Source: Pseudomonas hefeiensis
Lineage (GTDB): Bacteria > Pseudomonadota > Gammaproteobacteria > Pseudomonadales > Pseudomonadaceae
Length of the DNA stretch: 64,000 bases
Assembly (NCBI RefSeq): GCF_030687835.1
Contig: NZ_CP117449.1
Coordinates: forward strand, 2,914,001-2,978,000
Reading direction: 5' to 3'
Below the pieces are notes generated by a model. It saw only the letters and a list, made by a program, of their open reading frames with translations, was not told where the DNA came from and searched no databases. Position numbers and translations under genes: made by a program. Of this stretch, positions 1 through 64,000 are shown piece by piece; positions within the stretch are counted from its first letter, which is position 1, and every line of letters begins with the position of its first letter.

Positions 1-1
1 G

Positions 2-208
2 AATCTGGTGCCGCTGGAAAACCTCGGTCTCTTGCTCGGTGTCGAGCGATTGATGAAATGCCGATCACTGACCAACGTGATCGGCAACAGCCTGGCGTGT
101 GTGGTGATCTCGGCCTGGAGTGGTGCGCTGGACCGCCTGGCCCTGCGCGAGGCGCTGATGCCCCGGAGGAAAACGGCGCTTCCCGACGCTGTCGCAGGGA
201 AGCGCTAG
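2..208 (+). CDS. dctA: C4-dicarboxylate/cation symporter, C-terminal end (partial)
   Basis: Only the last 68 or so codons are present; the gene enters from beyond the left edge and stops at TAG 206-208. The residues NLGLLLGVERLMKCRSLTN, followed by VIGNSLACVVISAW, match the C-terminal end of DctA-type Na+/H+:dicarboxylate symporters (SLC1/DAACS family), where this segment carries the conserved R-xxxN-xxGN pattern in the last membrane helices. These proteins import succinate, fumarate, malate or aspartate through the inner membrane. The gene converges on the lyase at 212 with only three bases between stops. Gene-level identity (dctA versus another DAACS carrier) is inferred from this short tail. 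Confidence 0.7.
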   Translation, partial: NLVPLENLGLLLGVERLMKCRSLTNVIGNSLACVVISAWSGALDRLALREALMPRRKTALPDAVAGKR

Positions 209-211
209 GGC

Positions 212-1807
212 TCAGTTCTTCAGTAGGGCGCCAAAGGCATTGCCCAGGGTGGTCTCGGCCTTCGCCAGCCGGTCACGGCGACCATTGGCCCAGTGCTGAT
301 CACCGGCCAGCGCGTCGTTCGCTTCCTTGAGCATGCGCTTGACCTCAGCCGGTTGCGGGCCGCCCGTGCCGACGCGGGTCTTGACCATGTTCTGCGGCGA
401 CAAAGTGGCCCGGAAAGCCGACTCACTCAGCGGCAGGGTGCGGGTCTTCCAGTTGTACTTCTGCGCTGCTTTGGTGAACAGTTGCTGCGCCTCGGCGTAG
501 GGGAAGTTGGCCGGCACAAAACCTTCCTTGCGCGCATGACCAACCACCATCGAGGCGAAACTGTGACCGATGCGGAAGGGCACCTTGTGCTCACGCTCCA
601 GGGTGTCGGCCAGCTCCATCGAGGTGGTCCATTCGCCTTCCAGCTCCTCCAGCGCACGCTGCGGATTGACCACCAGCGCATCCAGGACCTGGCGCGTGCG
701 GACGAACATCTGCTGCGCATTATCGAACAGCCCGAGCGCATCGAAGGCGAACTTGTAGTCAGTCATCCCGGTGGTCACGTTGTGCGCACGCAGGGTGACG
801 GTCTGGGCAAGCCCCACCACATCGGTGGCCGATTCCCGCGCGCGCATGATCAGGCCCGGGTTGCGCTTCTGCGGCATGGCGCTGCTGGTGTAGGTGGCGC
901 CTTCCTCAAGCAGCAGCCAGGGGCGAATCTGATGATATTGCGTATGGATGTCGCCCAGCATCGCGCCGACACGGATCGCTGAAGACGAGGCGATCCCGGC
1001 CGCCTCGATGGGGATGTCATAGGTCGAGACCTGTCCGGCATCCAGCGAATTTTCGCGCACACCATCGAAACCTAGCAGTTCGGCCAGGCGCTCACGGTTG
1101 AGCGGCCAGCCGGAATTGGCCAGCACCGCCGTACCCATAGGGCTGAGATTCAGACGCTCGTACAGCTCGCGAATACGCTGGGCGTCGCGCTCGAACGCGG
1201 CCTCGTAGGCCAGCAGGTAATGGGCGTAGGTGATCGGCTGCGCCTGCACGCCATTGGTGTAGGCGGGGATCAGTGTGTCGACGTTATCCTTCGCCAGCTT
1301 CAGCAGTTGCGCGCGGGTGTCATTCATCGCATCGGTGTAATCGAGCAGTTGGCTGCGCAAGGTCGCGAGGCGGTAGGTGGCGTACATGTCCTGGCGACTG
1401 CGGCCGGAGTGGATCAGCGAGGCCTGCGGGCCGATCTTGTCGATCATGATGCGCTCGATCTGTAGCACGTCGCTGGGCTTCTTGCCGTCGGGTTTGCCGG
1501 CCTGATCAATCACGTACTCAACGCCGCGGGCGATCTCTTGCCCCTGCTGACGGCTGACGATGTCTTCTTCGGTCAGCATGACGATGGACGCTTTGTTGAT
1601 CCGGTTGACCCAGGCGAACTGGTTGTCGTGTTTGCTGGGCTTGGCAGCGGCACGATCGACCGTCGCGCCAATCTTCGCCGCCTCGGCCGCGCATTCAGCC
1701 GTGGTGCGGCAGGGCAGGTCGGCAGTGTCTGCCGCCTGTGCGCTCAGATGGGTGGTGGCCAGGGCGAACGCCACGGCCAGGGACAGCAGTGTCTTTTGCA
1801 AAGTCAT
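212..1807 (-). CDS. Argininosuccinate lyase-family enzyme with signal peptide (probably periplasmic)
   Basis: A 531-residue member of the fumarase/aspartase/argininosuccinate lyase superfamily. The superfamily signature SSAMPQKRNP is at residues 308-317, HSGRSRQD (compare HTGRSRND in ArgH) at 133-140, and an ArgH-like PAYTNGVQAQP segment near 181. Unlike cytosolic ArgH it starts with a clear Sec signal peptide (hydrophobic core about residues 6-20, likely cleavage after AQA at 25). I chose the ATG at 1807 because the peptide begins there; the frame is open further upstream without meaning. Enzymes of this family release fumarate from an N- or O-succinyl adduct. With an OprD porin upstream and a DctA-type carrier downstream, an outer-membrane to periplasm to cytoplasm route for an aminodicarboxylate is plausible (inference). 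The substrate is unknown. Confidence 0.8.
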   Translation of the reverse strand: MTLQKTLLSLAVAFALATTHLSAQAADTADLPCRTTAECAAEAAKIGATVDRAAAKPSKHDNQFAWVNRINKASIVMLTEEDIVSRQQGQEIARGVEYVIDQAGKPDGKKPSDVLQIERIMIDKIGPQASLIHSGRSRQDMYATYRLATLRSQLLDYTDAMNDTRAQLLKLAKDNVDTLIPAYTNGVQAQPITYAHYLLAYEAAFERDAQRIRELYERLNLSPMGTAVLANSGWPLNRERLAELLGFDGVRENSLDAGQVSTYDIPIEAAGIASSSAIRVGAMLGDIHTQYHQIRPWLLLEEGATYTSSAMPQKRNPGLIMRARESATDVVGLAQTVTLRAHNVTTGMTDYKFAFDALGLFDNAQQMFVRTRQVLDALVVNPQRALEELEGEWTTSMELADTLEREHKVPFRIGHSFASMVVGHARKEGFVPANFPYAEAQQLFTKAAQKYNWKTRTLPLSESAFRATLSPQNMVKTRVGTGGPQPAEVKRMLKEANDALAGDQHWANGRRDRLAKAETTLGNAFGALLKN

Positions 1808-1868
1808 GATGAATATCCTGTTCAGCAAACCGTTGCCCGCTCGGGCAACGGTACGGTGTGGGCGGGCG

Positions 1869-3110
1869 TTAGAGCAGCGACAAGGTGTAGCTGAGGATGA
1901 AGCGGGTCTGATCGATGTCATTGCCCGTGCTTCGGTAGGTGCCGTTGCGCAGCTTCACGCCGAAGTTCTTCAGAGCGCCTTGCTGGAACACGTAGCCGAT
2001 GTCGGTATTGCGTTCCCACTCACGGCCGTCGCGTCCGCCAGGGCCGTCGAAGTCGTCGCCCCGTACATAGCGGGTCATGAAGCTCAACCCAGGCAGGCCC
2101 AAGGCCGCGAAGTCGTAGTCGTAGCGCAACTGCCAGGACTTCTCGCCGGGGCTGGCGAAGTCCGGCGAGATCATCACGTAGTTCACCAGATACGAATTGG
2201 TGCCATTGATATGCGGAAAACCCGTCTCGCCACTCATCTTCTGGTACGCCGCACCGAACGCGTGACCGCCCAGCTCATAGGTGAACTTGGCGCCAAAGGC
2301 ATCGTTGTCGACGTTGGTGTTCCCAGCCTCGGTGGAACGGGCGAAGCGCAGATCGCTCTTGAACGCCTGGTCCTCGCCCAGCGCCAGCACGTGCGCCAGG
2401 TTGAAGATGTGCTGCTTGTAGTTCTGATCCAGATGGGCGTAGTGATAGCCCGTGGTCAGTTTGGGCGTCCAACGATAGCTGGCGCTGGCAAAATCGAACT
2501 GGTCGCTGGCCTGACCGCCTCTGATGCCTTTGCCGGCCACCAGCATGTCCTCATTGGCGGCGGAGTTGCGCAGGCTGTTCTGGGTCAGGCGACCGGCGTT
2601 CAGCGTCAGCCCTTTGATTTCCCGCGACGTCAGCATCCCGCCGCGAAAGGTTTGCGGCAGCAGGCGTGAATCGTTGGGCAGCACGGTCGGAAGCTTCGGC
2701 ACCAAAGTCCCGGCGAACAGCGTGGTTTTCGAATAACGCGCCTTGGCTGTGACGCCCAACTGGCTGTACTCATCCGGGGCCTTGTCATCGCCGACCGGCA
2801 ACAGACCGGAGTTCTGTCGGTCCGGCCCCGAGTCGAGCTTTACCCCCAGCAGGCCAATCGCATCGATACCAAACCCCACCGGCCCTTCGGTAAATCCGGA
2901 CTGGTAATTGAATAGAAAGCCCTGCGCCCATTCTTCGCGTTTCGACTGGTTAGCGTCTTCCTGTCGGTAATCGGCGTTGAAGTAGAAATTGCGCAGCTCC
3001 AGCGATGCCTTGCTGTCCGCAAGAAAGTCGGCCATGACCACACCCGGCAAACCCGCGCCCAGCGCAGCGGCCGCAATTGCCGCGGCGAGCGGCTTCGGTG
3101 ACCTGTGCAT
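1869..3110 (-). CDS. OprD-family outer membrane porin
   Basis: A 413-residue protein starting at the ATG at 3108-3110, preceded by an AGGAG seven bases upstream. A signal peptide (HRSPKPLAAAIAAAALGAG...VVMA) is followed by the OprD-family N-terminus ADFLADSKASLELRNFYFNADYR. Typical OprD features follow: EEWAQGF, a GFGIDAIGLLGVKLDSG segment, many amphipathic strands, and a C-terminus ending in SYTLSLL with the terminal hydrophobic residue used for BAM targeting. OprD porins are 18-stranded channels specific for carboxylated small molecules and basic amino acids. It lies 61 bp upstream of the exported lyase on the same strand, so co-transcription and a shared substrate are likely. Confidence 0.92.
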   Translation of the reverse strand: MHRSPKPLAAAIAAAALGAGLPGVVMADFLADSKASLELRNFYFNADYRQEDANQSKREEWAQGFLFNYQSGFTEGPVGFGIDAIGLLGVKLDSGPDRQNSGLLPVGDDKAPDEYSQLGVTAKARYSKTTLFAGTLVPKLPTVLPNDSRLLPQTFRGGMLTSREIKGLTLNAGRLTQNSLRNSAANEDMLVAGKGIRGGQASDQFDFASASYRWTPKLTTGYHYAHLDQNYKQHIFNLAHVLALGEDQAFKSDLRFARSTEAGNTNVDNDAFGAKFTYELGGHAFGAAYQKMSGETGFPHINGTNSYLVNYVMISPDFASPGEKSWQLRYDYDFAALGLPGLSFMTRYVRGDDFDGPGGRDGREWERNTDIGYVFQQGALKNFGVKLRNGTYRSTGNDIDQTRFILSYTLSLL

Positions 3111-3314
3111 TGATGTCTCCTGATTATTTTTATTGGAGGTGGACGCCGCCGACACAAGGCCACGCAGCGTCCGGGCGAATGCTAGTCACCGGTGCAAGGG
3201 AATTGAAAATATATGTTATGTACTGAGTTCAGATGTTTTGCGTATGGCTTGGGCGAATGGGCGTTTTTTGGCGGGGTACTTGCTGGACCCATTGTTTATT
3301 GGTCGTTGAATAAC

Positions 3315-3407
3315 GAATAGGTCGACTGCGACAGCAGCGCAGTGCTCCATGAACAGCGCCTTAGCGGCAACGATGATGCGTTCTCTGGGCGGCAGTTGGG
3401 GAATCAT
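3315..3407 (-). pseudogene. Fragment of a TetR-family regulator (N-terminal helix only)
   Basis: On the minus strand this stretch reads PPRERIIVAAKALFMEHC and then AAVAVDLF, which resembles the start of a TetR DNA-binding domain (R-x-R-I-x-x-A-A-x-x-L-F). The match ends before the recognition helix and the continuing frame has no family resemblance. It lies in the 419-bp gap between the porin and CifR. It could be the remains of a lost regulator, or chance. The rest of the gap (3111-3314, 3408-3529) shows no gene that I can support. Confidence 0.35.
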
Positions 3408-3529
3408 CTCTAGAAGATAAACCCATCCGAGGGTTGATCCTGTTTGATGCGAAGGGCTTCGAATTGCCAAAAGCAGCTGTTCGTGACCGGCAGGAATCGG
3501 CCATCAACAGGCCAAGATCTCCTTTCGTC

Positions 3530-4222
3530 TCATTGGCTCGATGTCGATGCGTTTGCTGGGAGCGGGGGGTCGCTGTTTTCTGCCGTTTTGCCTGAACCAA
3601 TAGTCGGACGACCGATACACCACGCATCCCATAGCGTCATGATTTGCGTCACCGCGTCATCTATCTGTTTGAGGGGCACGCCGTCTCGGGCCAGTACCGA
3701 AATCCCCAACAGAAAGCTGTCAAACACCGTGGCCAATGTCTCGGGCACGACCGTGGTTGGTAGCTCCCCGGATGCGATAGCGCGTTCGACACACGCCACC
3801 ATCCCTGCACGGTTCAAGGATCTGGCGTCAGCCAGCGGCTGCGAGATGGCTTTGCTTTCATCCGTGCAGGCACTCAGCAGACCCAGCGCCACCAGGCATC
3901 CTGTCGGGTGGTCGGGCTCGCACTGCATTTTTGCGGAGCGCCGCAGCGTGAGTTCGATCGACTCTCTCGGGGGGAGTGTGGTGTCAAACAGACTATCGGT
4001 CACCCGGCCATGGGTGTTCAGATAACGCTCCATCACCTCATTGAACAGCGCCTGCTTTGAGCCGAATGCAGCGTAGAAGCTGGGTGCGGTGATGCCGCCG
4101 CCAATATTTGCCTTGAGCTGGCTGAGTGATGTTGCGTCGTAGCCGTGCTCCCAGAACAAATGCATCGCCTGAGTAATCGCCACGCCACGGTCAAAGGTGC
4201 GTGGGCGTCCCATCTGTGCCAT
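3530..4222 (-). CDS. cifR: TetR-family repressor, CifR-like
   Basis: A 230-residue TetR/AcrR regulator. The N-terminal HTH runs over about residues 5-55 (GRPRTFDRGVAITQAMHLFW, then YDATSLSQL, PSFYAAFGSKQALFNEV). The start ATG at 4220-4222 follows a strong AAAGGAGGT. It is divergent from an MFS gene that is followed by a Cif epoxide hydrolase, the same neighbourhood as CifR in P. aeruginosa, where the repressor releases DNA on binding epoxides. The C-terminal ligand domain contains CEPDHPTGCLVALGLLSACTDES; a Cys-rich PxGC motif of this kind is common in this TetR subgroup. The name is inferred mainly from synteny. Confidence 0.75.
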   Translation of the reverse strand: MAQMGRPRTFDRGVAITQAMHLFWEHGYDATSLSQLKANIGGGITAPSFYAAFGSKQALFNEVMERYLNTHGRVTDSLFDTTLPPRESIELTLRRSAKMQCEPDHPTGCLVALGLLSACTDESKAISQPLADARSLNRAGMVACVERAIASGELPTTVVPETLATVFDSFLLGISVLARDGVPLKQIDDAVTQIMTLWDAWCIGRPTIGSGKTAENSDPPLPANASTSSQ

Positions 4223-4252
4223 GTGAACCTCCTTTCGATCAATTAAATACTA

Positions 4253-4316
4253 ATCGATATATAAGTCGTTGACTAGATCGCGGCACACCTCCATATTGTA
4301 CCGATCGATATATATG
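4253..4316. promoter_or_regulatory. Two ATCGATATATA direct repeats, probable CifR operators
   Basis: The 105-bp divergent gap between cifR and the MFS gene holds ATCGATATATAAG at 4253-4265 and ATCGATATATATG at 4304-4316, 51 bp apart and in the same orientation. Each contains the partly self-complementary core ATCGATAT. The placement between a TetR gene and its presumed target suggests operator sites. This assignment is inference. Confidence 0.5.
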
Positions 4317-4327
4317 TGGGATAGCAA

Positions 4328-5533
4328 ATGACTACAGATGAGCGACAGAGCGCAAAACTTCCGCTTGGGGCATTACTTGCACTGGCCATGACGGGTTTCA
4401 TTTGCATTGTCACCGAGACCTTGCCAGCGGGCTTGCTGCCCGGAATTGGCAGTGGGCTGGGTGTCTCTGCGTCTCTGGCCGGACAGATGGTGACTGTCTA
4501 TGCATTGGGGTCATTGCTGGCAGCAATCCCGCTGACCATTGCCACGCAAAGCTGGCGTCGTAGAACGGTACTGCTGGTGACCATTGTCGGTTTCCTGGCA
4601 TTCAACTCCCTCACGGCGCTGTCTTCCGATTACTGGCTGACGCTGATTGCACGGTTTTTCGCCGGGGTTTCAGCGGGGCTGGCCTGGAGCCTTATCGCGG
4701 GTTACGCACGGCGCATGGTCGCCCCTCATTTGCAGGGGCGCGCATTGGCGGTGGCGATGGTGGGTACGCCCATCGCGTTGTCGTTGGGTGTGCCCATGGG
4801 AACCTGGCTGGGTGGATTCATGGGCTGGCGCCTGGCCTTTGGATTGATGTCCGGCATGACCCTGGTATTGATCGTTTGGGTGCTGATCAAAGTGCCGGAT
4901 TATCCAGGCCAATCATCCTCACAGCGCATGCCGTTACGTCAGGTGTTTTTCACCCCAGGCGTCCGCTCGGTATTGGCTGTCGTCTTCACCTGGATGCTGG
5001 CCCACAACATTCTTTACACCTATGTCGCGCCCTTCGTTTCCAAGGCTGGGCTGAACAGTCACGTCGATTTGGTATTGCTCACATTTGGTGTCGCGGCACT
5101 GGCAGGCATCTGGCTCACGGGTCGGTTGGTTGATCGGCACCTGCGAACAACCGTGCTGGCCAGCCTTGCAACATTCTCAGCGGTTTCGATTTTCCTCGGA
5201 ATGTTCTCAGGCTCCGTCACGGCCATTTACGTGGGTGTCTTCATTTGGGGACTGACCTTTGGTGGCGCGGCCACCCTGCTGCAAACAGCACTTGCCGACG
5301 CAGCAGGTAAGGGCGCTGACGTTGCGCTCTCCATGAACGTCGTGGTCTGGAACAGCGCTATTGCCGGCGGTGGACTGCTGGGTGGCGTGTTACTCGGCCA
5401 ATGGGGAACGAGTGCATTTCCGGGCGTGTTGCTGGCGTTGCTATTGATCAGCCTGGCCATTGCATTTCGGGCACGGGCGCATGGTTTTCCGCAAGGTCAA
5501 CGGCACACCACCCAGGCGCTCCACGGTCATTGA
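4328..5533 (+). CDS. MFS transporter of the cif locus (DHA1-type)
   Basis: A 401-residue major facilitator protein with about 12 hydrophobic segments. The N-terminus has the TETLPAGLLP motif usual in AraJ/NepI/YdhP-like drug:H+ antiporters. A charged cytoplasmic loop after helix 2 (SWRRRTVLLVT) corresponds to motif A, and a second half-repeat has GRLVDRHLRTTVL. It is divergent from the cifR-like gene and 61 bp upstream of the Cif-like hydrolase, matching the P. aeruginosa cif operon, which also has an MFS gene. Substrate unknown; efflux of the epoxide or its product is a reasonable guess. Confidence 0.85.
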   Translation: MTTDERQSAKLPLGALLALAMTGFICIVTETLPAGLLPGIGSGLGVSASLAGQMVTVYALGSLLAAIPLTIATQSWRRRTVLLVTIVGFLAFNSLTALSSDYWLTLIARFFAGVSAGLAWSLIAGYARRMVAPHLQGRALAVAMVGTPIALSLGVPMGTWLGGFMGWRLAFGLMSGMTLVLIVWVLIKVPDYPGQSSSQRMPLRQVFFTPGVRSVLAVVFTWMLAHNILYTYVAPFVSKAGLNSHVDLVLLTFGVAALAGIWLTGRLVDRHLRTTVLASLATFSAVSIFLGMFSGSVTAIYVGVFIWGLTFGGAATLLQTALADAAGKGADVALSMNVVVWNSAIAGGGLLGGVLLGQWGTSAFPGVLLALLLISLAIAFRARAHGFPQGQRHTTQALHGH

Positions 5534-5594
5534 TCGGGGATAGCACGCCTTCGCATGGTCGTAATTTTCAGTCATAACTCGATGGATAAATAAA

Positions 5595-6545
5595 ATGAAA
5601 AAGCGCATTAGATTGGCCCTCGCCACAGTCGCAATCACCCTGGCTTTGCCATGCTTGGCTCAAGCGGCAGAGTTTCCTGTTCCAGCGGGATTCAAGAGTG
5701 AATTCAAAACCATAGACGGCGTCAGACTCCACTATGTGAAGGGCGGTTCCGGGCCTTTGGTTTACCTGGTCCACGGATTTGGTCAAGCCTGGTATGAGTG
5801 GCACAGCTTGATGCCCGAACTCGCGAAGACTCACACCGTAGTTGCGGTGGATTTACCGGGCCTGGGCGAGTCGGAACCGCCCAAGACCAGTTACACCGGC
5901 ACTGACGTCTCGAAATATCTGTTCGCCCTCGCGACACAGCTAAGCGGCAATCAGCCGTTTGACTTGGTTGCGCATGACATCGGTATCTGGAACACCTATC
6001 CCATGGCAGTAACCCACCAAAGCCAGATAAGGAAACTGGTGTACATGGAGGCACCGATTCCCGACAAGCGCATGTACGATTTCCCGGCATTCTCACCACA
6101 GGGTGAGTCACTGGTCTGGCATTTCAGCTTCTTTGCCGCTGGCAACCAATTGGCCGAAAGGTTGATCACTGGGCATGAAAAGTTGTTCCTCTCGCACTTC
6201 ATCAAAGAACACGCTACCAACAAGGATGCCTTTACGCCTGAGCTGCTCGATCTTTACGCCAAGTCATACGCCAAGCCTCATACGCTGAACGCGTCGTTTG
6301 AATACTACCGAGCGCTTAACCACTCGATCACTGAAAACGTCGAGCTGTCGAAGACTTCCCTGAACATGCCCGTGCTGGCAATCGGCGGTGGAGGGCACGG
6401 CGGAATGGGGCAATTTCAAGTGGATCAGATGAAACAGTACGCGACCGATGTACAAGGCCAAGTCTTGCCCAATTGTGGGCATTGGTTGCCGGAGGAGTGC
6501 TCCGCTGAATTGAACCCTCTGGTGGTCAAGTTCTTGAATAACTGA
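5595..6545 (+). CDS. cif: Cif-like secreted epoxide hydrolase
   Basis: A 316-residue alpha/beta hydrolase closely resembling P. aeruginosa Cif (CFTR inhibitory factor). A signal peptide spans residues 1-25 (cleavage near AQAA). [11 protein letters not shown] at 60-70 forms the oxyanion region. The nucleophile is Asp128 in VAHDIGIW, the epoxide-hydrolase version of the elbow, with Glu152 (YMEAPIP), His176 (VWHFSFF), Tyr238 (FEYYRA) and His296 (CGHWLPEE) at the positions known for Cif. Cys294 and Cys302 match the Cif disulfide. The His/Tyr pair instead of two tyrosines is the Cif hallmark. The protein is exported and opens epoxide rings. All key residues are intact. Confidence 0.93.
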
Positions 6546-6551
6546 CGAATG

Positions 6552-6659
6552 CCCTTCGCGCTCGGCCAGTTCGCGGTCGACCATCAGGCCCAGACGCTCA
6601 TTGAAGCCGAGGTCGTTGATGTCCGGTGTGACGCGCTGCTCGCCAAGCGCTTTGATTGT
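6552..6659 (-). pseudogene. Remnant of IS21-family helper ATPase gene istB
   Basis: The minus strand reads TIKALGEQRVTPDINDLGF followed by NERLGLMVDRELAERE. This is the typical start of IstB, whose N-terminal region reads like KALxEQ...PDI..LGFEERLGLLVDREMTER. The frame continues no further into recognisable IstB sequence. Only some 36 codons remain, without terminal repeats or istA. It marks a decayed insertion between cif and the nucleotidyltransferase gene. Confidence 0.6.
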
Positions 6660-6699
6660 CCAATAAGTTGCTTCGCCGGCATACTCCGAGCGTTTCGAT

Positions 6700-7266
6700 T
6701 CAACTTTGGGTTTCTACGATCCTGAGCCAAGGCCAGCGAGCCTGATAACTTTTCACCTTCTGATCGAACAGGTCTGGCTTGGGATTCTTTGGGTTGATGC
6801 GAAGGAGTCCTTGCTCGGTGTCGGTCAGGCCGTTGGGAGCATAGACTTCGCCAGTTTCAACATCCAAACCAATGCAGGTACCGGAAACCAGGTAGCGATC
6901 AATTCCGTCTTTAGCCGACTGAAGCTGGGGATAGTCCGCACCAAACCGCTGGCGGTACCACAGGTGAACGCGAGCCTGATTCTTGATCTCAACGTTCACT
7001 TCGAGGTCTTGGAAGAGACGCTGAGCTGCGTTGATGACCTCATTCTCAGCGTCCCAAGACAGATTACTGTCGAAGTAAAAAACGTCGTAATCCTTCACCC
7101 CCCAAGCTGGCGGCAGTTGTGACTGATGATTCCAGACGGCTTGGAACAGGCAGCCTGCAGTGAGCATGCATTGATTCAAACCGAGTGAAGGTAAGCGCGA
7201 GGTGATTTCAGCGTTTATTGGATTGGCCATGGCTATCCTGACCAACCTTTCGACAGTTAACGTCAT
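6700..7266 (-). CDS. Nucleotidyltransferase-family protein (DUF925-like)
   Basis: A 188-residue protein resembling the DUF925 nucleotidyltransferase-like family. LTAGCLFQAVWN near residue 36 takes the place of the usual G-S motif, and WGVKDYDVFYFD near 55-66 carries the paired acidic residues. The C-terminal half has GADYPQLQSAKDGIDRYLVS and a conserved GLDVETGEVYAPNGL segment. These small proteins are widespread and uncharacterised. The gene stands alone and is divergent from nothing obvious; its upstream gap to the NYN gene is about 120 bp. Start ATG at 7266 is the longest option; an internal methionine at residue 13 is possible. Confidence 0.75.
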   Translation of the reverse strand: MTLTVERLVRIAMANPINAEITSRLPSLGLNQCMLTAGCLFQAVWNHQSQLPPAWGVKDYDVFYFDSNLSWDAENEVINAAQRLFQDLEVNVEIKNQARVHLWYRQRFGADYPQLQSAKDGIDRYLVSGTCIGLDVETGEVYAPNGLTDTEQGLLRINPKNPKPDLFDQKVKSYQARWPWLRIVETQS

Positions 7267-7387
7267 TTTCGTCCCTTTGGAATCGATATAGTCCTGGCGA
7301 CCGGCAATACATCATAGTTTTGTAAAATTTCTCCAAAGACAGCGTTTTCACACCCTATGGGCCAAGAGCGGTCGTCGGTGACGGGGG

Positions 7388-8197
7388 CTACAAACCGGGC
7401 TGTCGATGCCGGGCATAGAGTACTGAACCACCCACTCCAGACGTTCCTCTAGTTTGTAGTTCAAACGTATCCGGATATCCCTTGATTAACTCACTGAGTT
7501 TTTTATAACCATGGGTGCGAGGGTCGAATTCAGGTCTCAATTTGCTGATGTTGGTGCCCAGCGCACCCAGGTGAACCCAGCCATCCTCGTCGGCAATGTC
7601 ATCCAAGATCTTCGCAATGAAACTTACGGGTGCCTTGGGCAGTTTTTTTGCCTCGGGCGCACTGGCGACATTGACGGTCTCAATTTCGGCGGGTGACTCG
7701 GGTTCGGGTCGATCATGTCCATTGCTTGAAGCGCCAAGCACTTCACCGCGCAGCAATTCGGTATAGATGAACTTGTCGCAGGCCGATACGAACGGTCTCG
7801 GGGTTTTTTCTTCACCAAACCCATAGACCGTCAAACCTTCTTCTCGTAACCGCGATGCGAGTCGGGTGAAGTCACTGTCGCTCGAGACCAGGCAGAAACC
7901 ATCGAAGCGGCGGGTGTACAGCAGGTCCATTGCGTCGATGATCAACGCACTGTCTGTTGCGTTCTTACCTTTGGTATACGCGAACTGTTGAATAGGCTGA
8001 ATCGAATGGTCGAGCAGCACCTTTTTCCATCCGCCCAACTGAGGGCCAGTCCAGTCGCCATAGATCCGCTTGACGTTGGCGACACCATACTTGGCGATTT
8101 CTTCGAATAAACCTTCAACAATTGCCGCGGCGGCGTTGTCGGCGTCGATTAACACTGCCAAGTGTTTTTGCGTGACGGTGGGTGCGTGGATGGCCAT
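7388..8197 (-). CDS. NYN-domain protein with C-terminal OST-HTH/LOTUS domain
   Basis: A 269-residue protein from the ATG at 8195-8197 (GAGGA upstream). The N-terminal half is a NYN (LabA/DUF88-like, PIN-fold) domain: HLAVLIDADN at 12-21, a KRIYGDW segment, DSALIIDAMDLLY and LVSSDSDFTRLASRLRE, giving the set of acidic residues expected in these putative RNases. The last third (SFIAKILDDIADEDGWVHL, followed by LGTNISKLRPEFDPRTHGYK) is an OST-HTH/LOTUS domain, which in other proteins binds RNA, including G-rich RNA. The pairing points to an RNA-cleaving or RNA-binding role. The reading frame is open upstream of 8197 but that part looks non-coding. Confidence 0.85.
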   Translation of the reverse strand: MAIHAPTVTQKHLAVLIDADNAAAAIVEGLFEEIAKYGVANVKRIYGDWTGPQLGGWKKVLLDHSIQPIQQFAYTKGKNATDSALIIDAMDLLYTRRFDGFCLVSSDSDFTRLASRLREEGLTVYGFGEEKTPRPFVSACDKFIYTELLRGEVLGASSNGHDRPEPESPAEIETVNVASAPEAKKLPKAPVSFIAKILDDIADEDGWVHLGALGTNISKLRPEFDPRTHGYKKLSELIKGYPDTFELQTRGTSGVGGSVLYARHRQPGL

Positions 8198-8326
8198 AGG
8201 TCGTCCTCGAGTTGAGGACTTAAACATACCGTTAAAGCAACGACGAACAAAAGGGGCACCGCTGCCAGAGGGCATGAAACAGTGGGCGGCTGCGTTGATG
8301 AGTTTGAAGTTCGATAGGGGTAAGAA

Positions 8327-8488
8327 ATGGCGAATCAACCAGACCCCGAGTCATGCATGTTGCGCCATGAGGTGCAGGGGGACGCGTCAACAGGGGAAGC
8401 CTATGGGCCAGGAAATAAGCTGGGTAATCAGGAGTCCGGGATGCCGATGCTGTTATCCGAGTTACTGAGAAGGCGAATACGACCGTAG
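8327..8488 (+). pseudogene. Probable remnant of a group II intron reverse transcriptase (ltrA) 5' end
   Basis: From an ATG at 8327 the frame reads MANQPDPESCMLRHEVQGD, then ASTGEAYGPGNKLGNQESGM and PMLLSELLRR, and stops at 8486-8488. This resembles the N-terminal leader of group II intron-encoded LtrA proteins (a leader, then an M-L-x-E-x-L-R-R-E-N segment opening the RT0 region). Nothing of the polymerase follows. I recognise it only by pattern memory. The rest of 8198-8597 holds no supported gene. Confidence 0.4.
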
Positions 8489-8548
8489 TACCTGAGAAGC
8501 CATGGAACAAAGGGCCTAGCCCTGTGAAGACGGTTTTTCATCCTGAAG

Positions 8549-8567
8549 GGTGCCCACCAGGGGCACC
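8549..8567. terminator. Possible hairpin between intron remnant and oxidoreductase gene
   Basis: GGTGCCC at 8549-8555 and GGGCACC at 8561-8567 form a 7-bp stem with a 5-base loop, followed on the plus strand by GTTTTC. The T run is short, so termination is weak evidence. It lies just past the 3' end of the quinone oxidoreductase operon. Confidence 0.3.
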
Positions 8568-8597
8568 GTTTTCAGTTCTATCGCAAGACGGCCAGAC

Positions 8598-9599
8598 TCA
8601 AACCAAGTCTTCAGGCTGCAGGGTCAAAATGATTTTTCCGACGTTCGCTGAAGATTCCATCCGGCGATGTGCATCGGCAGCACGTGATAACGGGAACGTG
8701 CTGTCAACGACAGGCTCGAGGCTTGCAGCGCCATCGAAGCGATCAAGCCAATGCTCGCGGAAGCGCCTGATCATGTCGTGCTTCTCCGGCTGCGTGCGGG
8801 ACTTCATGACCGTGCCAATGATTTGCAAGTGACGGTAGAGGATCTGCTCCAGCTCTATAGTTACTTTGCCGCCACCGCCGAGGATGCCAACCTGAATCAG
8901 GCGGCCGCCATGCGCAAGGGACGCGACGTTTCGTGCGAAGTAGGGCTCGCCGACGAAGTCGATGACGACATCGACGCCTCGACCGTTGGTTTTATCGGCA
9001 ATGACTTCGGCGAAGTCCTGTGTCTTGTAGTCAATTGCAACATCTGCCCCCAAGTGCTCGACACGAGACAACTTGCTGCCTTCAGTTGTCGCATACACCG
9101 TGGCGCCTGTGGCGTAAGCCAGTTGCACGGCGGCAGACCCAACGCCTCCAGCAGCCGCGTGAATCAGCACCGAGTCGCTGGCCTTGAGCCGAGCCAGATG
9201 CATCATCGCTTCATGGGCGGTGACGAAGACCTCCGGAATTGCTGCCGCGTGCACATAGTCCAGCTGTGCAGGGATGTGCATGGCCATGCGGTAGTCGATT
9301 CGAGCCAGTTCGGCATAGGCGCCGCCTCCAACAACGCCCATCACTCGATCACCCACCTCAAATCCGCTCACCTCACTGCCTGCTTCGATCACCTCACCGG
9401 CGATCTCCAGCCCGATGATCAGGGAGTCACCGAAATTAGGATGGCCATAGCCACCCGTTCGATGAGTCAGATCCGCACGGTTCACTCCCGCGGCATAGAC
9501 ACGCACTAGCAGGTCGGTAGGCCGCACTTCAGGGTTGGCAGCCTCTGCGAGTTCCAGGACGTCTGCGGCACCAAATTCTCTGATGTTGATGGCTTTCAT
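8598..9599 (-). CDS. Zinc-independent quinone oxidoreductase / MDR-family NAD(P)H dehydrogenase
   Basis: A 333-residue medium-chain dehydrogenase/reductase similar to bacterial quinone oxidoreductase (PIG3/QorA type). The N-terminal GroES-like domain has AAGVNRADLTHRTGGYG. The central Rossmann fold has HAAAGGVGSAAVQLAYATGA (AAxGGVGxxA cofactor motif), followed by HLGADVAIDY and GRGVDVVIDFVG. Zinc ligands of alcohol dehydrogenases are missing. The ATG overlaps the end of the upstream carboxymuconolactone-decarboxylase-like gene by four bases (ATGA), so the two are translationally coupled. Likely third gene of an operon with the aldehyde dehydrogenase at 9946. Confidence 0.88.
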   Translation of the reverse strand: MKAINIREFGAADVLELAEAANPEVRPTDLLVRVYAAGVNRADLTHRTGGYGHPNFGDSLIIGLEIAGEVIEAGSEVSGFEVGDRVMGVVGGGAYAELARIDYRMAMHIPAQLDYVHAAAIPEVFVTAHEAMMHLARLKASDSVLIHAAAGGVGSAAVQLAYATGATVYATTEGSKLSRVEHLGADVAIDYKTQDFAEVIADKTNGRGVDVVIDFVGEPYFARNVASLAHGGRLIQVGILGGGGKVTIELEQILYRHLQIIGTVMKSRTQPEKHDMIRRFREHWLDRFDGAASLEPVVDSTFPLSRAADAHRRMESSANVGKIILTLQPEDLV

Positions 9600-9934
9600 G
9601 CTGGGTTTTTCTCCGATTCGGTAAACGTGGCGTTGGCGATAGCAGACGCGGTAATGGCACCAGGGAAGCCCACGTAGAAAGCCAGGTGAGTGATCGCCGC
9701 GGCAATTTCGTCATGGTTAACGCCATTGCCGACCGCCCGGCGTAAATGAGCGGGCAATTCTTCCGAGTGGCCTCCGGCGATCAATGCGGCCACGGTGATC
9801 AGGCTGCGGTCGCGGGGGGACAATGCCGGATCGCTCCAGATCTGCGGATAAAGCGTCGAGTCGACGAACTGCGACAGCTTCGGAGTGAACGCGCGCGCCG
9901 CTTCGCGGGGACTGCTGAAATTGATCTTGGACAT
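9596..9934 (-). CDS. Carboxymuconolactone decarboxylase-family protein
   Basis: A 112-residue single-domain CMD protein. LSPRDRSLITVAALIAGGHSEELPAHLRRAV and AAAITHLAFYVGFPGA are the typical helices of small CMD/AhpD-like proteins. The AhpD CxxC redox motif is absent (no cysteine), so it is closer to the CMD branch than to a peroxidase partner. It lies 11 bp downstream of the aldehyde dehydrogenase and overlaps the oxidoreductase by four bases. Role in the operon unknown. Confidence 0.85.
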   Translation of the reverse strand: MSKINFSSPREAARAFTPKLSQFVDSTLYPQIWSDPALSPRDRSLITVAALIAGGHSEELPAHLRRAVGNGVNHDEIAAAITHLAFYVGFPGAITASAIANATFTESEKNPA

Positions 9935-9945
9935 GGGAATCCTCC

Positions 9946-11382
9946 TTAAACCTGGCTGATGAATTTGTGGGTCAGATAGTGCTCGATGCCTTCAATGCCG
10001 CCTTCCGAGCCATGACCGCTTTCTTTCATGCCGCCGAACGGAAGCTCGGTGGCGACGATGCGGTATTGGTTGATCCCGATCATTCCGGCCTCCAATCCGT
10101 CAGCAACGTCAATTGCGGTTCGCGCACTGGATGTGAATGCGTACGCTGAGAGCCCGTAGGGCAGGCGGTTCGCTTCTTTCAGTCCATCCGCCAATTCATC
10201 GAACGGCATCAGCACTGCGATGGGGCCAAAGGGTTCTTCGTGCATGACTCGGGCGTTCAGCGGCACATCCGCCAGAACGGTGGGCTGGAAGAAGAAGCCT
10301 TCACGTGACAAGGCTTCGCCACCGACCAATACCCGTGCACCTTTCTCGACGGCATCGGCCACCAGTTCTTCCATCTTTGCCAATTGCCTTGGGTTGGCCA
10401 AGGGACCTACTTGAGTGTCTGGATGCAGGCCATCGCCGATTCTCAGGGCTTTGGTTGCAGCGACAAAGTGATCGACAAATGCTTGATAGGCACCACGCTG
10501 GATCAGAAATCGAGTGGATGAAATGCACACCTGTCCGGTCCCACGAAACCGGTTCGCGACACCTTCGGTTGCAGCCTTTTCAATATCTGCATCTTCGAAT
10601 ACGAGCACGGGGCCGTGCCCACCCAACTCAAGGGTGATGGGCTTAACGCCTTCGGCAGCTCGGGCAGATAGCAGGCGACCGATGGGCACTGAGCCGGTAA
10701 AGGTCACTTTGCGAATGATCGGTGAGGCGATCAGATGGCTGGACACTTGATCCGGTACGCCGAAGACCACCTGCAGCACCCCTTTGGGCAAGCCTGCGTC
10801 GTCGAGCGCACGAGCCAGGGCCAGCGCTGTGGAAGGACTTTCTTCACCTGGTTTGAGGATAACGCTGCACCCGGCGGCCAAGGCTGCCGAGAGCTTGCGG
10901 GCTGGAGTAATGGCCGGGAAGTTCCAGGGTGTGAACGCTGCCACTGGGCCGATGGCCTGGCGTTTGACCAGTTGCAGTACGCCAGGACGGTTGGCCGGTA
11001 CCACGCGGCCATCAATACGCCGGGCGCTCTCGGCGAACCACTCGAAGTATTCCGCCGCACGTGTCACTTCATCCATGCTTTCACCCAGTGGCTTGCCTTC
11101 TTCCAGGGTCATTTGCGCGGCGATGTGCGGGGCTCGTTCAATGATCAGGTCGGCGGCCCGCTTGAGGATTTTTGCGCGTTTGTCAGGTACGGTCTGGCGC
11201 CATTGTTCGAAGCTCAGTCGAGCCACCTCAAGGGCGTTATCAAGGTCACCTGCGGTGGCGAGGGGGACGCGCCCGATAATCCGTCCGGTCGCCGGGTTAA
11301 CGACAGCAGCAGTGTCGCGCCCTTGGTCACTGATCCATTCACCACCGATGAAAAGATAAAGCGGGTCGTAGGGAGTGTTCAT
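9946..11382 (-). CDS. NAD(P)-dependent aldehyde dehydrogenase, succinate-semialdehyde dehydrogenase type
   Basis: A 478-residue ALDH-superfamily enzyme of GabD-like length. FTPWNFPAITPARKLSAALA is the cofactor/substrate region, KPGEESPSTA contains the conserved lysine, ELGGHGP holds the general base Glu region, and RGTGQVCISSTRF holds the catalytic Cys. EEPFGPIA and the C-terminal LPFGGMKESGHGSEGG are also conserved. ALDHs oxidise aldehydes to acids with NAD(P)+. The sequence type is close to succinate-semialdehyde dehydrogenases, but the real substrate cannot be fixed. First gene of a three-gene operon and divergent from a LysR regulator 243 bp away, which probably controls it. Confidence 0.9.
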   Translation of the reverse strand: MNTPYDPLYLFIGGEWISDQGRDTAAVVNPATGRIIGRVPLATAGDLDNALEVARLSFEQWRQTVPDKRAKILKRAADLIIERAPHIAAQMTLEEGKPLGESMDEVTRAAEYFEWFAESARRIDGRVVPANRPGVLQLVKRQAIGPVAAFTPWNFPAITPARKLSAALAAGCSVILKPGEESPSTALALARALDDAGLPKGVLQVVFGVPDQVSSHLIASPIIRKVTFTGSVPIGRLLSARAAEGVKPITLELGGHGPVLVFEDADIEKAATEGVANRFRGTGQVCISSTRFLIQRGAYQAFVDHFVAATKALRIGDGLHPDTQVGPLANPRQLAKMEELVADAVEKGARVLVGGEALSREGFFFQPTVLADVPLNARVMHEEPFGPIAVLMPFDELADGLKEANRLPYGLSAYAFTSSARTAIDVADGLEAGMIGINQYRIVATELPFGGMKESGHGSEGGIEGIEHYLTHKFISQV

Positions 11383-11625
11383 GATGTGGCCTTCATTTGG
11401 TTGTCAGGGTTTGGTATGACGCTCGGCGCCTGAGTGGCTTTGCCGCAGGGCCTGTTGAGGCGGCCTGTGCAACCAAGTCTATGGAAGGCGACACCGTTGA
11501 TTTAGTCGGCCCAGAGGGAATCATTGTTGTCAGCAGAGGTAATATCGAGCCTCGGGACGAGCGTGTAGCATCATGGAAAAATGCGTGTTGTCACGGGTAT
11601 GCGTCAGATCTGAAGGAAGGTCGCA

Positions 11626-12552
11626 ATGGATAAGCTTTCGAACATGTCGGTCTACATAAAGGTTGTCGAGATGGGCAGTTTCACTGCCGTGGCAAATCAT
11701 CTGGACTCCACAGTAGGTAACGTATCGCGTGCTGTTTCTGCACTTGAAAACGTGCTCGATGCGCGTCTATTGCAACGCTCGACCCGGCGCCTGTCGGTCA
11801 CCGATGCGGGGCGGCGGTTCTATGAGCGGTGCAGGAAAATTCTGGCTGATCTTGAGAGTGCGGAAGCCGAAGCAAGCAACGCGGCCTTGCAGCCCAGGGG
11901 AACACTACGTGTGCATTGCGTACCCGGACTGGCCCGGCATCTGGTCACGGGGGCCGTGCTGGAATACCGCAAACATTTTCCGGATGTCACTGTGGATTTA
12001 TTGCTTTCCCAGCGCATGCCTAACCTGCTTGAAGACCAGCTGGATGTCTCAATTCTGATTGCCCGAACGCTGCCTGATTCGGCGTATGTCAGCCAAAAGA
12101 TCGGTGTCAGCCATTGCGTTCTGGTGGCATCACCAGACTACCTGGCTCGACATGCGCCGCCCGTGACGCCGAAAGATCTCGCTGATCACCAGTGTCTGCT
12201 GCTGGGCACCGTGGACTATGTCAGGGATGAATGGCAACTGAAGAGCAAGGCGGGCGACGCGACATTTGTCCCTGCCGGGCCAAGTTTCAGTGTGAACGAT
12301 ATGGATGCGATGGCGGTGGCTATTCGGGAGGGGGCTGGAATTGGGTTGCTGGCCGGGTTTACGGCTGTCGACGATTTGCGCTCCGGGAAGCTGGTGCGGG
12401 TTTTGCCTGACTTCCATACGTATGAGCGCAACGTCTATGCCATCTATAACTCACGACAGTTTGTCGATGCAAAAATCACCCGCTTCATCGACACGTTAAA
12501 GGATAGGGTGGGTCGTCAGCTGGCAGCCACCGCTCAGGAACTCATCCATTGA
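11626..12552 (+). CDS. LysR-family transcriptional regulator
   Basis: A 308-residue LysR-type regulator. The N-terminal winged HTH spans about residues 1-60 (MSVYIKVVEMGSFTAVANHL, then NVSRAVSALENVLDARLLQR and STRRLSVTDAG). An effector-binding domain of periplasmic-binding fold follows (PRGTLRVHCVPGLARHLV..., IREGAGIGLLAGF). It resembles the CrgA/AaeR-like group. It faces away from the aldehyde dehydrogenase operon across a 243-bp gap and likely regulates it in response to a substrate of that pathway (inference). A GAAGGAAGG ribosome site precedes the ATG. Confidence 0.92.
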   Translation: MDKLSNMSVYIKVVEMGSFTAVANHLDSTVGNVSRAVSALENVLDARLLQRSTRRLSVTDAGRRFYERCRKILADLESAEAEASNAALQPRGTLRVHCVPGLARHLVTGAVLEYRKHFPDVTVDLLLSQRMPNLLEDQLDVSILIARTLPDSAYVSQKIGVSHCVLVASPDYLARHAPPVTPKDLADHQCLLLGTVDYVRDEWQLKSKAGDATFVPAGPSFSVNDMDAMAVAIREGAGIGLLAGFTAVDDLRSGKLVRVLPDFHTYERNVYAIYNSRQFVDAKITRFIDTLKDRVGRQLAATAQELIH

Positions 12553-12939
12553 AATACCGCGAGTCATAAGTATTTGCACCTCGACATGACAACTTTCGAG
12601 CAGCTCGCCTAAGCGCAAGGATATGTAGCCCCCCAAAAACCACCACCGGTAGCATCGGCTGGCCAATACCCAATAGTGAATTAAGCTATGAGGGCTGACC
12701 GCTTCCCGGATCAAGTCGCTTTCAGGACACGTTAAGTCGTCTGTGTGCAATCGCCACCCCCCGGGAATGGCAAGCTGTAACGATGCCCCGGACCTGGTGC
12801 GCCTAGACACTTGGCCGGAGAGCGAGAAGAATGGTGACTGGATCAGCCACGCGTCCGTGACGTGGCCCGGCACCGCAGCCAAGACTCCGGACGGCCATCG
12901 CCCATGCGGCGGTGTCGTTCGAGATGCCGAGGTACGTTT
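12553..12939. other. 387-bp gap upstream of the formate dehydrogenase operon, no gene seen
   Basis: I see no supported gene on either strand. It should contain the fds promoter. I looked for a molybdenum-cofactor riboswitch pattern and did not recognise one. Open frames here run antisense through fdsG and carry no family features. Confidence 0.5.
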
Positions 12940-13422
12940 ATGCCTGATGAGACGCTTCACCTGCCTCTGATTCATAGCGTGTTGCAGCGCGAAAAGGACA
13001 CCCCCGGTGCCTTGCTGCCGATTCTCCACGCCATCCAGGAAGGCTGCGGGTACGTTCCCGACGCCGCCGTCCCGGAGATTGCCCATGCCTTGAACCTCAG
13101 CCAGGCTGAAGTGCGCGGCGTAATCAGCTTCTACCACGATTTTCGGACCTCGCCGCCGGCGCGCCATACGCTGCGTCTGTGCCGGGCCGAGTCCTGCCAG
13201 AGCATGGGGGCCGAAGGCCTGGCTGCGCAGTTGCGTGAGCAACTGGCGCTGGATGACCACGGCACCAGTGCCGATGGCAGCATCAGCCTGCGTCCCGTCT
13301 ATTGCCTGGGTGCCTGCGTCTGTTCACCCGCTCTGGAGCTGGACGGTGAGCTGCATGCGCGGTTAACCCCCGAGCGCTTGCGCGAGCTGGTGAAGGGTTG
13401 TATGGAGGAGGGCGCATGCTGA
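12940..13422 (+). CDS. fdsG: NAD-dependent formate dehydrogenase gamma subunit
   Basis: A 160-residue NuoE-like thioredoxin-fold subunit with one [2Fe-2S] cluster. LLPILHAIQEGCGYVPDAAV and VRGVISFYHDFR are family-typical. The cluster cysteines lie in LCRAESCQSMG and CLGACVCSPA. It passes electrons inside the soluble FdsGBA complex that oxidises formate to CO2 and reduces NAD+. Start at ATG 12940 (GAGG upstream) gives the usual length. It overlaps fdsB by seven bases, opening a tightly coupled operon fdsG-B-A-D. Confidence 0.93.
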   Translation: MPDETLHLPLIHSVLQREKDTPGALLPILHAIQEGCGYVPDAAVPEIAHALNLSQAEVRGVISFYHDFRTSPPARHTLRLCRAESCQSMGAEGLAAQLREQLALDDHGTSADGSISLRPVYCLGACVCSPALELDGELHARLTPERLRELVKGCMEEGAC

Positions 13423-14975
13423 AGCTCTGTATCCCCCGTGATTCAGTGGCCCGTGCCGTGGGGGCGGACAAGGTCGCCGCTGCACTGGTGAGTGAGGCTG
13501 AGCGTCGACAACTGCCGCTTGAGCTGCGCCGCACCAGTTCCCGTGGGCTCTACTGGTTGGAGCCGATGCTGGAGCTTGAAACCGCCAATGGTCGGCTGGG
13601 CTTTGGCCCGATCACGCCGCAAGACGTGCCGAGCCTGCTCGATGCCCTGGCGGGAGATCCTGCCAGCCATCCGCTGGCCTTGGGGCCGGTTGAAGAAATC
13701 CCGTATCTCAAAAGCCAGCAGCGTCTGCTGTTTGCGCGTGCCGGCGTCACTCAACCGCTGTCTCTGGACGATTACCGTGCCCAAGGTGGTTTTCTCGGGC
13801 TTGCGCGGGCGATCCAGATGGACGGCGCAGAGGTGGTCGCCAGCGTGCTCGATTCCGGCCTGCGTGGCCGCGGTGGCGCGGCCTTCCCGGCGGGCATCAA
13901 GTGGCGCACCGTTCGCGACGCGGTAGGGGCACAGAAGTACGTGGTGTGTAACGCCGATGAGGGCGACTCCGGCACCTTTGCCGACCGCATGTTGATGGAA
14001 GGCGATCCGTTCCTTTTGATCGAAGGCATGATTATCGCGGGCATCGCCGTCGGCGCGACCATGGGCTACATCTATGTGCGTTCGGAATACCCGGACGCGG
14101 TTGCCACCCTCAACGCCGCGCTGGGCATCGCTCGCGAGGCGGGTTACCTGGGGACGAACGTGGGCGGCAGCGGTCGCGCGTTCGAGCTGGAAGTCCGGGT
14201 GGGCGCCGGGGCCTACATCTGCGGTGAGGAAACCGCCCTGCTGGAATCGCTGGAGGGCAAGCGCGGCACCGTTCGCGCCAAACCGCCATTGCCGGCGCTG
14301 CAAGGTTTGTTCGGGCTGCCGACACTGGTGCACAACGTGCTGACCCTGGCCTCTGTGCCCGTGATCCTGGAGAAGGGCGCGCAGTTTTACCGTGATTTCG
14401 GCATGGGCCGTTCCCTGGGCACGATGCCTTTTCAACTGGCGGGCAACATCCGCCACGGTGGTCTGGTGGAGCGCGCCTTCGGTTTGAGCCTGCGTGAGCT
14501 GGTGGAAGGTTATGGTGGCGGTACCGCCAGCGGTCGGCCACTCAAGGCCGCGCAGGTGGGTGGACCGTTGGGTGCCTGGGTGCCGCCTTCGCAGTTCGAC
14601 ACGCCGTTGGACTACGAGGCATTCGCCGCCATGGGCGCCATGCTCGGCCACGGTGGCGTGGTGGTGGCCGATGACAGCCTGGACATGGCCCAGATGGCCC
14701 GTTTCGCCCTGCAGTTCTGCGCCGAGGAGTCCTGTGGCAAGTGTACGCCGTGCCGGATTGGCTCCACCCGTGGCGTGGAAGTGGTGGACCGCTTGATCGC
14801 CAGCACCGATGCCGCTGCGCGCCAGGAGCAGGCACTGCTGCTGCATGACCTTTGCGACACTATGCAATACGGCTCGCTCTGCGCCCTGGGTGGGATGACT
14901 TCCTTTCCCGTCGGCAGCGCCCTCAAGCATTTTCCCGCCGACTTCGGTCTGGCGACCACGGAGGCCGACCAATGA
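13416..14975 (+). CDS. fdsB: NAD-dependent formate dehydrogenase beta subunit (flavoprotein)
   Basis: A 519-residue NuoF-like subunit. Residues 1-90 form a thioredoxin-like extension as in FdsB proteins. GRGGAAFPAGIKW at 151-163 binds FMN/NADH, GAYICGEETALLESLEGKRG follows, and Cys440, Cys443, Cys446 (ESCGKCTPC) with Cys489 bind a [4Fe-4S] cluster. It carries the NAD+-reducing site of the complex. Start ATG at 13416 lies inside the end of fdsG, and the stop overlaps the fdsA start by four bases. Confidence 0.95.
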   Translation: MLKLCIPRDSVARAVGADKVAAALVSEAERRQLPLELRRTSSRGLYWLEPMLELETANGRLGFGPITPQDVPSLLDALAGDPASHPLALGPVEEIPYLKSQQRLLFARAGVTQPLSLDDYRAQGGFLGLARAIQMDGAEVVASVLDSGLRGRGGAAFPAGIKWRTVRDAVGAQKYVVCNADEGDSGTFADRMLMEGDPFLLIEGMIIAGIAVGATMGYIYVRSEYPDAVATLNAALGIAREAGYLGTNVGGSGRAFELEVRVGAGAYICGEETALLESLEGKRGTVRAKPPLPALQGLFGLPTLVHNVLTLASVPVILEKGAQFYRDFGMGRSLGTMPFQLAGNIRHGGLVERAFGLSLRELVEGYGGGTASGRPLKAAQVGGPLGAWVPPSQFDTPLDYEAFAAMGAMLGHGGVVVADDSLDMAQMARFALQFCAEESCGKCTPCRIGSTRGVEVVDRLIASTDAAARQEQALLLHDLCDTMQYGSLCALGGMTSFPVGSALKHFPADFGLATTEADQ

Positions 14976-17848
14976 TCAATATCTTCGACCCAAGCAGCGA
15001 TATCGACCTTGGCACCCCGGCACGTGAAAGCGATGTGCAGGTCAGCCTGACCATTGATGGCCGCGAAATCAGCGTCGCCTCCGGCACTTCGGTGATGCGC
15101 GCGGCGGCCATGCTCGGCACCACCATTCCAAAACTCTGCGCCACTGACAGCCTGGAAGCCTTCGGCTCCTGCCGCATGTGCCTGGTGGAGATCGACGGTA
15201 TGCGCGGCTACCCGGCGTCCTGCACCACGCCAGTGACGCCAGGCATGGTGGTGCGCACTCAAACGTCCAAACTGGCCGATCTGCGGCGCAACGTGATGGA
15301 AATGTACATTTCCGATCACCCGCTGGACTGCCTGACTTGCGCAGCCAACGGTAATTGCGAATTGCAGACGGTGGCGGGGCAGGTGGGCCTGCGCGAGGTG
15401 CGCTACGGCTACGAAGGCGCCAATCACCTGGCCGAAGCCAAGGACGTCTCCAACCCCTATTTCGAGTATGACCCGAGCAAGTGCATCGTCTGTAACCGGT
15501 GTGTGCGTGCCTGTGAGGAAATCCAGGGCACCTTTGCCCTGACGATCACCGGACGCGGCTTCGATTCCCGCGTAGCGGCGGCCGGCGGTGACAACTTCCT
15601 CGACTCCGAATGCGTCTCCTGCGGCGCCTGCGTCCAGGCCTGCCCGACGGCGACCCTGATCGACAAGAGCGTCGTGGAGATCGGCCAACCGGAGCGCAGT
15701 GTCATCACCACCTGTGCCTATTGCGGTGTGGGCTGCTCCTTCCGCGCCGAAATGAAAGGCGAGCAACTGGTGCGCATGGTCCCGGACAAGAACGGCCAGG
15801 CCAACCATGGCCACTCCTGCGTCAAGGGCCGCTTCGCCTGGGGTTACGCCACCCACCCGGACCGCATCACCACGCCGATGATCCGCAAACACATCAGCGA
15901 CCCGTGGCAGGAAGTCAGCTGGGAAGAGGCGGTCACCTACGCGGCCAGCGAATTGCGCCGCATCCAGCTCAAATACGGGCGCGACTCCATCGGCGGCATC
16001 ACCTCCAGCCGCTGCACCAACGAAGAAACCTATCTGGTGCAGAAACTGGTGCGCACCGCTTTCGGCAACAACAACGTCGACACGTGCGCCAGGGTCTGCC
16101 ATTCGCCCACGGGTTATGGCCTCAAGCAGACCTTGGGCGAATCCGCCGGCACCCAGAATTTCGACTCGGTGATGAAGGCCGACGTGATCCTGGTGATGGG
16201 CGCCAACCCCACCGACGCTCACCCGGTGTTCGGCTCCCAGCTCAAGCGTCGCTTGCGCCAGGGCGCTCGGCTGATCGTCATCGACCCGCGTCGTATCGAT
16301 CTGGTGGACTCCCCCCATGCCCGTGCCGACCTGCACTTGCAACTGCGTCCGGGCACCAACGTGGCCATGCTCAATGCGCTGGCCCATGTGATTGTCACTG
16401 AGGGGTTGGTCAACCAGCCTTTCGTCGAGGAGCGCTGCGAGGCGGCGGATTTCACCCGTTGGCGCGACTTCGTCAGCCAGCCGGAAAACTCGCCCGAAGT
16501 CCTGGGACCGGTGTGTGGCGTGCCCGCCGAGCAGATCCGTGCTGCCGCGCGGCTGTACGCCAGCGTTAACAATGCGGCTATCTACTATGGCCTCGGCGTC
16601 ACCGAACACAGCCAGGGCAGCACCTCGGTGATGGGTATCGCCAACCTGGCCATGGTCACCGGCAACATCGGCCGCGAAGGGGTCGGGGTGAATCCGCTGC
16701 GCGGGCAGAACAATGTCCAGGGCTCCTGCGACATGGGTTCTTTCCCCCACGAGTTGCCGGGCTATCGGCACATTTCCAACGAGACGGTACGCGCCCAGTT
16801 CGAACAGGCCTGGAACGTGACGCTGCAACCCGATCCGGGGTTGCGCATTCCCAATATGTTCGAAGCAGCGCTGGACGGGACCTTCAAGGCGCTGTACTGC
16901 CAGGGCGAGGATATCGCCCAGAGCGACCCGAACACCCAGCACGTGACTGCGGCGCTGTCGGCCATGGAATGCGTGGTGGTGCAGGATATCTTCCTCAACG
17001 AGACGGCCAAGTTCGCCCATGTGTTCCTGCCGGGCAGCTCGTTCCTTGAGAAGGACGGCACCTTCACCAACGCCGAGCGCCGCATCTCCCGGGTGCGCAA
17101 GGTGATGGAACCGCTGGCCGGTAAGGCCGACTGGGAAGCCACCGTGGCCCTGGCCGATGCCTTGGGCTACAAGATGCACTACAGCCATCCTTCGCAGATC
17201 ATGGATGAGATCGCTCGCCTGACGCCGACCTTCAGCCGCGTCAGCTACGCCGAACTGGATCGTCACGGCAGCCTGCAATGGCCGTGCAACGATGCCGCAC
17301 CGGACGGCACGCCGACCATGCACATCGATCAGTTCGTCCGCGGCAAAGGGCGCTTCATGCTCACCGGCTACGTGCCCACCGAGGAGAAGGTCAACGGCCG
17401 CTACCCGCTGCTGCTGACCACCGGACGCATCCTCAGCCAGTACAACGTCGGCGCCCAGACCCGACGCACCGACAACGTGGCCTGGCATGAGGAGGACCGC
17501 CTGGAAATCCACCCGACTGACGCCGAGAATCGCGGCATCGTCGAGGGCGACTGGGTCGGTATCGGCAGTCGCGCCGGGCAGACCGTACTGCGTGCGAAAG
17601 TCACCGAGCGGGTGGCGCCTGGGGTGGTCTACACCACCTTCCACTTCCCTGAGTCGGGCGCCAACGTCATCACCACCGACAACTCCGACTGGGCCACCAA
17701 CTGCCCGGAATACAAAGTGACGGCGGTCGAGATCGTGCGGGTCAGCCAGCCTTCCGAATGGCAGAAGCGTTACCAGGCCTTCAGTGATGAACAGGGGCGT
17801 CTGCTCAGAGAACGTCGCCATGCCGAGAAAGCCGAGGTGCGGCGATGA
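14972..17848 (+). CDS. fdsA: NAD-dependent formate dehydrogenase alpha subunit (molybdopterin)
   Basis: A 958-residue catalytic subunit. The N-terminal [2Fe-2S] ferredoxin domain uses Cys56, Cys67, Cys70 and Cys84. The HxxxC-type cluster is H116, C120, C123 and C129. Two ferredoxin [4Fe-4S] motifs sit at C171/174/177/181 and C214/217/220/224, and the cofactor-proximal cluster at C248/251/255/283. The metal ligand is Cys376 in RVCHSPTGYGL, so this is the cysteine form, not selenocysteine. It oxidises formate to CO2 at a bis-MGD molybdenum (or tungsten) site. Coupled by ATGA overlaps to fdsB and fdsD. All cluster ligands look intact. Confidence 0.96.
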   Translation: MINIFDPSSDIDLGTPARESDVQVSLTIDGREISVASGTSVMRAAAMLGTTIPKLCATDSLEAFGSCRMCLVEIDGMRGYPASCTTPVTPGMVVRTQTSKLADLRRNVMEMYISDHPLDCLTCAANGNCELQTVAGQVGLREVRYGYEGANHLAEAKDVSNPYFEYDPSKCIVCNRCVRACEEIQGTFALTITGRGFDSRVAAAGGDNFLDSECVSCGACVQACPTATLIDKSVVEIGQPERSVITTCAYCGVGCSFRAEMKGEQLVRMVPDKNGQANHGHSCVKGRFAWGYATHPDRITTPMIRKHISDPWQEVSWEEAVTYAASELRRIQLKYGRDSIGGITSSRCTNEETYLVQKLVRTAFGNNNVDTCARVCHSPTGYGLKQTLGESAGTQNFDSVMKADVILVMGANPTDAHPVFGSQLKRRLRQGARLIVIDPRRIDLVDSPHARADLHLQLRPGTNVAMLNALAHVIVTEGLVNQPFVEERCEAADFTRWRDFVSQPENSPEVLGPVCGVPAEQIRAAARLYASVNNAAIYYGLGVTEHSQGSTSVMGIANLAMVTGNIGREGVGVNPLRGQNNVQGSCDMGSFPHELPGYRHISNETVRAQFEQAWNVTLQPDPGLRIPNMFEAALDGTFKALYCQGEDIAQSDPNTQHVTAALSAMECVVVQDIFLNETAKFAHVFLPGSSFLEKDGTFTNAERRISRVRKVMEPLAGKADWEATVALADALGYKMHYSHPSQIMDEIARLTPTFSRVSYAELDRHGSLQWPCNDAAPDGTPTMHIDQFVRGKGRFMLTGYVPTEEKVNGRYPLLLTTGRILSQYNVGAQTRRTDNVAWHEEDRLEIHPTDAENRGIVEGDWVGIGSRAGQTVLRAKVTERVAPGVVYTTFHFPESGANVITTDNSDWATNCPEYKVTAVEIVRVSQPSEWQKRYQAFSDEQGRLLRERRHAEKAEVRR

Positions 17849-18069
17849 GTTCCGAAAGCCTGATCAAGATGGCTAACCAGATCGCGCAGTACTTCGCCAG
17901 TGAACCGGATCACGCGCAGGCAGTGAACGGTGTGCGCCAACACATAAAGAGCTTCTGGACGCCGGCCATGCGTCGCCAGCTAAGTGCTTGGCAAACCGAG
18001 CACCCGGGCGCAGTACTGCATCCCCTGGTGCTGGCGGCACTGACGGAAACCACGGAGGGGGCGGTCTAG
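17845..18069 (+). CDS. fdsD: Formate dehydrogenase delta subunit
   Basis: A 74-residue FdsD-type protein (SLIKMANQIAQYFASEPDHA, then GVRQHIKSFWTPAMRRQL). The family is short, and FdsD supports assembly or activity of the FdsGBA complex. ATG overlaps the fdsA stop. In many species fdsC, encoding a sulfurtransferase/chaperone, lies between fdsA and fdsD; here it is missing. The gene converges on mrpG, 33 bp away, with no clear terminator between. Confidence 0.92.
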   Translation: MSSESLIKMANQIAQYFASEPDHAQAVNGVRQHIKSFWTPAMRRQLSAWQTEHPGAVLHPLVLAALTETTEGAV

Positions 18070-18102
18070 CCGGGGCTGCGATTGCAGGAGAAACCAGGCA
18101 AG

Positions 18103-18465
18103 TCAGCCGCCGTGCTCGTTCGTCCGGCTGCTGACTTCCGCCGGTACGTCATCCCCGGCCATGCGTTTGCGAAACAACGCGGCCCGGGCCAGCAACAGGG
18201 TGGTCACCGGCACCGTGATGGACAGCAGGATCGGTATCAGCCAGGCATGCAGGACCGGCTCGGACTTGAGCGCTGAAAAATAGATGATCGAGGCCAGTGC
18301 CACGCACCAGGCGCCCAGTGTCGAAGCCAGGGCCGGCGGGTGCATGCGCTGGAAATAGTCCTTCAAACGCACCAGGCCGATCGCTCCGGCCAGGGCGAAC
18401 AAGCTGCTGAGTACCAGCAGGATCGCCACGGGAATTTCGACCCACATCGACAGTTCGCCGTTCAT
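18103..18465 (-). CDS. mrpG: Mrp Na+/H+ antiporter subunit G
   Basis: A 120-residue membrane protein with three hydrophobic segments and the MrpG/MnhG pattern FALAGAIGLVRLKDYFQRMH followed by PPALASTLG. Last gene of the mrp operon; its ATG overlaps the mrpF stop by four bases. MrpG is a small structural subunit of the multi-protein monovalent cation/proton antiporter in the inner membrane. Confidence 0.93.
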   Translation of the reverse strand: MNGELSMWVEIPVAILLVLSSLFALAGAIGLVRLKDYFQRMHPPALASTLGAWCVALASIIYFSALKSEPVLHAWLIPILLSITVPVTTLLLARAALFRKRMAGDDVPAEVSSRTNEHGG

Positions 18466-18740
18466 TCAATCACCTCGCCGCGCAACAGGAACTTGGCCAG
18501 GGCGAACGAGCCGACAAAGCCAAACAGGGCAATCATCAGTGCCGCCTCGAAATAGGTGTCACTGGCATAACGAATGCCCAGCACCAGCATCATCAGCATC
18601 GCCACGATGTACAGGTAGTCCAGGGCCAGTACCCGGTCTTGCGCCGACGGCCCCTTGAACAGACGCAGCAAGGTCAGCACCATCGTCAGCGAGAACAGGA
18701 ACAGGCTCACCAGAATCGCATTGGACAGCAACGGGCTCAT
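18462..18740 (-). CDS. mrpF: Mrp Na+/H+ antiporter subunit F
   Basis: A 92-residue protein with three membrane helices. LLRLFKGPSAQDRVLALDYL is the family signature (GP-x-x-xDRVLALD). The true start is the ATG at 18738-18740, which overlaps mrpE's stop; a longer open frame upstream is not coding. MrpF lies in the same complex as MrpA-G. Confidence 0.93.
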   Translation of the reverse strand: MSPLLSNAILVSLFLFSLTMVLTLLRLFKGPSAQDRVLALDYLYIVAMLMMLVLGIRYASDTYFEAALMIALFGFVGSFALAKFLLRGEVIE

Positions 18741-19225
18741 TCGAAAATCTCCATCAGCGGCCGTTCGAAGGTGGCCTTGAAGTGCGCGATGAATGCCGCT
18801 TCGTCGTCCAGATCGAACACATGCAGTAGCAGGACGCTGCGATCCAGGGCCAGTTCCGACCAGACCGTGCCGGGAATCACCGTGGTGATCATCGACAGCG
18901 CCGCCAGGCCATTGGCATCGTGCAGGTCCAGCGGCACCTTGATGAACCGCGAGCGAGGTGGGCGGTGTCCGGCGTTCATCACACTCCAGGCCACGGCCAG
19001 ATTGGACACCAGCACCTCGCGACCCACTAGCAGGAACAACCGCAGCACCGCCCAGGGCCGCCGAATATGGATGGGCCTGGGGCGCAACGGGCGCATCATC
19101 AAAGGTGCCAGCACGCCGAGTGCCGCCCCCAGCAGCAGGTGCCCGGCGCTGAGGGACAGGTTCAACAGCAGCCAGAGCAAGCAGAGTGCCAGGGACAACC
19201 ACGGGGCAGGAAACAGACGTTTCAT
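18737..19225 (-). CDS. mrpE: Mrp Na+/H+ antiporter subunit E
   Basis: A 162-residue subunit beginning at ATG 19223-19225, with two or three N-terminal helices and the soluble MrpE part (SRFIKVPLDLHDANGLAALS, then MITTVIPGTVWSEL, HVFDLDDEAAFI). It overlaps mrpD and mrpF by four bases each. MrpE is required for antiport in characterised Mrp systems. Confidence 0.93.
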   Translation of the reverse strand: MKRLFPAPWLSLALCLLWLLLNLSLSAGHLLLGAALGVLAPLMMRPLRPRPIHIRRPWAVLRLFLLVGREVLVSNLAVAWSVMNAGHRPPRSRFIKVPLDLHDANGLAALSMITTVIPGTVWSELALDRSVLLLHVFDLDDEAAFIAHFKATFERPLMEIFE

Positions 19226-20904
19226 GGTTGCACCTCTGTCAGTGCGCTGTCCGCTTTCGGGCCGGGGACGGCGCGGGTCGCGAGCACCGACATCACATAG
19301 TGTTCGGGATTGTTCAGCCCGGCGGCAGCCTCCTGGGTGCAGCGCAGCAGTGGCTCGGCCTTGAAGGTCAACGCGATGCCCAACCCTAGCAGCACGATGA
19401 TCGGCAGGCATTCAAAAGGTCGCAACAACGGTGAAGGCCGCTCTTGCGGCGTCCAGAAACGCTGGATACCCAGGCGCGAGAACGCGATCAACGACGCCAG
19501 CCCCGACAGGATCAGCAACGCCAACAACCCCCACGCCTGGTTCGACACCGGTTCCACACTTTCCCCAAGCCCCTGAGGGTTGAGCAGCGCGCTCATGAGC
19601 CCCAGCTTGCCGATGAACCCCGAAAGCGGCGGCATGCCCACCACCAGCAGTGTGCAGGCGATGAAACTCAAGCCGAGGAAGGCCATGGTCCAGGGAATGA
19701 CTTGCCCGATGACGGCTTTCTGTTCGTCATCGAGGTTGATGCCCTTGGGCGGTTGCAGGGATTCAAGCGGCCGAGGCAGGACATCGAGATCGTCCTCCAG
19801 CGACGGTTCATTGGCCGAGCGCGAGCGTTCGATCAGCTCGGCCAGCAAGAACAACGCACAGAGTGCCAGGGTCGAGCTCACCAGATAGAACAGCGCCGCA
19901 CCCACCAGGTTTGGCTGGGCAAAGCCGATGGCCGACAACAGGATTCCGGCGGACACCAGGATACTCAGGCTGGCCATGCGTTCCAGGCGCTGGGCGGCAA
20001 GAATGGCGATGGCGGCACAGACAATCGTCGCCATGCCGCCGTAGATCAGCCAGTCGCCGCCGAAATACGCCGAGGCACCGGCCTGGCCGGAGAACAGCAA
20101 CGTCCACAGACGCAGGATCGTGTAGACGCCGACCTTGGTCATGATCGCGAACAGCGCTGCCACCGGCGCACTGGCGGCGCTGTAGGCCGGCACCAGCCAG
20201 AAGTTCAGCGGCCACATCCCGGCCTTGGCCAGAAATGCCACCGCCAGGATTCCGGCCCCGGCGTGCAGCAAACCCCGGTCGGCTTCCGGCACCAGCGGCA
20301 CCTTCAACGCCAGGTCAGCCATGTTCAACGTGCCGGTGACGCCATAGATCAGCGCCGCGCCGATCAGGAACAGCGACGAGGCCAGCAGGTTGATGGAAAT
20401 GTAGTGCAACCCCGATGACACCCGCGCCCGGCCCGAGCCGTGCAGCATCAAACCGTACGATGCTGCCAGCAGCACCTCGAAGAACACAAACAGATTGAAC
20501 AGATCCGCCGTCAGGAAGGCCCCGTAGAGGCCCATCAACTGGATCTGGAACAGCGCATGGAAACTCGCCCCGGCACGATCCCAGCGGGCTGTGGCGAACA
20601 GCAAGGCACAGACGGCGATGATACCGGTCAGCACCAGCATCAGCGCCGACAGACGATCGACCACCAATACGATGCCGAACGGCGCCTGCCAGTTGCCCGG
20701 CAGGTATACGCCGATGGAGGCGGGCAGGGCCTGGTCCTGGGTCCACTGCAACAACAGCATGGCGATGCCCAGGCCCAGCAGGCTGGATAACAGGTTGATC
20801 CGCGCTTTGAGCGGGCGATGCTTCTCGCCCAGCATGAGCATCAATGCAGCGGTCAGCAGCGGCAACAGGATCGGCGCCGCGATCAAATGAGGCGTCAAGA
20901 TCAT
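19222..20904 (-). CDS. mrpD: Mrp Na+/H+ antiporter subunit D
   Basis: A 560-residue polytopic protein related to the proton-pumping NuoL/M/N family. The start ATG is at 20902-20904. Typical features: FETLLAASYGLMLHGSGRAR-like segment (here EVLLAASYGLMLHG), LAKAGMWPLNFWLVPAYSAA with the conserved lysine helix, and a long hydrophilic insert near LEDDLDVLPRP. It forms one of the two large ion-translocating subunits. ATGA overlaps with mrpC and mrpE. Confidence 0.95.
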   Translation of the reverse strand: MILTPHLIAAPILLPLLTAALMLMLGEKHRPLKARINLLSSLLGLGIAMLLLQWTQDQALPASIGVYLPGNWQAPFGIVLVVDRLSALMLVLTGIIAVCALLFATARWDRAGASFHALFQIQLMGLYGAFLTADLFNLFVFFEVLLAASYGLMLHGSGRARVSSGLHYISINLLASSLFLIGAALIYGVTGTLNMADLALKVPLVPEADRGLLHAGAGILAVAFLAKAGMWPLNFWLVPAYSAASAPVAALFAIMTKVGVYTILRLWTLLFSGQAGASAYFGGDWLIYGGMATIVCAAIAILAAQRLERMASLSILVSAGILLSAIGFAQPNLVGAALFYLVSSTLALCALFLLAELIERSRSANEPSLEDDLDVLPRPLESLQPPKGINLDDEQKAVIGQVIPWTMAFLGLSFIACTLLVVGMPPLSGFIGKLGLMSALLNPQGLGESVEPVSNQAWGLLALLILSGLASLIAFSRLGIQRFWTPQERPSPLLRPFECLPIIVLLGLGIALTFKAEPLLRCTQEAAAGLNNPEHYVMSVLATRAVPGPKADSALTEVQP

Positions 20905-21245
20905 TCCTTGGGCTCCCGACCGTCCACATGGTCCGTGCCGGTCAGGCCCCGGGAGGCCAGCAGGACCACCAGGAACAGCGCGGTCATGGCGAAGCTGATC
21001 ACAATCGCGGTGAGGACCAGGGCCTGGGGCAGTGGGTCGGTGTAATGCAGCAGGTCCTGGGGTATGCCGTCCTTGATGATCGGTTCCTTGCCGATGAACA
21101 GGCTGCCCATGCTGAAGATGAACAGGTTGACGCCATAGGACAGCAGGCACAGGCCCATGACCACTTGGAACGTCCGTGGCCGCAGCACCAGCCAGACCCC
21201 GGAGGCGGCCAGCACGCCGATTGCTATTGCGATGACTTCTTCCAT
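20901..21245 (-). CDS. mrpC: Mrp Na+/H+ antiporter subunit C
   Basis: A 114-residue NuoK-like subunit with three helices. GLCLLSYGVNLFIFSMGSLF and the tail DPLPQALVLTAIVISFAMTA are diagnostic of MrpC (DPLPQALVLTAIVI). Begins one base after the fused mrpA gene ends and overlaps mrpD by four bases. Confidence 0.95.
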   Translation of the reverse strand: MEEVIAIAIGVLAASGVWLVLRPRTFQVVMGLCLLSYGVNLFIFSMGSLFIGKEPIIKDGIPQDLLHYTDPLPQALVLTAIVISFAMTALFLVVLLASRGLTGTDHVDGREPKE

Positions 21246-24172
21246 CAGGCCGCGCCTCCCGCTACCGGTTGTGCAATGGGTTTTGGATGCAGGCCAGGCT
21301 TGTGGGCCCGCACCGATTGGTGCGCCAGAGCGGTGAGAATCAACAGGGTCGAACCGACCACTACGGCGTAGACGCCGATGTCGAAGAACAGCGCGCTGGC
21401 CAAGTGAATATCACCCAGCAACGGCAACTCGAAATGCCAGGTGTGGGTGGTCAGGAACGGATAACCGACGGCCATCGCCCCAAGTCCCGTGACCGTGGCG
21501 AACAACAGCCCCGTGCCCATCCAGCGCAGCGGACGCAGGCTCATCTGCGCTTCGACCCATTGGGTGCCGGCGACCATGTATTGCAAGATGAACGCCACCG
21601 ACATCACCAGTCCGGCGACGAAACCGCCACCGGGTTGGTTATGACCGCGCATGAACAGGTAGAACGACACCACCAGGGAGATCGGCAGCAGCAAGCGCAC
21701 CAGCACCGACGGCACCATCATGAACCCCAGCGCGGTATCACTGGCGTGGCGCGGGTTGACCAGATCGGTGACCACGTCGGGTGCCAGCAGACGCTGTTGG
21801 GCCGGTAGCTGCATGCTTTCCTTGGGTGGTCGGAAACGGCGCAGCAGGGCGAAGACCGCCAGGGCCACCGCCGCCAGCACTGTGATTTCTCCCAAGGTGT
21901 CGAAGCCGCGGAAATCCACCAGCATCACGTTCACCACGTTGCTGCCGCCGCCCTCGGGCAAGGCCCGGCTGAGGTAAAACGAAGAAATATCGTTGGGTGT
22001 CTGACGGGTCAGCATCGCGTAGGACAGCAGCGCCATGCCGCCACCGACGGCGATGGACAGCAACAGATCCCGCAGGCGCCGGATGCGGGCGCGTCGTTCG
22101 CTGTTGGGCCGCGGCGCTGCATCCTCGATCCGCCGGGGCAGCCAGCGCAGGCCCAGCAGGATCAGCACCGTGGTCACCACTTCCACGGCCAGTTGCGTCA
22201 GGGCCAGATCGGGCGCCGAGAACCAGACGAAGGTCACGCAGGTCATCAGGCCGCAGACGCTGACCATGGTCAGGGCCGCGAGCCGGTGATACTTGGCCTG
22301 CCAGGCCGCGCCCAGGGCGCAGGCAATTGCCAGTAGCCACAGGGTCACGAACACGATGGAGCCGGGGATCTTCGGCCGGTCGCCCCACACCAGCGGGCTG
22401 TTGAGCATCGGAATCAGTCCCGCCAGTACGGCGGCCAGCACCAGCCAGAACAACTGCGCTTGCAGGCGCCGGGTACTGATCTTGCGTTCCAGTCGTCGGC
22501 CCTGACGCATCATTAGCACCAGGCAGCGCTCGAACAGCCGCTTGCCGCTGAATCGACCAATGAACGGTGGATGGGTGATGTGGCCCAGTTTGAACTGATT
22601 GCGCAGCAGCAGATAAAGCACGATGCCGCCGGACATCGCCACCAGGCTCATGATCATCGGCGCGTTCAGACCGTGCCAGATTGCCAGGCTGTACTCAGGC
22701 AACGGGCCGCCCACCACCGGCAGTGCGGCGGCTGCCAGCAACGAACCGACCACTTGGGCAGGGAAAATGCCTACCAGCAGACAGGCGAACACCAGCAACT
22801 CCACCGGCGCTCGCATCCAGCGTGGAGGCTCATGGGGGGTATGGGGCAGGTCGGTGGCGGTGGGGCCGAAGAACACGTCCACGGTAAAGCGCAGGGAGTA
22901 GGCGACGCTGAAGGTCCCGGCGATGGTGGCGATGATTGGCAGCGCCAACTCGACCCAGGCCGTGGCGGAGATGAACACGGTTTCGGCGAAGAACATCTCC
23001 TTGGACAAGAACCCGTTGAGCAGCGGCACTCCGGCCATCGCCGCGCTGGCGACCATGGCCAGGGTGGCGGTGAACGGAATCAGCCGCACCAGACCGCTGA
23101 GCCGACGAATATCGCGGGTGCCGCTTTCGTGGTCGATGATCCCGGCGGCCATGAACAGCGAGGCTTTGAAGGTGGCGTGGTTAAGAATATGAAACACCGC
23201 CGCCACCGCGGCCAACGGACTGTTGAGACCCAGTAACAGGGTGATCAGCCCCAGATGGCTGATGGTGGAGTAGGCCAGCAGCCCCTTGAGGTCGTTCTGG
23301 AACATCGCGCAGTAGGCACCCAGCAACAACGTACAGGCCCCGGCGCCGCCGACGATGTAAAACCATTGTTCACTGCCCGACAGCGACGGCCACAACCGCG
23401 CCAGCAGGAATACACCGGCCTTGACCATGGTGGCCGAATGCAGATACGCCGACACCGGAGTGGGCGCGGCCATGGCATGGGGAAGCCAGAAATGAAAAGG
23501 AAACTGCGCACTTTTGCTCAGCGCGCCGATCAGGATCAGCGGCAGCAGAACGGGGTAGAGGGTGTGGTCACGGATCACGTTGCCGGCAGCCAGGACCTGG
23601 TCCAGGTCATAGCTGCCCACCACATGGCCGAGGATCATCACGCCGGCCAACAGGCACAACCCGCCGGCCCCGGTCACCATCAAGGCCATGTAGGCACCGC
23701 GCCGGGCATCGGCGCGGTGGTGCCAATAGCCGATCAGCAGGAATGAGAACAGGCTGGTCAGTTCCCAGAAGAACACCATCTGGATCAGGTTGCCGGAAAT
23801 CACCAACCCAAGCATGGCGCCCATGAAGGCCAGGAAAAACGCAAAGAAACGCGGTACCGGATCGTCCGGCGACATGTAGTAGCGGGCATACAGCGACACC
23901 AGCGTGCCGATGCCCAGCACCAGCATCGCGAACAGCCAGGCGAAACCGTCCAGGCGCAGCACGAAATTCAGGCCCAGGCTCGGTAGCCAGAAATACTCCT
24001 CACGAATCACGCCACCGTCGGCGATCTGCGGGTACAGCAAAGCCACCTGAACGGTGCCGACCAAGGCCACGAGGCCTGCCAGCAAAGATTCGGCGTTACG
24101 GGCGTTATGCGGCAGCAGCGCCGCGATACAGCTGCCGATGAAGGGCAAAAGCAATAGAACTATCAGTGACAT
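21245..24172 (-). CDS. mrpA: Mrp Na+/H+ antiporter subunit A fused to subunit B
   Basis: A 975-residue membrane protein. The first ~500 residues are NuoL-like (SLYARYYMSPDDPVPRFFAF, HSATMVKAGVFLLARLWPSL). Then comes the MrpA C-terminal region (DLALTQLAVEVVTTVLILLG). The last ~150 residues correspond to MrpB (SVLVRLLLPISLVVSFYLFM, RGHNQPGGGFVAGLV). The A-B fusion is typical of the group 2 Mrp/Pha/Sha systems found in Pseudomonas. It is the main Na+(K+)/H+ translocating subunit and contributes to salt and pH tolerance. First gene of the operon. Confidence 0.95.
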   Translation of the reverse strand: MSLIVLLLLPFIGSCIAALLPHNARNAESLLAGLVALVGTVQVALLYPQIADGGVIREEYFWLPSLGLNFVLRLDGFAWLFAMLVLGIGTLVSLYARYYMSPDDPVPRFFAFFLAFMGAMLGLVISGNLIQMVFFWELTSLFSFLLIGYWHHRADARRGAYMALMVTGAGGLCLLAGVMILGHVVGSYDLDQVLAAGNVIRDHTLYPVLLPLILIGALSKSAQFPFHFWLPHAMAAPTPVSAYLHSATMVKAGVFLLARLWPSLSGSEQWFYIVGGAGACTLLLGAYCAMFQNDLKGLLAYSTISHLGLITLLLGLNSPLAAVAAVFHILNHATFKASLFMAAGIIDHESGTRDIRRLSGLVRLIPFTATLAMVASAAMAGVPLLNGFLSKEMFFAETVFISATAWVELALPIIATIAGTFSVAYSLRFTVDVFFGPTATDLPHTPHEPPRWMRAPVELLVFACLLVGIFPAQVVGSLLAAAALPVVGGPLPEYSLAIWHGLNAPMIMSLVAMSGGIVLYLLLRNQFKLGHITHPPFIGRFSGKRLFERCLVLMMRQGRRLERKISTRRLQAQLFWLVLAAVLAGLIPMLNSPLVWGDRPKIPGSIVFVTLWLLAIACALGAAWQAKYHRLAALTMVSVCGLMTCVTFVWFSAPDLALTQLAVEVVTTVLILLGLRWLPRRIEDAAPRPNSERRARIRRLRDLLLSIAVGGGMALLSYAMLTRQTPNDISSFYLSRALPEGGGSNVVNVMLVDFRGFDTLGEITVLAAVALAVFALLRRFRPPKESMQLPAQQRLLAPDVVTDLVNPRHASDTALGFMMVPSVLVRLLLPISLVVSFYLFMRGHNQPGGGFVAGLVMSVAFILQYMVAGTQWVEAQMSLRPLRWMGTGLLFATVTGLGAMAVGYPFLTTHTWHFELPLLGDIHLASALFFDIGVYAVVVGSTLLILTALAHQSVRAHKPGLHPKPIAQPVAGGAA

Positions 24173-24431
24173 AGGCTTCTATTCGGCGGGAGTTTGTCAG
24201 GGATCATACGTGGCGTGCGTCCGATCACCAACCGCCAGCCTGTCGCAGAATCCTACAAGGTAGATGGATTTTTCCTGTTTTTGGGTGTTTCGGTGAGCGC
24301 CGGTTCGTTGGGATCGGCCAAGGATAACAAGGCACTCGTACCACACGAACGGTCTCCGGGTGCAGTACCTATGTACCGCACTTCAGCACGGCTTCATCGC
24401 CATGCTGCGCCATACAGAAAAGGAGATCTGT

Positions 24432-26990
24432 ATGGCAACGCGAACATTTAGCGATGGATCAGATGGAACGGTAGTCATCAGGCCTGGGCCAACGGCTTCA
24501 GGTGGCGGTTTCCAGATTGGAAGCGGCGGCTTTTCAGGCGGGTTTGGTGGCTCGGGCAGCAGGCGCAGCAAACGCCGCCGTAAAGCCAGGGCCAGAGCCA
24601 GGTACGAACAGATTAAGGCCCAGCAAGAAGCTCAGGCAAAGGCAGACGCGGAGAAGGCCACCGCCATGGCCCAGGAGCAAGCGCGTCTCCAGGCACGGCA
24701 ACAAGCGCTGGCGACAATGGTCCAGCGATACACCAATACCCGGGCCGAGGTGGATCGGAACTTCGCGGGCAAAAAGCAACAACTCGACGCATCTCTTCAA
24801 AAGGACATCGCCGCCGCAAAACGGCCCCCCGTTTCGAACTCGACCGAACGCTGGCAGCTATACACCATCACCAAAGAGAAAAACGAGATCGACGGGCTGA
24901 TCGCCCGAAAAACCACGGAACTCAACGCCAAGAACAGCGCCGCCCGTGTCTTCGACGGACAGGATCCGCTCACCCGTTCGGCGAACGACTACCGCACGCG
25001 ACTGGCTCAATTCGGCGCCGCGCTTGAAGAAGGTCACCGACTCTGGGAACAGGCTTACACCGCGGCCCAAGAGGCCCGGCTGCTGTCGGAGCAGATCAAG
25101 GCACTCACCGAAAAGTCCAACTCGCTGGCCCGGCACCATGCCGAACAGACCGTGGTTTGGCGGGAGCGGGAGGCTGTCTGGGAGCGCCAACGTCAGTATG
25201 CCGAGCAGCGGGCGGAGCGCATCCGTTTCAAACAGCAAGTGGATGAAAGCATTCGACTGGAGCGGTTCAGGCAAATCCATACCCTGAGTGTGCCTGCGCT
25301 TTCGATGACTGCGGGCGGGATGGTATTGAGCCAGGGGACCGTGTTTGTGCCCCGGCAAGACACGGCGGTATTGGACAAGGCTGTCCAGTCGACCGTGGAG
25401 ATGCTCGGTGAGTTAAAGAGCATTGCCTTGAAGGGGCCAGGTTTATTTATCGCGCTGGCGACACACACCACCCCTCTGGGCAACGGAGAACTTACTGTCG
25501 AGCAACGTCGACGATTGTTTCAAGGCGTTGGCGTACCGGCCCAGGCACTGGGTCTGGCGGACGAGCAGAGGCTGAGGTCAGTTGCCGACGCAGGTGGCTC
25601 GGTAGAAATGCCTCACCGGCTAAAACCTGAAACCGTATCCGAAGGCACCACGATCCACGTCGCCAGTACCGGCGGGGCAATCAGTGCTCAGGTTCCGGTC
25701 ATCAATGCAGTCCTGGACCCACTGTCCGGCCTCTATAAGGCCGAAGTTCCTGGCGTTGTAACCCGGCAACTACAGTTCGCCACTGACGCGGTGCCACACA
25801 CTGCCCCGACAACCCCGTCAGTGCTGATGCTCATGGCGCCACAAGTCGAGACCCTTCCGGCGGGCGCGGACCTACGCATTCAAGACTGCATCGTCTGCGT
25901 GCCTGGCCTGCCACCAACCTATTTCTCTTTCGATTTGCCACCCCTCGGCTCAGGCATCGTCACGGGCGCTGGCAAACCGGCAGCGAATGATTGGTGGAAC
26001 ACCGCAAGCCAGGCCCAGGGTGCGGCCATTCCCGAACAGCTCGGCCACCAGCTACGGGCTCGGGAAATCAAGTCGTTCAGTGCTTTCGATCAGGCCGTAT
26101 GGCAAACCCTGGCCGAGCATCCGACGCTGTGGAGCGACATAGACGAAATCAACCAAAAACGCATCGAACGTGGCTTTGCGCCCTATGCGCCGAAAAGCAC
26201 TTGGGTCGGTGAGCGTCGCCAATTCGAACTGCGTTACCAGGAGCGGGCAGAGCTGGGTGAAAACCCGTTCAACCTCGACCGCATCAGCATTACCACGCCA
26301 AACAGCCTGCTCGGCAGACCGGGTATCGTCCCGGCCGTCATACCCTGGCCGGCGCCTCCCATCGGCAACGGCCCCCGAACACCCCTGGTCCCGCCGGGCA
26401 TCGAACAGCTCGGCCCGACCACCTTACCGATTACACCGCCACTTTCGCCGGTATATCCCGGCAACCCTGTAATCCCGGTCCTACCGGAAAACGAGACGTT
26501 TCCGGCTGTTGATCCGGGGCAAGTCGGTGCCAATATTCCGGGGTATCCGGCGGACATGGAGCTGCCTTCGCCGGGGTTGGTGTTTGTCGGCCCTCCGGTA
26601 GAACCGTTGGAGGTGGGGCCGTATAACGAACTCAGTGGTCGAAGCAGAGCGGATGGGTTGGATATTGATCACATACCGTCTAGGAAGGCGTTGGAGTTTC
26701 ATATTCGTATGAACGGTTACGATATGAGCCCCTTCGAAATCCGGGAAGCGATCCGACGGGCACCGTGCATTGCCGTTCCTTCAAGTGTCCATCGCGAATT
26801 CAGTGAGACGTATGGTGGACGCAACAGTTTGGAGAAGAGCATGAATGATGCTGCAGATCTGGAGGCAGCAGTGAACAGTAACCTAGCAGCACTAAAACCG
26901 GGTCTTATGGAGTCTGGTGCATCAGAGTCAGATATAGATGCGGCCCTAGAGTTGTTGCACGATTTGCATAAAAAACAGGGGTGGTACTGA
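24432..26990 (+). CDS. S-type pyocin/colicin-like bacteriocin with dead internal DNase domain and novel C-terminal toxin
   Basis: An 852-residue bacteriocin starting at ATG 24432 (AGGAG upstream). A Gly/Ser-rich start (10-43) is followed by a basic RRSKRRRKARARARY patch, a long helical coiled coil (about 55-280) and a pyocin S translocation domain (about 285-505). Residues 517-628 are homologous to a colicin/pyocin HNH DNase (WWNTASQAQGAAIPEQL...), but the HNH core ELHH...TPKRHIxxH has become ELRY...TPNSLLG, so it cannot be catalytic. A proline-rich linker (629-713) leads to a different C-terminal domain (725-852) with DIDHIPS (Asp746/His747), His787 and TYGGRN. That pattern suggests a His-Me-finger-like nuclease, but I do not recognise the family. 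No LexA-type box was seen upstream. The immunity gene follows directly. Confidence 0.88.
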   Translation: MATRTFSDGSDGTVVIRPGPTASGGGFQIGSGGFSGGFGGSGSRRSKRRRKARARARYEQIKAQQEAQAKADAEKATAMAQEQARLQARQQALATMVQRYTNTRAEVDRNFAGKKQQLDASLQKDIAAAKRPPVSNSTERWQLYTITKEKNEIDGLIARKTTELNAKNSAARVFDGQDPLTRSANDYRTRLAQFGAALEEGHRLWEQAYTAAQEARLLSEQIKALTEKSNSLARHHAEQTVVWREREAVWERQRQYAEQRAERIRFKQQVDESIRLERFRQIHTLSVPALSMTAGGMVLSQGTVFVPRQDTAVLDKAVQSTVEMLGELKSIALKGPGLFIALATHTTPLGNGELTVEQRRRLFQGVGVPAQALGLADEQRLRSVADAGGSVEMPHRLKPETVSEGTTIHVASTGGAISAQVPVINAVLDPLSGLYKAEVPGVVTRQLQFATDAVPHTAPTTPSVLMLMAPQVETLPAGADLRIQDCIVCVPGLPPTYFSFDLPPLGSGIVTGAGKPAANDWWNTASQAQGAAIPEQLGHQLRAREIKSFSAFDQAVWQTLAEHPTLWSDIDEINQKRIERGFAPYAPKSTWVGERRQFELRYQERAELGENPFNLDRISITTPNSLLGRPGIVPAVIPWPAPPIGNGPRTPLVPPGIEQLGPTTLPITPPLSPVYPGNPVIPVLPENETFPAVDPGQVGANIPGYPADMELPSPGLVFVGPPVEPLEVGPYNELSGRSRADGLDIDHIPSRKALEFHIRMNGYDMSPFEIREAIRRAPCIAVPSSVHREFSETYGGRNSLEKSMNDAADLEAAVNSNLAALKPGLMESGASESDIDAALELLHDLHKKQGWY
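26378..26574 (+). repeat. 197-bp direct repeat, copy 1 (pyocin linker)
   Basis: This segment encodes residues about 650-714 of the pyocin, the proline-rich linker (PLVPPGIEQLGPTTLP ...PADMELPSP). It recurs at 28320-28516 with one mismatch (T at 26444, C at 28386) and no gaps, in the same orientation. Sequence identity stops sharply at both ends. The two copies bracket the present toxin tip and its immunity gene. Confidence 0.97.
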
Positions 26991-27466
26991 TGAATGTTTT
27001 TGAATTTGAAGTACTCATCGAACGTATCGGAACTTCGCACGAGGTACTGGTAGGGCAGGGCGTACTTCCCGACCAAACATTGACCGAAATATATGAGGGG
27101 CGAGATCGTCTTGAGCTTGAACTGGAACCGGGTATTGAGTTGGAGTTCTGGCGTGAGACGAGGAGGTTCGAGACGCTTTTCGTTACACTCATACGAACCA
27201 TACCTTCTATGTCGAAATATGAAGGCGAGCTTCCTATTTCATATATGTTGGAAATGACGCAGTCTGATGTTCATGCGGTTTTCGGGGAACCGATGGCATC
27301 GAAAGGTCCAATAAAGATGCCAGTGCCGATAGGGATGACTGGGGGGTGGGATTCGTACCCGTTGGACCCAGAACTGTATCCCGGTAAAAAGGTTGTTTTT
27401 CAATATGCCCAGGATATGAGAGTGAAAACCTTGGTCTTCACTTTGATAGATAAAGGGCACCGTTGA
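26990..27466 (+). CDS. Immunity protein of the pyocin (DUF6392-like)
   Basis: A 158-residue acidic, cytoplasmic-looking protein whose ATG shares one base with the toxin's TGA, the usual toxin/immunity coupling. The C-terminal half (ISYMLEMTQSDVHAVFGEP, then PIKMPVPIGMTGGWDSYPLD and VVFQYAQDMRVKTLVFTLI) recalls small DUF6392-type proteins found beside toxins; that name is from memory. It is not related to the colicin E/Im9-type immunity proteins downstream, which agrees with the toxin tip being a different domain. A broken second copy of its 5' end is at 27698-27830. Confidence 0.8.
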   Translation: MNVFEFEVLIERIGTSHEVLVGQGVLPDQTLTEIYEGRDRLELELEPGIELEFWRETRRFETLFVTLIRTIPSMSKYEGELPISYMLEMTQSDVHAVFGEPMASKGPIKMPVPIGMTGGWDSYPLDPELYPGKKVVFQYAQDMRVKTLVFTLIDKGHR

Positions 27467-27514
27467 TCAAGATGATGATCGCGCCGAATCGCTTTTATCG
27501 AGAATGGCTGCTAA

Positions 27515-27585
27515 ATGATCTTCAAAAAAATATGAAGACTATACCGAATTTGAGTCTTTATAAACCCGGCTTCAAGCCGGAATAG
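27515..27585 (+). pseudogene. Collapsed Im9-type immunity gene (start and end only)
   Basis: The first bases from ATG 27515 (ATGATCTTCAAAAA...GACTATACCGAATTTGAG) match the start of the intact Im genes at 28033 and 28935. After about 40 bp the sequence jumps to AAACCCGGCTTCAAGCCGGA and TAG, the end of the same gene (NKPGFKPE). About 200 bp is missing between. The flank to about 27655 resembles the flank after the intact gene at 29211-29282. Confidence 0.75.
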
Positions 27586-27670
27586 ATCAGGCCCCGCGTA
27601 CGCATCTGCTCGAACAATCGAGCAGGTGCATTGCCGAGCATGCACGCTTAAACATATTCCGTCGAGGGTG

Positions 27671-27830
27671 GCCTTCATAAAAAACAAGGATGGTACTAAT
27701 GAACAAGTTGGGCTTGAAGAGCTTATTAAAAGTATTGGAAGTAGTCATGAGGCCTTGATAAGTCGGGGGCTCCTGCCGGATGGTCGTTGAGTGAAACGTA
27801 TGAAGGTCGGGATCGGTTGGGGTTTAAGCC
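27671..27830 (+). pseudogene. Remnant of a second copy of the pyocin toxin end plus its immunity gene start
   Basis: CATAAAAAACAAGGATGGTA encodes HKKQGWY and is followed by TAA, the last residues of the intact pyocin (HKKQGWY). It is followed at once by GLEELIKSIGSSHEALISRG then LLPDG, homologous to the intact immunity protein's VLIERIGTSHEVLVGQGVLP. The start is shifted by one base and a second shift near 27780 carries the reading on into LSETYEGRDRL. It then breaks into the DNase tail at about 27833. It cannot be expressed as an immunity protein. Confidence 0.75.
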
Positions 27831-28036
27831 AGAGCTTCAACGAAAGGAATCTGAAACATATGCTTAACGGCTCTGCAGCGTATCCAAGTCAACTTGATCA
27901 AGTCGGCGGACGCAAAAAATTTGAATTGCACCATAAGGTAGAGGTGGCAAAAGGCGGCGGGGTTTACGATATGGAAAATCTGGTTGTTATGACTCCTAAG
28001 CGGCATATCCATATTCATAAAGGTAACGGCCAATGA
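27791..28036 (+). pseudogene. Truncated colicin-type HNH DNase tail
   Basis: From about 27833 the frame reads FNERNLKHMLNGSAAYPSQ, then DQVGGRKKFELHH and VYDMENLVVMTPKRHIHIH. This is the C-terminal half of a colicin E/pyocin HNH DNase with all motif histidines present. The first half of the nuclease and any delivery domain are missing; the first 14 codons of this open frame derive from the broken immunity gene. Its stop overlaps the next immunity gene (ATGA). Unlikely to be a working toxin. Confidence 0.75.
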
Positions 28037-28311
28037 TCTTTGCGAAGAAGAAGTATGAGGAGTACACAAAGAGTGAATTTCTCGATTTTTTACGCTGTTT
28101 TTTTGAGTTTCCTGACGGCATGAGGGGGGAAGCCCTGAATGATTACACAGACCAACTAATTGATCACTTCAATGAGATTACTGAGCATCCAGATCGCTCA
28201 GACGTTATTTTCTACCCAAAGAAAGATCAGGAGGACAGTCCAGAAGGAATACTAAAAGAGGTAAAAGAATGGCGAGCGCGCCATAACAAGCCTGGTTTCA
28301 AGCCAGAATAA
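28033..28311 (+). CDS. Colicin/pyocin DNase immunity protein (Im9-type)
   Basis: A 92-residue member of the Im2/Im9 family of colicin E/pyocin DNase immunity proteins. Helix III motif HPDRSDVIFYP corresponds to HPSGSDLIYYP in Im9, followed by EDSPEGILKEVKEWRARHNK and GFKPE. Such proteins bind the DNase exosite in the cytoplasm. It is intact, although the toxin it would match at 27791-28036 is broken, so it may be kept as an orphan immunity gene. Confidence 0.93.
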   Translation: MIFAKKKYEEYTKSEFLDFLRCFFEFPDGMRGEALNDYTDQLIDHFNEITEHPDRSDVIFYPKKDQEDSPEGILKEVKEWRARHNKPGFKPE

Positions 28312-28319
28312 ACCACCCT

Positions 28320-28516
28320 AACACCCCTGGTCCCGCCGGGCATCGAACAGCTCGGCCCGACCACCTTACCGATTACACCGCCACTCTCGCCGGTATATCC
28401 CGGCAACCCTGTAATCCCGGTCCTACCGGAAAACGAGACGTTTCCGGCTGTTGATCCGGGGCAAGTCGGTGCCAATATTCCGGGGTATCCGGCGGACATG
28501 GAGCTGCCTTCGCCGG
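28320..28516 (+). repeat. 197-bp direct repeat, copy 2 (head of orphan DNase cassette)
   Basis: It is identical to 26378-26574 except at one base. It starts 8 bp after the stop of the Im gene and stays open in frame with the DNase that follows, so the codons align exactly with the pyocin linker. It is the point at which an exchange would join the pyocin body to the orphan nuclease. Confidence 0.97.
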
Positions 28517-28929
28517 ATGCGCTGTTTTATGACCGGCGGGATGATCATGGCGTGGCGCTGGGGTTTGGGCGGCCAGTGTCGGGCATTTGGTTGGGGGAGG
28601 TGGCGAGGACGACTGGCGCACCTATTCCTGATCGGATTGCGGATCAGTTGAGGGGGAGGAAGTTTGCGAATTTTCATCGGTTCAGGGAGGCGGTTTGGAA
28701 GTCCGTGGCGGTGGATGCGGAGCTGGGTCAGCAATTTACCGGCATCAATTTGGATAGGATGCGAAATGGCCAGTCACCATACTCCATAAGAAAGGACCAA
28801 GTAGGAGGGCGAAAAGTATTTGAACTCCATCATGAGATTGAAATTTCAAAAGGTGGTGATGTGTATAACGTGGACAACATTCGTGTACTTACGCCCAAGC
28901 GTCACATCCAACACCACAGGGAGGGTTAA
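28498..28929 (+). CDS. Orphan colicin E/pyocin-type HNH DNase cassette
   Basis: A complete nuclease domain without delivery domains. From ATG 28498 it has 143 residues: GIWLGEVARTTGAPIPDRIA, DQLRGRKFANFHRFREAVW, DQVGGRKVFELHH and VYNVDNIRVLTPKRHIQHH. HNH histidines are at 111, 112, 136 and 140. The open frame extends upstream through the linker repeat to 28312 but has no convincing start, so the ATG is nominal and expression as it stands is doubtful. Its codon phase matches the pyocin linker, so recombination through the repeat would yield a standard DNase pyocin. The Im gene follows after 5 bp. Confidence 0.85.
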   Translation: MELPSPDALFYDRRDDHGVALGFGRPVSGIWLGEVARTTGAPIPDRIADQLRGRKFANFHRFREAVWKSVAVDAELGQQFTGINLDRMRNGQSPYSIRKDQVGGRKVFELHHEIEISKGGDVYNVDNIRVLTPKRHIQHHREG

Positions 28930-28934
28930 GGATA

Positions 28935-29210
28935 ATGATCTTTAAAGAAGCGCTGGAAGATTATACCGAGCTGGAATTTTTATCCTTTCTCGGGGAGCTG
29001 TTCCATAATACGAGTGATCTTAAAGGGCAGGACCTGGGGAAGTATCTGGATAAACTGGTTGATCATTTCGAACTTATTACAGAACACCCCGACGGTTCAG
29101 ATGTTCTCTTCTACCCAAAGGAAGGCCAGGAAGACAGCCCCGAAGGCATCCTGAAAGAAGTCAAGGAATGGCGCGCCCGCAATAACAAACCCGGCTTCAA
29201 GCCCGAATAA
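28935..29210 (+). CDS. Colicin/pyocin DNase immunity protein (Im9-type), second copy
   Basis: A 91-residue Im2/Im9-family protein: DYTELEFLSFLGELFHNTSD, HPDGSDVLFYPKEGQEDSPE and the end NNKPGFKPE. The C-terminal ~45 residues are nearly identical to those of the 28033 copy while the N-terminal specificity helices (Im9 helices I-II) differ, as expected for immunity to different DNases. It lies 5 bp after the orphan DNase, so it is its likely partner. Confidence 0.93.
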   Translation: MIFKEALEDYTELEFLSFLGELFHNTSDLKGQDLGKYLDKLVDHFELITEHPDGSDVLFYPKEGQEDSPEGILKEVKEWRARNNKPGFKPE

Positions 29211-29293
29211 TCCCGCCCGTTGAACGCATCTGCCCGACACGCCGCGAGCAGGTGCGTCATCGAGGACGTACGCTTAAACAAGGAAAACCCAAG

Positions 29294-31129
29294 ATGGAAC
29301 TTAAACCAAAACTCAAGGATTACACCGAGTCCGAGTTTCAGATGTTCGTCGACAAAATCTGGGACGTGGATACCGATAAAGAAAATCATGACCGGCTCAT
29401 CGCCCACTTTGATCAAATAGTCGGTCATCCCAGCGGAGCGGACCTGTTGTTTTATTCGCAGGACCCCTTCAATCCGAATTCCCCGGGCGCTGTCGTCTAC
29501 CATCTCAAACATTGGTATCACCAAAAGAAAGTTATTCCTTTCAAGAACGGAGTGCTTCCAGCGCCATTCACACCGGTCACCGGGTCGAGCTTCGTTGAAA
29601 ACGCCACGGCGAGAGCCAGGCGCGAACTTGCCAATGCGCAGCGGATGGGGGCGGACATTGCCGCTGCAGAGCAAACGATTGAGTCGACGTACTCTCTGCT
29701 TGAAAGCGCTATTAAGCATCTGCCGATCCAACAAGATCCGAACGTGACGCTGAAGGAGTTGGAAAAAGGCATCCGCCAGATCGAGCACGCGCAGCATGAG
29801 GTGCTGATGGCCGTTCGTGCATTCGAACGCAAGAAAATGGGCGTTGAATTCGCCAAAAACACGGCCCAGCAGAATCTCACTTATAACCAAGCTGACAAAA
29901 CCGTTTGGCAAGCCAATGTGCAGCAGGCTACGGCCAATCACGGTCGTTATATTGCGCGTTTATCCTTGATCACCCAGCGCCATGCTCAACTTCACGCCAG
30001 GGCCGAAACCGCGGTAGAACATGCTTGGCAGCAACGGGTGCGCTTGCGTACCTTCGATCAGTACCGAAACGTGTTTCGTCTGTCTATCGCCGATAACCAG
30101 GGCCGCCCGAATCTATTGATTAGCAACGCGCAGCCGCTGATGCCAGTGCAACGAATGGACTTGCAAAAGACCATCCGTTCGGCAATCGCCGAGTTCCATT
30201 GGTCACTGACCGACGGCGCGCAGGAGCATCTAGGGCAATACGCTGGCGTGGTGAGCTTCAACTTCGTCAGTCGAGCCAAGGCCGTGCGCTTTGGCCTCTG
30301 CGTGCCGTTGACCGAGCTCTCCCTGATTGATCCTGATTGGCATGTGCTTGCCGCCCAGCGTGGTGAGGTCGAGTTGCCTATGCGAATGAGTGCCACGACG
30401 GTCGCGGTGAAACCCGGCAGCCTGTCTTATGGGCTAAAAGCAATACGCGAGCTTTTCGAGATCTATATCACGCCCTGCGCCGGGGGTTTACCTGCGAAGG
30501 TTCGTGTCAGGCCAGCGGTCTGGCATGAAGACGAGAGGGTTTACCGTTTCACGACAGATGACCGGCAGGACTCCGCTATCGAATGGGCGCAACCCCCTGG
30601 CTTGGAGGCGTCAGTTGAGACCAAGCTGGATCGGCTCGATTCCGCTGGCTTTGTCCGGTCCTCACCGGTGCCCGAATTGGCCTCGTTCGACTCTGTCGAA
30701 GAGGTGCGATTCGATGATTATGTCGTGGTGTTCCCCCACGATTCCGGGCTGGAGCCGGTTTATGTGATGTTCAACGACCGTCGGGATTGTCCGGGTGTCG
30801 TGAGCGGAGCAGGGCTGGAGGTGGCTGAGGGCTGGCAGACGCAAGCGGCGAGCAGCCAGGGCGCCCCTGTTCCGGCGTTGGTTGCCGATCAATTGCGCGG
30901 GCAAGTCTTCGAGCGTTTAGACCTGTTCAAACGTGCGTTCTGGAAAGCTGTCGCGGCGACGCCGACACTGAACGCACAGTTCACAATGGACAACCGGGTG
31001 TTACTGCTCAGCGGTTCGGCGCCTCGCAGCGAGCAACCCGGTCATCGTGCGCTGCGCATCTTGCACCGTGTCGACGTCACGCAAGGCGGTGGTGTCTACG
31101 ATCTTGATAACCTGATTGTTCGTGGTTGA
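29294..31129 (+). CDS. Immunity-pyocin fusion protein: Im9-type domain, coiled coil, pyocin S domain, truncated HNH domain
   Basis: A 611-residue protein starting at ATG 29294. Residues 1-86 are a full Im9-type immunity domain (MELKPKLKDYTESEFQMFVD, HPSGADLLFYS). The same chain then continues into a helical region (about 100-270), a pyocin S translocation domain (about 275-500) and, at 513-611, a DNase-like domain (GWQTQAASSQGAPVPALVAD...). In that last part only the first HNH histidine (591, LHR) remains, the second is Arg592, and the chain stops at DNLIVRG before the TPKxHIxxH end. The frame is continuous across the immunity/pyocin junction. The protein is therefore not a nuclease. It may be an immunity protein with an oversized tail, or a scar of deletion. 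Confidence 0.85.
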   Translation: MELKPKLKDYTESEFQMFVDKIWDVDTDKENHDRLIAHFDQIVGHPSGADLLFYSQDPFNPNSPGAVVYHLKHWYHQKKVIPFKNGVLPAPFTPVTGSSFVENATARARRELANAQRMGADIAAAEQTIESTYSLLESAIKHLPIQQDPNVTLKELEKGIRQIEHAQHEVLMAVRAFERKKMGVEFAKNTAQQNLTYNQADKTVWQANVQQATANHGRYIARLSLITQRHAQLHARAETAVEHAWQQRVRLRTFDQYRNVFRLSIADNQGRPNLLISNAQPLMPVQRMDLQKTIRSAIAEFHWSLTDGAQEHLGQYAGVVSFNFVSRAKAVRFGLCVPLTELSLIDPDWHVLAAQRGEVELPMRMSATTVAVKPGSLSYGLKAIRELFEIYITPCAGGLPAKVRVRPAVWHEDERVYRFTTDDRQDSAIEWAQPPGLEASVETKLDRLDSAGFVRSSPVPELASFDSVEEVRFDDYVVVFPHDSGLEPVYVMFNDRRDCPGVVSGAGLEVAEGWQTQAASSQGAPVPALVADQLRGQVFERLDLFKRAFWKAVAATPTLNAQFTMDNRVLLLSGSAPRSEQPGHRALRILHRVDVTQGGGVYDLDNLIVRG

Positions 31130-31169
31130 CTTCGTCTGGGCCCCTCAAATCGGTGCAGAGGATGGGGAA

Positions 31170-32102
31170 TCAACCTTCGCGCTCAGGCACTTCAGCCACC
31201 TCGACCGCATTTTTGCCCCGAGTCTTCAGTTCGCTGACGATCACCGCCGCCACGATCAGCCCCGCGCCTACCAGCGCAATCGCCGGCAACCGCTCGCCGG
31301 CCAGGCGTCCGGCAATGCCGGCCCATACCGGTTCCCCGGCATAGATCAGCGTGGCGCGGGTGGGCGAGACGCTTTTCTGTGCCCAGTTCATCGCCACCTG
31401 GATCGCCGCGCTGGCGGCGCCCAGGCCCACGGCACTGACCAGTAGCAACCAGGAAAATGGCGGGATCGTTTCTTGGGTCGGCACCACCATCAGGAACGCC
31501 AGCACCGCCGTGCTCGCCAGTTGCACCACGGTTACCCGGCGCACATCGACCTGGCCGGCGTAGGCGCTGATCAGGATGATTTCGGCGGCAATGGCGATGG
31601 CGCTGATCAGCGTGGCGATTTCACCGGGGCTGAAATTCAACGATGCCCCGGCCGGGCCTGACACCAGCATCAACCCGGTGAATGCCAGCATGATGCCGAG
31701 GCTGGGCATCAAGCCGGGCCGGCGGCCCAGCACCAGCCACTGCAACAGCGGCACGAACGGCACGTACAGCGCGGTGATGAACGCCGACTGGCTGCTGGGA
31801 ATGGTCTGCAGGCCGACGGTCTGCAAGCCATAGCCGAGCATGATCGCCACGCCGATGAAGCATCCGGCCTTGAGTTCGAACAGGGTCAGGTCGCGCAGAT
31901 GCCGCCACGAAAACAGCGCGACAAACGCTGCTGCGGCGGCAAACCGCAAGCCTACGAAAAACATCGGTCCGCTGACCGTCATGGCGTGCTGCACCAGCAA
32001 GAAGGTTCCACCCCAGATCATGGTGATCAGCACCAGCACGCATTCGGCCTTGCTGAACCTTGAGAAACGGGAGGAAGCTTGAGGGGAGTTCACCGATGCC
32101 AT
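31170..32102 (-). CDS. EamA/DMT-family transporter
   Basis: A 310-residue drug/metabolite transporter with ten hydrophobic segments in two EamA repeats (MIWGGTFLLVQHAMTVSGPM, ALYVPFVPLLQWLVLGRRPG, and in repeat two YAGEPVWAGIAGRL). Start ATG at 32100-32102 leaves a normal N-terminus ahead of helix 1. DMT exporters typically move amino acids or metabolites out of the cell. Divergent from an XRE-cupin regulator across 75 bp, a common pairing in which the regulator controls the exporter. Confidence 0.9.
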   Translation of the reverse strand: MASVNSPQASSRFSRFSKAECVLVLITMIWGGTFLLVQHAMTVSGPMFFVGLRFAAAAAFVALFSWRHLRDLTLFELKAGCFIGVAIMLGYGLQTVGLQTIPSSQSAFITALYVPFVPLLQWLVLGRRPGLMPSLGIMLAFTGLMLVSGPAGASLNFSPGEIATLISAIAIAAEIILISAYAGQVDVRRVTVVQLASTAVLAFLMVVPTQETIPPFSWLLLVSAVGLGAASAAIQVAMNWAQKSVSPTRATLIYAGEPVWAGIAGRLAGERLPAIALVGAGLIVAAVIVSELKTRGKNAVEVAEVPEREG

Positions 32103-32177
32103 GACCTTGCGCGCCACTTGAGGCGGACGCACAATGCGCCCGAAGAAGGTGGGCAGTATAATGCGCAACCCCAGCAG

Positions 32178-32753
32178 ATGAGCAATATAGTGCACAAAGA
32201 AAACGGTCAGCGGGCATCCGTCCTGCAACACGTCAGCCAGAACGTCCGCCGCCTGCGGCACGCCTCGCAGCTGAGCCAGACAACCCTGGCCGAACTGTCC
32301 GGGGTCAGCCGGCGCATGCTGGTGGCCATCGAGGCCGGTGAAAAGAACGTCAGCCTGACCACCCTTGACCGTGTCGCCGAAGCCCTCGACGTGGCCTTCA
32401 GCGACTTGATTCAGGCCCCCGATGCTCGTGACCCGAGTCGCATCAACGAACTGGCCTGGGCCGGTACCATCCCCGGTAGCAAAGCGGTTTTACTGGCCAA
32501 GGCCACCGCCAGCCGCGAAGTCGAACTCTGGGAATGGCGCCTGGAGCCCGGGGAGCATTATCCATCCGAACCCGATGCCGATGGCTGGAGCGAGCAGCTC
32601 TATGTATTCGAGGGCTGCCTGACCCTGATGCTGGGCAGCGAAGAGCGCCAGATAGGCGCCGGTGAGTTTTTCATGTTCGCCAGCAACCAGCCCCATGCCT
32701 ATCGCAATGATGGTTCGGTGGCGGCGAGATTCGTACGCAACGTGGTGATTTGA
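32178..32753 (+). CDS. XRE-family regulator with C-terminal cupin domain
   Basis: A 191-residue protein. XRE helix-turn-helix at about 15-70 (NVRRLRHASQLSQTTLAELS, RRMLVAIEAGEKNVSL). Cupin_2 domain at about 105-190 (ELWEWRLEPGEHY, LYVFEGCLTLMLGSEE, GEFFMFASNQPHAYRN). Such regulators sense a small ligand through the cupin fold. Start ATG at 32178 is in good context; it lies divergent from the EamA gene and 15 bp upstream of an FAD-dependent oxidoreductase, probably in one operon with it. Confidence 0.9.
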   Translation: MSNIVHKENGQRASVLQHVSQNVRRLRHASQLSQTTLAELSGVSRRMLVAIEAGEKNVSLTTLDRVAEALDVAFSDLIQAPDARDPSRINELAWAGTIPGSKAVLLAKATASREVELWEWRLEPGEHYPSEPDADGWSEQLYVFEGCLTLMLGSEERQIGAGEFFMFASNQPHAYRNDGSVAARFVRNVVI

Positions 32754-32768
32754 TTCCTGGAGAGCGAC

Positions 32769-34217
32769 ATGCATACAGCGCTGGATCGACCTGGCAGCAG
32801 CATCACCCGCGAGGCCGACGTCCTGATCATCGGCGGCGGGCTGAGCGGAGCCATGCTGGCGGCGCAGCTATTGCGTCTGCCTGGACGGCGCAACGTGCTG
32901 ATCGTCGAGCCGCGCAGCGAGCTGGGTCGGGGTGAGGCCTACAGCGCTGTGGAGCTGGGCCACACCTTGAACGGCAATGCCGCGCGGATGAGCGTCGATC
33001 CGGACAACGCCGATGACCTGACCCAATGGCTCGCCGAATTCATCGAGGCCGGTGGCTGGCCCGAGTCGGATCAGCAGCATGTACCGGTCAGCGAGCTGTT
33101 TCCCCCCCGGGGCATCTTCGGTTTGTATGTGCAACAGCGCCTGGCTGAAGCCCGGGCGCTGGGAGCCCGCAATGGCTCCGGGGTCGAGCATGTGCGCGGG
33201 GAAGCCGTGGATCTGCAGGTCGCGGGTGACACCGTGCTGTTGACGCTTGACGATGGCCAGACGTTGCGCGGAGGTTTCGCGGTGCTCGCCACTGGCATGT
33301 TCCCGGCGGCGCGTACCCCGCAGACCGAATCCAGCGGCTTGAATGCCGCCGCGCTGGACCCTTGGGATGTAGCGGCGATGCGTCGGCTCGACCCGCAATC
33401 CACGGTGTTGATCATTGGCTCAGGGCTGACAATGGTGGATGCCGTGGTGTCCCTGGAGCAGGCCGGACATCGTGGACCTATCGAAGTGTTTTCCCGTCAT
33501 GGCCTGCTGCCCCATGTGCGTCGACAACCGCCTGAATGGGTGGATTTTCTCGCCGACGATCACAGTCTCCGCTCGCCGCGCCAATTGATGCGGGCCCTGC
33601 GTGAGCAATGTCGTCAGGCCCAGGCCGAGGGCATCGACTGGCAGGCCCCGCTGGACACGGTGCGCGCCCACATTGGGCGCCTTTGGAGCCAGGCCAGCGA
33701 TGTGCAACGCCGACAATTCGTTCGCCACGTACGGCCATGGTGGGAGAGCCATCATCATCGTTCGCCTCCTTTGAGCGCCGAGCTGGTGGCGCGGCTGCAC
33801 GAGGAAGGGCGGTTGCGGATCCAGGCGGCGTCGTTCAAGGGGCTGGCGTCGTCTGCCGAGGGAACGGTGAACATCCGCATTCGCCGGCGGGGCGAGGCGG
33901 ATCTGACGGTGGTGCAGGGCGCTGCGCTGATCAACTCCAGTGGCATCGAATACGATTGGCGCCGGGTTGCACGCCCGTTGCCTCAACAACTGCTGGCTCG
34001 TGGATTGGTCCAGCCCGGCCCATTGGCCCTGGGTATCGCCGCCCATCCTGATGGCGCGGTGCTGGATGCCCAGGGCAAGCCTGCCAGTCGTCTGTTCGCC
34101 ATGGGACCACCGTTGCGCGGGATGTGGTGGGAAAGCACCGCAGTGACCGATGTGGCGAGCCAGGCCAAGGTGCTGGCGGCGCGGTTGGTTGCGCTGCAAA
34201 CCCAATACCCAGGCTGA
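32769..34217 (+). CDS. FAD/NAD(P)-binding oxidoreductase
   Basis: A 482-residue flavoprotein of the FAD-NAD(P)-binding family. The FAD motif DVLIIGGGLSGAMLAAQLLR is at about 17-36, and VLIIGSGLTMVDAVVSL at about 215-231 is the NAD(P)-binding motif. The C-terminal FAD contact region is AMGPPLRGMWWESTAVTDV. Proteins of this kind sit beside regulators and exporters in Pseudomonas and are poorly characterised. Substrate unknown. Confidence 0.85.
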   Translation: MHTALDRPGSSITREADVLIIGGGLSGAMLAAQLLRLPGRRNVLIVEPRSELGRGEAYSAVELGHTLNGNAARMSVDPDNADDLTQWLAEFIEAGGWPESDQQHVPVSELFPPRGIFGLYVQQRLAEARALGARNGSGVEHVRGEAVDLQVAGDTVLLTLDDGQTLRGGFAVLATGMFPAARTPQTESSGLNAAALDPWDVAAMRRLDPQSTVLIIGSGLTMVDAVVSLEQAGHRGPIEVFSRHGLLPHVRRQPPEWVDFLADDHSLRSPRQLMRALREQCRQAQAEGIDWQAPLDTVRAHIGRLWSQASDVQRRQFVRHVRPWWESHHHRSPPLSAELVARLHEEGRLRIQAASFKGLASSAEGTVNIRIRRRGEADLTVVQGAALINSSGIEYDWRRVARPLPQQLLARGLVQPGPLALGIAAHPDGAVLDAQGKPASRLFAMGPPLRGMWWESTAVTDVASQAKVLAARLVALQTQYPG

Positions 34218-34227
34218 ACACCGCCCC

Positions 34228-34349
34228 CTGTGGCGAGGGGATTTATCCCCGCTGGGTCGCGTAGCGGCCCCAAAATTCCTTCCTGACACACCGAGGCGTC
34301 AGTTTCAGGGGCGCTTCGCACCCCAGCGGGGATAAATCCCCTCGCCACA
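34228..34349. repeat. REP pair (GGCGAGGGGATTTATCCCC family), inverted
   Basis: CTGTGGCGAGGGGATTTATC at 34228 and its reverse complement ending at 34349 (GATAAATCCCCTCGCCACA) face each other across a 70-bp centre. This is a Pseudomonas REP doublet (REPIN-like) in the convergent gap after the flavoprotein gene. Same family as 47742-47860. Confidence 0.9.
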
Positions 34350-34375
34350 AAGGTGGGGCACAAATCGGCAGCGTG

Positions 34376-35488
34376 TCAGCCAGTCACCTCCACCCACCGC
34401 TGCTCCCGCGCCGCCAGGCGAATCGCCGCCGCCAGCCGCTCCACTTCCCAGGCCTCTTCAAAATCGGTCCCGTTGCCGCCCTGGCCGGCGAGGGCCATGA
34501 TCAATTCCTGGACCTCCAGGGTCTTCAATTCGTTGTACCCCAACTGATGCCCGGCCGCTGGGCTGAACGCGGCATAGCCTGGCAGCTCCGGGCCGGCCAG
34601 CAGACGTTGGAAGCCCCCATGGCCGACGCGGCACAAGCGCAGTTCATTCAGTCGTTCCTGATCGAACGCCAGGGTGCCGAGCGTGCCGCTGATCTCGAAG
34701 CTCAGGTGGTTCTTGTAGCCGTGCTTGAGCCAACTGCTGCTGACCGTGCCTCGGGCGCCGTTGGCAAAGCGCAGCAGGGCGTGGACCTGGTCATCCACGG
34801 CGATGGCGCGTTGTTCAGTGTTGCCGGCGCTGGCGGGACGCTGGCTGTGTACGGTCTGGCTGTCGGCACACACGGCCGCGACATCGCCCAATAAATGACG
34901 GGCCATGGCCAGCAAATGACTGCCCAGATCCGCCAACGCGCCGCCGGCGTGGGCGGCTTCGCAGCGCCATGACCACGGTGAGGTCGGGTCGGCCATGAAG
35001 TCTTCGCTGAACTCGCCCTGGAAACTGATGATCTGCCCCAGCTCCCCGCGCTGGATCATGTCCCGCGCCCGCTGAATGATCGGATTGTGCTGATAGTTGT
35101 AGCCGACCCGCGTGATCACGCCGGCCGCCTTGGCCGCCCGTTGCATCTGATCAGCCTGTTCGAGGGACACGGCGAGGGGTTTTTCACAATAAACCGGCTT
35201 GCCCGCTGTCAGGGCAGCCATGGCCATCGGGTAATGCAAATGATTGGGAGTGGTGATGGCGATCAGATTGACCTTGGGGTCGTCGATCAGTTGTTGCCAG
35301 TCGCTGTGTGCCGTCTCGAACCCCCAGTTCTGGGCACACTGCCGGGCACGCTGGGGATCGGCATCGGCCAAGGCCGCCAGTTTCAGGTTCAGGGGGAGGT
35401 CGAACACCGCTTTGGCATTATGAAATGCCAAGGCATGGGCACGGCCCATGAAGCCGGTGCCAATCAGACCGATGCCGAGTTCGTGCAT
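34376..35488 (-). CDS. Gfo/Idh/MocA-family dehydrogenase
   Basis: A 370-residue oxidoreductase. N-terminal Rossmann fold GIGLIGTGFMGRAHALAF at about 5-22, conserved YCEKPLA near 100, GYNYQHNP near 130, GGALADLGSHLLAMARHLLG near 185. These enzymes oxidise or reduce sugars, inositols or related polyols with NAD(P)+. A substrate cannot be named. The gene stands alone, with an unusual leader (hairpin and repeated palindromes upstream, listed separately). Confidence 0.9.
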   Translation of the reverse strand: MHELGIGLIGTGFMGRAHALAFHNAKAVFDLPLNLKLAALADADPQRARQCAQNWGFETAHSDWQQLIDDPKVNLIAITTPNHLHYPMAMAALTAGKPVYCEKPLAVSLEQADQMQRAAKAAGVITRVGYNYQHNPIIQRARDMIQRGELGQIISFQGEFSEDFMADPTSPWSWRCEAAHAGGALADLGSHLLAMARHLLGDVAAVCADSQTVHSQRPASAGNTEQRAIAVDDQVHALLRFANGARGTVSSSWLKHGYKNHLSFEISGTLGTLAFDQERLNELRLCRVGHGGFQRLLAGPELPGYAAFSPAAGHQLGYNELKTLEVQELIMALAGQGGNGTDFEEAWEVERLAAAIRLAAREQRWVEVTG

Positions 35489-35491
35489 GAG

Positions 35492-35530
35492 AAAGAGCCC
35501 TTTGAGTTTTTATTTTCAGAAGGGCTCTTT
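35492..35530 (-). promoter_or_regulatory. 11-bp perfect hairpin in the leader of the Gfo/Idh/MocA gene
   Basis: AAAGAGCCCTT at 35492-35502 pairs exactly with AAGGGCTCTTT at 35520-35530 across a 17-base AT-rich loop. It ends four bases before the start codon of the minus-strand gene, so in that mRNA it would cover the ribosome-binding area (AAAGGGCTCTTTCTC before ATG). It could be a translational control element, or a terminator for leftover plus-strand transcription. Confidence 0.6.
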
Positions 35531-35532
35531 AT

Positions 35533-35574
35533 GGAATAAATATTCGCATATTGCAAATATTGGAATAAATATTC
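35533..35574. promoter_or_regulatory. Two copies of palindromic GGAATAAATATTC
   Basis: GGAATAAATATTC occurs at 35533-35545 and again at 35562-35574, 29 bp apart. Each holds the near palindrome GAATA-AA-TATTC. The positions just upstream of the Gfo/Idh/MocA leader hairpin suggest a pair of operator half-sites for an unknown repressor not in this window. Confidence 0.5.
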
Positions 35575-35595
35575 ATTTCGTGGGCACTGAGACCC

Positions 35596-35683
35596 TGTGG
35601 GAGCGGGCTTGCTCGCGAATGGGGTGGATCAGTCAATACAGTGGTGACTGACCTTCCGCATTCGCGAGCAAGCCCGCTCCCAC
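35596..35683. repeat. REP pair (GTGGGAGCGGGCTTGCTCGC family), inverted
   Basis: GTGGGAGCGGGCTTGCTCGC at 35596 faces GCGAGCAAGCCCGCTCCCAC ending at 35683. It is a typical fluorescent-Pseudomonas REP doublet between the Gfo/Idh/MocA gene and the SDR gene. Confidence 0.93.
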
Positions 35684-35696
35684 AAGTGGAACATCA

Positions 35697-36464
35697 TCAG
35701 GAGAGGAAACCCCCATCCACATTCAGGGACACACCCGTGGTATAGCTGGACGCATCACTGGCCAGGTACAGCACCGCGCCGGCCATTTCGCTTGGATCGG
35801 CCACACGCTTGAGCGGGATCTGCGCCAGGGCGGTTTTCAGGATCGCATCGTTCTTGACCAGCGCCGAGGCGAACTTGGTGTCGGTCAGGCCCGGCAGCAA
35901 GGCGTTGCAGCGGATGCCGAATTGCGCGCATTCCTTGGCGAACACCTTGGTCATGTTGATCACCGCGGCTTTGGTCACCGAATAGATGCCCTGGAAGATC
36001 CCCGGCGATATGCCGTTGATTGATGCAACGTTGATGATGCTGCCACCACCGTTCTCGCGCATCAGCTTGCCGGCTTCCACCGACATGAAGAAATAGCCGC
36101 GAATGTTCACGTCGACGGTTTTCTGGAACGCCCCCAGATCGGTGTCCAGCACGTTGCAGAACTGCGGGTTGGTGGCGGCGTTGTTCACCAGGATGTCCAG
36201 GCGCCCGAACTGCTCGCGGATACCGGCGAATACCTGGCTGATCTGCTCCATTTCACCGATGTGGCAGGCAATGGCGGTCGCTTTGCCGCCAGCGGAGATG
36301 ATGGCGTCGGCCACGTGCTGGCAACCCTCGAGTTTGCGGCTCGAGACGATCACATGGGCACCTTGCTGGGCCAGCAGTTTGGCGATGGCCTCGCCGATGC
36401 CGCGGCTGGCGCCGGAAACGAAAGCGATTTTACCGTCGAGGTCGAACAACTGAGTCTTGGACAT
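35697..36464 (-). CDS. Short-chain dehydrogenase/reductase (SDR)
   Basis: A 255-residue classical SDR. Cofactor motif SGASRGIGEAIA at about 18-29, NNAA near 90, active-site Ser in INVASINGIS, and YSVTK as the YxxxK pair, then GIRCNALLPGLTDTKF. It oxidises or reduces a hydroxyl/keto group with NAD(P). It is co-directional with and 24 bp downstream of a kinase-like gene, an arrangement often seen with acyl-CoA metabolism genes. Confidence 0.92.
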   Translation of the reverse strand: MSKTQLFDLDGKIAFVSGASRGIGEAIAKLLAQQGAHVIVSSRKLEGCQHVADAIISAGGKATAIACHIGEMEQISQVFAGIREQFGRLDILVNNAATNPQFCNVLDTDLGAFQKTVDVNIRGYFFMSVEAGKLMRENGGGSIINVASINGISPGIFQGIYSVTKAAVINMTKVFAKECAQFGIRCNALLPGLTDTKFASALVKNDAILKTALAQIPLKRVADPSEMAGAVLYLASDASSYTTGVSLNVDGGFLS

Positions 36465-36488
36465 GCTGTTTCCTTGTTATAGAGGCGC

Positions 36489-37556
36489 TCAGAGCGTGGA
36501 TTTGTTGATGACCTGCAGGCTCATCTGCTCCAGCAGTTTGTTCATCTGAACGAACTGCGCGAAGCGTTTGTCCTGGGTCTGGCCGTGGAAGAAGCGGTAG
36601 TAGATCTGCTGGACGATGCCGGCGAGGCGGAACAGGCCGTAGGTGTAATAGAAGTCGAAATTGTCGATGCGGATTCCGGCGCGTTCGGCGTAGTAATCGA
36701 CGAACTCGCGACGCGTCAGCATGCCCGGTGCATGGCTCGGTTGGCGGCGCATCAGTTGCACCGGTGCCGGGTCGCCGGCTTCGATCCAGTAGGCGAGGCT
36801 ATTACCCAGGTCCATCAGCGGGTCGCCAAGGGTGGTCAGTTCCCAGTCCAGCACGCCGATGATCTGCATCGGGTTCTCTGGGTCGAGGATCACGTTGTCG
36901 AAGCGGTAGTCGTTGTGGACGATGCTGGAGGTGGGGTGGTCGGCAGGCATTTTCTCGTTGAGCCAGGCCTTGACCGCCTCCCATTTCGGCGCGTCCGGGG
37001 TCAGGGCTTTTTCGTAACGGTCGCTCCAGCCACGGATCTGTCGGGCCACGTAGCCTTCGGGTTTGCCCAGGTCGGCCAGGCCGCAGGCCTTGTAGTCGAC
37101 CTGGTGCAGTTCGACGAGCCGGTCGATGAAACTCTTGCACAGGGCTTCGGTACGGGCAGCGTCAAAACCCAGTTCCGGCGGCAGGTCGGAGCGCAGGATG
37201 ATGCCCTTGACCCGCTCCATCACGTAGAACTCGGCGCCCATCACCGACTCGTCGGTGCAGTGCACGTAGGCTTTCGGGCAATACGGAAAACCTTCGCGCA
37301 ACTGATTGAGGATGCGGAACTCACGACCCATGTCGTGGGCGGACTTGGCTTTATGGCCGAACGGCGGACGCCGCAGGACGAATTCCTGTTCAGGGTATTC
37401 CAGCAGGTAAGTCAGGTTCGACGCGCCACCGGGAAACTGGCTGATCTGCGGCGTACCGGTGAGGCCTGGAATGTGGGCCTTGAGGTACGGGTCGATCAGA
37501 CTGGCATCGAGTTCTTCACCGTCGCGGACACGGGTGGACTGATCAGTAAACGCCAT
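36489..37556 (-). CDS. APH-fold phosphotransferase (ACAD10/11-type kinase-like protein)
   Basis: A 355-residue aminoglycoside-phosphotransferase-fold protein. FPGGASNLTYLLEYPEQEFV (nucleotide loop), VLRRPPFGHKAKSAHDMGRE, catalytic loop HNDYRFDNVILD and metal-binding LDWELTTLGDPLMDLG. Bacterial relatives resemble the N-terminal kinase domain of ACAD10/ACAD11, which phosphorylates 4-hydroxyacyl-CoAs. With the SDR downstream, a role in fatty or hydroxy-acid breakdown is likely, not antibiotic resistance. Confidence 0.88.
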   Translation of the reverse strand: MAFTDQSTRVRDGEELDASLIDPYLKAHIPGLTGTPQISQFPGGASNLTYLLEYPEQEFVLRRPPFGHKAKSAHDMGREFRILNQLREGFPYCPKAYVHCTDESVMGAEFYVMERVKGIILRSDLPPELGFDAARTEALCKSFIDRLVELHQVDYKACGLADLGKPEGYVARQIRGWSDRYEKALTPDAPKWEAVKAWLNEKMPADHPTSSIVHNDYRFDNVILDPENPMQIIGVLDWELTTLGDPLMDLGNSLAYWIEAGDPAPVQLMRRQPSHAPGMLTRREFVDYYAERAGIRIDNFDFYYTYGLFRLAGIVQQIYYRFFHGQTQDKRFAQFVQMNKLLEQMSLQVINKSTL

Positions 37557-37736
37557 GCTTATCCCTTCTGCTTATTTTGGAGGCCATCGATCATTGGCTA
37601 ATCTAATGGCAGGTGAAAGGCGTCACAAGCTCGCCAAGGTCTTATAGGTTAGCGTGTTGCAGGATAATCAGCGGGCCTGATGCCGGGTGGATGAGCTATG
37701 GTTTGAGCGTCTGTCGCTTTTCAGGGAGCCATCGCG

Positions 37737-38132
37737 ATGGGATGCCCGCAAGTCTGTGGTACCGCAACCTTGCAATGCAGTTTCGGCGCGGCCCCGGCGG
37801 TGCTCAATGTGCTGCCGGTCAATCGGCTGCTGACCGGCGGGATGCCGGCGGCGAATATCATGGATCACATTCCTCTGGTGAACATCACCACATTCGGCAT
37901 GTGTCAAAGCCTGGCTAACCCGACCGTCGCCGCCGCGACTGCCGCGGCATTGGGCGTGCTGACACCCATGCCGTGCATTCCCGCCACCGCGACGCCCTGG
38001 ATCCCCGGCGGCCCACCGACCTTGCTGCTGGGCAACATGCCGGCCATCGATGCCAACAGTACCCTGATGTGTACCTGGGCCGGGGTGATCAAGGTCGTCG
38101 TGCCGGGGCAGGTGCAGATGTTGATTCCCTGA
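37737..38132 (+). CDS. PAAR-like protein, DUF4280-type
   Basis: A 131-residue cysteine-containing protein. MGCPQVCGTATLQCSFG is the DUF4280 start; INITTFGMCQSLANP-like residues (here VNITTFGMCQSLANP), PMPCIPATATPW and NSTLMCTWAGVIKV follow. DUF4280 proteins are PAAR-like and sit near vgrG genes, where they are thought to cap the VgrG spike of T6SS. It lies at the edge of the T6SS cluster, convergent with the MORN-repeat gene. No toxin domain is fused to it. Confidence 0.85.
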   Translation: MGCPQVCGTATLQCSFGAAPAVLNVLPVNRLLTGGMPAANIMDHIPLVNITTFGMCQSLANPTVAAATAAALGVLTPMPCIPATATPWIPGGPPTLLLGNMPAIDANSTLMCTWAGVIKVVVPGQVQMLIP

Positions 38133-38175
38133 CGGGCGTGAGGTGGACGCAGGCTTGCTGCCCACCGCGATCTCC

Positions 38176-38268
38176 CTGTGGGAGCGGGCTTGCTCGCGAA
38201 GAGGCCGGTACATTCAGTACTGAATGTCGACTGTTAGGCCGCTTTCGCGAGCAAGCCCGCTCCCACAC
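38176..38268. repeat. REP pair (GTGGGAGCGGGCTTGCTCGC family), inverted
   Basis: CTGTGGGAGCGGGCTTGCTC at 38176 and TTCGCGAGCAAGCCCGCTCC ending in CAC at 38268 form an inverted REP doublet in the convergent gap between the DUF4280 gene and the MORN-repeat gene. Confidence 0.93.
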
Positions 38269-38328
38269 TGGGTCTTCAGTGGACTCAAGTTTTGTGTTTG
38301 CCCCAAATCTCTTGTTGGAGTGGGGTGT

Positions 38329-38871
38329 TCAGGCTTGTGCCGGATCATTCCAGCGCCTGAACCACCAGCGCACCCTGGAGATCGGCTTGCCGTCGGCGTC
38401 CAGTGGTCGACCGTCTTCAGCGTAGGCGTGTGTCGGTTCCAGCAGTTGGCCGTTGAGGTAGCGGGCGTCGACGGCGGGCTTGCCATTGGGGTGCATGCGT
38501 CGATAACGACCGTCACGTACACCGTCACGATAGAACTCTGACTCGGCCAGTTGCCCGTCGGGAAAATAGTTGTTCGCTTCACCGTGCAGCAACCCACCCC
38601 GATAAGTGGCCTGGCGCTGCAGCCCGCCTTCGGCGGCGTAAAAACTCGCCACGCCCTGCAGTTTGCCTTTGACGAAGGGCAACACTGCCGAGACTTTGCC
38701 GTTGGGGTGATACAGCGTGCTGGTGCCTTGCAGCTCACCTTGCTGATAGTTGAGTTTCGCTTGCGGGCGCTGGGCCTCCTCAATCTGCAGCGGGCCGTTG
38801 AGGTGGCCGTCGACCAGTTGCCCGCTCAGGTGACTGTCGCCACGCTCCACGTCGAGTTTTTTCGAGGTCAT
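38329..38871 (-). CDS. MORN-repeat (YwqK-like) protein linked to vgrG
   Basis: A 180-residue protein with at least five imperfect MORN-like repeats (GHLNGPLQIEE, GELQGTSTLYHPNGK, GKLQGVASFYAAEGG, GLLHGEANNYFPDGQ, GVRDGRYRRMHPNGK). I chose the ATG at 38869-38871, seven bases after GGGAG; a GTG at 38877 is too close. It begins 13 bp after vgrG ends and is probably co-transcribed with it. Relatives are often named YwqK-family antitoxin. In this place it may be an adaptor, effector or immunity factor of the VgrG, but the sequence alone does not decide. Confidence 0.75.
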   Translation of the reverse strand: MTSKKLDVERGDSHLSGQLVDGHLNGPLQIEEAQRPQAKLNYQQGELQGTSTLYHPNGKVSAVLPFVKGKLQGVASFYAAEGGLQRQATYRGGLLHGEANNYFPDGQLAESEFYRDGVRDGRYRRMHPNGKPAVDARYLNGQLLEPTHAYAEDGRPLDADGKPISRVRWWFRRWNDPAQA

Positions 38872-38884
38872 TGGCACGCTCCCG

Positions 38885-40894
38885 TCAGTTGACCTTCACC
38901 AGGCCGCCCTTGATGGTCAGCATGCCGCCGCCGTCCACGGTCTGTTCGGCGGCGGCCTTGTTCAACAGGCTGATGCCGGCGTCGTTGGTCAGGGTCGTGC
39001 CGGCCTTGTTTTCCAATGATGTACCTGCCTGGTTGCTCAGGGCGGTTCCAGCCTTCTGGCTGATGGAGGTGCTGGCCTGGGCCGCGAGGTCCGCACCGCT
39101 CTTGATCGCGAAGCTACCGCCGCTTTGCAGGGTCAGGGTGCCACTGACCTTGATGGTCAGGTTGCCGTCCACCGTCAGCTCATAGTTACCGCTGACCTTG
39201 TGCGCGTAGTTGCCCCCGGTGCTGTGGTTCTGGTCAGAACCCACGGTGACGGTGCGGGTGTCCTTGACATCGAGGCTGTCGCTGCCGGTCTGGATGGTCA
39301 CGCTGCGTTTGCCTTTTTCCAGGGTGACGGTTTCGTCGCCTTCCTTGACCGTGCGAGTGCGAGCATTCTGCACCGTGAGGGTTTCATCGTGACCGACCGT
39401 GGCGGTGGTGTCGTTGAGCACGTTGATGTTGAAGTCTTTCTGGGCTTGGAGAAAAACCTCCTCGGCGTCCTTCTTGTCCTCGAAGCGCAATTCGTTGAAA
39501 CCGCCGCCGCCCTTGGACGAGTTGGTCTTGATCCCGGACTGGGTCTGGTTGGCCGGCAGTGCGTAAGGCAGGGCGTTGTCGCCGTTGTAGACACAACCGG
39601 TCACCAGTGGCCGGTCGGGGTCGCCGTCGATGAAGGTGACGATGACTTCCTGGCCGATACGCGGCACGAACTGCATGCCAAAACCCTTGCCGCTCCAGGG
39701 CAAAACCACACGAACCCAGCAGGATGAGCTTTCGTCGTTCTTGCCGGTGCGGTCCCAGGGGAACTGCAACTTGATCCGTCCGTATTCATCGGTCCAGATT
39801 TCTTCGCCGGCCTTGCCCACCACCAGTGCGGTCTGGGTGTGCATGCGCGGTTTTGGCGTGAGGCGGGGCGGTCGATAAGTCGTGGCCTTGGGAATCGCCT
39901 CGAAGCGGTTTCGGTAGCTGTCGTGGCTGGCTTCGTGGCTGACCGAGGTCACCACCCAATCGATATTCAGCGTCGAGTCTTCATGGCCGGCGAGGGTGAA
40001 CCAATACCCCGGCACCAGCCAGCGGCAGTCGCTTTCGCCAACAAAACGCTTTTCCTGACTGCGCAGGCCGTCCACTCGCTGTTTGGTCAGTGCATCGCCC
40101 TGGGCCTTGGCGGTATAGCCGCCTGGATGCTCGTATATCGAACTCGGCCCGGCAACGGCTTCGGCCTGGCTGTAGAGCGACGTGGTCGGTGTGGTGAATT
40201 CATAATCGGTCGCCTGGTAAACCCCGGCCACCGCTTGCAGGCACACCTGGCCTGAACGGACACCGTGCAGTTCTCGATCCCCCATTTTCTGCCCGAGATA
40301 ATTCACCGTCGGGCCATTGGGGATGGGCTCGAAGGCGTCGTTGCTGTCGGCCAGTACCAGCGTGTGCTTACCGTCTTCATGGCTGAAGAACCAGAAAATC
40401 CCGTCTTCCTCCAGCAGACGCGAGACGAAGGCCAGGTCGGTTTCGCCGTATTGCACGCAGTACTCGCGGGGTGTGTAGCTGCCGCTGAGCTTGAGCTGGA
40501 AGTCGGTGAAACCGTGGGCCTTGAAAATCGTGGTGACGATGTCCGAAGTGGCAAGGTTCTGAAACACCCGGTTGTTGCTCGCCAGGGTCAGCCACCAAAG
40601 CCATGGGCGCAGTAAAAGTTGATAGCGTTCGGCGGTAGCGTCGGCGGGGAGCTGACGGATTTCCGCAACCAGACAGTCCAGCAGGCGCAACAAGGCGTCT
40701 TTGTGCAGCGTCATGGTGACATGGCTGGCGATAGCGCTGGTGAGGGTCAGCGAAGGGCCGTCGTTGATGCCGTTGAGAATATGCGAGCCCAACGCATTGA
40801 GGCTCTCTTCGCCGGACAGCGATTCCGGATACAGCGCCGACAGCGTGGCGGCGGTGAGGGAAAGGGTGGTGTTGCTGTCGGTGGAGCGGGGCAT
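38885..40894 (-). CDS. vgrG: T6SS spike protein VgrG (TssI)
   Basis: A 669-residue VgrG. The N-terminal gp27-like part includes YGETDLAFVSRLLEEDGIFW and FFSHEDGKHTLVLAD. The gp5-like OB fold has EIWTDEYGRIKLQFPWDR, WVRVVLPWSGKGFGMQFVPR and IGQEVIVTFIDGDPDRPLV. The needle of short repeats (TVGHDETLTVQNARTRTVKE...) ends in a string of TSISQKAGTAL-type heptads. There is no evolved C-terminal effector. It forms the trimeric puncturing tip that rides on Hcp. Start ATG at 40894 follows GAGG. Confidence 0.95.
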   Translation of the reverse strand: MPRSTDSNTTLSLTAATLSALYPESLSGEESLNALGSHILNGINDGPSLTLTSAIASHVTMTLHKDALLRLLDCLVAEIRQLPADATAERYQLLLRPWLWWLTLASNNRVFQNLATSDIVTTIFKAHGFTDFQLKLSGSYTPREYCVQYGETDLAFVSRLLEEDGIFWFFSHEDGKHTLVLADSNDAFEPIPNGPTVNYLGQKMGDRELHGVRSGQVCLQAVAGVYQATDYEFTTPTTSLYSQAEAVAGPSSIYEHPGGYTAKAQGDALTKQRVDGLRSQEKRFVGESDCRWLVPGYWFTLAGHEDSTLNIDWVVTSVSHEASHDSYRNRFEAIPKATTYRPPRLTPKPRMHTQTALVVGKAGEEIWTDEYGRIKLQFPWDRTGKNDESSSCWVRVVLPWSGKGFGMQFVPRIGQEVIVTFIDGDPDRPLVTGCVYNGDNALPYALPANQTQSGIKTNSSKGGGGFNELRFEDKKDAEEVFLQAQKDFNINVLNDTTATVGHDETLTVQNARTRTVKEGDETVTLEKGKRSVTIQTGSDSLDVKDTRTVTVGSDQNHSTGGNYAHKVSGNYELTVDGNLTIKVSGTLTLQSGGSFAIKSGADLAAQASTSISQKAGTALSNQAGTSLENKAGTTLTNDAGISLLNKAAAEQTVDGGGMLTIKGGLVKVN

Positions 40895-40912
40895 TGATTA
40901 TCCTCAGCGCCT

Positions 40913-41356
40913 TTAAATATCGTCAGGAAACCCTTCGACCGGGCCTGCCCATAAACATGACTCAACCGGGAAAGGAACATTGTCCAGTTGATTGGTATTG
41001 ACCCCAATGCGTTGAGCGCAAATTTTGTCAGGCTCGCCAACTTTTTTAATCTTGATGAATCCGCTATTTACGTAATCATCCACTTTCTTCATCTGTTTTG
41101 GTTTTATCCATGCGAGGTTGAAATACAAAACATAGACTTCTGACAGTTTGCTAATGCCGAGTTTTTCTTTTTTCTCTCGTATTTCAGACGGTGGTATGGT
41201 CGTTAAATAGAAACCTTCGTCATGCTGCTTTTTGAACCAGGCCCACTTTTGAGGCTGATTCATCGTGCATTTCCACTCCCTGACGGCGGGGGTGCCGATT
41301 TGATTATCAGTGATGGATTTGGCCGCTGACTGGGTGGTGTAGTGATAGAACTTCAT
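40913..41356 (-). CDS. HYD1-like candidate ADP-ribosyltransferase inside the T6SS cluster
   Basis: A 147-residue protein, start ATG at 41356 behind GGAG. The N-terminus MKFYHYTTQSAAKSITDNQ has the H-Y-T motif that opens HYD1-type ADP-ribosyltransferase-like toxins, followed by KKQHDEGFYLTTIPPSE, matching the second conserved G-x-Y-x-T strand. The codons are much more A/T-rich than the neighbours clpV and vgrG, suggesting later arrival. It lies between clpV and vgrG, 18 bp upstream of vgrG, a place used for T6SS cargo. No immunity gene is evident beside it. The family call rests on short motifs. Confidence 0.6.
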   Translation of the reverse strand: MKFYHYTTQSAAKSITDNQIGTPAVREWKCTMNQPQKWAWFKKQHDEGFYLTTIPPSEIREKKEKLGISKLSEVYVLYFNLAWIKPKQMKKVDDYVNSGFIKIKKVGEPDKICAQRIGVNTNQLDNVPFPVESCLWAGPVEGFPDDI

Positions 41357-41411
41357 AAGGGCTCCGGTCCAACTCAGAAAGTCTTAACAGGCGATGAACG
41401 ACGACGGTTTG

Positions 41412-43955
41412 TCACTCCAACACCCACTCCGCCAACTTCCCCGTCACCTGCGTCATCAACACATTCTCGACGTCCCGTGCCCCCGCCGCGCTGCATTTGG
41501 CCAACACGGCCTTGACGATCCCCGCATCGAACTCGAATTGCTTGCCGGTCGCAGCCTTGTAGCGCCCACGCAATTTCTCCAGCTTTGCCAGCACGATCCC
41601 TTCCAGCGTCGCCTCATCCAGCGGCCGATACGCCACCACCGTCATGCGCGCTAGAAAGGCGGGTCGAAACGCTTGCAGCAACACTGTATGCAAGGCTTCG
41701 TTGAAGGCGTCGCTGCCCAACTGCGCGGCCGGCGTGTCCAGTAGCAGTTCGGCGCCGACGTTGCTGGTGGCGAGCATCACCGTGTTCTTGAAGTCCACCA
41801 CCAGGCCGGTGCCGTCTTCCATCAGGCCTTTGTCGAAGACGTTATAGAAGGCCTCGAGCACATCCGGGTGGGCCTTTTCGATTTCATCCAGCAACACTAC
41901 CGAATAGGGTTTGCGCCGAACCGCTTCGGTGAGCACACCGCCGCTGCCGTAGCCGACATAGCCGGGCGGGGCGCCTTTGAGTTGGCTGACGGTGTGGGCT
42001 TCCTGGTATTCCGAAAGGTTGATGCTGATCAGGTTGCGTTCGCCGCCATACAAGGCATCGGCCAGGGCGTAGGCGGTTTCGGTCTTGCCCACGCCGGTGG
42101 GGCCCACCAGCAGGAACACGCCGACCGGTTTCTGCGGGTCGGTCAGGCCGGCGCGGTAGGCTTGCAGGCGCTGGGCGATGGTGTTCAACGCGGTGTCCTG
42201 GCCCATCACCCGCAGGCCCATGCGCTGGCCGAGGGTGCGCACGGCGTGGGCTTCGTCGGCGAGCATCTTGCCTACCGGAATGCCGGTCCAGCCGGCGATC
42301 ACGGCGGCGACGGTCTTGCTGTCCACCTGTTCGGGCACCAGCGGATCGTCCTGGCGAATGGCATCCAGGCCGGCCTCCAGACGCAGCAGTTCGGCGGCCA
42401 GGTGGTCGATGCGGTTATCGATCTCGGTGTCGGGCTTTTCACCGTCGGCGCGTTCGCTCAAGGCCAGCAGTTCGCGGCGGGTGTCGAGCAGTTCGCGCAC
42501 CGCTTCGCGCTCTTCGCCCCAACGGGTCTCCAGCTCGCGGATGGCCTGCACGTTACCGCCCGACTCTGCTTCCAGCAGGGTGATGCGCTCGCGGTGATCC
42601 AGCCCGGTGGCCTGTTCACGGCGCAAGCGTTCGACTTCGTCCTTGAGGCTGTTCTGGCGGTGGCGCAGGCTTTCCAGCGGCGGCGGCACATCGTGTTGGC
42701 CGAGGGCGACCCGGGCGCAGGCAGTGTCGAGCACGCTGATGGCTTTGTCCGGCAATTGTCGCCCGGAAATGTAGCGGTGGGACAATTTCACCGCTTCCTG
42801 AATGGCCGCGTCCAACACATGTACGCCGTGGTGTTGTTCCAGTTTGGTCGCCACGCCACGGAGCATTTCCACGGCGGTGAGTTCGTCCGGTTCTTCGACC
42901 TGCACCAGTTGGAAACGACGAGCCAGGGCCGGGTCTTTCTCGAAGTATTTTTTGTATTCCAGCCAGGTGGTGGCGGCCAGGGTGCGTAGTTCGCCCCGGG
43001 CCAAGGCCGGTTTGAGCAGGTTGGCCGCATCGCTGCCACCTTCGGCGCCGCCGGCACCGATCAGGGTATGGGCTTCGTCGATAAACAGAATGATCGGTTT
43101 TTCAGCGCTGCGCACGGCGTCGATCACGCCTTTGAGCCGCTGTTCGAACTCGCCCTTGACACCCGCGCCGGCCTGCAACAGGCCCAGATCCAGCACGCGC
43201 AACGTGACCTCCTGCAATGACGGGGGCACGTCACCGGCGGCGATGCGCAGGGCCAGGCCTTCCACCACGGCGGTCTTGCCAACACCCGGCGCGCCCACCA
43301 GGATAGGGTTGTTCTGCCGACGCCTGAGCAGGATATCGATGCACTGACGAATCTCACCGTCGCGCCCGACGATGGGGTCGATGCGTCCGTCCCGGGCGTC
43401 GGCGGTCAGGTCCTGGGTGTACTGGTCGAGCACCGGGTCCTGTTTCTGTGGCACCTCACCGGGCTTTGTCGGGCGCACACCGCCGACATGTTCCCGAGAG
43501 CTTTCGGTCCATTCCAGCAGATGAGCGCGCAGGGCCTCCCGGGGAATGCGCAGCAGCGATGAGGCGCTGTTGAGCAACAGGCTGCGACGCTCATCACGGT
43601 CCAGCAGCGCCAGCAACAACAAGCCGGAACGGATGCTGTCCAGGCCCAGCACGCTGGCCTGGACTACGGCGTCTTCCAGCAGGCCAATGGTTTGCGTCGA
43701 CAGGGCCGGCGTGCGGGTGCTGCCGGATTTGAACAACTCCAGGGCCTTGTTGATTTCTGCCGCCACCGCGTCGCGCTCCAGGCCGAAGCGCGGCAGCAGG
43801 CAGGCGAAGTCACCGCCTTCGATGTCCAGCAGTTCCAATAGCAGGTGCTCGATTTCCACATAGTGATGGCTGCGTTGCAGGCAGCGTTGCGCAGCGCGTT
43901 CCAGGGCGCGACGGTTGTCCGGGTTGAGGCGTCCGATCAGGCTGGCCAGTTCCAT
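41412..43955 (-). CDS. clpV: T6SS sheath-disassembly ATPase ClpV (TssH)
   Basis: An 847-residue AAA+ Clp protein. The N-terminal domain (1-160) has HHYVEIEHLLLELLDIEGGD, used to bind contracted sheath. AAA1 Walker A GAPGVGKT is at 221-228, AAA2 Walker A GPTGVGKTETAYAL near 615, and a Clp middle domain (about 400-520) lies between. It strips contracted TssB-TssC. The true start is ATG 43953-43955; the frame open before it belongs to tssG in another phase. Ends the tssB-clpV operon run before the low-GC insert. Confidence 0.95.
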   Translation of the reverse strand: MELASLIGRLNPDNRRALERAAQRCLQRSHHYVEIEHLLLELLDIEGGDFACLLPRFGLERDAVAAEINKALELFKSGSTRTPALSTQTIGLLEDAVVQASVLGLDSIRSGLLLLALLDRDERRSLLLNSASSLLRIPREALRAHLLEWTESSREHVGGVRPTKPGEVPQKQDPVLDQYTQDLTADARDGRIDPIVGRDGEIRQCIDILLRRRQNNPILVGAPGVGKTAVVEGLALRIAAGDVPPSLQEVTLRVLDLGLLQAGAGVKGEFEQRLKGVIDAVRSAEKPIILFIDEAHTLIGAGGAEGGSDAANLLKPALARGELRTLAATTWLEYKKYFEKDPALARRFQLVQVEEPDELTAVEMLRGVATKLEQHHGVHVLDAAIQEAVKLSHRYISGRQLPDKAISVLDTACARVALGQHDVPPPLESLRHRQNSLKDEVERLRREQATGLDHRERITLLEAESGGNVQAIRELETRWGEEREAVRELLDTRRELLALSERADGEKPDTEIDNRIDHLAAELLRLEAGLDAIRQDDPLVPEQVDSKTVAAVIAGWTGIPVGKMLADEAHAVRTLGQRMGLRVMGQDTALNTIAQRLQAYRAGLTDPQKPVGVFLLVGPTGVGKTETAYALADALYGGERNLISINLSEYQEAHTVSQLKGAPPGYVGYGSGGVLTEAVRRKPYSVVLLDEIEKAHPDVLEAFYNVFDKGLMEDGTGLVVDFKNTVMLATSNVGAELLLDTPAAQLGSDAFNEALHTVLLQAFRPAFLARMTVVAYRPLDEATLEGIVLAKLEKLRGRYKAATGKQFEFDAGIVKAVLAKCSAAGARDVENVLMTQVTGKLAEWVLE

Positions 43956-43956
43956 T

Positions 43957-44982
43957 TCAGGCGATCTCCGGCTGACGAAGGCGGGTTTCGATCCGTTGTA
44001 CGGTAAGGTTGGGCTGGCGTTGCAGGCCACCGTTCCAGCTCAATCGTGGCGGCGTCTGGCGAACCAGTTGCAGTGGCCCGGCGCCACGGATCAGCAGCAC
44101 TAGGGTGCAATCCAGGTCGGGGCCGAAGTACAAGGCGTAAAGGCCGGCGAGCAGCGGATGGGTCTCGCCGGTGGGCAGCAATGTGTAGGCCTGGATGGCG
44201 GTCAGCGGGCCGAGGGTCAGGCGCACGCCGGCATGTTCGTCCCAGACCCGGGTGCCCGCCACCGCGCTGCGGCCCAGGCGCAAGTTACTGCCACCGGGCT
44301 GCAAGCGGCTGCGGCTGGCGGGGGGGATTTCCCGCCAGCCACCTTCGTAAGCGGTCAGTTCCACCGGCAGCCCGAACTGTTCGCGCACAATCGCCGCGAA
44401 CCCGGCCAGGGAGCGCCGGCCATCGGCGTACAGCGCCGGACACGCCAGCACAGCAGCATCGGGCGCGGCCTGGCGTTCTTGCAAAGCCTTGGGCAGCAGG
44501 CCGGTCAACGCTCGCAATTGTGCCTGCACGGCGGACGCCGCCGGAGCAGTAAAACCCAGGGCGATGCGGTGTTTGCGCATCACTTTGTAGAGCAAACTGA
44601 GCAGGCGATGCTGGAACAGGTCGAGAAATTCCGCTGGCGCATGATCGCGTGCTCGGGTCCGTTGTTGCAGCCATTCCTGATAGGCGTAGGGCAGGGGACC
44701 GTCGGGGCCGCCGAGGCCAAAGATCGGCGTGGTCAGGATTGGCGCCGTACCGGGCTCGTGCTTCAGGCTTTCGACTTCACTGGCGGCGAACAACGGTGTC
44801 AACGGCCCGCGCAGGCGCAAGGCTTCGGCGTGGGGCGCGGTGCCGCTGCCCAGGGTTTCGGCCTGGGGCTGTTCGCGCTCCAGCACCAGCAACGCCTGAA
44901 GCCATTCGAAGCGCTGCGGATCGCGCCGCAAGCGTTGGCTCAGGTTCAGAGCGTCAGGGGTTTGCCGGCTTGGGGTTGCCAT
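43957..44982 (-). CDS. tssG: T6SS baseplate protein TssG
   Basis: A 341-residue TssG/VasB/ImpH protein (RRDPQRFEWLQALLVLEREQ, EVESLKHEPGTAPILTTPIF, GLGGPDGPLPYAYQEWL, ARDHAPAEFLDLFQHRLLSL). Two TssG copies with TssF and TssK make a baseplate wedge. The ATG at 44982 lies inside the 3' end of tssF, a 37-bp overlap. Only one base separates it from clpV. Confidence 0.95.
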   Translation of the reverse strand: MATPSRQTPDALNLSQRLRRDPQRFEWLQALLVLEREQPQAETLGSGTAPHAEALRLRGPLTPLFAASEVESLKHEPGTAPILTTPIFGLGGPDGPLPYAYQEWLQQRTRARDHAPAEFLDLFQHRLLSLLYKVMRKHRIALGFTAPAASAVQAQLRALTGLLPKALQERQAAPDAAVLACPALYADGRRSLAGFAAIVREQFGLPVELTAYEGGWREIPPASRSRLQPGGSNLRLGRSAVAGTRVWDEHAGVRLTLGPLTAIQAYTLLPTGETHPLLAGLYALYFGPDLDCTLVLLIRGAGPLQLVRQTPPRLSWNGGLQRQPNLTVQRIETRLRQPEIA

Positions 44983-46736
44983 GTTTTCACCTCCCTGTCC
45001 GATTGAACCAGCACCGTGCACACGAAACGATTGGCGGTGGCATAGAGGGAAAAGAACTGCGCCAGCACCCCGGAGAACAGCACGGCACTGCTGCCGACGA
45101 AGTGTTGCGGGTCCAGTTGCAGGCGCACTTGCAGCCCGTTGCGCCACCCGCGCCAGGCGTCTTCGCCGACATGGGCGATGACCCGGTCACAAGCCAGTTC
45201 CAGGACCCCGGCGATCTGTCGCCGGGCGCTGGCCTCGTCCCGCAGATTGTGCAATTCGAGTATTTCCCGCAGCGCGTCGAGAGCCTGGGGACCTTCCACC
45301 AGTGATAGGTGGTTGAGGGTCAATTGCGACACCAGTCTCCAGCGCGATTCGCCGTCCAGGCGCGGCATGCTTTGCGGACTGGGTGGGTTGCGCAGGCGAG
45401 CCCAGGCCACCGGTCCGGGACGCTCAAAACCCAGGGCGGTGCCGGATGGCAGGCTCTGGGCCAGGTGCCGGTTGGTGCACAGCAACTCCGCGGTGAGGCT
45501 GTAGTCGCGCGTGTCAGCCAGCGGGTCGAACTGAGTGTCCACCAGGCTGACCATCAGATCAGTGCCCAGACGATTGGGGCTCATGCCGCTGACTCGCCGC
45601 GCATGCCAGTAACAGGCCTGGTCGTTGCCGTGCTGACTGCCGTAGTAGGCGGGGACTTTGTGCACACCCTGACTGGACGTTGCGCGCATGCCGCGGATGC
45701 TGTGGATCTCGACGCTGTTTTCCCGATGACTGTCGGCCACCAGACGGTACTCGCTGCGGGTGCCGTCGGGGCGTAGCGGCTCGGACGTCCTGGGGAACAG
45801 GTTGATCACTGGCGCGCAGCCCAGGGCGATGTCGCTGGCCTGGAGCGGCAGGCGGCTGACAGGGGCACGGTCGAACACGATATACAGGTACAAGGATTGG
45901 CTGTCGCTGGTCGCTCCGGCCAGTGGCAGGTCGAAAAAGCCGAATTTGTCGGGGAAGGCAAAGTATTCCGCCAGCAGACGCATGCCGGGATGCACACCGT
46001 CTTCGTCCGGCAGCAAGGCTTGGTCACTGGCGAAGCCGACGATCTCTGGCAGACCGCTCAGCGGTTCCGGCACGCTGCCCGGTGGGCCGGCCAGGACCTT
46101 CACGGCATGGGCGCCGAGCAGGTCATACAGCCAGGCGTTGATCATCGGTGAGGCAGCCAGGTGTACCCGCAAGGCGTCGATCCCCAGCGTCGACCATTGG
46201 CTTTCCCCCAGGCAGCGCAGGTTCAGGCGCAAGGCCGAACGCGCCTGAACCACCCCCGTCAGTGCTTGTGCCTCATCGCTGCCCAGCAGCAACGCTTCAC
46301 TGACTTCGATCGGCCACAGGCGCACGGCGGCGGTGGTGCGAAAATGAATGCTCTGCCCCTTGTCGGTGGTGACGAACAAGGGGGTGTCCCGGGGCAGTGG
46401 GTAGCCTTCGTTGAGGTTGCCTTTGCTTGGGTCGGGCTCGAACTGCACGATGGCGCAGGACGGCAAAGGGCGTAAGGCCAGGGGGTAAAGCTGTTCGAGC
46501 AAGGCATCGCTGAACTCGGCGTAGTCGTCGTCCAGTCTTCGCTGCAAGCGGGCGGCCAGCAACGCGAAGCCCTCCAGCAGTCGCTCGACATGCGGGTCGG
46601 GGCATTCGCCGGGAGACAGCTCCAGGCGCCTGGCGACCTTGGGGTAACGTTCGGCGAACAGGCTCCCAGCATGCCTCAGCCAGGTCAGTTCACGCTGGTA
46701 GTAATCCAGCAGTTGCGGGTCAATCGAGTCGCTCAT
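44946..46736 (-). CDS. tssF: T6SS baseplate protein TssF
   Basis: A 596-residue TssF/VasA/ImpG protein with the typical start DPQLLDYYQRELTWLRHAGS, FAERYPKVARRLEL and DPHVERLLEGFALLAARLQR. Start ATG at 46736 overlaps tssE by 17 bp. Baseplate component together with TssE, TssG and TssK. Confidence 0.95.
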   Translation of the reverse strand: MSDSIDPQLLDYYQRELTWLRHAGSLFAERYPKVARRLELSPGECPDPHVERLLEGFALLAARLQRRLDDDYAEFSDALLEQLYPLALRPLPSCAIVQFEPDPSKGNLNEGYPLPRDTPLFVTTDKGQSIHFRTTAAVRLWPIEVSEALLLGSDEAQALTGVVQARSALRLNLRCLGESQWSTLGIDALRVHLAASPMINAWLYDLLGAHAVKVLAGPPGSVPEPLSGLPEIVGFASDQALLPDEDGVHPGMRLLAEYFAFPDKFGFFDLPLAGATSDSQSLYLYIVFDRAPVSRLPLQASDIALGCAPVINLFPRTSEPLRPDGTRSEYRLVADSHRENSVEIHSIRGMRATSSQGVHKVPAYYGSQHGNDQACYWHARRVSGMSPNRLGTDLMVSLVDTQFDPLADTRDYSLTAELLCTNRHLAQSLPSGTALGFERPGPVAWARLRNPPSPQSMPRLDGESRWRLVSQLTLNHLSLVEGPQALDALREILELHNLRDEASARRQIAGVLELACDRVIAHVGEDAWRGWRNGLQVRLQLDPQHFVGSSAVLFSGVLAQFFSLYATANRFVCTVLVQSDREVKTWQPQAGKPLTL

Positions 46737-47163
46737 GTCGTACCTCAAGGCCGTCGCTGGCGGGCTCGATGACAAACGCCACAGGCCAGGAGTGCTGGTC
46801 GCCGCGCAACTCGCCCAATAACCGTATGTTCAGTTGCTGGGGATGACCCGGCACAGGGTTGACCTGGACCTCGCCCAATCGCAGGCGCGGTTCGAAGTGA
46901 TTGATGGCCTGGCGGATCTCGCGGGTCAGTTGGCGACGGTCATCGCTGCGCTGCTGCTGTAGCGCGGTCCAGTCAGCGATGCCGTAATCCAGGATGCTCG
47001 GCGGTTCGGTCAGCGCTTTCGGGCCGCGGCGGGTGTTGAACAGGCGCAGCAGTTCGGCATGAACCGAGTCCTGCAACGCCTGCCGGTCGAACGCCCGCTC
47101 AGGGTCGTGCGCCGGGCTGGCCAGGCGTTCGAACAGGGGAGGGCGAAGCCCGAAGCCAGCCAT
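46720..47163 (-). CDS. tssE: T6SS baseplate protein TssE (gp25-like)
   Basis: A 147-residue gp25/GpW-family protein. PPLFERLASP at the start, an LNTRRG-type motif (LFNTRRGPK), LDYGIADW and FEPRLR near 90 are family hallmarks. It joins the sheath to the baseplate. Starts 13 bp after hcp and overlaps tssF. Confidence 0.94.
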   Translation of the reverse strand: MAGFGLRPPLFERLASPAHDPERAFDRQALQDSVHAELLRLFNTRRGPKALTEPPSILDYGIADWTALQQQRSDDRRQLTREIRQAINHFEPRLRLGEVQVNPVPGHPQQLNIRLLGELRGDQHSWPVAFVIEPASDGLEVRHERLD

Positions 47164-47176
47164 GGGCGCGGCTTCT

Positions 47177-47674
47177 TTACTTGGTCATCTTGTTGGCCGC
47201 CAGGTCCCACGTCGTGCCCGCCGTGCCTTCCTTGGTGCCGTCGTCTTTCTGCGCGGTGAGTTCCCATTTGATCTTGGTGAAGTTCAGCGACAGGGTTTCC
47301 ACCGGCTTGCCCCCGGTACCGCCACTGACGCTGACGTTGGACAGCACGACGTTGGTCAGGGTGTAGATGATGAAGGGCATGAGCTTGCCGCTGCCTTCGG
47401 CGGCGTTGCGGCCGATGGTGATGATGGCCTCGGGGATCGGTTTGCCGGCGCAGCAATATTCGTTGAGGGTGGGGGTGGAACTGTCGACGAATTTGGTCAG
47501 GGTGAATTCGCCGATGTGGGGCCGGCCAGAGGTGCGTTCCGAGTTGCTGACGTCGTTGGTGACTTGCATCGCCACGTTGTGGCTGTAGGACATGACTTCG
47601 ATTTTGTCGGTGAAACCCTCAAGCAGGCTGTCGCCCTTGATGTCGCCGCCGAGGTCGAGAATGATCGCATCCAT
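47177..47674 (-). CDS. hcp: T6SS tube protein Hcp (TssD)
   Basis: A 165-residue Hcp: MDAIILDLGGDIKGDSLLEG, SYSHNVAMQVTNDVSNSERT, SGRPHIGEFTLTKFVDSSTP, a C-terminal VETLSLNFTKIKWE. It forms the hexameric inner tube, which carries small cargo. A CAGGAG site precedes the ATG. It is separated from tssC by 209 bp containing a REP pair, so it may have its own promoter or mRNA stability. Confidence 0.96.
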   Translation of the reverse strand: MDAIILDLGGDIKGDSLLEGFTDKIEVMSYSHNVAMQVTNDVSNSERTSGRPHIGEFTLTKFVDSSTPTLNEYCCAGKPIPEAIITIGRNAAEGSGKLMPFIIYTLTNVVLSNVSVSGGTGGKPVETLSLNFTKIKWELTAQKDDGTKEGTAGTTWDLAANKMTK

Positions 47675-47741
47675 TGTGTGGAACTCCTGAAGTCGAGTGG
47701 GGTGTTACCCGATACCGAACCGTTAAAGATGAACGCTGAAC

Positions 47742-47860
47742 CTGTGGCGAGGGGATTTATCCCCGCTGGGCTGCGCAGCAGCCCCCTAAGCGGTCCACTT
47801 AGGGTGGTCAGATTTAGGGCCGCTTCGCGCCCCAGCGGGGATAAATCCCCTCGCCACAAG
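47742..47860. repeat. REP pair (GGCGAGGGGATTTATCCCC family) between tssC and hcp
   Basis: CTGTGGCGAGGGGATTTATC at 47742 and the inverted copy ending CTCGCCACAAG at 47860 frame a 70-bp centre with its own short palindromic parts. It sits inside the leftward T6SS operon, just upstream of hcp. Confidence 0.92.
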
Positions 47861-47883
47861 CTCCTCGCCAGAGGTTTCAACCG

Positions 47884-49365
47884 TCAGGCAGCTACCGGCG
47901 GCGGCAGGGTCGCCACCAGGCGGATCGAGGCGGTCAGTTCCTCCAGCTGAAAGTGTGGGCGCAGGAACACCGTGGCCTTGTAGGCCCCTGGCTTGCCCGC
48001 CACTTCCGTGACGTCCACCCGCGCTTCGCGCAACGGGTACTGCGCCTTGATCTCTTGCGGCGCGTTGTCGTTGATCAGCACGTAATCGGCGATCCAGTTA
48101 TTGAGGTAGGTCTGCACGTTGTCGCGGGTCATGAAGCTGCCGACTTTGTCGCGCATGATGACCTTCAGGTAATGGGCGAAACGCGAGGCCGCGAGCACGT
48201 ACGGCAACATCGCCGAGATTCGCGCGTTGGCGTTGGCCTCGTTGGTGTTGTAGACCTTGGCCTTGTTGGTGGTCTGGCCGCCGAAGAACACTGCCACGTC
48301 ACTGTTTTTCTTGTGGCACAGGGAAATGAAGCCCAAGTCGTTGAGTTCTTTTTCGCGACGGTCGGTGATCGCCACTTCGGTCGGGCATTTGAGCGACAGG
48401 TCCCCGGAGCTGGTGCGGAAGGTATGGGCCGGCAGGCCTTCTACCGCGCCACCGCCTTCGGCCCCGCGAATCGCCGCACACCAGCCATATTTGGCGAAGG
48501 CTTCGGTGATGCGTTGCGACAGCGTCCAGGCGGCGTTGCCCCACAGGTATTTGCTGTGGTCGGTGCCGTTGACGTCCTCGACGTAGTTGATGCCCTCCAC
48601 CGGCAGCGTGTCCGGGCCGTAGGGCAGGCGCAGCAAAAAGTGCGGTAGTACCAGAGACACGTAGCGCGAGTCTTCGCTTTCGCGGAACGAGCGCCACTTG
48701 ATCAGCTCCTGGCTCTCGAAGATCTTCGACAGGTCACGGGGCACGGCCAGTTCGGTGAAGCTGGTCATGTCGAACAACCGCGGGCTGGCGGCGGCAATGA
48801 ACGGCGCGTGCGCGGCGGCGGCGACGTTCGACAGCTTTTCCAGCAGGCCGATGTCCTGGGGGTGGCGGCCAAACGTGTAGTCGCCCACCAACAGGCTGAA
48901 CGGATGTCCGCCGAAGGTGCCGTATTCTTCCTCGTAGATCTTTTTGAACAGCGCGCTCTGGTCGAACTCGACGGCTTTTTCCAGATCGTTCTGCAGTTCT
49001 TTCTGGGTCACGTTGAGCAGGCGCAATTTAAGCCGCGTGCTGGTCTCGGTGTTCTGCACCAGCAGGTGCAGGCCGCGCCACGAGGCTTCGAGTTTTTGCA
49101 GCTCGGGGTGGTGCAGCACTTCGTTGAGCTGGGCGCTGATCAACTGATCAATCTGGCTGATGCGGTCGTTGATCATGGCCACGGTGTCTTTGTCGATGGC
49201 CATGCCTTCGTCGAGGACCTGGGTGGCGAATTCGGCCAGCATGTCGCGGGCGTAGTCCTGCTGGCTGTCGTCGTGGGCCATGCGGCCTTCGGCGATGATC
49301 TTGTCCAGCAGGGACAGGGTCTGGGTCGTGCTCTCGCTGGTTGGAGCGCTGGATGAAGCAGGCAT
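47884..49365 (-). CDS. tssC: T6SS sheath large subunit TssC (VipB)
   Basis: A 493-residue sheath protein. HPELQKLEASWRGLHLLVQN, then KAVEFDQSALFKKIYEEEYG, FGGHPFSLLVGDYTFGRHPQ, and AHYLKVIMRDKVGSFMTRDN near the C-terminus are highly conserved in TssC/ImpD. With TssB it forms the contractile sheath. 30 bp downstream of tssB. Confidence 0.96.
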   Translation of the reverse strand: MPASSSAPTSESTTQTLSLLDKIIAEGRMAHDDSQQDYARDMLAEFATQVLDEGMAIDKDTVAMINDRISQIDQLISAQLNEVLHHPELQKLEASWRGLHLLVQNTETSTRLKLRLLNVTQKELQNDLEKAVEFDQSALFKKIYEEEYGTFGGHPFSLLVGDYTFGRHPQDIGLLEKLSNVAAAAHAPFIAAASPRLFDMTSFTELAVPRDLSKIFESQELIKWRSFRESEDSRYVSLVLPHFLLRLPYGPDTLPVEGINYVEDVNGTDHSKYLWGNAAWTLSQRITEAFAKYGWCAAIRGAEGGGAVEGLPAHTFRTSSGDLSLKCPTEVAITDRREKELNDLGFISLCHKKNSDVAVFFGGQTTNKAKVYNTNEANANARISAMLPYVLAASRFAHYLKVIMRDKVGSFMTRDNVQTYLNNWIADYVLINDNAPQEIKAQYPLREARVDVTEVAGKPGAYKATVFLRPHFQLEELTASIRLVATLPPPVAA

Positions 49366-49395
49366 GGCTTTATCTCCCTTGAGTGATGGGCGCGA

Positions 49396-49953
49396 TCAGG
49401 CCTGTGGTTCGGCCGGGGCTGGGTCATCGTTGGCGGCTTCAGTCGGCAGGTCTTGCGCATCCTGAGGGCGGGCGGACTTGATCTCTTGCAGGCCTTCGGT
49501 GTTGGCGATCACGTCGCGCAGCAACTTGTCCAGATCGTCGTTGCCATCAAGCTTGGTCAACAGGTCCCGCAGACGCTGGCGGGCTTCGAACAGCCGGCGC
49601 AGGGGCGTGACCTGCTCCACGACCTTGACCGGGTCGAAGTCGTCGATGTGACGGAAGTTGAGTTCGATGTTGAGCTTGCTGTCATCACCGCTGAGGGTGT
49701 TATTCACCTGGAGCGTGGCGCGAGGCGAGATGGAGGCCAGTACCTCGTTGAAGTTGTCGCGATCGATTTCGGTGAAGCGCCGCTCGTTGAGCTTGGGCAG
49801 CGGATCCAGTGGTTTGCCCGAGAGGTCGGCCAGAATGCCGACCACCAGTGGCAATTCTTTCTTTTCGATGGCATTGCCGATTTCCACGTCATAGGTGATC
49901 TGGACGCGGGGAGGACGGACTCTGTCGAGCTTGTGCTGGGTACTTTCTGCCAT
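49396..49953 (-). CDS. tssB: T6SS sheath small subunit TssB (VipA)
   Basis: A 185-residue sheath protein: STQHKLDRVRPPRVQITYDV, VVGILADLSGKPLDPLPKLN, ERRFTEIDRDNFNEVL. First gene of the leftward T6SS operon and divergent from tssJ across 224 bp. Forms the sheath with TssC and carries the N-terminal part recognised together with TssC by ClpV. Confidence 0.96.
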   Translation of the reverse strand: MAESTQHKLDRVRPPRVQITYDVEIGNAIEKKELPLVVGILADLSGKPLDPLPKLNERRFTEIDRDNFNEVLASISPRATLQVNNTLSGDDSKLNIELNFRHIDDFDPVKVVEQVTPLRRLFEARQRLRDLLTKLDGNDDLDKLLRDVIANTEGLQEIKSARPQDAQDLPTEAANDDPAPAEPQA

Positions 49954-50177
49954 GGCGGCCGACTCCGATGCATGTAGGGGAGCAATGCATCGGGGGGCCC
50001 GCTCATCGCATTCCCTTGCTGATCCGCAGGTTGCAAATGGAGGGCAGTAGACCTGTCATTCCCTTGACGAACCTGGTGCATTCGACTGTGTGGGTCGAAC
50101 TACCCAAGACGCTAGAACAGGTCTATAAAAAAGCAAGCAAAAACAATTTTTGACCGCTGAGAAAAGGAAGATTCATT

Positions 50178-50639
50178 TTGCGTGTTTTTTTTTCCGGATT
50201 TTTTTTGAGCGTCGCGCTTACCGGTTGTTCGTTGTTTGCCCCCAGTGTCGACCTCGACAGCCTGACCCTGGACGTCGCGCCCCGGGCCAATGACGACACA
50301 CCCATTGCGGTGGATTTTGTCGCCGTGAACGACCCGGACCTGCTCAAACAGCTGTCGGGAATCACCGCCCGCCAGTGGTTTGCCGAGCGCGAACAGTTCC
50401 AGCGCGACTATCGTCAACTCATGTCGGTATGGGGGCTGGAGCTGGTGCCGGGGCAATTCATCGACCGCCAACCCTTCCCGCTGGAGGGCCGGCGTGCCGC
50501 TGGACTTTTGGTCTTCGCCAGCTATAACACTCCCGGAGCCCACCGGCTTCGGCTGGACGATCAGCGCAAGGCCTGGCTGAAGTTCGAAAGTCGTGAGATG
50601 ACCCTCGTGAATGATGGCCAGCTTGCCAGTCAGCCTTGA
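50178..50639 (+). CDS. tssJ: T6SS outer-membrane lipoprotein TssJ
   Basis: A 153-residue lipoprotein with signal MRVFFSGFFLSVALTGC, lipobox LTGC with Cys17, then the SciN/TssJ beta-sandwich (VAPRANDDTPIAVDFVAVND, LVFASYNTPGAHRLRL). It anchors TssL-TssM to the outer membrane. The start is TTG at 50178-50180, seven bases after AGGAAG; no ATG or GTG in frame fits the signal peptide. The signal-peptide codons contain runs of nine and eight T (50185-50193, 50199-50206), which could slip. First gene of the rightward T6SS operon. Confidence 0.88.
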   Translation: MRVFFSGFFLSVALTGCSLFAPSVDLDSLTLDVAPRANDDTPIAVDFVAVNDPDLLKQLSGITARQWFAEREQFQRDYRQLMSVWGLELVPGQFIDRQPFPLEGRRAAGLLVFASYNTPGAHRLRLDDQRKAWLKFESREMTLVNDGQLASQP

Positions 50640-50691
50640 GTGACCGCGGGCCGCCCTCGGGCGGTGACATTGGGATGTCGAAGGGAGTCGT

Positions 50692-52023
50692 ATGAGTCTG
50701 TTACCTGACGCGGTTTGCTGGCATGAGGGCATGCAGTTGCTGCCCCAGCATTTCCAATTGCAAGGGCTGCGCGCCGAGGCCCTGGCCGCGCATTTTGCCA
50801 GTGCCTGCAACCCGTGGTTCTGGGGTGTCAGCCAGCTGGAAGTCGACCCTTCAGCCCTCAGCGCCGGACAGGTCCGGCTGTTGCAACTGCAGGGCACCTT
50901 GCCGGACGGGTTACCGGTCAATTTGCAGGCCGGTGTCGGGCCGACCCTCGAGCTGGACATCACCGAGGCGGTGAACAAGACCGACGACGCGACGGTGACT
51001 GTGTACCTGGCCATCAGCCCGCTCTGGCGCGCTGGGCAATTGCTGCCACTCAAGGGACGGCTGCAATCGGTCGTGGGTGACGCCTTGCCGGATCTCACCA
51101 GCGGCGAATTCCCCGAGTCCATTACGGTGTGGCGGCCGAACCCTCGGCTGTGCACACAACTGAGCAAGGCCGACTCGATCTGCCTGCCACTGTTGCGCAT
51201 CCGCAAGGAGGGCGGTGGCTTCCTGCGGGCGGCCTACACACCGCCAACGCCGATTCTGTTACCGGAATCGATTCTCGGTCGGCGAGTGGCCGGGTTATGC
51301 GCCAGGGCTCGGGAGAAATGTTTGTTCCTGGCCGGGCGCCTTCGTCAGGCCGAGGCGGCCGGCAACCAGGACGATGCAATGGAGATTCGCCGCCAATTGA
51401 CTGCGTTGTGGGCGCGATTGCCGGAAGTCGAAGGCGCGCTGAACACCCGGGTGGCGACACCCCAGGCGTTGCATGGTCTGCTGTTGGGCCTGGCCGGTAG
51501 CTGGTCGGCGCTCGATCTGCTGGCGGGTGTCCCGGCCTTCGCGCCGCTGGATTTTCTTGAGCTGCAGCGCGGCTATGAACCGCTGCTCGACTGGCTGGAA
51601 GACACCCTGGAGCGGATCCGCGCCGGCTATCGCAGCCTGGCCTTCGAACGCAATGACCCGGTGTTCTCTATCCAGTTGCCCGGCGACCAGCCGAGCCAGC
51701 GCCTGGTGATCGGTCTGCGCATGCCCAACGGCGCCAGTGAGCAGGCTGCGGCCGAATGGCTGCGCGGGGCAATCATCGCGTCCGCGCCGCACATCCCGCT
51801 GTTGAGTCGCCAACGCATGAGCGGGCTGCCCCATCAGGCCATGAGCCGCAACGAACAGGTGGCCTACAGCGTGGGTGACGACACCCGGTTGTTCGTGGTG
51901 GCCGCCGGTGGGCAATGGTTTGACGGGCAATTGCCGTTGCACATCGTAGCGCCAGCCTCGCATCAGGCCAGCAGTCCATGGCAGGTGGTGTTGTTTGTGG
52001 CGCAGACCGGTGAAAGCGCCTGA
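50692..52023 (+). CDS. tssK: T6SS baseplate protein TssK
   Basis: A 443-residue TssK/VasE/ImpJ protein: DAVCWHEGMQLLPQHFQLQG at the start is diagnostic; VYLAISPLWRAGQLL, CLPLLRIRKEGGGFLRAAYT and LRAGAIIASAPHIPLL-like residues (here LRGAIIASAPHIPLL) follow. TssK trimers connect the baseplate to the TssL-TssM membrane complex. Confidence 0.94.
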   Translation: MSLLPDAVCWHEGMQLLPQHFQLQGLRAEALAAHFASACNPWFWGVSQLEVDPSALSAGQVRLLQLQGTLPDGLPVNLQAGVGPTLELDITEAVNKTDDATVTVYLAISPLWRAGQLLPLKGRLQSVVGDALPDLTSGEFPESITVWRPNPRLCTQLSKADSICLPLLRIRKEGGGFLRAAYTPPTPILLPESILGRRVAGLCARAREKCLFLAGRLRQAEAAGNQDDAMEIRRQLTALWARLPEVEGALNTRVATPQALHGLLLGLAGSWSALDLLAGVPAFAPLDFLELQRGYEPLLDWLEDTLERIRAGYRSLAFERNDPVFSIQLPGDQPSQRLVIGLRMPNGASEQAAAEWLRGAIIASAPHIPLLSRQRMSGLPHQAMSRNEQVAYSVGDDTRLFVVAAGGQWFDGQLPLHIVAPASHQASSPWQVVLFVAQTGESA

Positions 52024-52041
52024 TCGTAAAAGGGGAGTCGT

Positions 52042-52803
52042 ATGCCTGACGGAAGTGGCGGGGCGGTTCGGAGTCTGCATGAGGCACCGCTGAGCAGTGC
52101 GTTTCGTCAGGCCTGGCTGAAGTGGTCCCAGGAGTGGCAGGACTTGCCCAAGGACAGCGATCCCGCGGTATTGGTCAGCCGGGTGGTGGAGTTTTCCGGT
52201 CGCAGTGCCCAGCGTTTGTGGCGAGTCGCCTTCGCCACCGTAGGCGATGCGGCGACCGAGCAGGTCAAGGCACTGGTCTACGCCTTCGTGGCGCTGGTGG
52301 ACGAGACCTTGCTGTTCACCCCGTGGCCGGGACAACTGGCCTGGCAGCAGCATCCCCTCGAATCGCGCATGTACTCCAGCCGCCAGGCCGGCGAACGGCT
52401 GCCGGCTGCCATCAAGAAACTGCTCGATGAGCAGATGCCCGGCACCCGGGACCTGGCCAACGTGTACCTGCAGTGCCTGATTCTCGGTTTTCAGGGCCGA
52501 TTGCGTGGCGAGCCCGGTCAGGTCCAGCACGAAAAATGGCGTGTGGCGCTGTTCACGTTCGCTTGGCAGCACGAGCCGGATTATGTCGATGTCAGCCAGC
52601 GCCTGGCGATGCCTGCGGCGGCGACACCGATACGTGTCCCGGCCCAGCAGTCGTTACCGGACGGCTTGCGCCTGGGACTGGTGATCCTGGCGATGGTGTT
52701 GTTGCTGTCCGGGTTGGGGCAGGTGTTCTGGCGTGACATCCAGTCGGAGCTCGAACCGGTGCTGCAACTGAACGAGCCGGTGGTTCAGGAGCAGGACTCA
52801 TGA
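52042..52803 (+). CDS. tssL: T6SS inner-membrane protein TssL (DotU-like)
   Basis: A 253-residue DotU/TssL: YAFVALVDETLLFTPWPGQL, AWQQHPLESRMYSSRQAGER, VYLQCLILGFQGRLRG. One C-terminal transmembrane helix (about residues 215-235). It lacks a peptidoglycan-binding OmpA domain, so anchoring must be supplied by another protein. Its stop overlaps tssM by four bases. Confidence 0.94.
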   Translation: MPDGSGGAVRSLHEAPLSSAFRQAWLKWSQEWQDLPKDSDPAVLVSRVVEFSGRSAQRLWRVAFATVGDAATEQVKALVYAFVALVDETLLFTPWPGQLAWQQHPLESRMYSSRQAGERLPAAIKKLLDEQMPGTRDLANVYLQCLILGFQGRLRGEPGQVQHEKWRVALFTFAWQHEPDYVDVSQRLAMPAAATPIRVPAQQSLPDGLRLGLVILAMVLLLSGLGQVFWRDIQSELEPVLQLNEPVVQEQDS

Positions 52804-55800
52804 GCTTCTTGAGCATCGTCGCCCTGGTGTTGCTGGCCCTTGTCGCGGTGCTGCTGATTGCGGCCGCGATTTGGTGGCTGCGCACCCAGGGCGGCGCGGC
52901 CATCCGCAGCTTCTATGGGGCGGTGCGCCACATGGAGCAGGAGCAGGGCACCCGGGACCGCTACCAGATGCCCTGGTTGTTGATGCTGGGCAACGAGGCC
53001 GACGGCGCGCAGTTGTGCGCCCAGTGGCGTTTGCAGCCGACAGACAAGGCGGCGTGGTTCGGGCGCTGGTGGTCGGATGCCGAAGGCGCGGTGCTGGTGG
53101 TGCCCCAGGCGCTGTTTTTGCCCGATGAGGGCATGAACATGCAACGGGGCAACTGGTGGCGCCTGTTGGGATTGATTGTGCGTCTGCGCAGCAGACGGCC
53201 GCTGGATGCTGTGATCTGGACCGTCCCGTTCGGCAAGCTCGATGACATCGAGCAGACGACCGAGCTGAGTCTCAAGGTTCGGCGCTGTTTCATCGACCTT
53301 CTGCAACGGTTCGGTCTGAGTTTGCCGGTGTATGTGGTGATCACCGGGATGGAGGAACTGCCAGGGTTTCAGGAACTGGTGAGTGCGTTGCCCGCCCAGG
53401 CCCGGGAATCGACGCTGGGCTGGTCGTCGCCATACGCGCCCGATGCAGCATGGCAATCACAATGGAGCGATCAGGCGCTGGACCAGGTCAACGCCGCGTT
53501 GTCCCAGTCGATCATCGAAATCGGTGCGCTGGCGGGGCAACTGAGCAGCGACCTGTATGGGTTGCCGGAGCGTTTCGAGGGGTTGCGGCGAGCCTTGCAG
53601 TTGTTGCTGGAACCGGTTTTTCAGGGCAACGCTCAGGGGGAGGCGCCGCACTTTCGCGGCGTGTATTTCACCGCCAGCCAGGCGCCGGCTGTCACCGGCG
53701 ATGGCTTATCCGCCAGCGACAGCGTTGTGCGCCAAACGGTGTTCGCCCGGCAACTGTGGTCGCGCCGGCTGGTAGCCGAGCGGGGCCTGGCCCAGCCGGT
53801 GCCACGCCTGCTGCGCTTGCGCCAACGCTGGCATCGGCTGGCCGGAGGAGTGGCGCTGGTGGTCGGCGTGGTCTGGCTGGGGAGCATGGTCTGGGTCTGG
53901 CACGATTCTGTCGAGCAAGCCGAGGGGCTGTCGCGGTTGGTCCTCAGCGCGCACAAAAACCATGTCGTGGTCGATCCCGACAAACCTCAACTGGAACCGA
54001 CCCGACACAACGTGCAGAACTACTGGAACGTGCTGGAAAAAGCCCCGCGCTGGCGTTTCGTCTCGGTGGTGTTTCCGACTTCCTGGTTCTCTTCCGTGGA
54101 CGCACAGCTGGACAACGGGTTGCGCATGACCGCCCGCCATCATTGGATATTGCCGCTGCGTGACCTGCTGGCCTCGGACCTCGAACAGCTCAAGGGCATC
54201 CGCAATACCGAGCGGCGCGGCAACGTGGAAAGCGAAGACCCGGCGCAATGGCAAAGTTACGTAAAGGCCAAGGACCTGGTTGAACGCGCGGTGCGCCTGG
54301 AACAGCACAACCAAATGTTCAGCCAGGCGGTGAACAATCCCAAGGCGCCGCTGGACGAGCTGGTGCAACTGAGCAACAACGCCCTGTCGCTGAACCTCAA
54401 CACCGGGACCTTGAGTCGGGCGCGTTTCTACAATCGTGTGCTGTTCGATGCCCAGAATGCCGATTTGAAAGGCCTGGACCTGAACGCCGCGCGCCCGGTG
54501 ATTGCCGATAACTTCATGGGCCTGATGCAGCGCTGGCTGGATCATTACTTTCTGGCGGACAACTTCGTGCGCCAGGCCGGCTACTTGAAGCTGCATCTGC
54601 AACGGCTAGAGGCGGGCGGTGGCAACTCCTTGAGTGAACTCGAAGAGCTGATGGCGTTGGTCGATGACCTGCAGCGGCTCGTCAGCCTGACCAACTCGGC
54701 CTGGGGCCGGGGCAAGGGACAGGACCTGGTGCCCGGTTACACCCAGTTGATGGACAAGGTGGGCCACAGCACGCTGCTGGGGCCGGATCTTGAGCAGGAT
54801 CTGCAGAGCCAGGCGGCAAAATTGCAGCAGAGCTTTCGCGACCAGTGGATCGTCCAGACCGGTTCCAGGGACAATCTGTTGATCCAGCAGGGCAGCGGTT
54901 TGCTGGTGCTGCAGGAGCATGTCACGGCACTGGACGGCGCGGTGCAAGCGCTGTTCAAGCGTGATTTCGTGGCGTTGGCCATGCAGAAGGCGCCGTCGGA
55001 CAGTAACGGCGTCTCGATGGGCCGGGGTGACAGCGACGATTTCAGCGTTGCCCTGAACTACTTCGCCAGCTACCAGAGCTACGCCAATGAAGAGTTGCCG
55101 CGCATCCCGCCGGATTACCGTGGGGCGCTGATGGAGGCCGCTGAAAGCGCGGCGGCGCGGGCCATGTGGCTGAGTCTGGATGAAAGCGAGCAACCGCTAC
55201 CGGGCATGAGTTTCAATGTGCAGACCTCCCAGGCCGTTTCCCTGCAAAAAGCCTTCATGGATGTGAACCGCAGCGATCTGGCGATTCGTTTTCAGCGCCT
55301 GCTCAACCGCCGAGCGTTGGCACAGATCAAGAGTGGCCTGAACGAAATCGACGCCCAGCCACTGTTTACTCAACGCACCGATATCCAGCGCTGGGACGGT
55401 TCGAAGAACTTCGGTTTGCAGTTGTACGGCGCGACTGATCCTCAGGACTTGAAGCTGAGCCTGAACCAGCAGTTCGGCGCCATGCTTCAGATCGCCGAGC
55501 ACCGCATGCCCGCGCTGGAATGGCTGATTGTCCAGCAGGACAACCTGTCGGCCCTGGAGCACGATCAGGTTGCCCGGTTTATGGCGCTCAACGACGAACT
55601 GCTCAAATACAAAAACCAGAACCCGGCCAGTGCGGCTGCCCAACTTGAGCAATTGGTAAGCCGCGACTTCATCGAAATGGACACCACGTCCTGCGGGCAG
55701 ATTCTGCAAACTTCCAGCCTGCCCGGCGGACGTGGCGACCTGGCTCTGCGCACCGTCACGCTGCAACAAAGCGCCTTGCAACGGTGCCTGTATCTGCAAC

Positions 55801-56621
55801 AGAACCAGGCGGCGACCGCCTGGAATGATCTGGCCAATTATTTCAATCAGTACCTGGCCGGGCGTTTTCCGTTTTCCCAGGATGTGCGGGCCCGCGATGC
55901 CGACCCGGCTCGGGTACAACGCCTGCTGGAGCTGATCGACACGCGACTGCCCCAGGCACAGGCTGGGCTGGCGTTGAGCCGGACGCCGGAGCGATTGGCG
56001 GCGGAGGATTTTCTCAACCGTTTGAAACAGGCCGGTGCCTGGCTCGGGCCGTTGTTCGTGCGCGACAAGAGTGGCTTGCTCGGCGTGGAAATGGACGTGC
56101 GCTGGCGAACCGACCGCGAGCAGGAGCGCGGCGCGGATCAGGTGATCGCCTGGGGGCTGAACGCCGGCAACCAACAGATCAGTTACCCTGGTGAAACCGG
56201 GCAGAACTTGCGCTGGATGGTCGGGCAGCCGATGAGTTTGACCTTGCGCTGGGCCCGCAACGGTTACCAGCGTCCGGCCAACGACCCGTTACAACCCGAT
56301 CTGGTGGTTCGTGACCTGGAAGCCGGTTGGGAGTACCAGGGGCCGTGGTCGTTGTTGCGCCTGATGCGCTCATTGGTGTCGAGCCAGCGTCAGCCGAATG
56401 CCGACTACACTGACTTCCCGCTGACTCTGCAACTGCCCGTGACGGCTCAGACCCAGGCGACCACGGCGCAGCAGACCCTGATGTTCCTGCGTTTGTCGCT
56501 GATGAGCCAGGGCTCGAAGCTGCCGCTGTCGATCCCGCCACTGCCAACCCAGGCACCCCGTTCACCTTTCATGGCGACCTCATCGAGCCCCGCCATCGCA
56601 ACCCGCGAGGAGGGTTTGTGA
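52800..56621 (+). CDS. tssM: T6SS inner-membrane protein TssM (IcmF-like), Walker A absent
   Basis: A 1273-residue IcmF/TssM. Two N-terminal helices at about 4-28 (FLSIVALVLLALVAVLLIAA), another near 345-370 (GGVALVVGVVWLGSMVWVW), then a large periplasmic part ending in the TssM C-terminal domain. Where many TssM have a GxxGxGKT loop, this one reads MPWLLMLGNEADGAQLCAQW, with no GKT/S, so ATP binding at that site is unlikely. It spans the periplasm and contacts TssJ. It overlaps tssL and tssA by four bases each. Confidence 0.94.
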   Translation: MSFLSIVALVLLALVAVLLIAAAIWWLRTQGGAAIRSFYGAVRHMEQEQGTRDRYQMPWLLMLGNEADGAQLCAQWRLQPTDKAAWFGRWWSDAEGAVLVVPQALFLPDEGMNMQRGNWWRLLGLIVRLRSRRPLDAVIWTVPFGKLDDIEQTTELSLKVRRCFIDLLQRFGLSLPVYVVITGMEELPGFQELVSALPAQARESTLGWSSPYAPDAAWQSQWSDQALDQVNAALSQSIIEIGALAGQLSSDLYGLPERFEGLRRALQLLLEPVFQGNAQGEAPHFRGVYFTASQAPAVTGDGLSASDSVVRQTVFARQLWSRRLVAERGLAQPVPRLLRLRQRWHRLAGGVALVVGVVWLGSMVWVWHDSVEQAEGLSRLVLSAHKNHVVVDPDKPQLEPTRHNVQNYWNVLEKAPRWRFVSVVFPTSWFSSVDAQLDNGLRMTARHHWILPLRDLLASDLEQLKGIRNTERRGNVESEDPAQWQSYVKAKDLVERAVRLEQHNQMFSQAVNNPKAPLDELVQLSNNALSLNLNTGTLSRARFYNRVLFDAQNADLKGLDLNAARPVIADNFMGLMQRWLDHYFLADNFVRQAGYLKLHLQRLEAGGGNSLSELEELMALVDDLQRLVSLTNSAWGRGKGQDLVPGYTQLMDKVGHSTLLGPDLEQDLQSQAAKLQQSFRDQWIVQTGSRDNLLIQQGSGLLVLQEHVTALDGAVQALFKRDFVALAMQKAPSDSNGVSMGRGDSDDFSVALNYFASYQSYANEELPRIPPDYRGALMEAAESAAARAMWLSLDESEQPLPGMSFNVQTSQAVSLQKAFMDVNRSDLAIRFQRLLNRRALAQIKSGLNEIDAQPLFTQRTDIQRWDGSKNFGLQLYGATDPQDLKLSLNQQFGAMLQIAEHRMPALEWLIVQQDNLSALEHDQVARFMALNDELLKYKNQNPASAAAQLEQLVSRDFIEMDTTSCGQILQTSSLPGGRGDLALRTVTLQQSALQRCLYLQQNQAATAWNDLANYFNQYLAGRFPFSQDVRARDADPARVQRLLELIDTRLPQAQAGLALSRTPERLAAEDFLNRLKQAGAWLGPLFVRDKSGLLGVEMDVRWRTDREQERGADQVIAWGLNAGNQQISYPGETGQNLRWMVGQPMSLTLRWARNGYQRPANDPLQPDLVVRDLEAGWEYQGPWSLLRLMRSLVSSQRQPNADYTDFPLTLQLPVTAQTQATTAQQTLMFLRLSLMSQGSKLPLSIPPLPTQAPRSPFMATSSSPAIATREEGL

Positions 56622-57697
56622 GTTTGCCGATATCCCCGTTGCCCGAATTGATTACCCGCTTGCTTGAGCCGATCAGCGCTGAATCGCCCTGTGGCCAGGA
56701 TCTGCGCTATGAGCCGGAATTCGACCAGTTGCGCGAGTTGCGCCGGGAGGACGACACCAGCCTGCCCACCGGTGTGTGGCAATCGTCGATCAAGCGCGGG
56801 CAATGGTCGGAGCTGGAAAAACTCGCCACTGCGCTGCTACTCGAGCGCAGCAAGGATTTGATGATCAGTGCCTGGCTGGGGGAGGCCTGGTTGCACCTGA
56901 CCGGGCTGGAAGGATTGCCGGGCAGCCTGGCGTTGGTGGCGGGGTTGTGTGAGCGCTACTCCGAGCAGTTGTACCCCCAGGCTGATGACGGTGATCAGTC
57001 GTGGCGGGTGATTCCGCTGGAGTGGCTGGCCCGTCGCTACAGCGAAGTGTTGCTGACACGGGTGCCATTGTTCGATGGCCGGGATCAGGATTTCGACGGT
57101 TTTTGCCTGGCCGACTGGCAACGTTTGCAGCGCCAGCAGGTGCTGGTCAACGATACTAAAAACGCCAAGGCTTCGGCGGAAGCGGCGCGCAACGATCAGA
57201 AAAAACTCAGCGAACTGATTCGCACCACGCCATTGTCGTTCTGGCTGCATCGTCAGGGCAGCCTGATGCTGAGCCTTCAGCACCTGCAACGCCTCGAAGC
57301 CTGGAGTGATGCTTACCTGGGCAATCTGGCCCCAGGCTATAGCGCCTTGCAGGACGTCATGCAGGCCTTGCTGACATTGATAGAGGAGTTCATTGCGATG
57401 AACCCACAGCAACCCACCGTCGTGCCGGCACCCTCGGTGGCGACGCAGACCGCCCCGGCGCAGGCGGGCGCCGCCGCGACCCTGGCTTTTCAGGAGCCGG
57501 CCAGCCGCGAAGAAGCCTATCGCCAGTTACTGGTCATTGCCGGCTACCTGGCCCGCACCGAGCCCCACAGCCCGGTGCCCTATCTGATCCGGCGTGGCGT
57601 GGAGTGGGGCAACAAGCCTTTGAGCGAGCTGCTGGGCGAACTGATCAGTGCCGATGCCGAATCCAGGCGCCTGTGGACGCTGCTGGGGGTTCTCTAA
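56618..57697 (+). CDS. tssA: T6SS cap/assembly protein TssA
   Basis: A 359-residue ImpA/TssA protein. The ImpA_N part includes ESPCGQDLRYEPEFDQLREL, then REDDTSLPTGVWQ, and LAEAWLHLTGLEGLPGSLA-like residues (here EAWLHLTGLEGLPGSLAL), and the C-terminal part ends REEAYRQLLVIAGYLARTEP, HSPVPYLIRRGVEWGNKPL. The start is GTG 56618, overlapping the tssM stop. TssA guides sheath and tube assembly. The stop TAA shares bases with the stop of the convergent dehydrogenase gene. Confidence 0.92.
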   Translation: MSLPISPLPELITRLLEPISAESPCGQDLRYEPEFDQLRELRREDDTSLPTGVWQSSIKRGQWSELEKLATALLLERSKDLMISAWLGEAWLHLTGLEGLPGSLALVAGLCERYSEQLYPQADDGDQSWRVIPLEWLARRYSEVLLTRVPLFDGRDQDFDGFCLADWQRLQRQQVLVNDTKNAKASAEAARNDQKKLSELIRTTPLSFWLHRQGSLMLSLQHLQRLEAWSDAYLGNLAPGYSALQDVMQALLTLIEEFIAMNPQQPTVVPAPSVATQTAPAQAGAAATLAFQEPASREEAYRQLLVIAGYLARTEPHSPVPYLIRRGVEWGNKPLSELLGELISADAESRRLWTLLGVL

Positions 57698-58647
57698 CGC
57701 AGCTCGTCAGGCAACCGCACCGGTGTCAGCACCGGTTTGCCAGAAAAGAATGCGGTCAGGTTCTGGCCCACCAGCTCTACCATCGCGCGGGTCGCTTCCG
57801 GCGACAGGCCAGCCACGTGGGGCGTGAGGACGACGTTGGGCAGGCTTTTCAGCCCCTGCGGCACTTCAGGCTCGTCATCGAACACATCCAGGGCCGCTCC
57901 GGCAATCCGCCGATGCTCCAGGGCGCTGATCAGATCGGCAGTGGCAACCACGCTGGCCCTGGCGACGTTGACCAGAAATCCTTTTGGCCCGAGGGCATCG
58001 AGGGTCTGCTTGTTGATCAACTGCCGGGTATCCAGGCCGCCTGGGGTGGCGACGATCAGGAAGTCCGAGACCCGCGCCAGTTCCGTAGGGGTGGCGCAGA
58101 AGGTGTAGGGCACGTCATTGCGTACTCGGCGATTGTGGTAGCTGACGCTCATGTCAAAGCCCAGCGCGGCCCGTTTGGCGATCGCCATGCCCACCGCGCC
58201 AAGGCCCAGCACGCCCAGCCGCTTGCCGGCCAGGGAAGGTCGCGCACTCCTCGGCCATTCGCCCCGTCGCAGGGCAGCATCGCAATGGGGTATGTCGCGC
58301 ACCAACGCCAGCAACAGCGCCATGGCATGGTCGGCTACCGACGATGCGTTGACCCCGGCGCCATTGGTTACCACGACGCCGTGGTGGTGGGCGGCCTGCA
58401 AGTCCACCTGCTCGTAGCCGGCGCCGATCACGCAGATGATTTTCAGGTTGGGCAGGGCGGCAATTTCCTCGGCCGTCAAACCCAGGGGGCCGCGGGTCAG
58501 TACCGCGCTGAACCGTTCTCCATGTTCGAAAATCGCCGTCTTGCGCTCGGCAGGCGTTGGCGCCAACTCCAGGTGATAGCCCTGCCGCTCAAGAATCGGC
58601 AGGTATTCGTTGACGGTTTCAACCAGTACAAGAACGGTTGCGGTCAT
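57694..58647 (-). CDS. D-isomer-specific 2-hydroxyacid dehydrogenase
   Basis: A 317-residue D-2-hydroxyacid dehydrogenase. NAD(P) motif GKRLGVLGLGAVGMAIAKRA, catalytic Arg in LVNVARASVVATADL, Glu in VFDDEPEVPQGL, and His in VLTPHVAGLSPEATRAM. It reduces glyoxylate, hydroxypyruvate or a related 2-keto acid (class known, exact substrate not). Start ATG at 58645-58647. It converges on tssA, and the two stops overlap (TAG and TAA within CTCTAA). Confidence 0.9.
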   Translation of the reverse strand: MTATVLVLVETVNEYLPILERQGYHLELAPTPAERKTAIFEHGERFSAVLTRGPLGLTAEEIAALPNLKIICVIGAGYEQVDLQAAHHHGVVVTNGAGVNASSVADHAMALLLALVRDIPHCDAALRRGEWPRSARPSLAGKRLGVLGLGAVGMAIAKRAALGFDMSVSYHNRRVRNDVPYTFCATPTELARVSDFLIVATPGGLDTRQLINKQTLDALGPKGFLVNVARASVVATADLISALEHRRIAGAALDVFDDEPEVPQGLKSLPNVVLTPHVAGLSPEATRAMVELVGQNLTAFFSGKPVLTPVRLPDELR

Positions 58648-58754
58648 GCTGTGCTCCTGTGGGCGCTTTGCTGAGGTGCAGGTATTCAACCTGATTGTAG
58701 AGCCCAAGGCAGAGACCTTTGGTAATTTATATTTATTTCGGACTGAGCATCCTT

Positions 58755-58842
58755 GTGGGAGCGGGCTTGCTCGCGAATGCGGCGGGTCATTGAGCTAACG
58801 TGATGCTGACACACCGCCTTCGCGAGCAAGCCCGCTCCCACA
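58755..58842. repeat. REP pair (GTGGGAGCGGGCTTGCTCGC family), inverted
   Basis: GTGGGAGCGGGCTTGCTCGC at 58755 and GCGAGCAAGCCCGCTCCCAC ending at 58841 form an inverted REP doublet in the gap between the dehydrogenase and the transporter genes. Confidence 0.93.
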
Positions 58843-59026
58843 GGACATGCGTCAGCAGCTTCTATTGGAATGATCTGATCCGTATTACCGCTCCTCAGCT
58901 AAGTCTTTGCTTCTGCTCGTTAATCCCGGACAATCGCGCCCCTGTTTCGGCCAGGGCGCTGCCTGTCGGGGTTTTCTGACTCGTCCCGGCCGGGTGCATG
59001 TGACCGGAATGCGGAGATCCGACCGG

Positions 59027-60307
59027 ATGAATGATCAGGCCACTAGCGTCGAAGAACGCTTTGAAACGACAGCCCCAACTACGCTCAGCCAGTGGGGTCG
59101 CCATGACACCACCTGGATGTTGGGCCTGTTTGGCACCGCCATCGGTGCAGGTACTTTGTTTTTACCCATCAACGCCGGCCTCGGCGGTTTCTGGCCGCTG
59201 TTGATCCTGGCGCTGCTGGCGTTTCCCATGACGTTCTACGCCCATCGAGGCCTGACTCGCTTCGTGTTGTCCGGTCGTGACGGCGCGGACATCACTGAGG
59301 TGGTAGAAGAGCATTTCGGCATCAAGGCCGGTGCGTTGATCACGTTGCTGTATTTCTTTGCGATTTTTCCGATCCTGCTGATCTACAGCGTGGCGCTGAC
59401 CAATACGGTGGGCAGTTTCCTGGAGCATCAACTGCATATCCAGCCGCCACCCCGGGTGGTGCTGTCGCTGGTGTTGATCCTGGGTTTGCTGGCAGTGGTG
59501 CGATGCGGGGAGCAGGCGATCGTCAAGGCCATGAGCCTGATGGTCTATCCGTTTATTGTCGCGTTGCTGTTCCTGGCGGTGTTTCTGGTCCCGCACTGGA
59601 ACGGAGGCATCCTGAGCACGGCGTCCACGCTGCCTGAGCCAGCAGCGCTGCTGCATACTTTGTGGCTGGCGATACCGGTGATGGTGTTCTCGTTCAACCA
59701 CTCGCCGATCATCTCGGCGTTTGCGGTGGATCAGAAACGTCGCCATGGCGACAACGCCGAAGTGCGCAGTTCGCAGATCCTGTCGCGCGCCCATCTGCTG
59801 ATGGTGGTGATGGTGCTGTTCTTTGTGTTCAGCTGTGTTTTGACGCTTTCCCCGTCGCAACTGGCCGAGGCCAAGGCACAGAATCTGTCGATCCTGTCGT
59901 ACCTGGCCAACCACTTCAGCAATCCGACCATCGCTTTTGCCGCGCCGTTGATTGCGTTCGTGGCGATCTCCAAATCCTTCCTGGGGCATTATATTGGCGC
60001 CAGCGAAGGCCTCAAGGGTCTGATCATCAAGAGCGGTCGGCGTCCGGCGCCCAAGACCCTGGATCGTCTGACCGCGGCGTTCATGCTGGTGGTGTGCTGG
60101 ATCGTCGCCACCCTTAACCCGAGCATCCTGGGCATGATCGAAACCCTGGGCGGCCCGGTGATCGCGGCGATCCTGTTCCTGATGCCGATGTACGCCATCC
60201 ACAAAGTCCCGGCCATGGCCCGTTACCGCGGCCAGGCGTCGAATGTGTTCGTAACGCTGGTGGGGTTGGTGGCGATTACTGCGCTGGTCTATTCCCTCAT
60301 GACCTGA
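59027..60307 (+). CDS. Serine/threonine-type amino acid transporter (HAAAP family)
   Basis: A 426-residue carrier with 11 hydrophobic segments, similar to SdaC/TdcC/YhjV. The start of helix 1, MLGLFGTAIGAGTLFLPINA, is the family signature, and the loop AIPVMVFSFNHSPIISAFAV also matches. It imports serine or threonine with H+/Na+ across the inner membrane; exact substrate not fixed. Start ATG 59027 is preceded by GGAG ten bases upstream; an in-frame ATG at 59009 is an alternative. Flanked by REP elements on both sides. Confidence 0.87.
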   Translation: MNDQATSVEERFETTAPTTLSQWGRHDTTWMLGLFGTAIGAGTLFLPINAGLGGFWPLLILALLAFPMTFYAHRGLTRFVLSGRDGADITEVVEEHFGIKAGALITLLYFFAIFPILLIYSVALTNTVGSFLEHQLHIQPPPRVVLSLVLILGLLAVVRCGEQAIVKAMSLMVYPFIVALLFLAVFLVPHWNGGILSTASTLPEPAALLHTLWLAIPVMVFSFNHSPIISAFAVDQKRRHGDNAEVRSSQILSRAHLLMVVMVLFFVFSCVLTLSPSQLAEAKAQNLSILSYLANHFSNPTIAFAAPLIAFVAISKSFLGHYIGASEGLKGLIIKSGRRPAPKTLDRLTAAFMLVVCWIVATLNPSILGMIETLGGPVIAAILFLMPMYAIHKVPAMARYRGQASNVFVTLVGLVAITALVYSLMT

Positions 60308-60315
60308 CCGGATTT

Positions 60316-60680
60316 CCGGTGGGAGCGGGCTTGCTCGCAAAAGCGGTGGGTCAGTTTGCATTGATGTTGGATGTGCCGACGCCTTCGCGAGCAGGCTCGC
60401 TCCCACATGGAGTCTTGGGTATTCATAAATTCGACATTCACCATAAATCCCGGTGGGAGCGGGCTTGCTCGCGAAAGCGGTGGGTCAGTTTGCATTGATG
60501 TTGGATGTGCCGACGCCTTCGCGAGCAGGCTCGCACACATGGAGTCTTGGGTGTTCATAGATTCGTCATTCACCATAAATCCCGGTGGGAGCGGGCTTGC
60601 TCGCGAAAGCGGTGGGTCAGTTTGCATTGATGTTGGATGTGCCGACGCCTTCGCGAGCAGGCTCGCTCCCACAGTTTTTC
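60316..60680. repeat. Three tandem ~133-bp repeats each bearing a REP pair
   Basis: The unit begins at the CCGG before GTGGGAGCGGGCTTGCTCGC and recurs at 60316, 60450 and 60582, giving unit lengths of 134 and 132 bp. Each carries the REP pair and a unique centre (TCAGTTTGCATTGATGTTGG...), and the first two also a spacer (GTCTTGGGT..TCACCATAAATCC). Copy 2 lost a few bases in its second REP; copy 3 ends after its REP. Open frames in it encode only the repeated peptide and are not genes. Confidence 0.95.
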
Positions 60681-60715
60681 GAGGCGTCCACAGAAACAGC
60701 GTCAGACACCGATCC

Positions 60716-60740
60716 CCTGTGGGAGCGAGCCTGCTCGCGA
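60716..60740. repeat. Single REP copy near acnB
   Basis: CCTGTGGGAGCGAGCCTGCT at 60716 is a variant REP half (GCGAGCC instead of GCGGGCT) without a nearby inverted partner, lying between the tandem repeats and the acnB terminator. Confidence 0.75.
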
Positions 60741-60775
60741 TGGCGTCGGTTCAGTTTGCCTCGAAACTACAGGCA

Positions 60776-60815
60776 TAAAAAAACGCCGCCCCTGGCAAGA
60801 GAGGCGGCGTTTTTA
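60776..60815 (-). terminator. Rho-independent terminator of acnB (bidirectional)
   Basis: On the minus strand ACGCCGCC pairs with GGCGGCGT across a TCTCTTGCCAGG loop and is followed by a run of T. The plus strand shows the same stem with TTTTT after it, so it can end transcription from both sides. It lies 17 bp after the acnB stop. Confidence 0.92.
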
Positions 60816-60831
60816 GTCGAGCGTTAAAGCC

Positions 60832-63432
60832 TTAGGCTTGAACGACCGGGATGTTGGCATTTGCAGCCGCTTCACGGAACTCGGCGATCTGGTCGAAGCT
60901 CAGGTAGCGGTACACGTCCGCTGCCATGCTGTCGATCTTGCCGGCGTATTCCATGTACTCCTCGACGGTCGGCAGGCGACCCAGGATGGACGCCACGGAT
61001 GCCAGTTCGGCCGAAGCCAGGTAGACATTCGCGCCGTCGCCCAGACGGTTCGGGAAGTTACGGGTCGAAGTCGACACCACGGTGGAGTTCGGCTCCACGC
61101 GTGCCTGGTTGCCCATGCACAGCGAGCAGCCTGGCATTTCCATCCGAGCACCGGCCTTGCCGTAGATACCGTAGTAGCCTTCTTCGGTGAGCTGGTGAGC
61201 GTCCATCTTGGTCGGCGGCGAGAGCCACAGACGGGTTGGCAACTGACCCTTGACCTGTTCCAGCAACTTACCGGCAGCGCGGAAGTGGCCGATGTTGGTC
61301 ATGCACGAACCGATGAACACTTCGTCGATCTTCTGCCCAGCGACGCTGGAGAGCAGGCGGGCATCGTCCGGGTCGTTCGGCGCGCAGAGCACAGGCTCCT
61401 TGACGTCGGCCAGGTCGATCTCGATGACTTCGGCGTACTCGGCGTCCTTGTCGGCTTCCAGCAGTTCCGGGTTGGCCAGCCAGGCTTCCATCGCCTGGGC
61501 ACGACGTTCCAGGGTGCGGGCATCGCCGTAGCCTTCGCCGATCATCCAGCGCAGCAGGGTGATGTTCGATTGCAGGTATTCGGCAATCGATTCCTTGGAC
61601 AGCTTGATGGTGCAGCCGGCAGCCGAACGTTCGGCCGAGGCGTCGGACAGTTCGAACGCTTGCTCGACGGTCAGGGTTTCCAGACCTTCGATTTCCAGGA
61701 TGCGGCCGGAGAAGGCGTTCTTCTTGCCTTTCTTCTCAACGGTCAACAGGCCTTTCTGGATCGCGTAGTAAGGGATGGCATGAACCAGGTCACGCAGGGT
61801 GACGCCCGGTTGCAGCTTGCCCTTGAAGCGAACCAGGATCGATTCCGGCATGTCCAGCGGCATGACTCCAGTGGCGGCGGCGAACGCCACCAGGCCGGAA
61901 CCGGCCGGGAACGAGATACCGATCGGGAAACGGGTGTGGGAGTCGCCACCGGTGCCGACGGTGTCCGGCAGCAGCATGCGGTTCAGCCAGCTGTGGATGA
62001 TGCCGTCGCCCGGACGCAGGGACACGCCGCCACGGGTCATGATGAAGTCAGGCAGGGTGTGGTGGGTGGTCACGTCGATCGGCTTTGGATAGGCCGCGGT
62101 GTGGCAGAAGGACTGCATCACCAGATCGGTCGAGAAGCCCAGGCACGCCAGGTCTTTCAATTCATCACGGGTCATCGGGCCAGTGGTGTCCTGGGAACCG
62201 ACGGTGGTCATCTTCGGCTCGCAGTAGGTGCCCGGACGAACGCCAGTCACGCCGCAGGCCTTGCCGACCATTTTCTGCGCCAGGGTGAAACCCTTGGTGC
62301 TTTCGGCCGGGGCTTCCGGCTTCTTGAACAGGTCCGAAGCGGGCAGGCCCAGCTCGGTACGTGCCTTCTCGGTCAGGCCGCGGCCGATGATCAGCGGGAT
62401 GCGGCCGCCGGCACGCACTTCGTCCAACAGGACCGGGGTCTTCATTTCGAAGGTAGTCAGGACTTCATCGGTGCCGTGCTTGCAGACTTTGCCCGCATGC
62501 GGGTACAGGTCGATCACGTCGCCCATGTGCATGTTGGACACATCGAATTCGATCGGCAGGGCGCCAGCGTCTTCCATGGTGTTGTAGAAAATCGGGGCGA
62601 TCTTGCTGCCGAAGCAGAAACCACCAGCGCGCTTGTTCGGCACGTAAGGAACGTCGTCACCGAAGAACCACAGCACCGAGTTGGTGGCCGATTTACGCGA
62701 CGAACCGGTACCGACCACGTCACCGACGTAGGCAATCGGGAAGCCCTGGCCGCGCATTTCTTCGATCTGCTTCATCGGGCCGGTCTTGCCTTGTTCATCC
62801 GGCACGATACCGTCACGGGCCATTTTCAGCATGGCCAGGGCGTGCAGCGGGATGTCCGGGCGGGACCAGGCGTCAGGCGCCGGGGAGAGGTCGTCGGTGT
62901 TGGTTTCGCCGGTAACCTTGAACACCCGCAGGCTGATCTTGTCGGCCAGCACCGGGCGGTTCTTGAACCACTCGCCGTCGGCCCAGGATTGCAGCACGCC
63001 CTTGGCGTGAACGTTGCCATTGCGGGCTTTTTCAGCCACGTCGTGGAAGGCGTCGAACATCAGCAGGGTGTGCTTGAGTTCTTTGGCGGCGACGGGTGCC
63101 AGTTCGGCATCGTCCAGCAGGTCCACCAGGGTGACGATGTTGTAGCCGCCCTGCATGGTGCCGAGCAGTTCAACGGCGCGCTTCTTGTCCAGCAGAGGGG
63201 ATTGGGCTTCGCCCTTGGCCAGGGCGGACAGGAAACCGGCCTTCACGTAGGCGGCTTCGTCGACTCCAGGCGGAACGCGATTGGTGATCAGGTCAACGAG
63301 GAAAGCTTCTTCGCCAGCCGGAGGATTCTTCAGCAGCTCGATCAGGCCTGCGGTTTGTTCGGCGTTAAGCGGCTGGGGAACGATACCCAGTGCTGCACGC
63401 TCTTCGATATGTTTGCGGTAGGCTTCAAGCAC
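60832..63432 (-). CDS. acnB: Bifunctional aconitate hydratase 2 / 2-methylisocitrate dehydratase
   Basis: An 866-residue AcnB, near the E. coli length. Start is GTG at 63430-63432 with AGGG upstream, giving [16 protein letters not shown], the usual AcnB beginning. [40 protein letters not shown] (substrate binding), [16 protein letters not shown] and GCSLCMGNQ supply the three cysteines for the [4Fe-4S] cluster. It interconverts citrate and isocitrate in the TCA cycle and acts on 2-methylisocitrate; the apo form binds mRNA in other bacteria. An open frame of 889 codons runs further upstream but is not coding there. Confidence 0.97.
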
Positions 63433-63841
63433 AGTTATTACCCTCATCAGTGGTCCCAAATGGGTGTCCGGGACGCTCATCCAGAAACCCACGGTACTCA
63501 TGCGCGTTGGAGGCTTTTTGAGCCACCACGCCAGAGTTTCCGCGAGTTCCTCACAGAAGCTGCTTTCAAAGTTTTACGCCTGCAGAACGGGGAGCTGATG
63601 AGGGTTGGCGTTGGGCTTTCCCCGCTGGAAAGACCCTCGGCCAACACCGCTCTGAAGGAACGACTGTGCTCGTGACGCTTTGAAAACAGCTTCTAACGGA
63701 CATTGGCGCCTTAAAAGGCTGGCTGATTCTACGGCAAAAAAAAAATTAAACGTAAGTTAGACCCTGAAGTTTGAGGGGTGATCAATCTTAGACAAAGGGC
63801 TAACATGCCGGCCTGTCCTGCTTTTGCGTGTGTTTTTCCTT
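63433..63841. other. 409-bp divergent gap upstream of acnB and the DUF1289 gene
   Basis: No gene is supported here. It should hold the divergent promoters of acnB and the DUF1289 gene. It includes a run of ten A at 63736-63745 and an AT-rich stretch before the rightward gene. Confidence 0.5.
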
Positions 63842-64000
63842 ATGCCCAACCAGCTCATCAAGACCCCCTGCGTCGGCCTTTGCTCCACTGTCTATGGTGA
63901 CCTGGTGTGCCGTGGCTGCAAGCGGTTCCACCATGAAGTGATTCATTGGAACGGCTATAACGAGGACGAGAAACGCGCGGTGTGGATGCGGCTTGAGCAG
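63842..64000 (+). CDS. DUF1289-family protein (partial, runs off the window)
   Basis: From ATG 63842 the frame reads MPNQLIKTPCVGLCSTVYGD and then LVCRGCKRFHHEVIHWNGYN and DEKRAVWMRLEQ up to the edge. DUF1289 proteins carry this PC...C...CxGCxR pattern with four cysteines and an E-K-R-x-x-W-x-R-L end, and are likely metal-binding. Only the first 53 codons are present. Function unknown. Confidence 0.88.
   Translation, partial: MPNQLIKTPCVGLCSTVYGDLVCRGCKRFHHEVIHWNGYNEDEKRAVWMRLEQ

What the first reader, a model, noticed from the sequence alone, without database searches (positions are those of the whole stretch)
26378..28516. A 197-bp in-frame repeat could swap the pyocin's toxin tip
Seen: 26378-26574 (pyocin linker) and 28320-28516 are identical at 196 of 197 positions, in the same orientation, 1942 bp apart, and in the same codon phase. 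The first copy joins to the current toxin tip and immunity gene. The second joins to a full HNH DNase with its own Im gene. Recombination between them would remove the present tip and its immunity and give a complete DNase pyocin with matching immunity. Sharp repeat ends suggest recent exchange. Known: orphan tip/immunity cassettes with homologous junctions are described for Rhs and CDI toxins. Inference: a similar switch for an S-type pyocin.
Basis: partly seen in the sequence, partly recalled or inferred. Interest (0 to 1): 0.85.

Follow-up and report, generated by a model that had tools for sequence, protein, structure and literature searches.

The report
Pyocin with a spare toxin tip
A Pseudomonas gene for a bacteria-killing protein sits beside a displaced spare toxin end with its own antidote, joined through a shared linker, and related strains carry either end on nearly the same protein body, so this weapon appears to change its killing part by exchange at that linker.

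Summary
The repeat is real: 26378-26574 and 28320-28516 match at 196 of 197 bases, same orientation and codon phase, the only copies found in the 6.45-Mb single-contig genome. The locus encodes an S-type pyocin. Its body ends in a conserved proline-rich linker, then tip A (TseN-like DNase by profile and fold) with a DUF6392 immunity gene. Downstream lie module scraps, linker copy 2, an intact colicin-type HNH DNase tip (D) and its Im gene.

Relatives support exchange at this linker. In 120 homologues the body is conserved to the linker end; then come two tip families, A (37) and D (83). The label changes at least 25 times on the body tree. P. agronomica is collinear with this locus but lacks exactly the segment between the copies. 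For 2 of 4 loci with a whole orphan tip, a protein is known with a 99.3-99.9% identical body carrying that orphan tip.

Not shown: that this strain ever switches. The repeat is best read as the scar of an insertion that displaced the D cassette, which also makes reversal possible. It works like CDI/Rhs orphan modules, in a diffusible bacteriocin: a new variant of a known kind.

The parts
24432..26990 (+). Main S-type pyocin gene, 852 aa (ATG chosen by me; the longest ORF starts at GTG 24360)
   Evidence: Pyocin_S at residues 382-497 and Col-Pyo_DNase-like domain at 508-624
25953..26303 (+). DNase-like domain inside the body, inactivated: Arg in place of the first His of the HH pair
   Evidence: PF21431 match; Arg at residue 601 in 120 of 120 aligned homologues
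26378..26574 (+). Linker, copy 1, ends at the tip boundary
   Evidence: 196 of 197 identical to copy 2; conserved motif in relatives
26574..26990 (+). Tip A, mounted: TseN-like DNase (predicted)
   Evidence: profile match to 9j9w_B E 3.4e-7; fold match E 1.7e-5
26990..27466 (+). Immunity gene of tip A, DUF6392
   Evidence: PF19929 E 8.2e-12; follows tip A in 22 of 22 cases
27515..27654 (+). Scar: start and end of an Im gene plus its downstream flank
   Evidence: repeats D3, D5, D7 with 29187-29280; 27562-27654 = 29187-29280 at 77.9%
27673..27840 (+). Broken remnant: end of a tip A and start of a DUF6392-type immunity gene (limits approximate)
   Evidence: repeat D6, translation, 79% match to L062
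27821..28036 (+). C-terminal half of another D-type DNase
   Evidence: PF21431 positions 58-124, E 3.4e-22
28033..28311 (+). Complete orphan Im gene
   Evidence: PF01320 E 3.9e-31
28320..28516 (+). Linker, copy 2
28516..28929 (+). Orphan tip D, complete HNH DNase, in frame with linker copy 2
   Evidence: PF21431 E 1e-48, full profile
28935..29210 (+). Im gene of orphan tip D
   Evidence: PF01320 E 2e-33
29294..31129 (+). Conserved right border: Im domain fused in frame to a Pyocin_S and degenerate DNase-like part
   Evidence: three Pfam domains; ORF of more than 300 aa in 43 of 44 loci
29187..29280 (+). Second copy of a weaker direct repeat (with 27562-27654) that brackets the D cassette
   Evidence: 77.9% over 95 columns

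Best explanation
The locus is a polymorphic S-type bacteriocin whose C-terminal killing module (tip plus immunity gene) is exchanged by recombination at a conserved linker. Two module types circulate: A (TseN-like DNase with DUF6392 immunity) and D (colicin-type HNH DNase with Im). This strain carries both in a stack: A is mounted on the body, and an intact D cassette with its own linker is parked downstream. Most likely the lineage once had D mounted, as in P. thivervalensis and P. agronomica; DNA with linker, tip A and immunity came in by a crossover in or before the linker and joined non-homologously in front of the old linker, which displaced D and left the linker repeated. Recombination between the two linkers would remount D and delete A with its immunity. 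Shown: the repeat, the intact modules, collinear A-only and D-only relatives, repeated A/D changes, and orphan tips found mounted on near-identical bodies. Inferred: the order of events here, the non-homologous join, and that the deletion occurs.
For: Body conserved to the linker motif, then two unrelated tip families, 37 A and 83 D, among the 120 best of 246 homologues. Tip label changes at least 25 times on the body tree, 21 forced by starred branches. Near-identical bodies with different tips: P0047/P0105 703/708; isolates SJZ080 and P. migulae NBRC 103157 695/708. Orphan tips found mounted elsewhere: L037/P0098 (body 717/718, tip 138/140) and L083/P0095 (710/715, 138/138). L063 collinear with the window without the segment between the copies; L062 and L034 carry only A. 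L083 shows how an insertion displaces a tip. Tip/immunity pairing without exception, 57 of 57.
Against: No recombinant of this strain was seen. Only 2 of 4 whole orphan tips have a near-identical mounted counterpart; for the window the nearest D-tip body is 90% identical, and its best tip match (P0022, 95%) sits on a body only 76% identical; L036's orphan tip has a stop and its best match is 69%. The orphan linker is closest to its own genome's main linker in 3 of 5 loci, not in L036 and L076. P0098 and P0095 come from short metagenome contigs. The incongruence test for linker homogenisation was weak.
Confidence: 0.84

Rival explanations
1. Standing switch: the strain keeps D as a loaded spare, and homologous recombination between the two linkers regularly remounts it in part of the population, as shown for Salmonella rhs.
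For: 197-bp near-perfect in-frame repeat; intact D tip and Im; the product architecture exists in relatives; experimental precedent in rhs (PMC3967940 passages).
Against: No junction seen in this strain; open, linker-bearing orphan cassettes are rare (2 of 46 loci); the deletion would remove tip A immunity, and no duplication of the locus was found that would keep it.
Confidence: 0.25
2. Immunity reservoir: the parked modules are decaying scraps, retained mainly because their Im genes protect against D-type pyocins of neighbours; the tip is a passenger.
For: Two complete PF01320 Im genes are kept while neighbouring tip pieces are broken; orphan Im genes without tips in L064 and L082; orphan immunity shown to protect in P. 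aeruginosa PAO1 (PMC4905994 passages).
Against: The D tip next to copy 2 is complete, in frame and has its HH motif, as in L037. Does not exclude the best explanation; both can hold.
Confidence: 0.45
3. All tip exchange is allelic replacement by incoming DNA across linker and downstream flank; parked cassettes never return.
For: Exchange is frequent on the tree and many D and A loci carry no orphan (35 of 46 without extra elements).
Against: The mounted tips of P0098 and P0095 are the orphan tips of near-identical loci, though the direction cannot be told.
Confidence: 0.4
4. Assembly artefact: the second linker is a mis-assembly.
For: None from the calls; reads were not available.
Against: Single-contig genome; the copies differ at one site and lead into different complete modules; the right side is collinear with a D-tip relative for 3.2 kb.
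Confidence: 0.02

Closest known systems
Orphan cdiA-CT/cdiI modules of CDI systems (Poole 2011, PMC3150448; passages)
   Same: Constant body, exchangeable C-terminal toxin with cognate immunity, conserved boundary motif, promoterless orphan toxin-immunity pairs downstream, homology to the main gene ending at the boundary
   Different: CDI is contact-dependent two-partner secretion with a VENN boundary; here an S-type bacteriocin with a PG[YF]PxDMELPSP linker end
rhs main / rhs-CT orphan recombination in Salmonella (Koskiniemi 2014, PMC3967940; passages)
   Same: Repeat shared by main gene and orphan tip (522 bp, 95%) whose recombination mounts the orphan tip
   Different: Rearrangement shown experimentally there, not here; Rhs protein, not a bacteriocin
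Pyocin S1/S2/S6 loci of P. aeruginosa (Dingemans 2016, PMC4905994; passages)
   Same: S-type pyocins with exchangeable nuclease and immunity; PAO1 keeps an S6-type immunity gene behind a 250-nt 3' remnant of the S6 toxin gene
   Different: Only a broken toxin remnant is described there; here the orphan tip is complete and carries the linker in frame
Pseudomonas bacteriocins with an additional non-functional DNase domain (Sharp 2017, PMC5536347; passages)
   Same: Extra DNase domain without functional HNH motif, followed by HNH or non-HNH DNase: probably this family
   Different: Exchange at the linker and orphan cassettes were not in the passages I saw
TseN T6SS DNase (PMC12574953; passages)
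   Same: Profile and fold match to tip A
   Different: T6SS effector with TsiN immunity; here a bacteriocin tip with DUF6392 immunity, which matched no solved chain

Membership tests
S-type pyocin / nuclease bacteriocin | Pyocin_S translocation domain and C-terminal killing domain | tested here: met
   PF06958 in P0002; tip D is PF21431, tip A TseN-like
S-type pyocin / nuclease bacteriocin | Cognate immunity gene directly downstream | tested here: met
S-type pyocin / nuclease bacteriocin | Receptor-mediated uptake and killing of related strains | not testable with these tools
   needs an assay
Polymorphic toxin with orphan cassettes (CDI/Rhs-like organisation) | Constant body, variable C-terminal tip with sharp boundary | tested here: met
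Polymorphic toxin with orphan cassettes (CDI/Rhs-like organisation) | Orphan tip-immunity pairs downstream with homology to the body end | tested here: met
   window, L036, L037 with linker; L083 with a short remnant
Polymorphic toxin with orphan cassettes (CDI/Rhs-like organisation) | Recombination observed within a strain | not testable with these tools
   no reads available
CDI or Rhs system proper | Two-partner secretion (CdiA/CdiB) or Rhs repeat body | tested here: not met
   Pfam scan of the main protein shows only Pyocin_S and Col-Pyo_DNase
TseN DNase family (tip A) | Sequence and fold similarity | tested here: met
TseN DNase family (tip A) | Catalytic His | tested here: inconclusive
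   invariant His 73 of tip A aligns with an Ala in the crystallised H254A chain; residue numbering not verified
TseN DNase family (tip A) | DNase activity | not testable with these tools
   needs an assay
VPA1263-type T6SS effector | Curated NCBIfam score for the whole protein | tested here: not met
   92 bits against a cut-off of 900

The most novel reading that the evidence does not exclude
A diffusible bacteriocin works as a two-state weapon: the body with its universally inactivated DNase domain serves as a fixed import adaptor, either of two unrelated DNase tips can be mounted, and the last 40 or so linker codons, whose silent sites are more conserved than any body window, are kept as a DNA-level recombination patch, so that populations switch tip and immunity reversibly between the mounted and the parked cassette.
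Probability: 0.2. Interest if true: 0.8.

Novelty: new variant of a known kind. Interest (0 to 1): 0.58.

Why it matters
Spare immunity genes and broken toxin remnants behind pyocins are known, but how S-type bacteriocins change their killing domain is mostly inferred from distant chimeras. Here the two alternative alleles, the stacked form and their shared junction can be compared in near-identical strains, so gain, displacement and possible remounting of a tip become directly testable. It also carries the CDI/Rhs orphan-module idea over to a released bacteriocin and places a TseN-like DNase in a bacteriocin.

Tried and rejected
The plasmid search found 146 records, all at 60-80% identity and covering at most 4% of the query in the 20 shown, immunity genes of enterobacteria; no use. 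Two further genome draws added no new linker-bearing locus that I followed up; G367 has a partial body match only. The genome-contig scan gave 31 loci, all on draft contigs as far as the titles show; P. thivervalensis was not among them, so P0013 is known as protein only. The full-length model is poor (pLDDT 63.6, pTM 0.42) and is used only for the disordered linker; no fold search was run on it. The linker/body incongruence test was inconclusive, so homogenisation by recombination is not claimed. Considered and rejected: assembly artefact; a T6SS effector of the VPA1263 kind; the idea that sharp repeat ends prove recent exchange.

Rows dropped: 246 homologues passed, of 7999 scored candidates; only the best 120 were listed and used. 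Two of 120 (P0119, P0121) were left out of the tree for short bodies (118 rows). Of 36 genomes matched one is the window's own; 29 of the other 35 were fetched, 6 short weak matches (G117, G155, G161, G181, G323, G357) were not. Of 61 loci (29 + 31 + window), 13 duplicates and 2 without a linker (L085, L087) were removed, leaving 46; 40 of 46 entered the codon analysis. L054 has no detectable body upstream of its linker. L054 and L057 have no distal Im by my criterion, hence 44.
Full report
Observation. The repeat is as described: 26378-26574 and 28320-28516 agree at 196 of 197 positions, the single difference being synonymous. It was found twice in the whole genome, which is one contig of 6,451,026 bases. 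The spacing is 1942 bp and both copies lie in the same codon phase. A 201-column match at E 6.7e-98 is not chance. No call names the window's organism; relatives named are Pseudomonas, so I take it to be a Pseudomonas of the P. fluorescens group.

What the locus is. The main gene (24432-26990, 852 aa) has Pyocin_S and a Col-Pyo_DNase domain. That DNase-like domain lies inside the body and has Arg in place of the first His of the HH pair, in 120 of 120 aligned homologues. Sharp 2017 had already noted, for Pseudomonas bacteriocins with a dual Pyocin_S arrangement, that the additional DNase domain lacks a functional HNH motif (PMC5536347, passages). After it come a linker, predicted disordered (pLDDT about 30 at 631-700), and the killing tip. 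The present tip (A) has no Pfam match above threshold, but a profile of 11 tips matches one solved protein, the DNase TseN (E 3.4e-7), and its model (pLDDT 90.6) matches the same chain by fold (E 1.7e-5, TM 0.71 by query length; the only match below 0.001). TseN is a T6SS DNase with a cognate immunity protein (PMC12574953, passages). So the present tip is probably a DNase as well, of a fold other than D. Its immunity gene is DUF6392; a full-text search for DUF6392 found 0 papers.

The stack. Behind it lie, in order, an Im scar with its flank (27515-27654), a broken tip A end and immunity start (about 27673-27840), the C-half of a D-type DNase (27821-28036), a complete Im gene (28033-28311), linker copy 2 (28320-28516), a complete D tip in frame with it (28516-28929), its Im gene (28935-29210) and a conserved distal gene (29294-31129). 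A second pair of direct repeats, 27562-27654 and 29187-29280 (77.9%), brackets the D cassette.

Family evidence. In 120 proteins (the best of 246) identity to the window protein is high up to the end of the linker motif PG[YF]PxDMELPSP and then falls. The tips of these 120 form two unrelated families, D with 83 and A with 37 members; 80 of 83 D tips keep the HH motif, the other 3 are cut short. On a tree of body residues 1-640 (118 rows) the tip label changes at least 25 times, 21 forced by well supported branches; the label is still somewhat clustered (shuffled mean 31.2; 3 of 500 shuffles as low). The closest A/D pair, P0047 and P0105, has 703 of 708 identical body residues and unrelated tips (28 of 119); an isolate pair, Pseudomonas sp. 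SJZ080 (P0047) and P. migulae NBRC 103157 (L077), has 695 of 708.

Loci. Among 46 non-redundant loci, 17 have tip A followed by DUF6392 and 29 have tip D followed by an Im gene, without exception; counting also orphan tips that reach their C-end, 22 of 22 and 35 of 35. Extra tip or immunity elements between the cognate immunity gene and the distal gene occur in 11 of 46: window, L036, L037, L054, L062, L064, L065, L076, L082, L083, L084. A whole orphan tip is present in 4; in the window and L037 it is open and preceded by an in-frame linker, in L036 it holds a stop, in L083 only a short linker remnant precedes it.

The predicted product in relatives. L063 (P. agronomica) matches window 24000-26574 (81%) and 28315-31500 (80%) in one contiguous stretch that shares one linker: the window without the segment between the copies. 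L092 (P. uvaldensis) shows the same junction, but most of its body is missing. L062 and L034 show the other form: A mounted and no D cassette. These are other species, so they show the alternative allele, not an event in this strain. Stronger are two other stacked loci: L037's orphan D is 138/140 identical to the tip mounted on P0098, whose body is 717/718 identical; L083's orphan A is 138/138 identical to the tip mounted on P0095, body 710/715. P0098 comes from a short metagenome contig and could be a mis-assembly across the linkers. P0095, also from a short contig, is harder to explain so, because its linker differs from L083's main linker and ends EDLPSP like the remnant kept by L083's orphan. 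L036's orphan finds no such partner (best tip match 69%), and for the window the nearest D-tip body is P0013 (P. thivervalensis), 90% identical in body and 93% in tip to the orphan, as expected if D was once mounted in this lineage; the best tip match, P0022 (95%), has a body only 76% identical.

How orphans arise. In L083 the inserted DNA brought a changed linker end, D tip, Im gene and the start of the distal gene, and ends abruptly at the old linker end in front of tip A: one homologous end in the linker, one non-homologous join. The window fits the same scheme with the join in front of the old linker. This is inference from structure. Poole 2011 and Koskiniemi 2014 describe the matching idea for CDI and Rhs, including remounting by deletion and the cost of losing the main immunity gene; the latter proposes that the locus is duplicated first (passages). 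Zhang 2012 proposes that replacement of tips leaves strings of immunity genes in polymorphic toxins; its section comparing them with colicins and pyocins does not mention orphan cassettes for these (passages and section 43). Ghequire 2017 notes S pyocins that differ basically only in the toxin-immunity module, and additional immunity genes downstream of some bacteriocins (passages). Dingemans 2016 describes in P. [quoted passage not shown]

An unexplained feature. Fourfold-degenerate third bases in linker residues 682-714 are more alike between species than expected (+0.29 over the body's codon-family means); the best of 608 body windows reaches +0.12. A test whether the linker's history differs from the body's was weak: rank correlation with body distance 0.75, body median 0.82, lowest body window 0.61; near-identical linkers on diverged bodies in 1 of 780 pairs. 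DNA-level constraint and homogenisation both remain open.

Against. No recombinant of this strain was seen; orphan linkers are closest to their own main linker in window (194/195, next best 176/195), L037 and L065 but not in L036 and L076; open in-frame orphans are rare (2 of 46). No paper with intact, linker-bearing orphan tips in S-type pyocins turned up in full-text searches, of which I saw listings and passages of the papers cited; PMC3390384 and PMC4509608 passages did not describe them either. The library lacks most subscription journals, among them the review that Sharp 2017 cites for this family.

Noticed in passing
29294-31129: An Im domain fused in frame to a Pyocin_S and degenerate DNase-like part; an ORF of more than 300 aa from this Im is present in 43 of 44 loci, mostly about 500 aa. 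It may be a decoy or a helper immunity protein; function unknown to me.
   Followed up: partly
25953-26303: DNase-like domain inside the pyocin body with Arg for the first catalytic-pair His in 120 of 120 homologues; kept though inactive, perhaps for import.
   Followed up: partly
26443-26574: Silent sites of the last linker codons are strongly conserved between species, including a Leu CTA codon kept in 33 of 34.
   Followed up: partly
34227-34350, 35594-35686, 38173-38267, 47741-47859, 58750-58844, 60316-60759: Scattered 90-125-bp repeats in both orientations, several palindromic, with a tandem cluster at 60316-60759; REP-like by memory.
   Followed up: no
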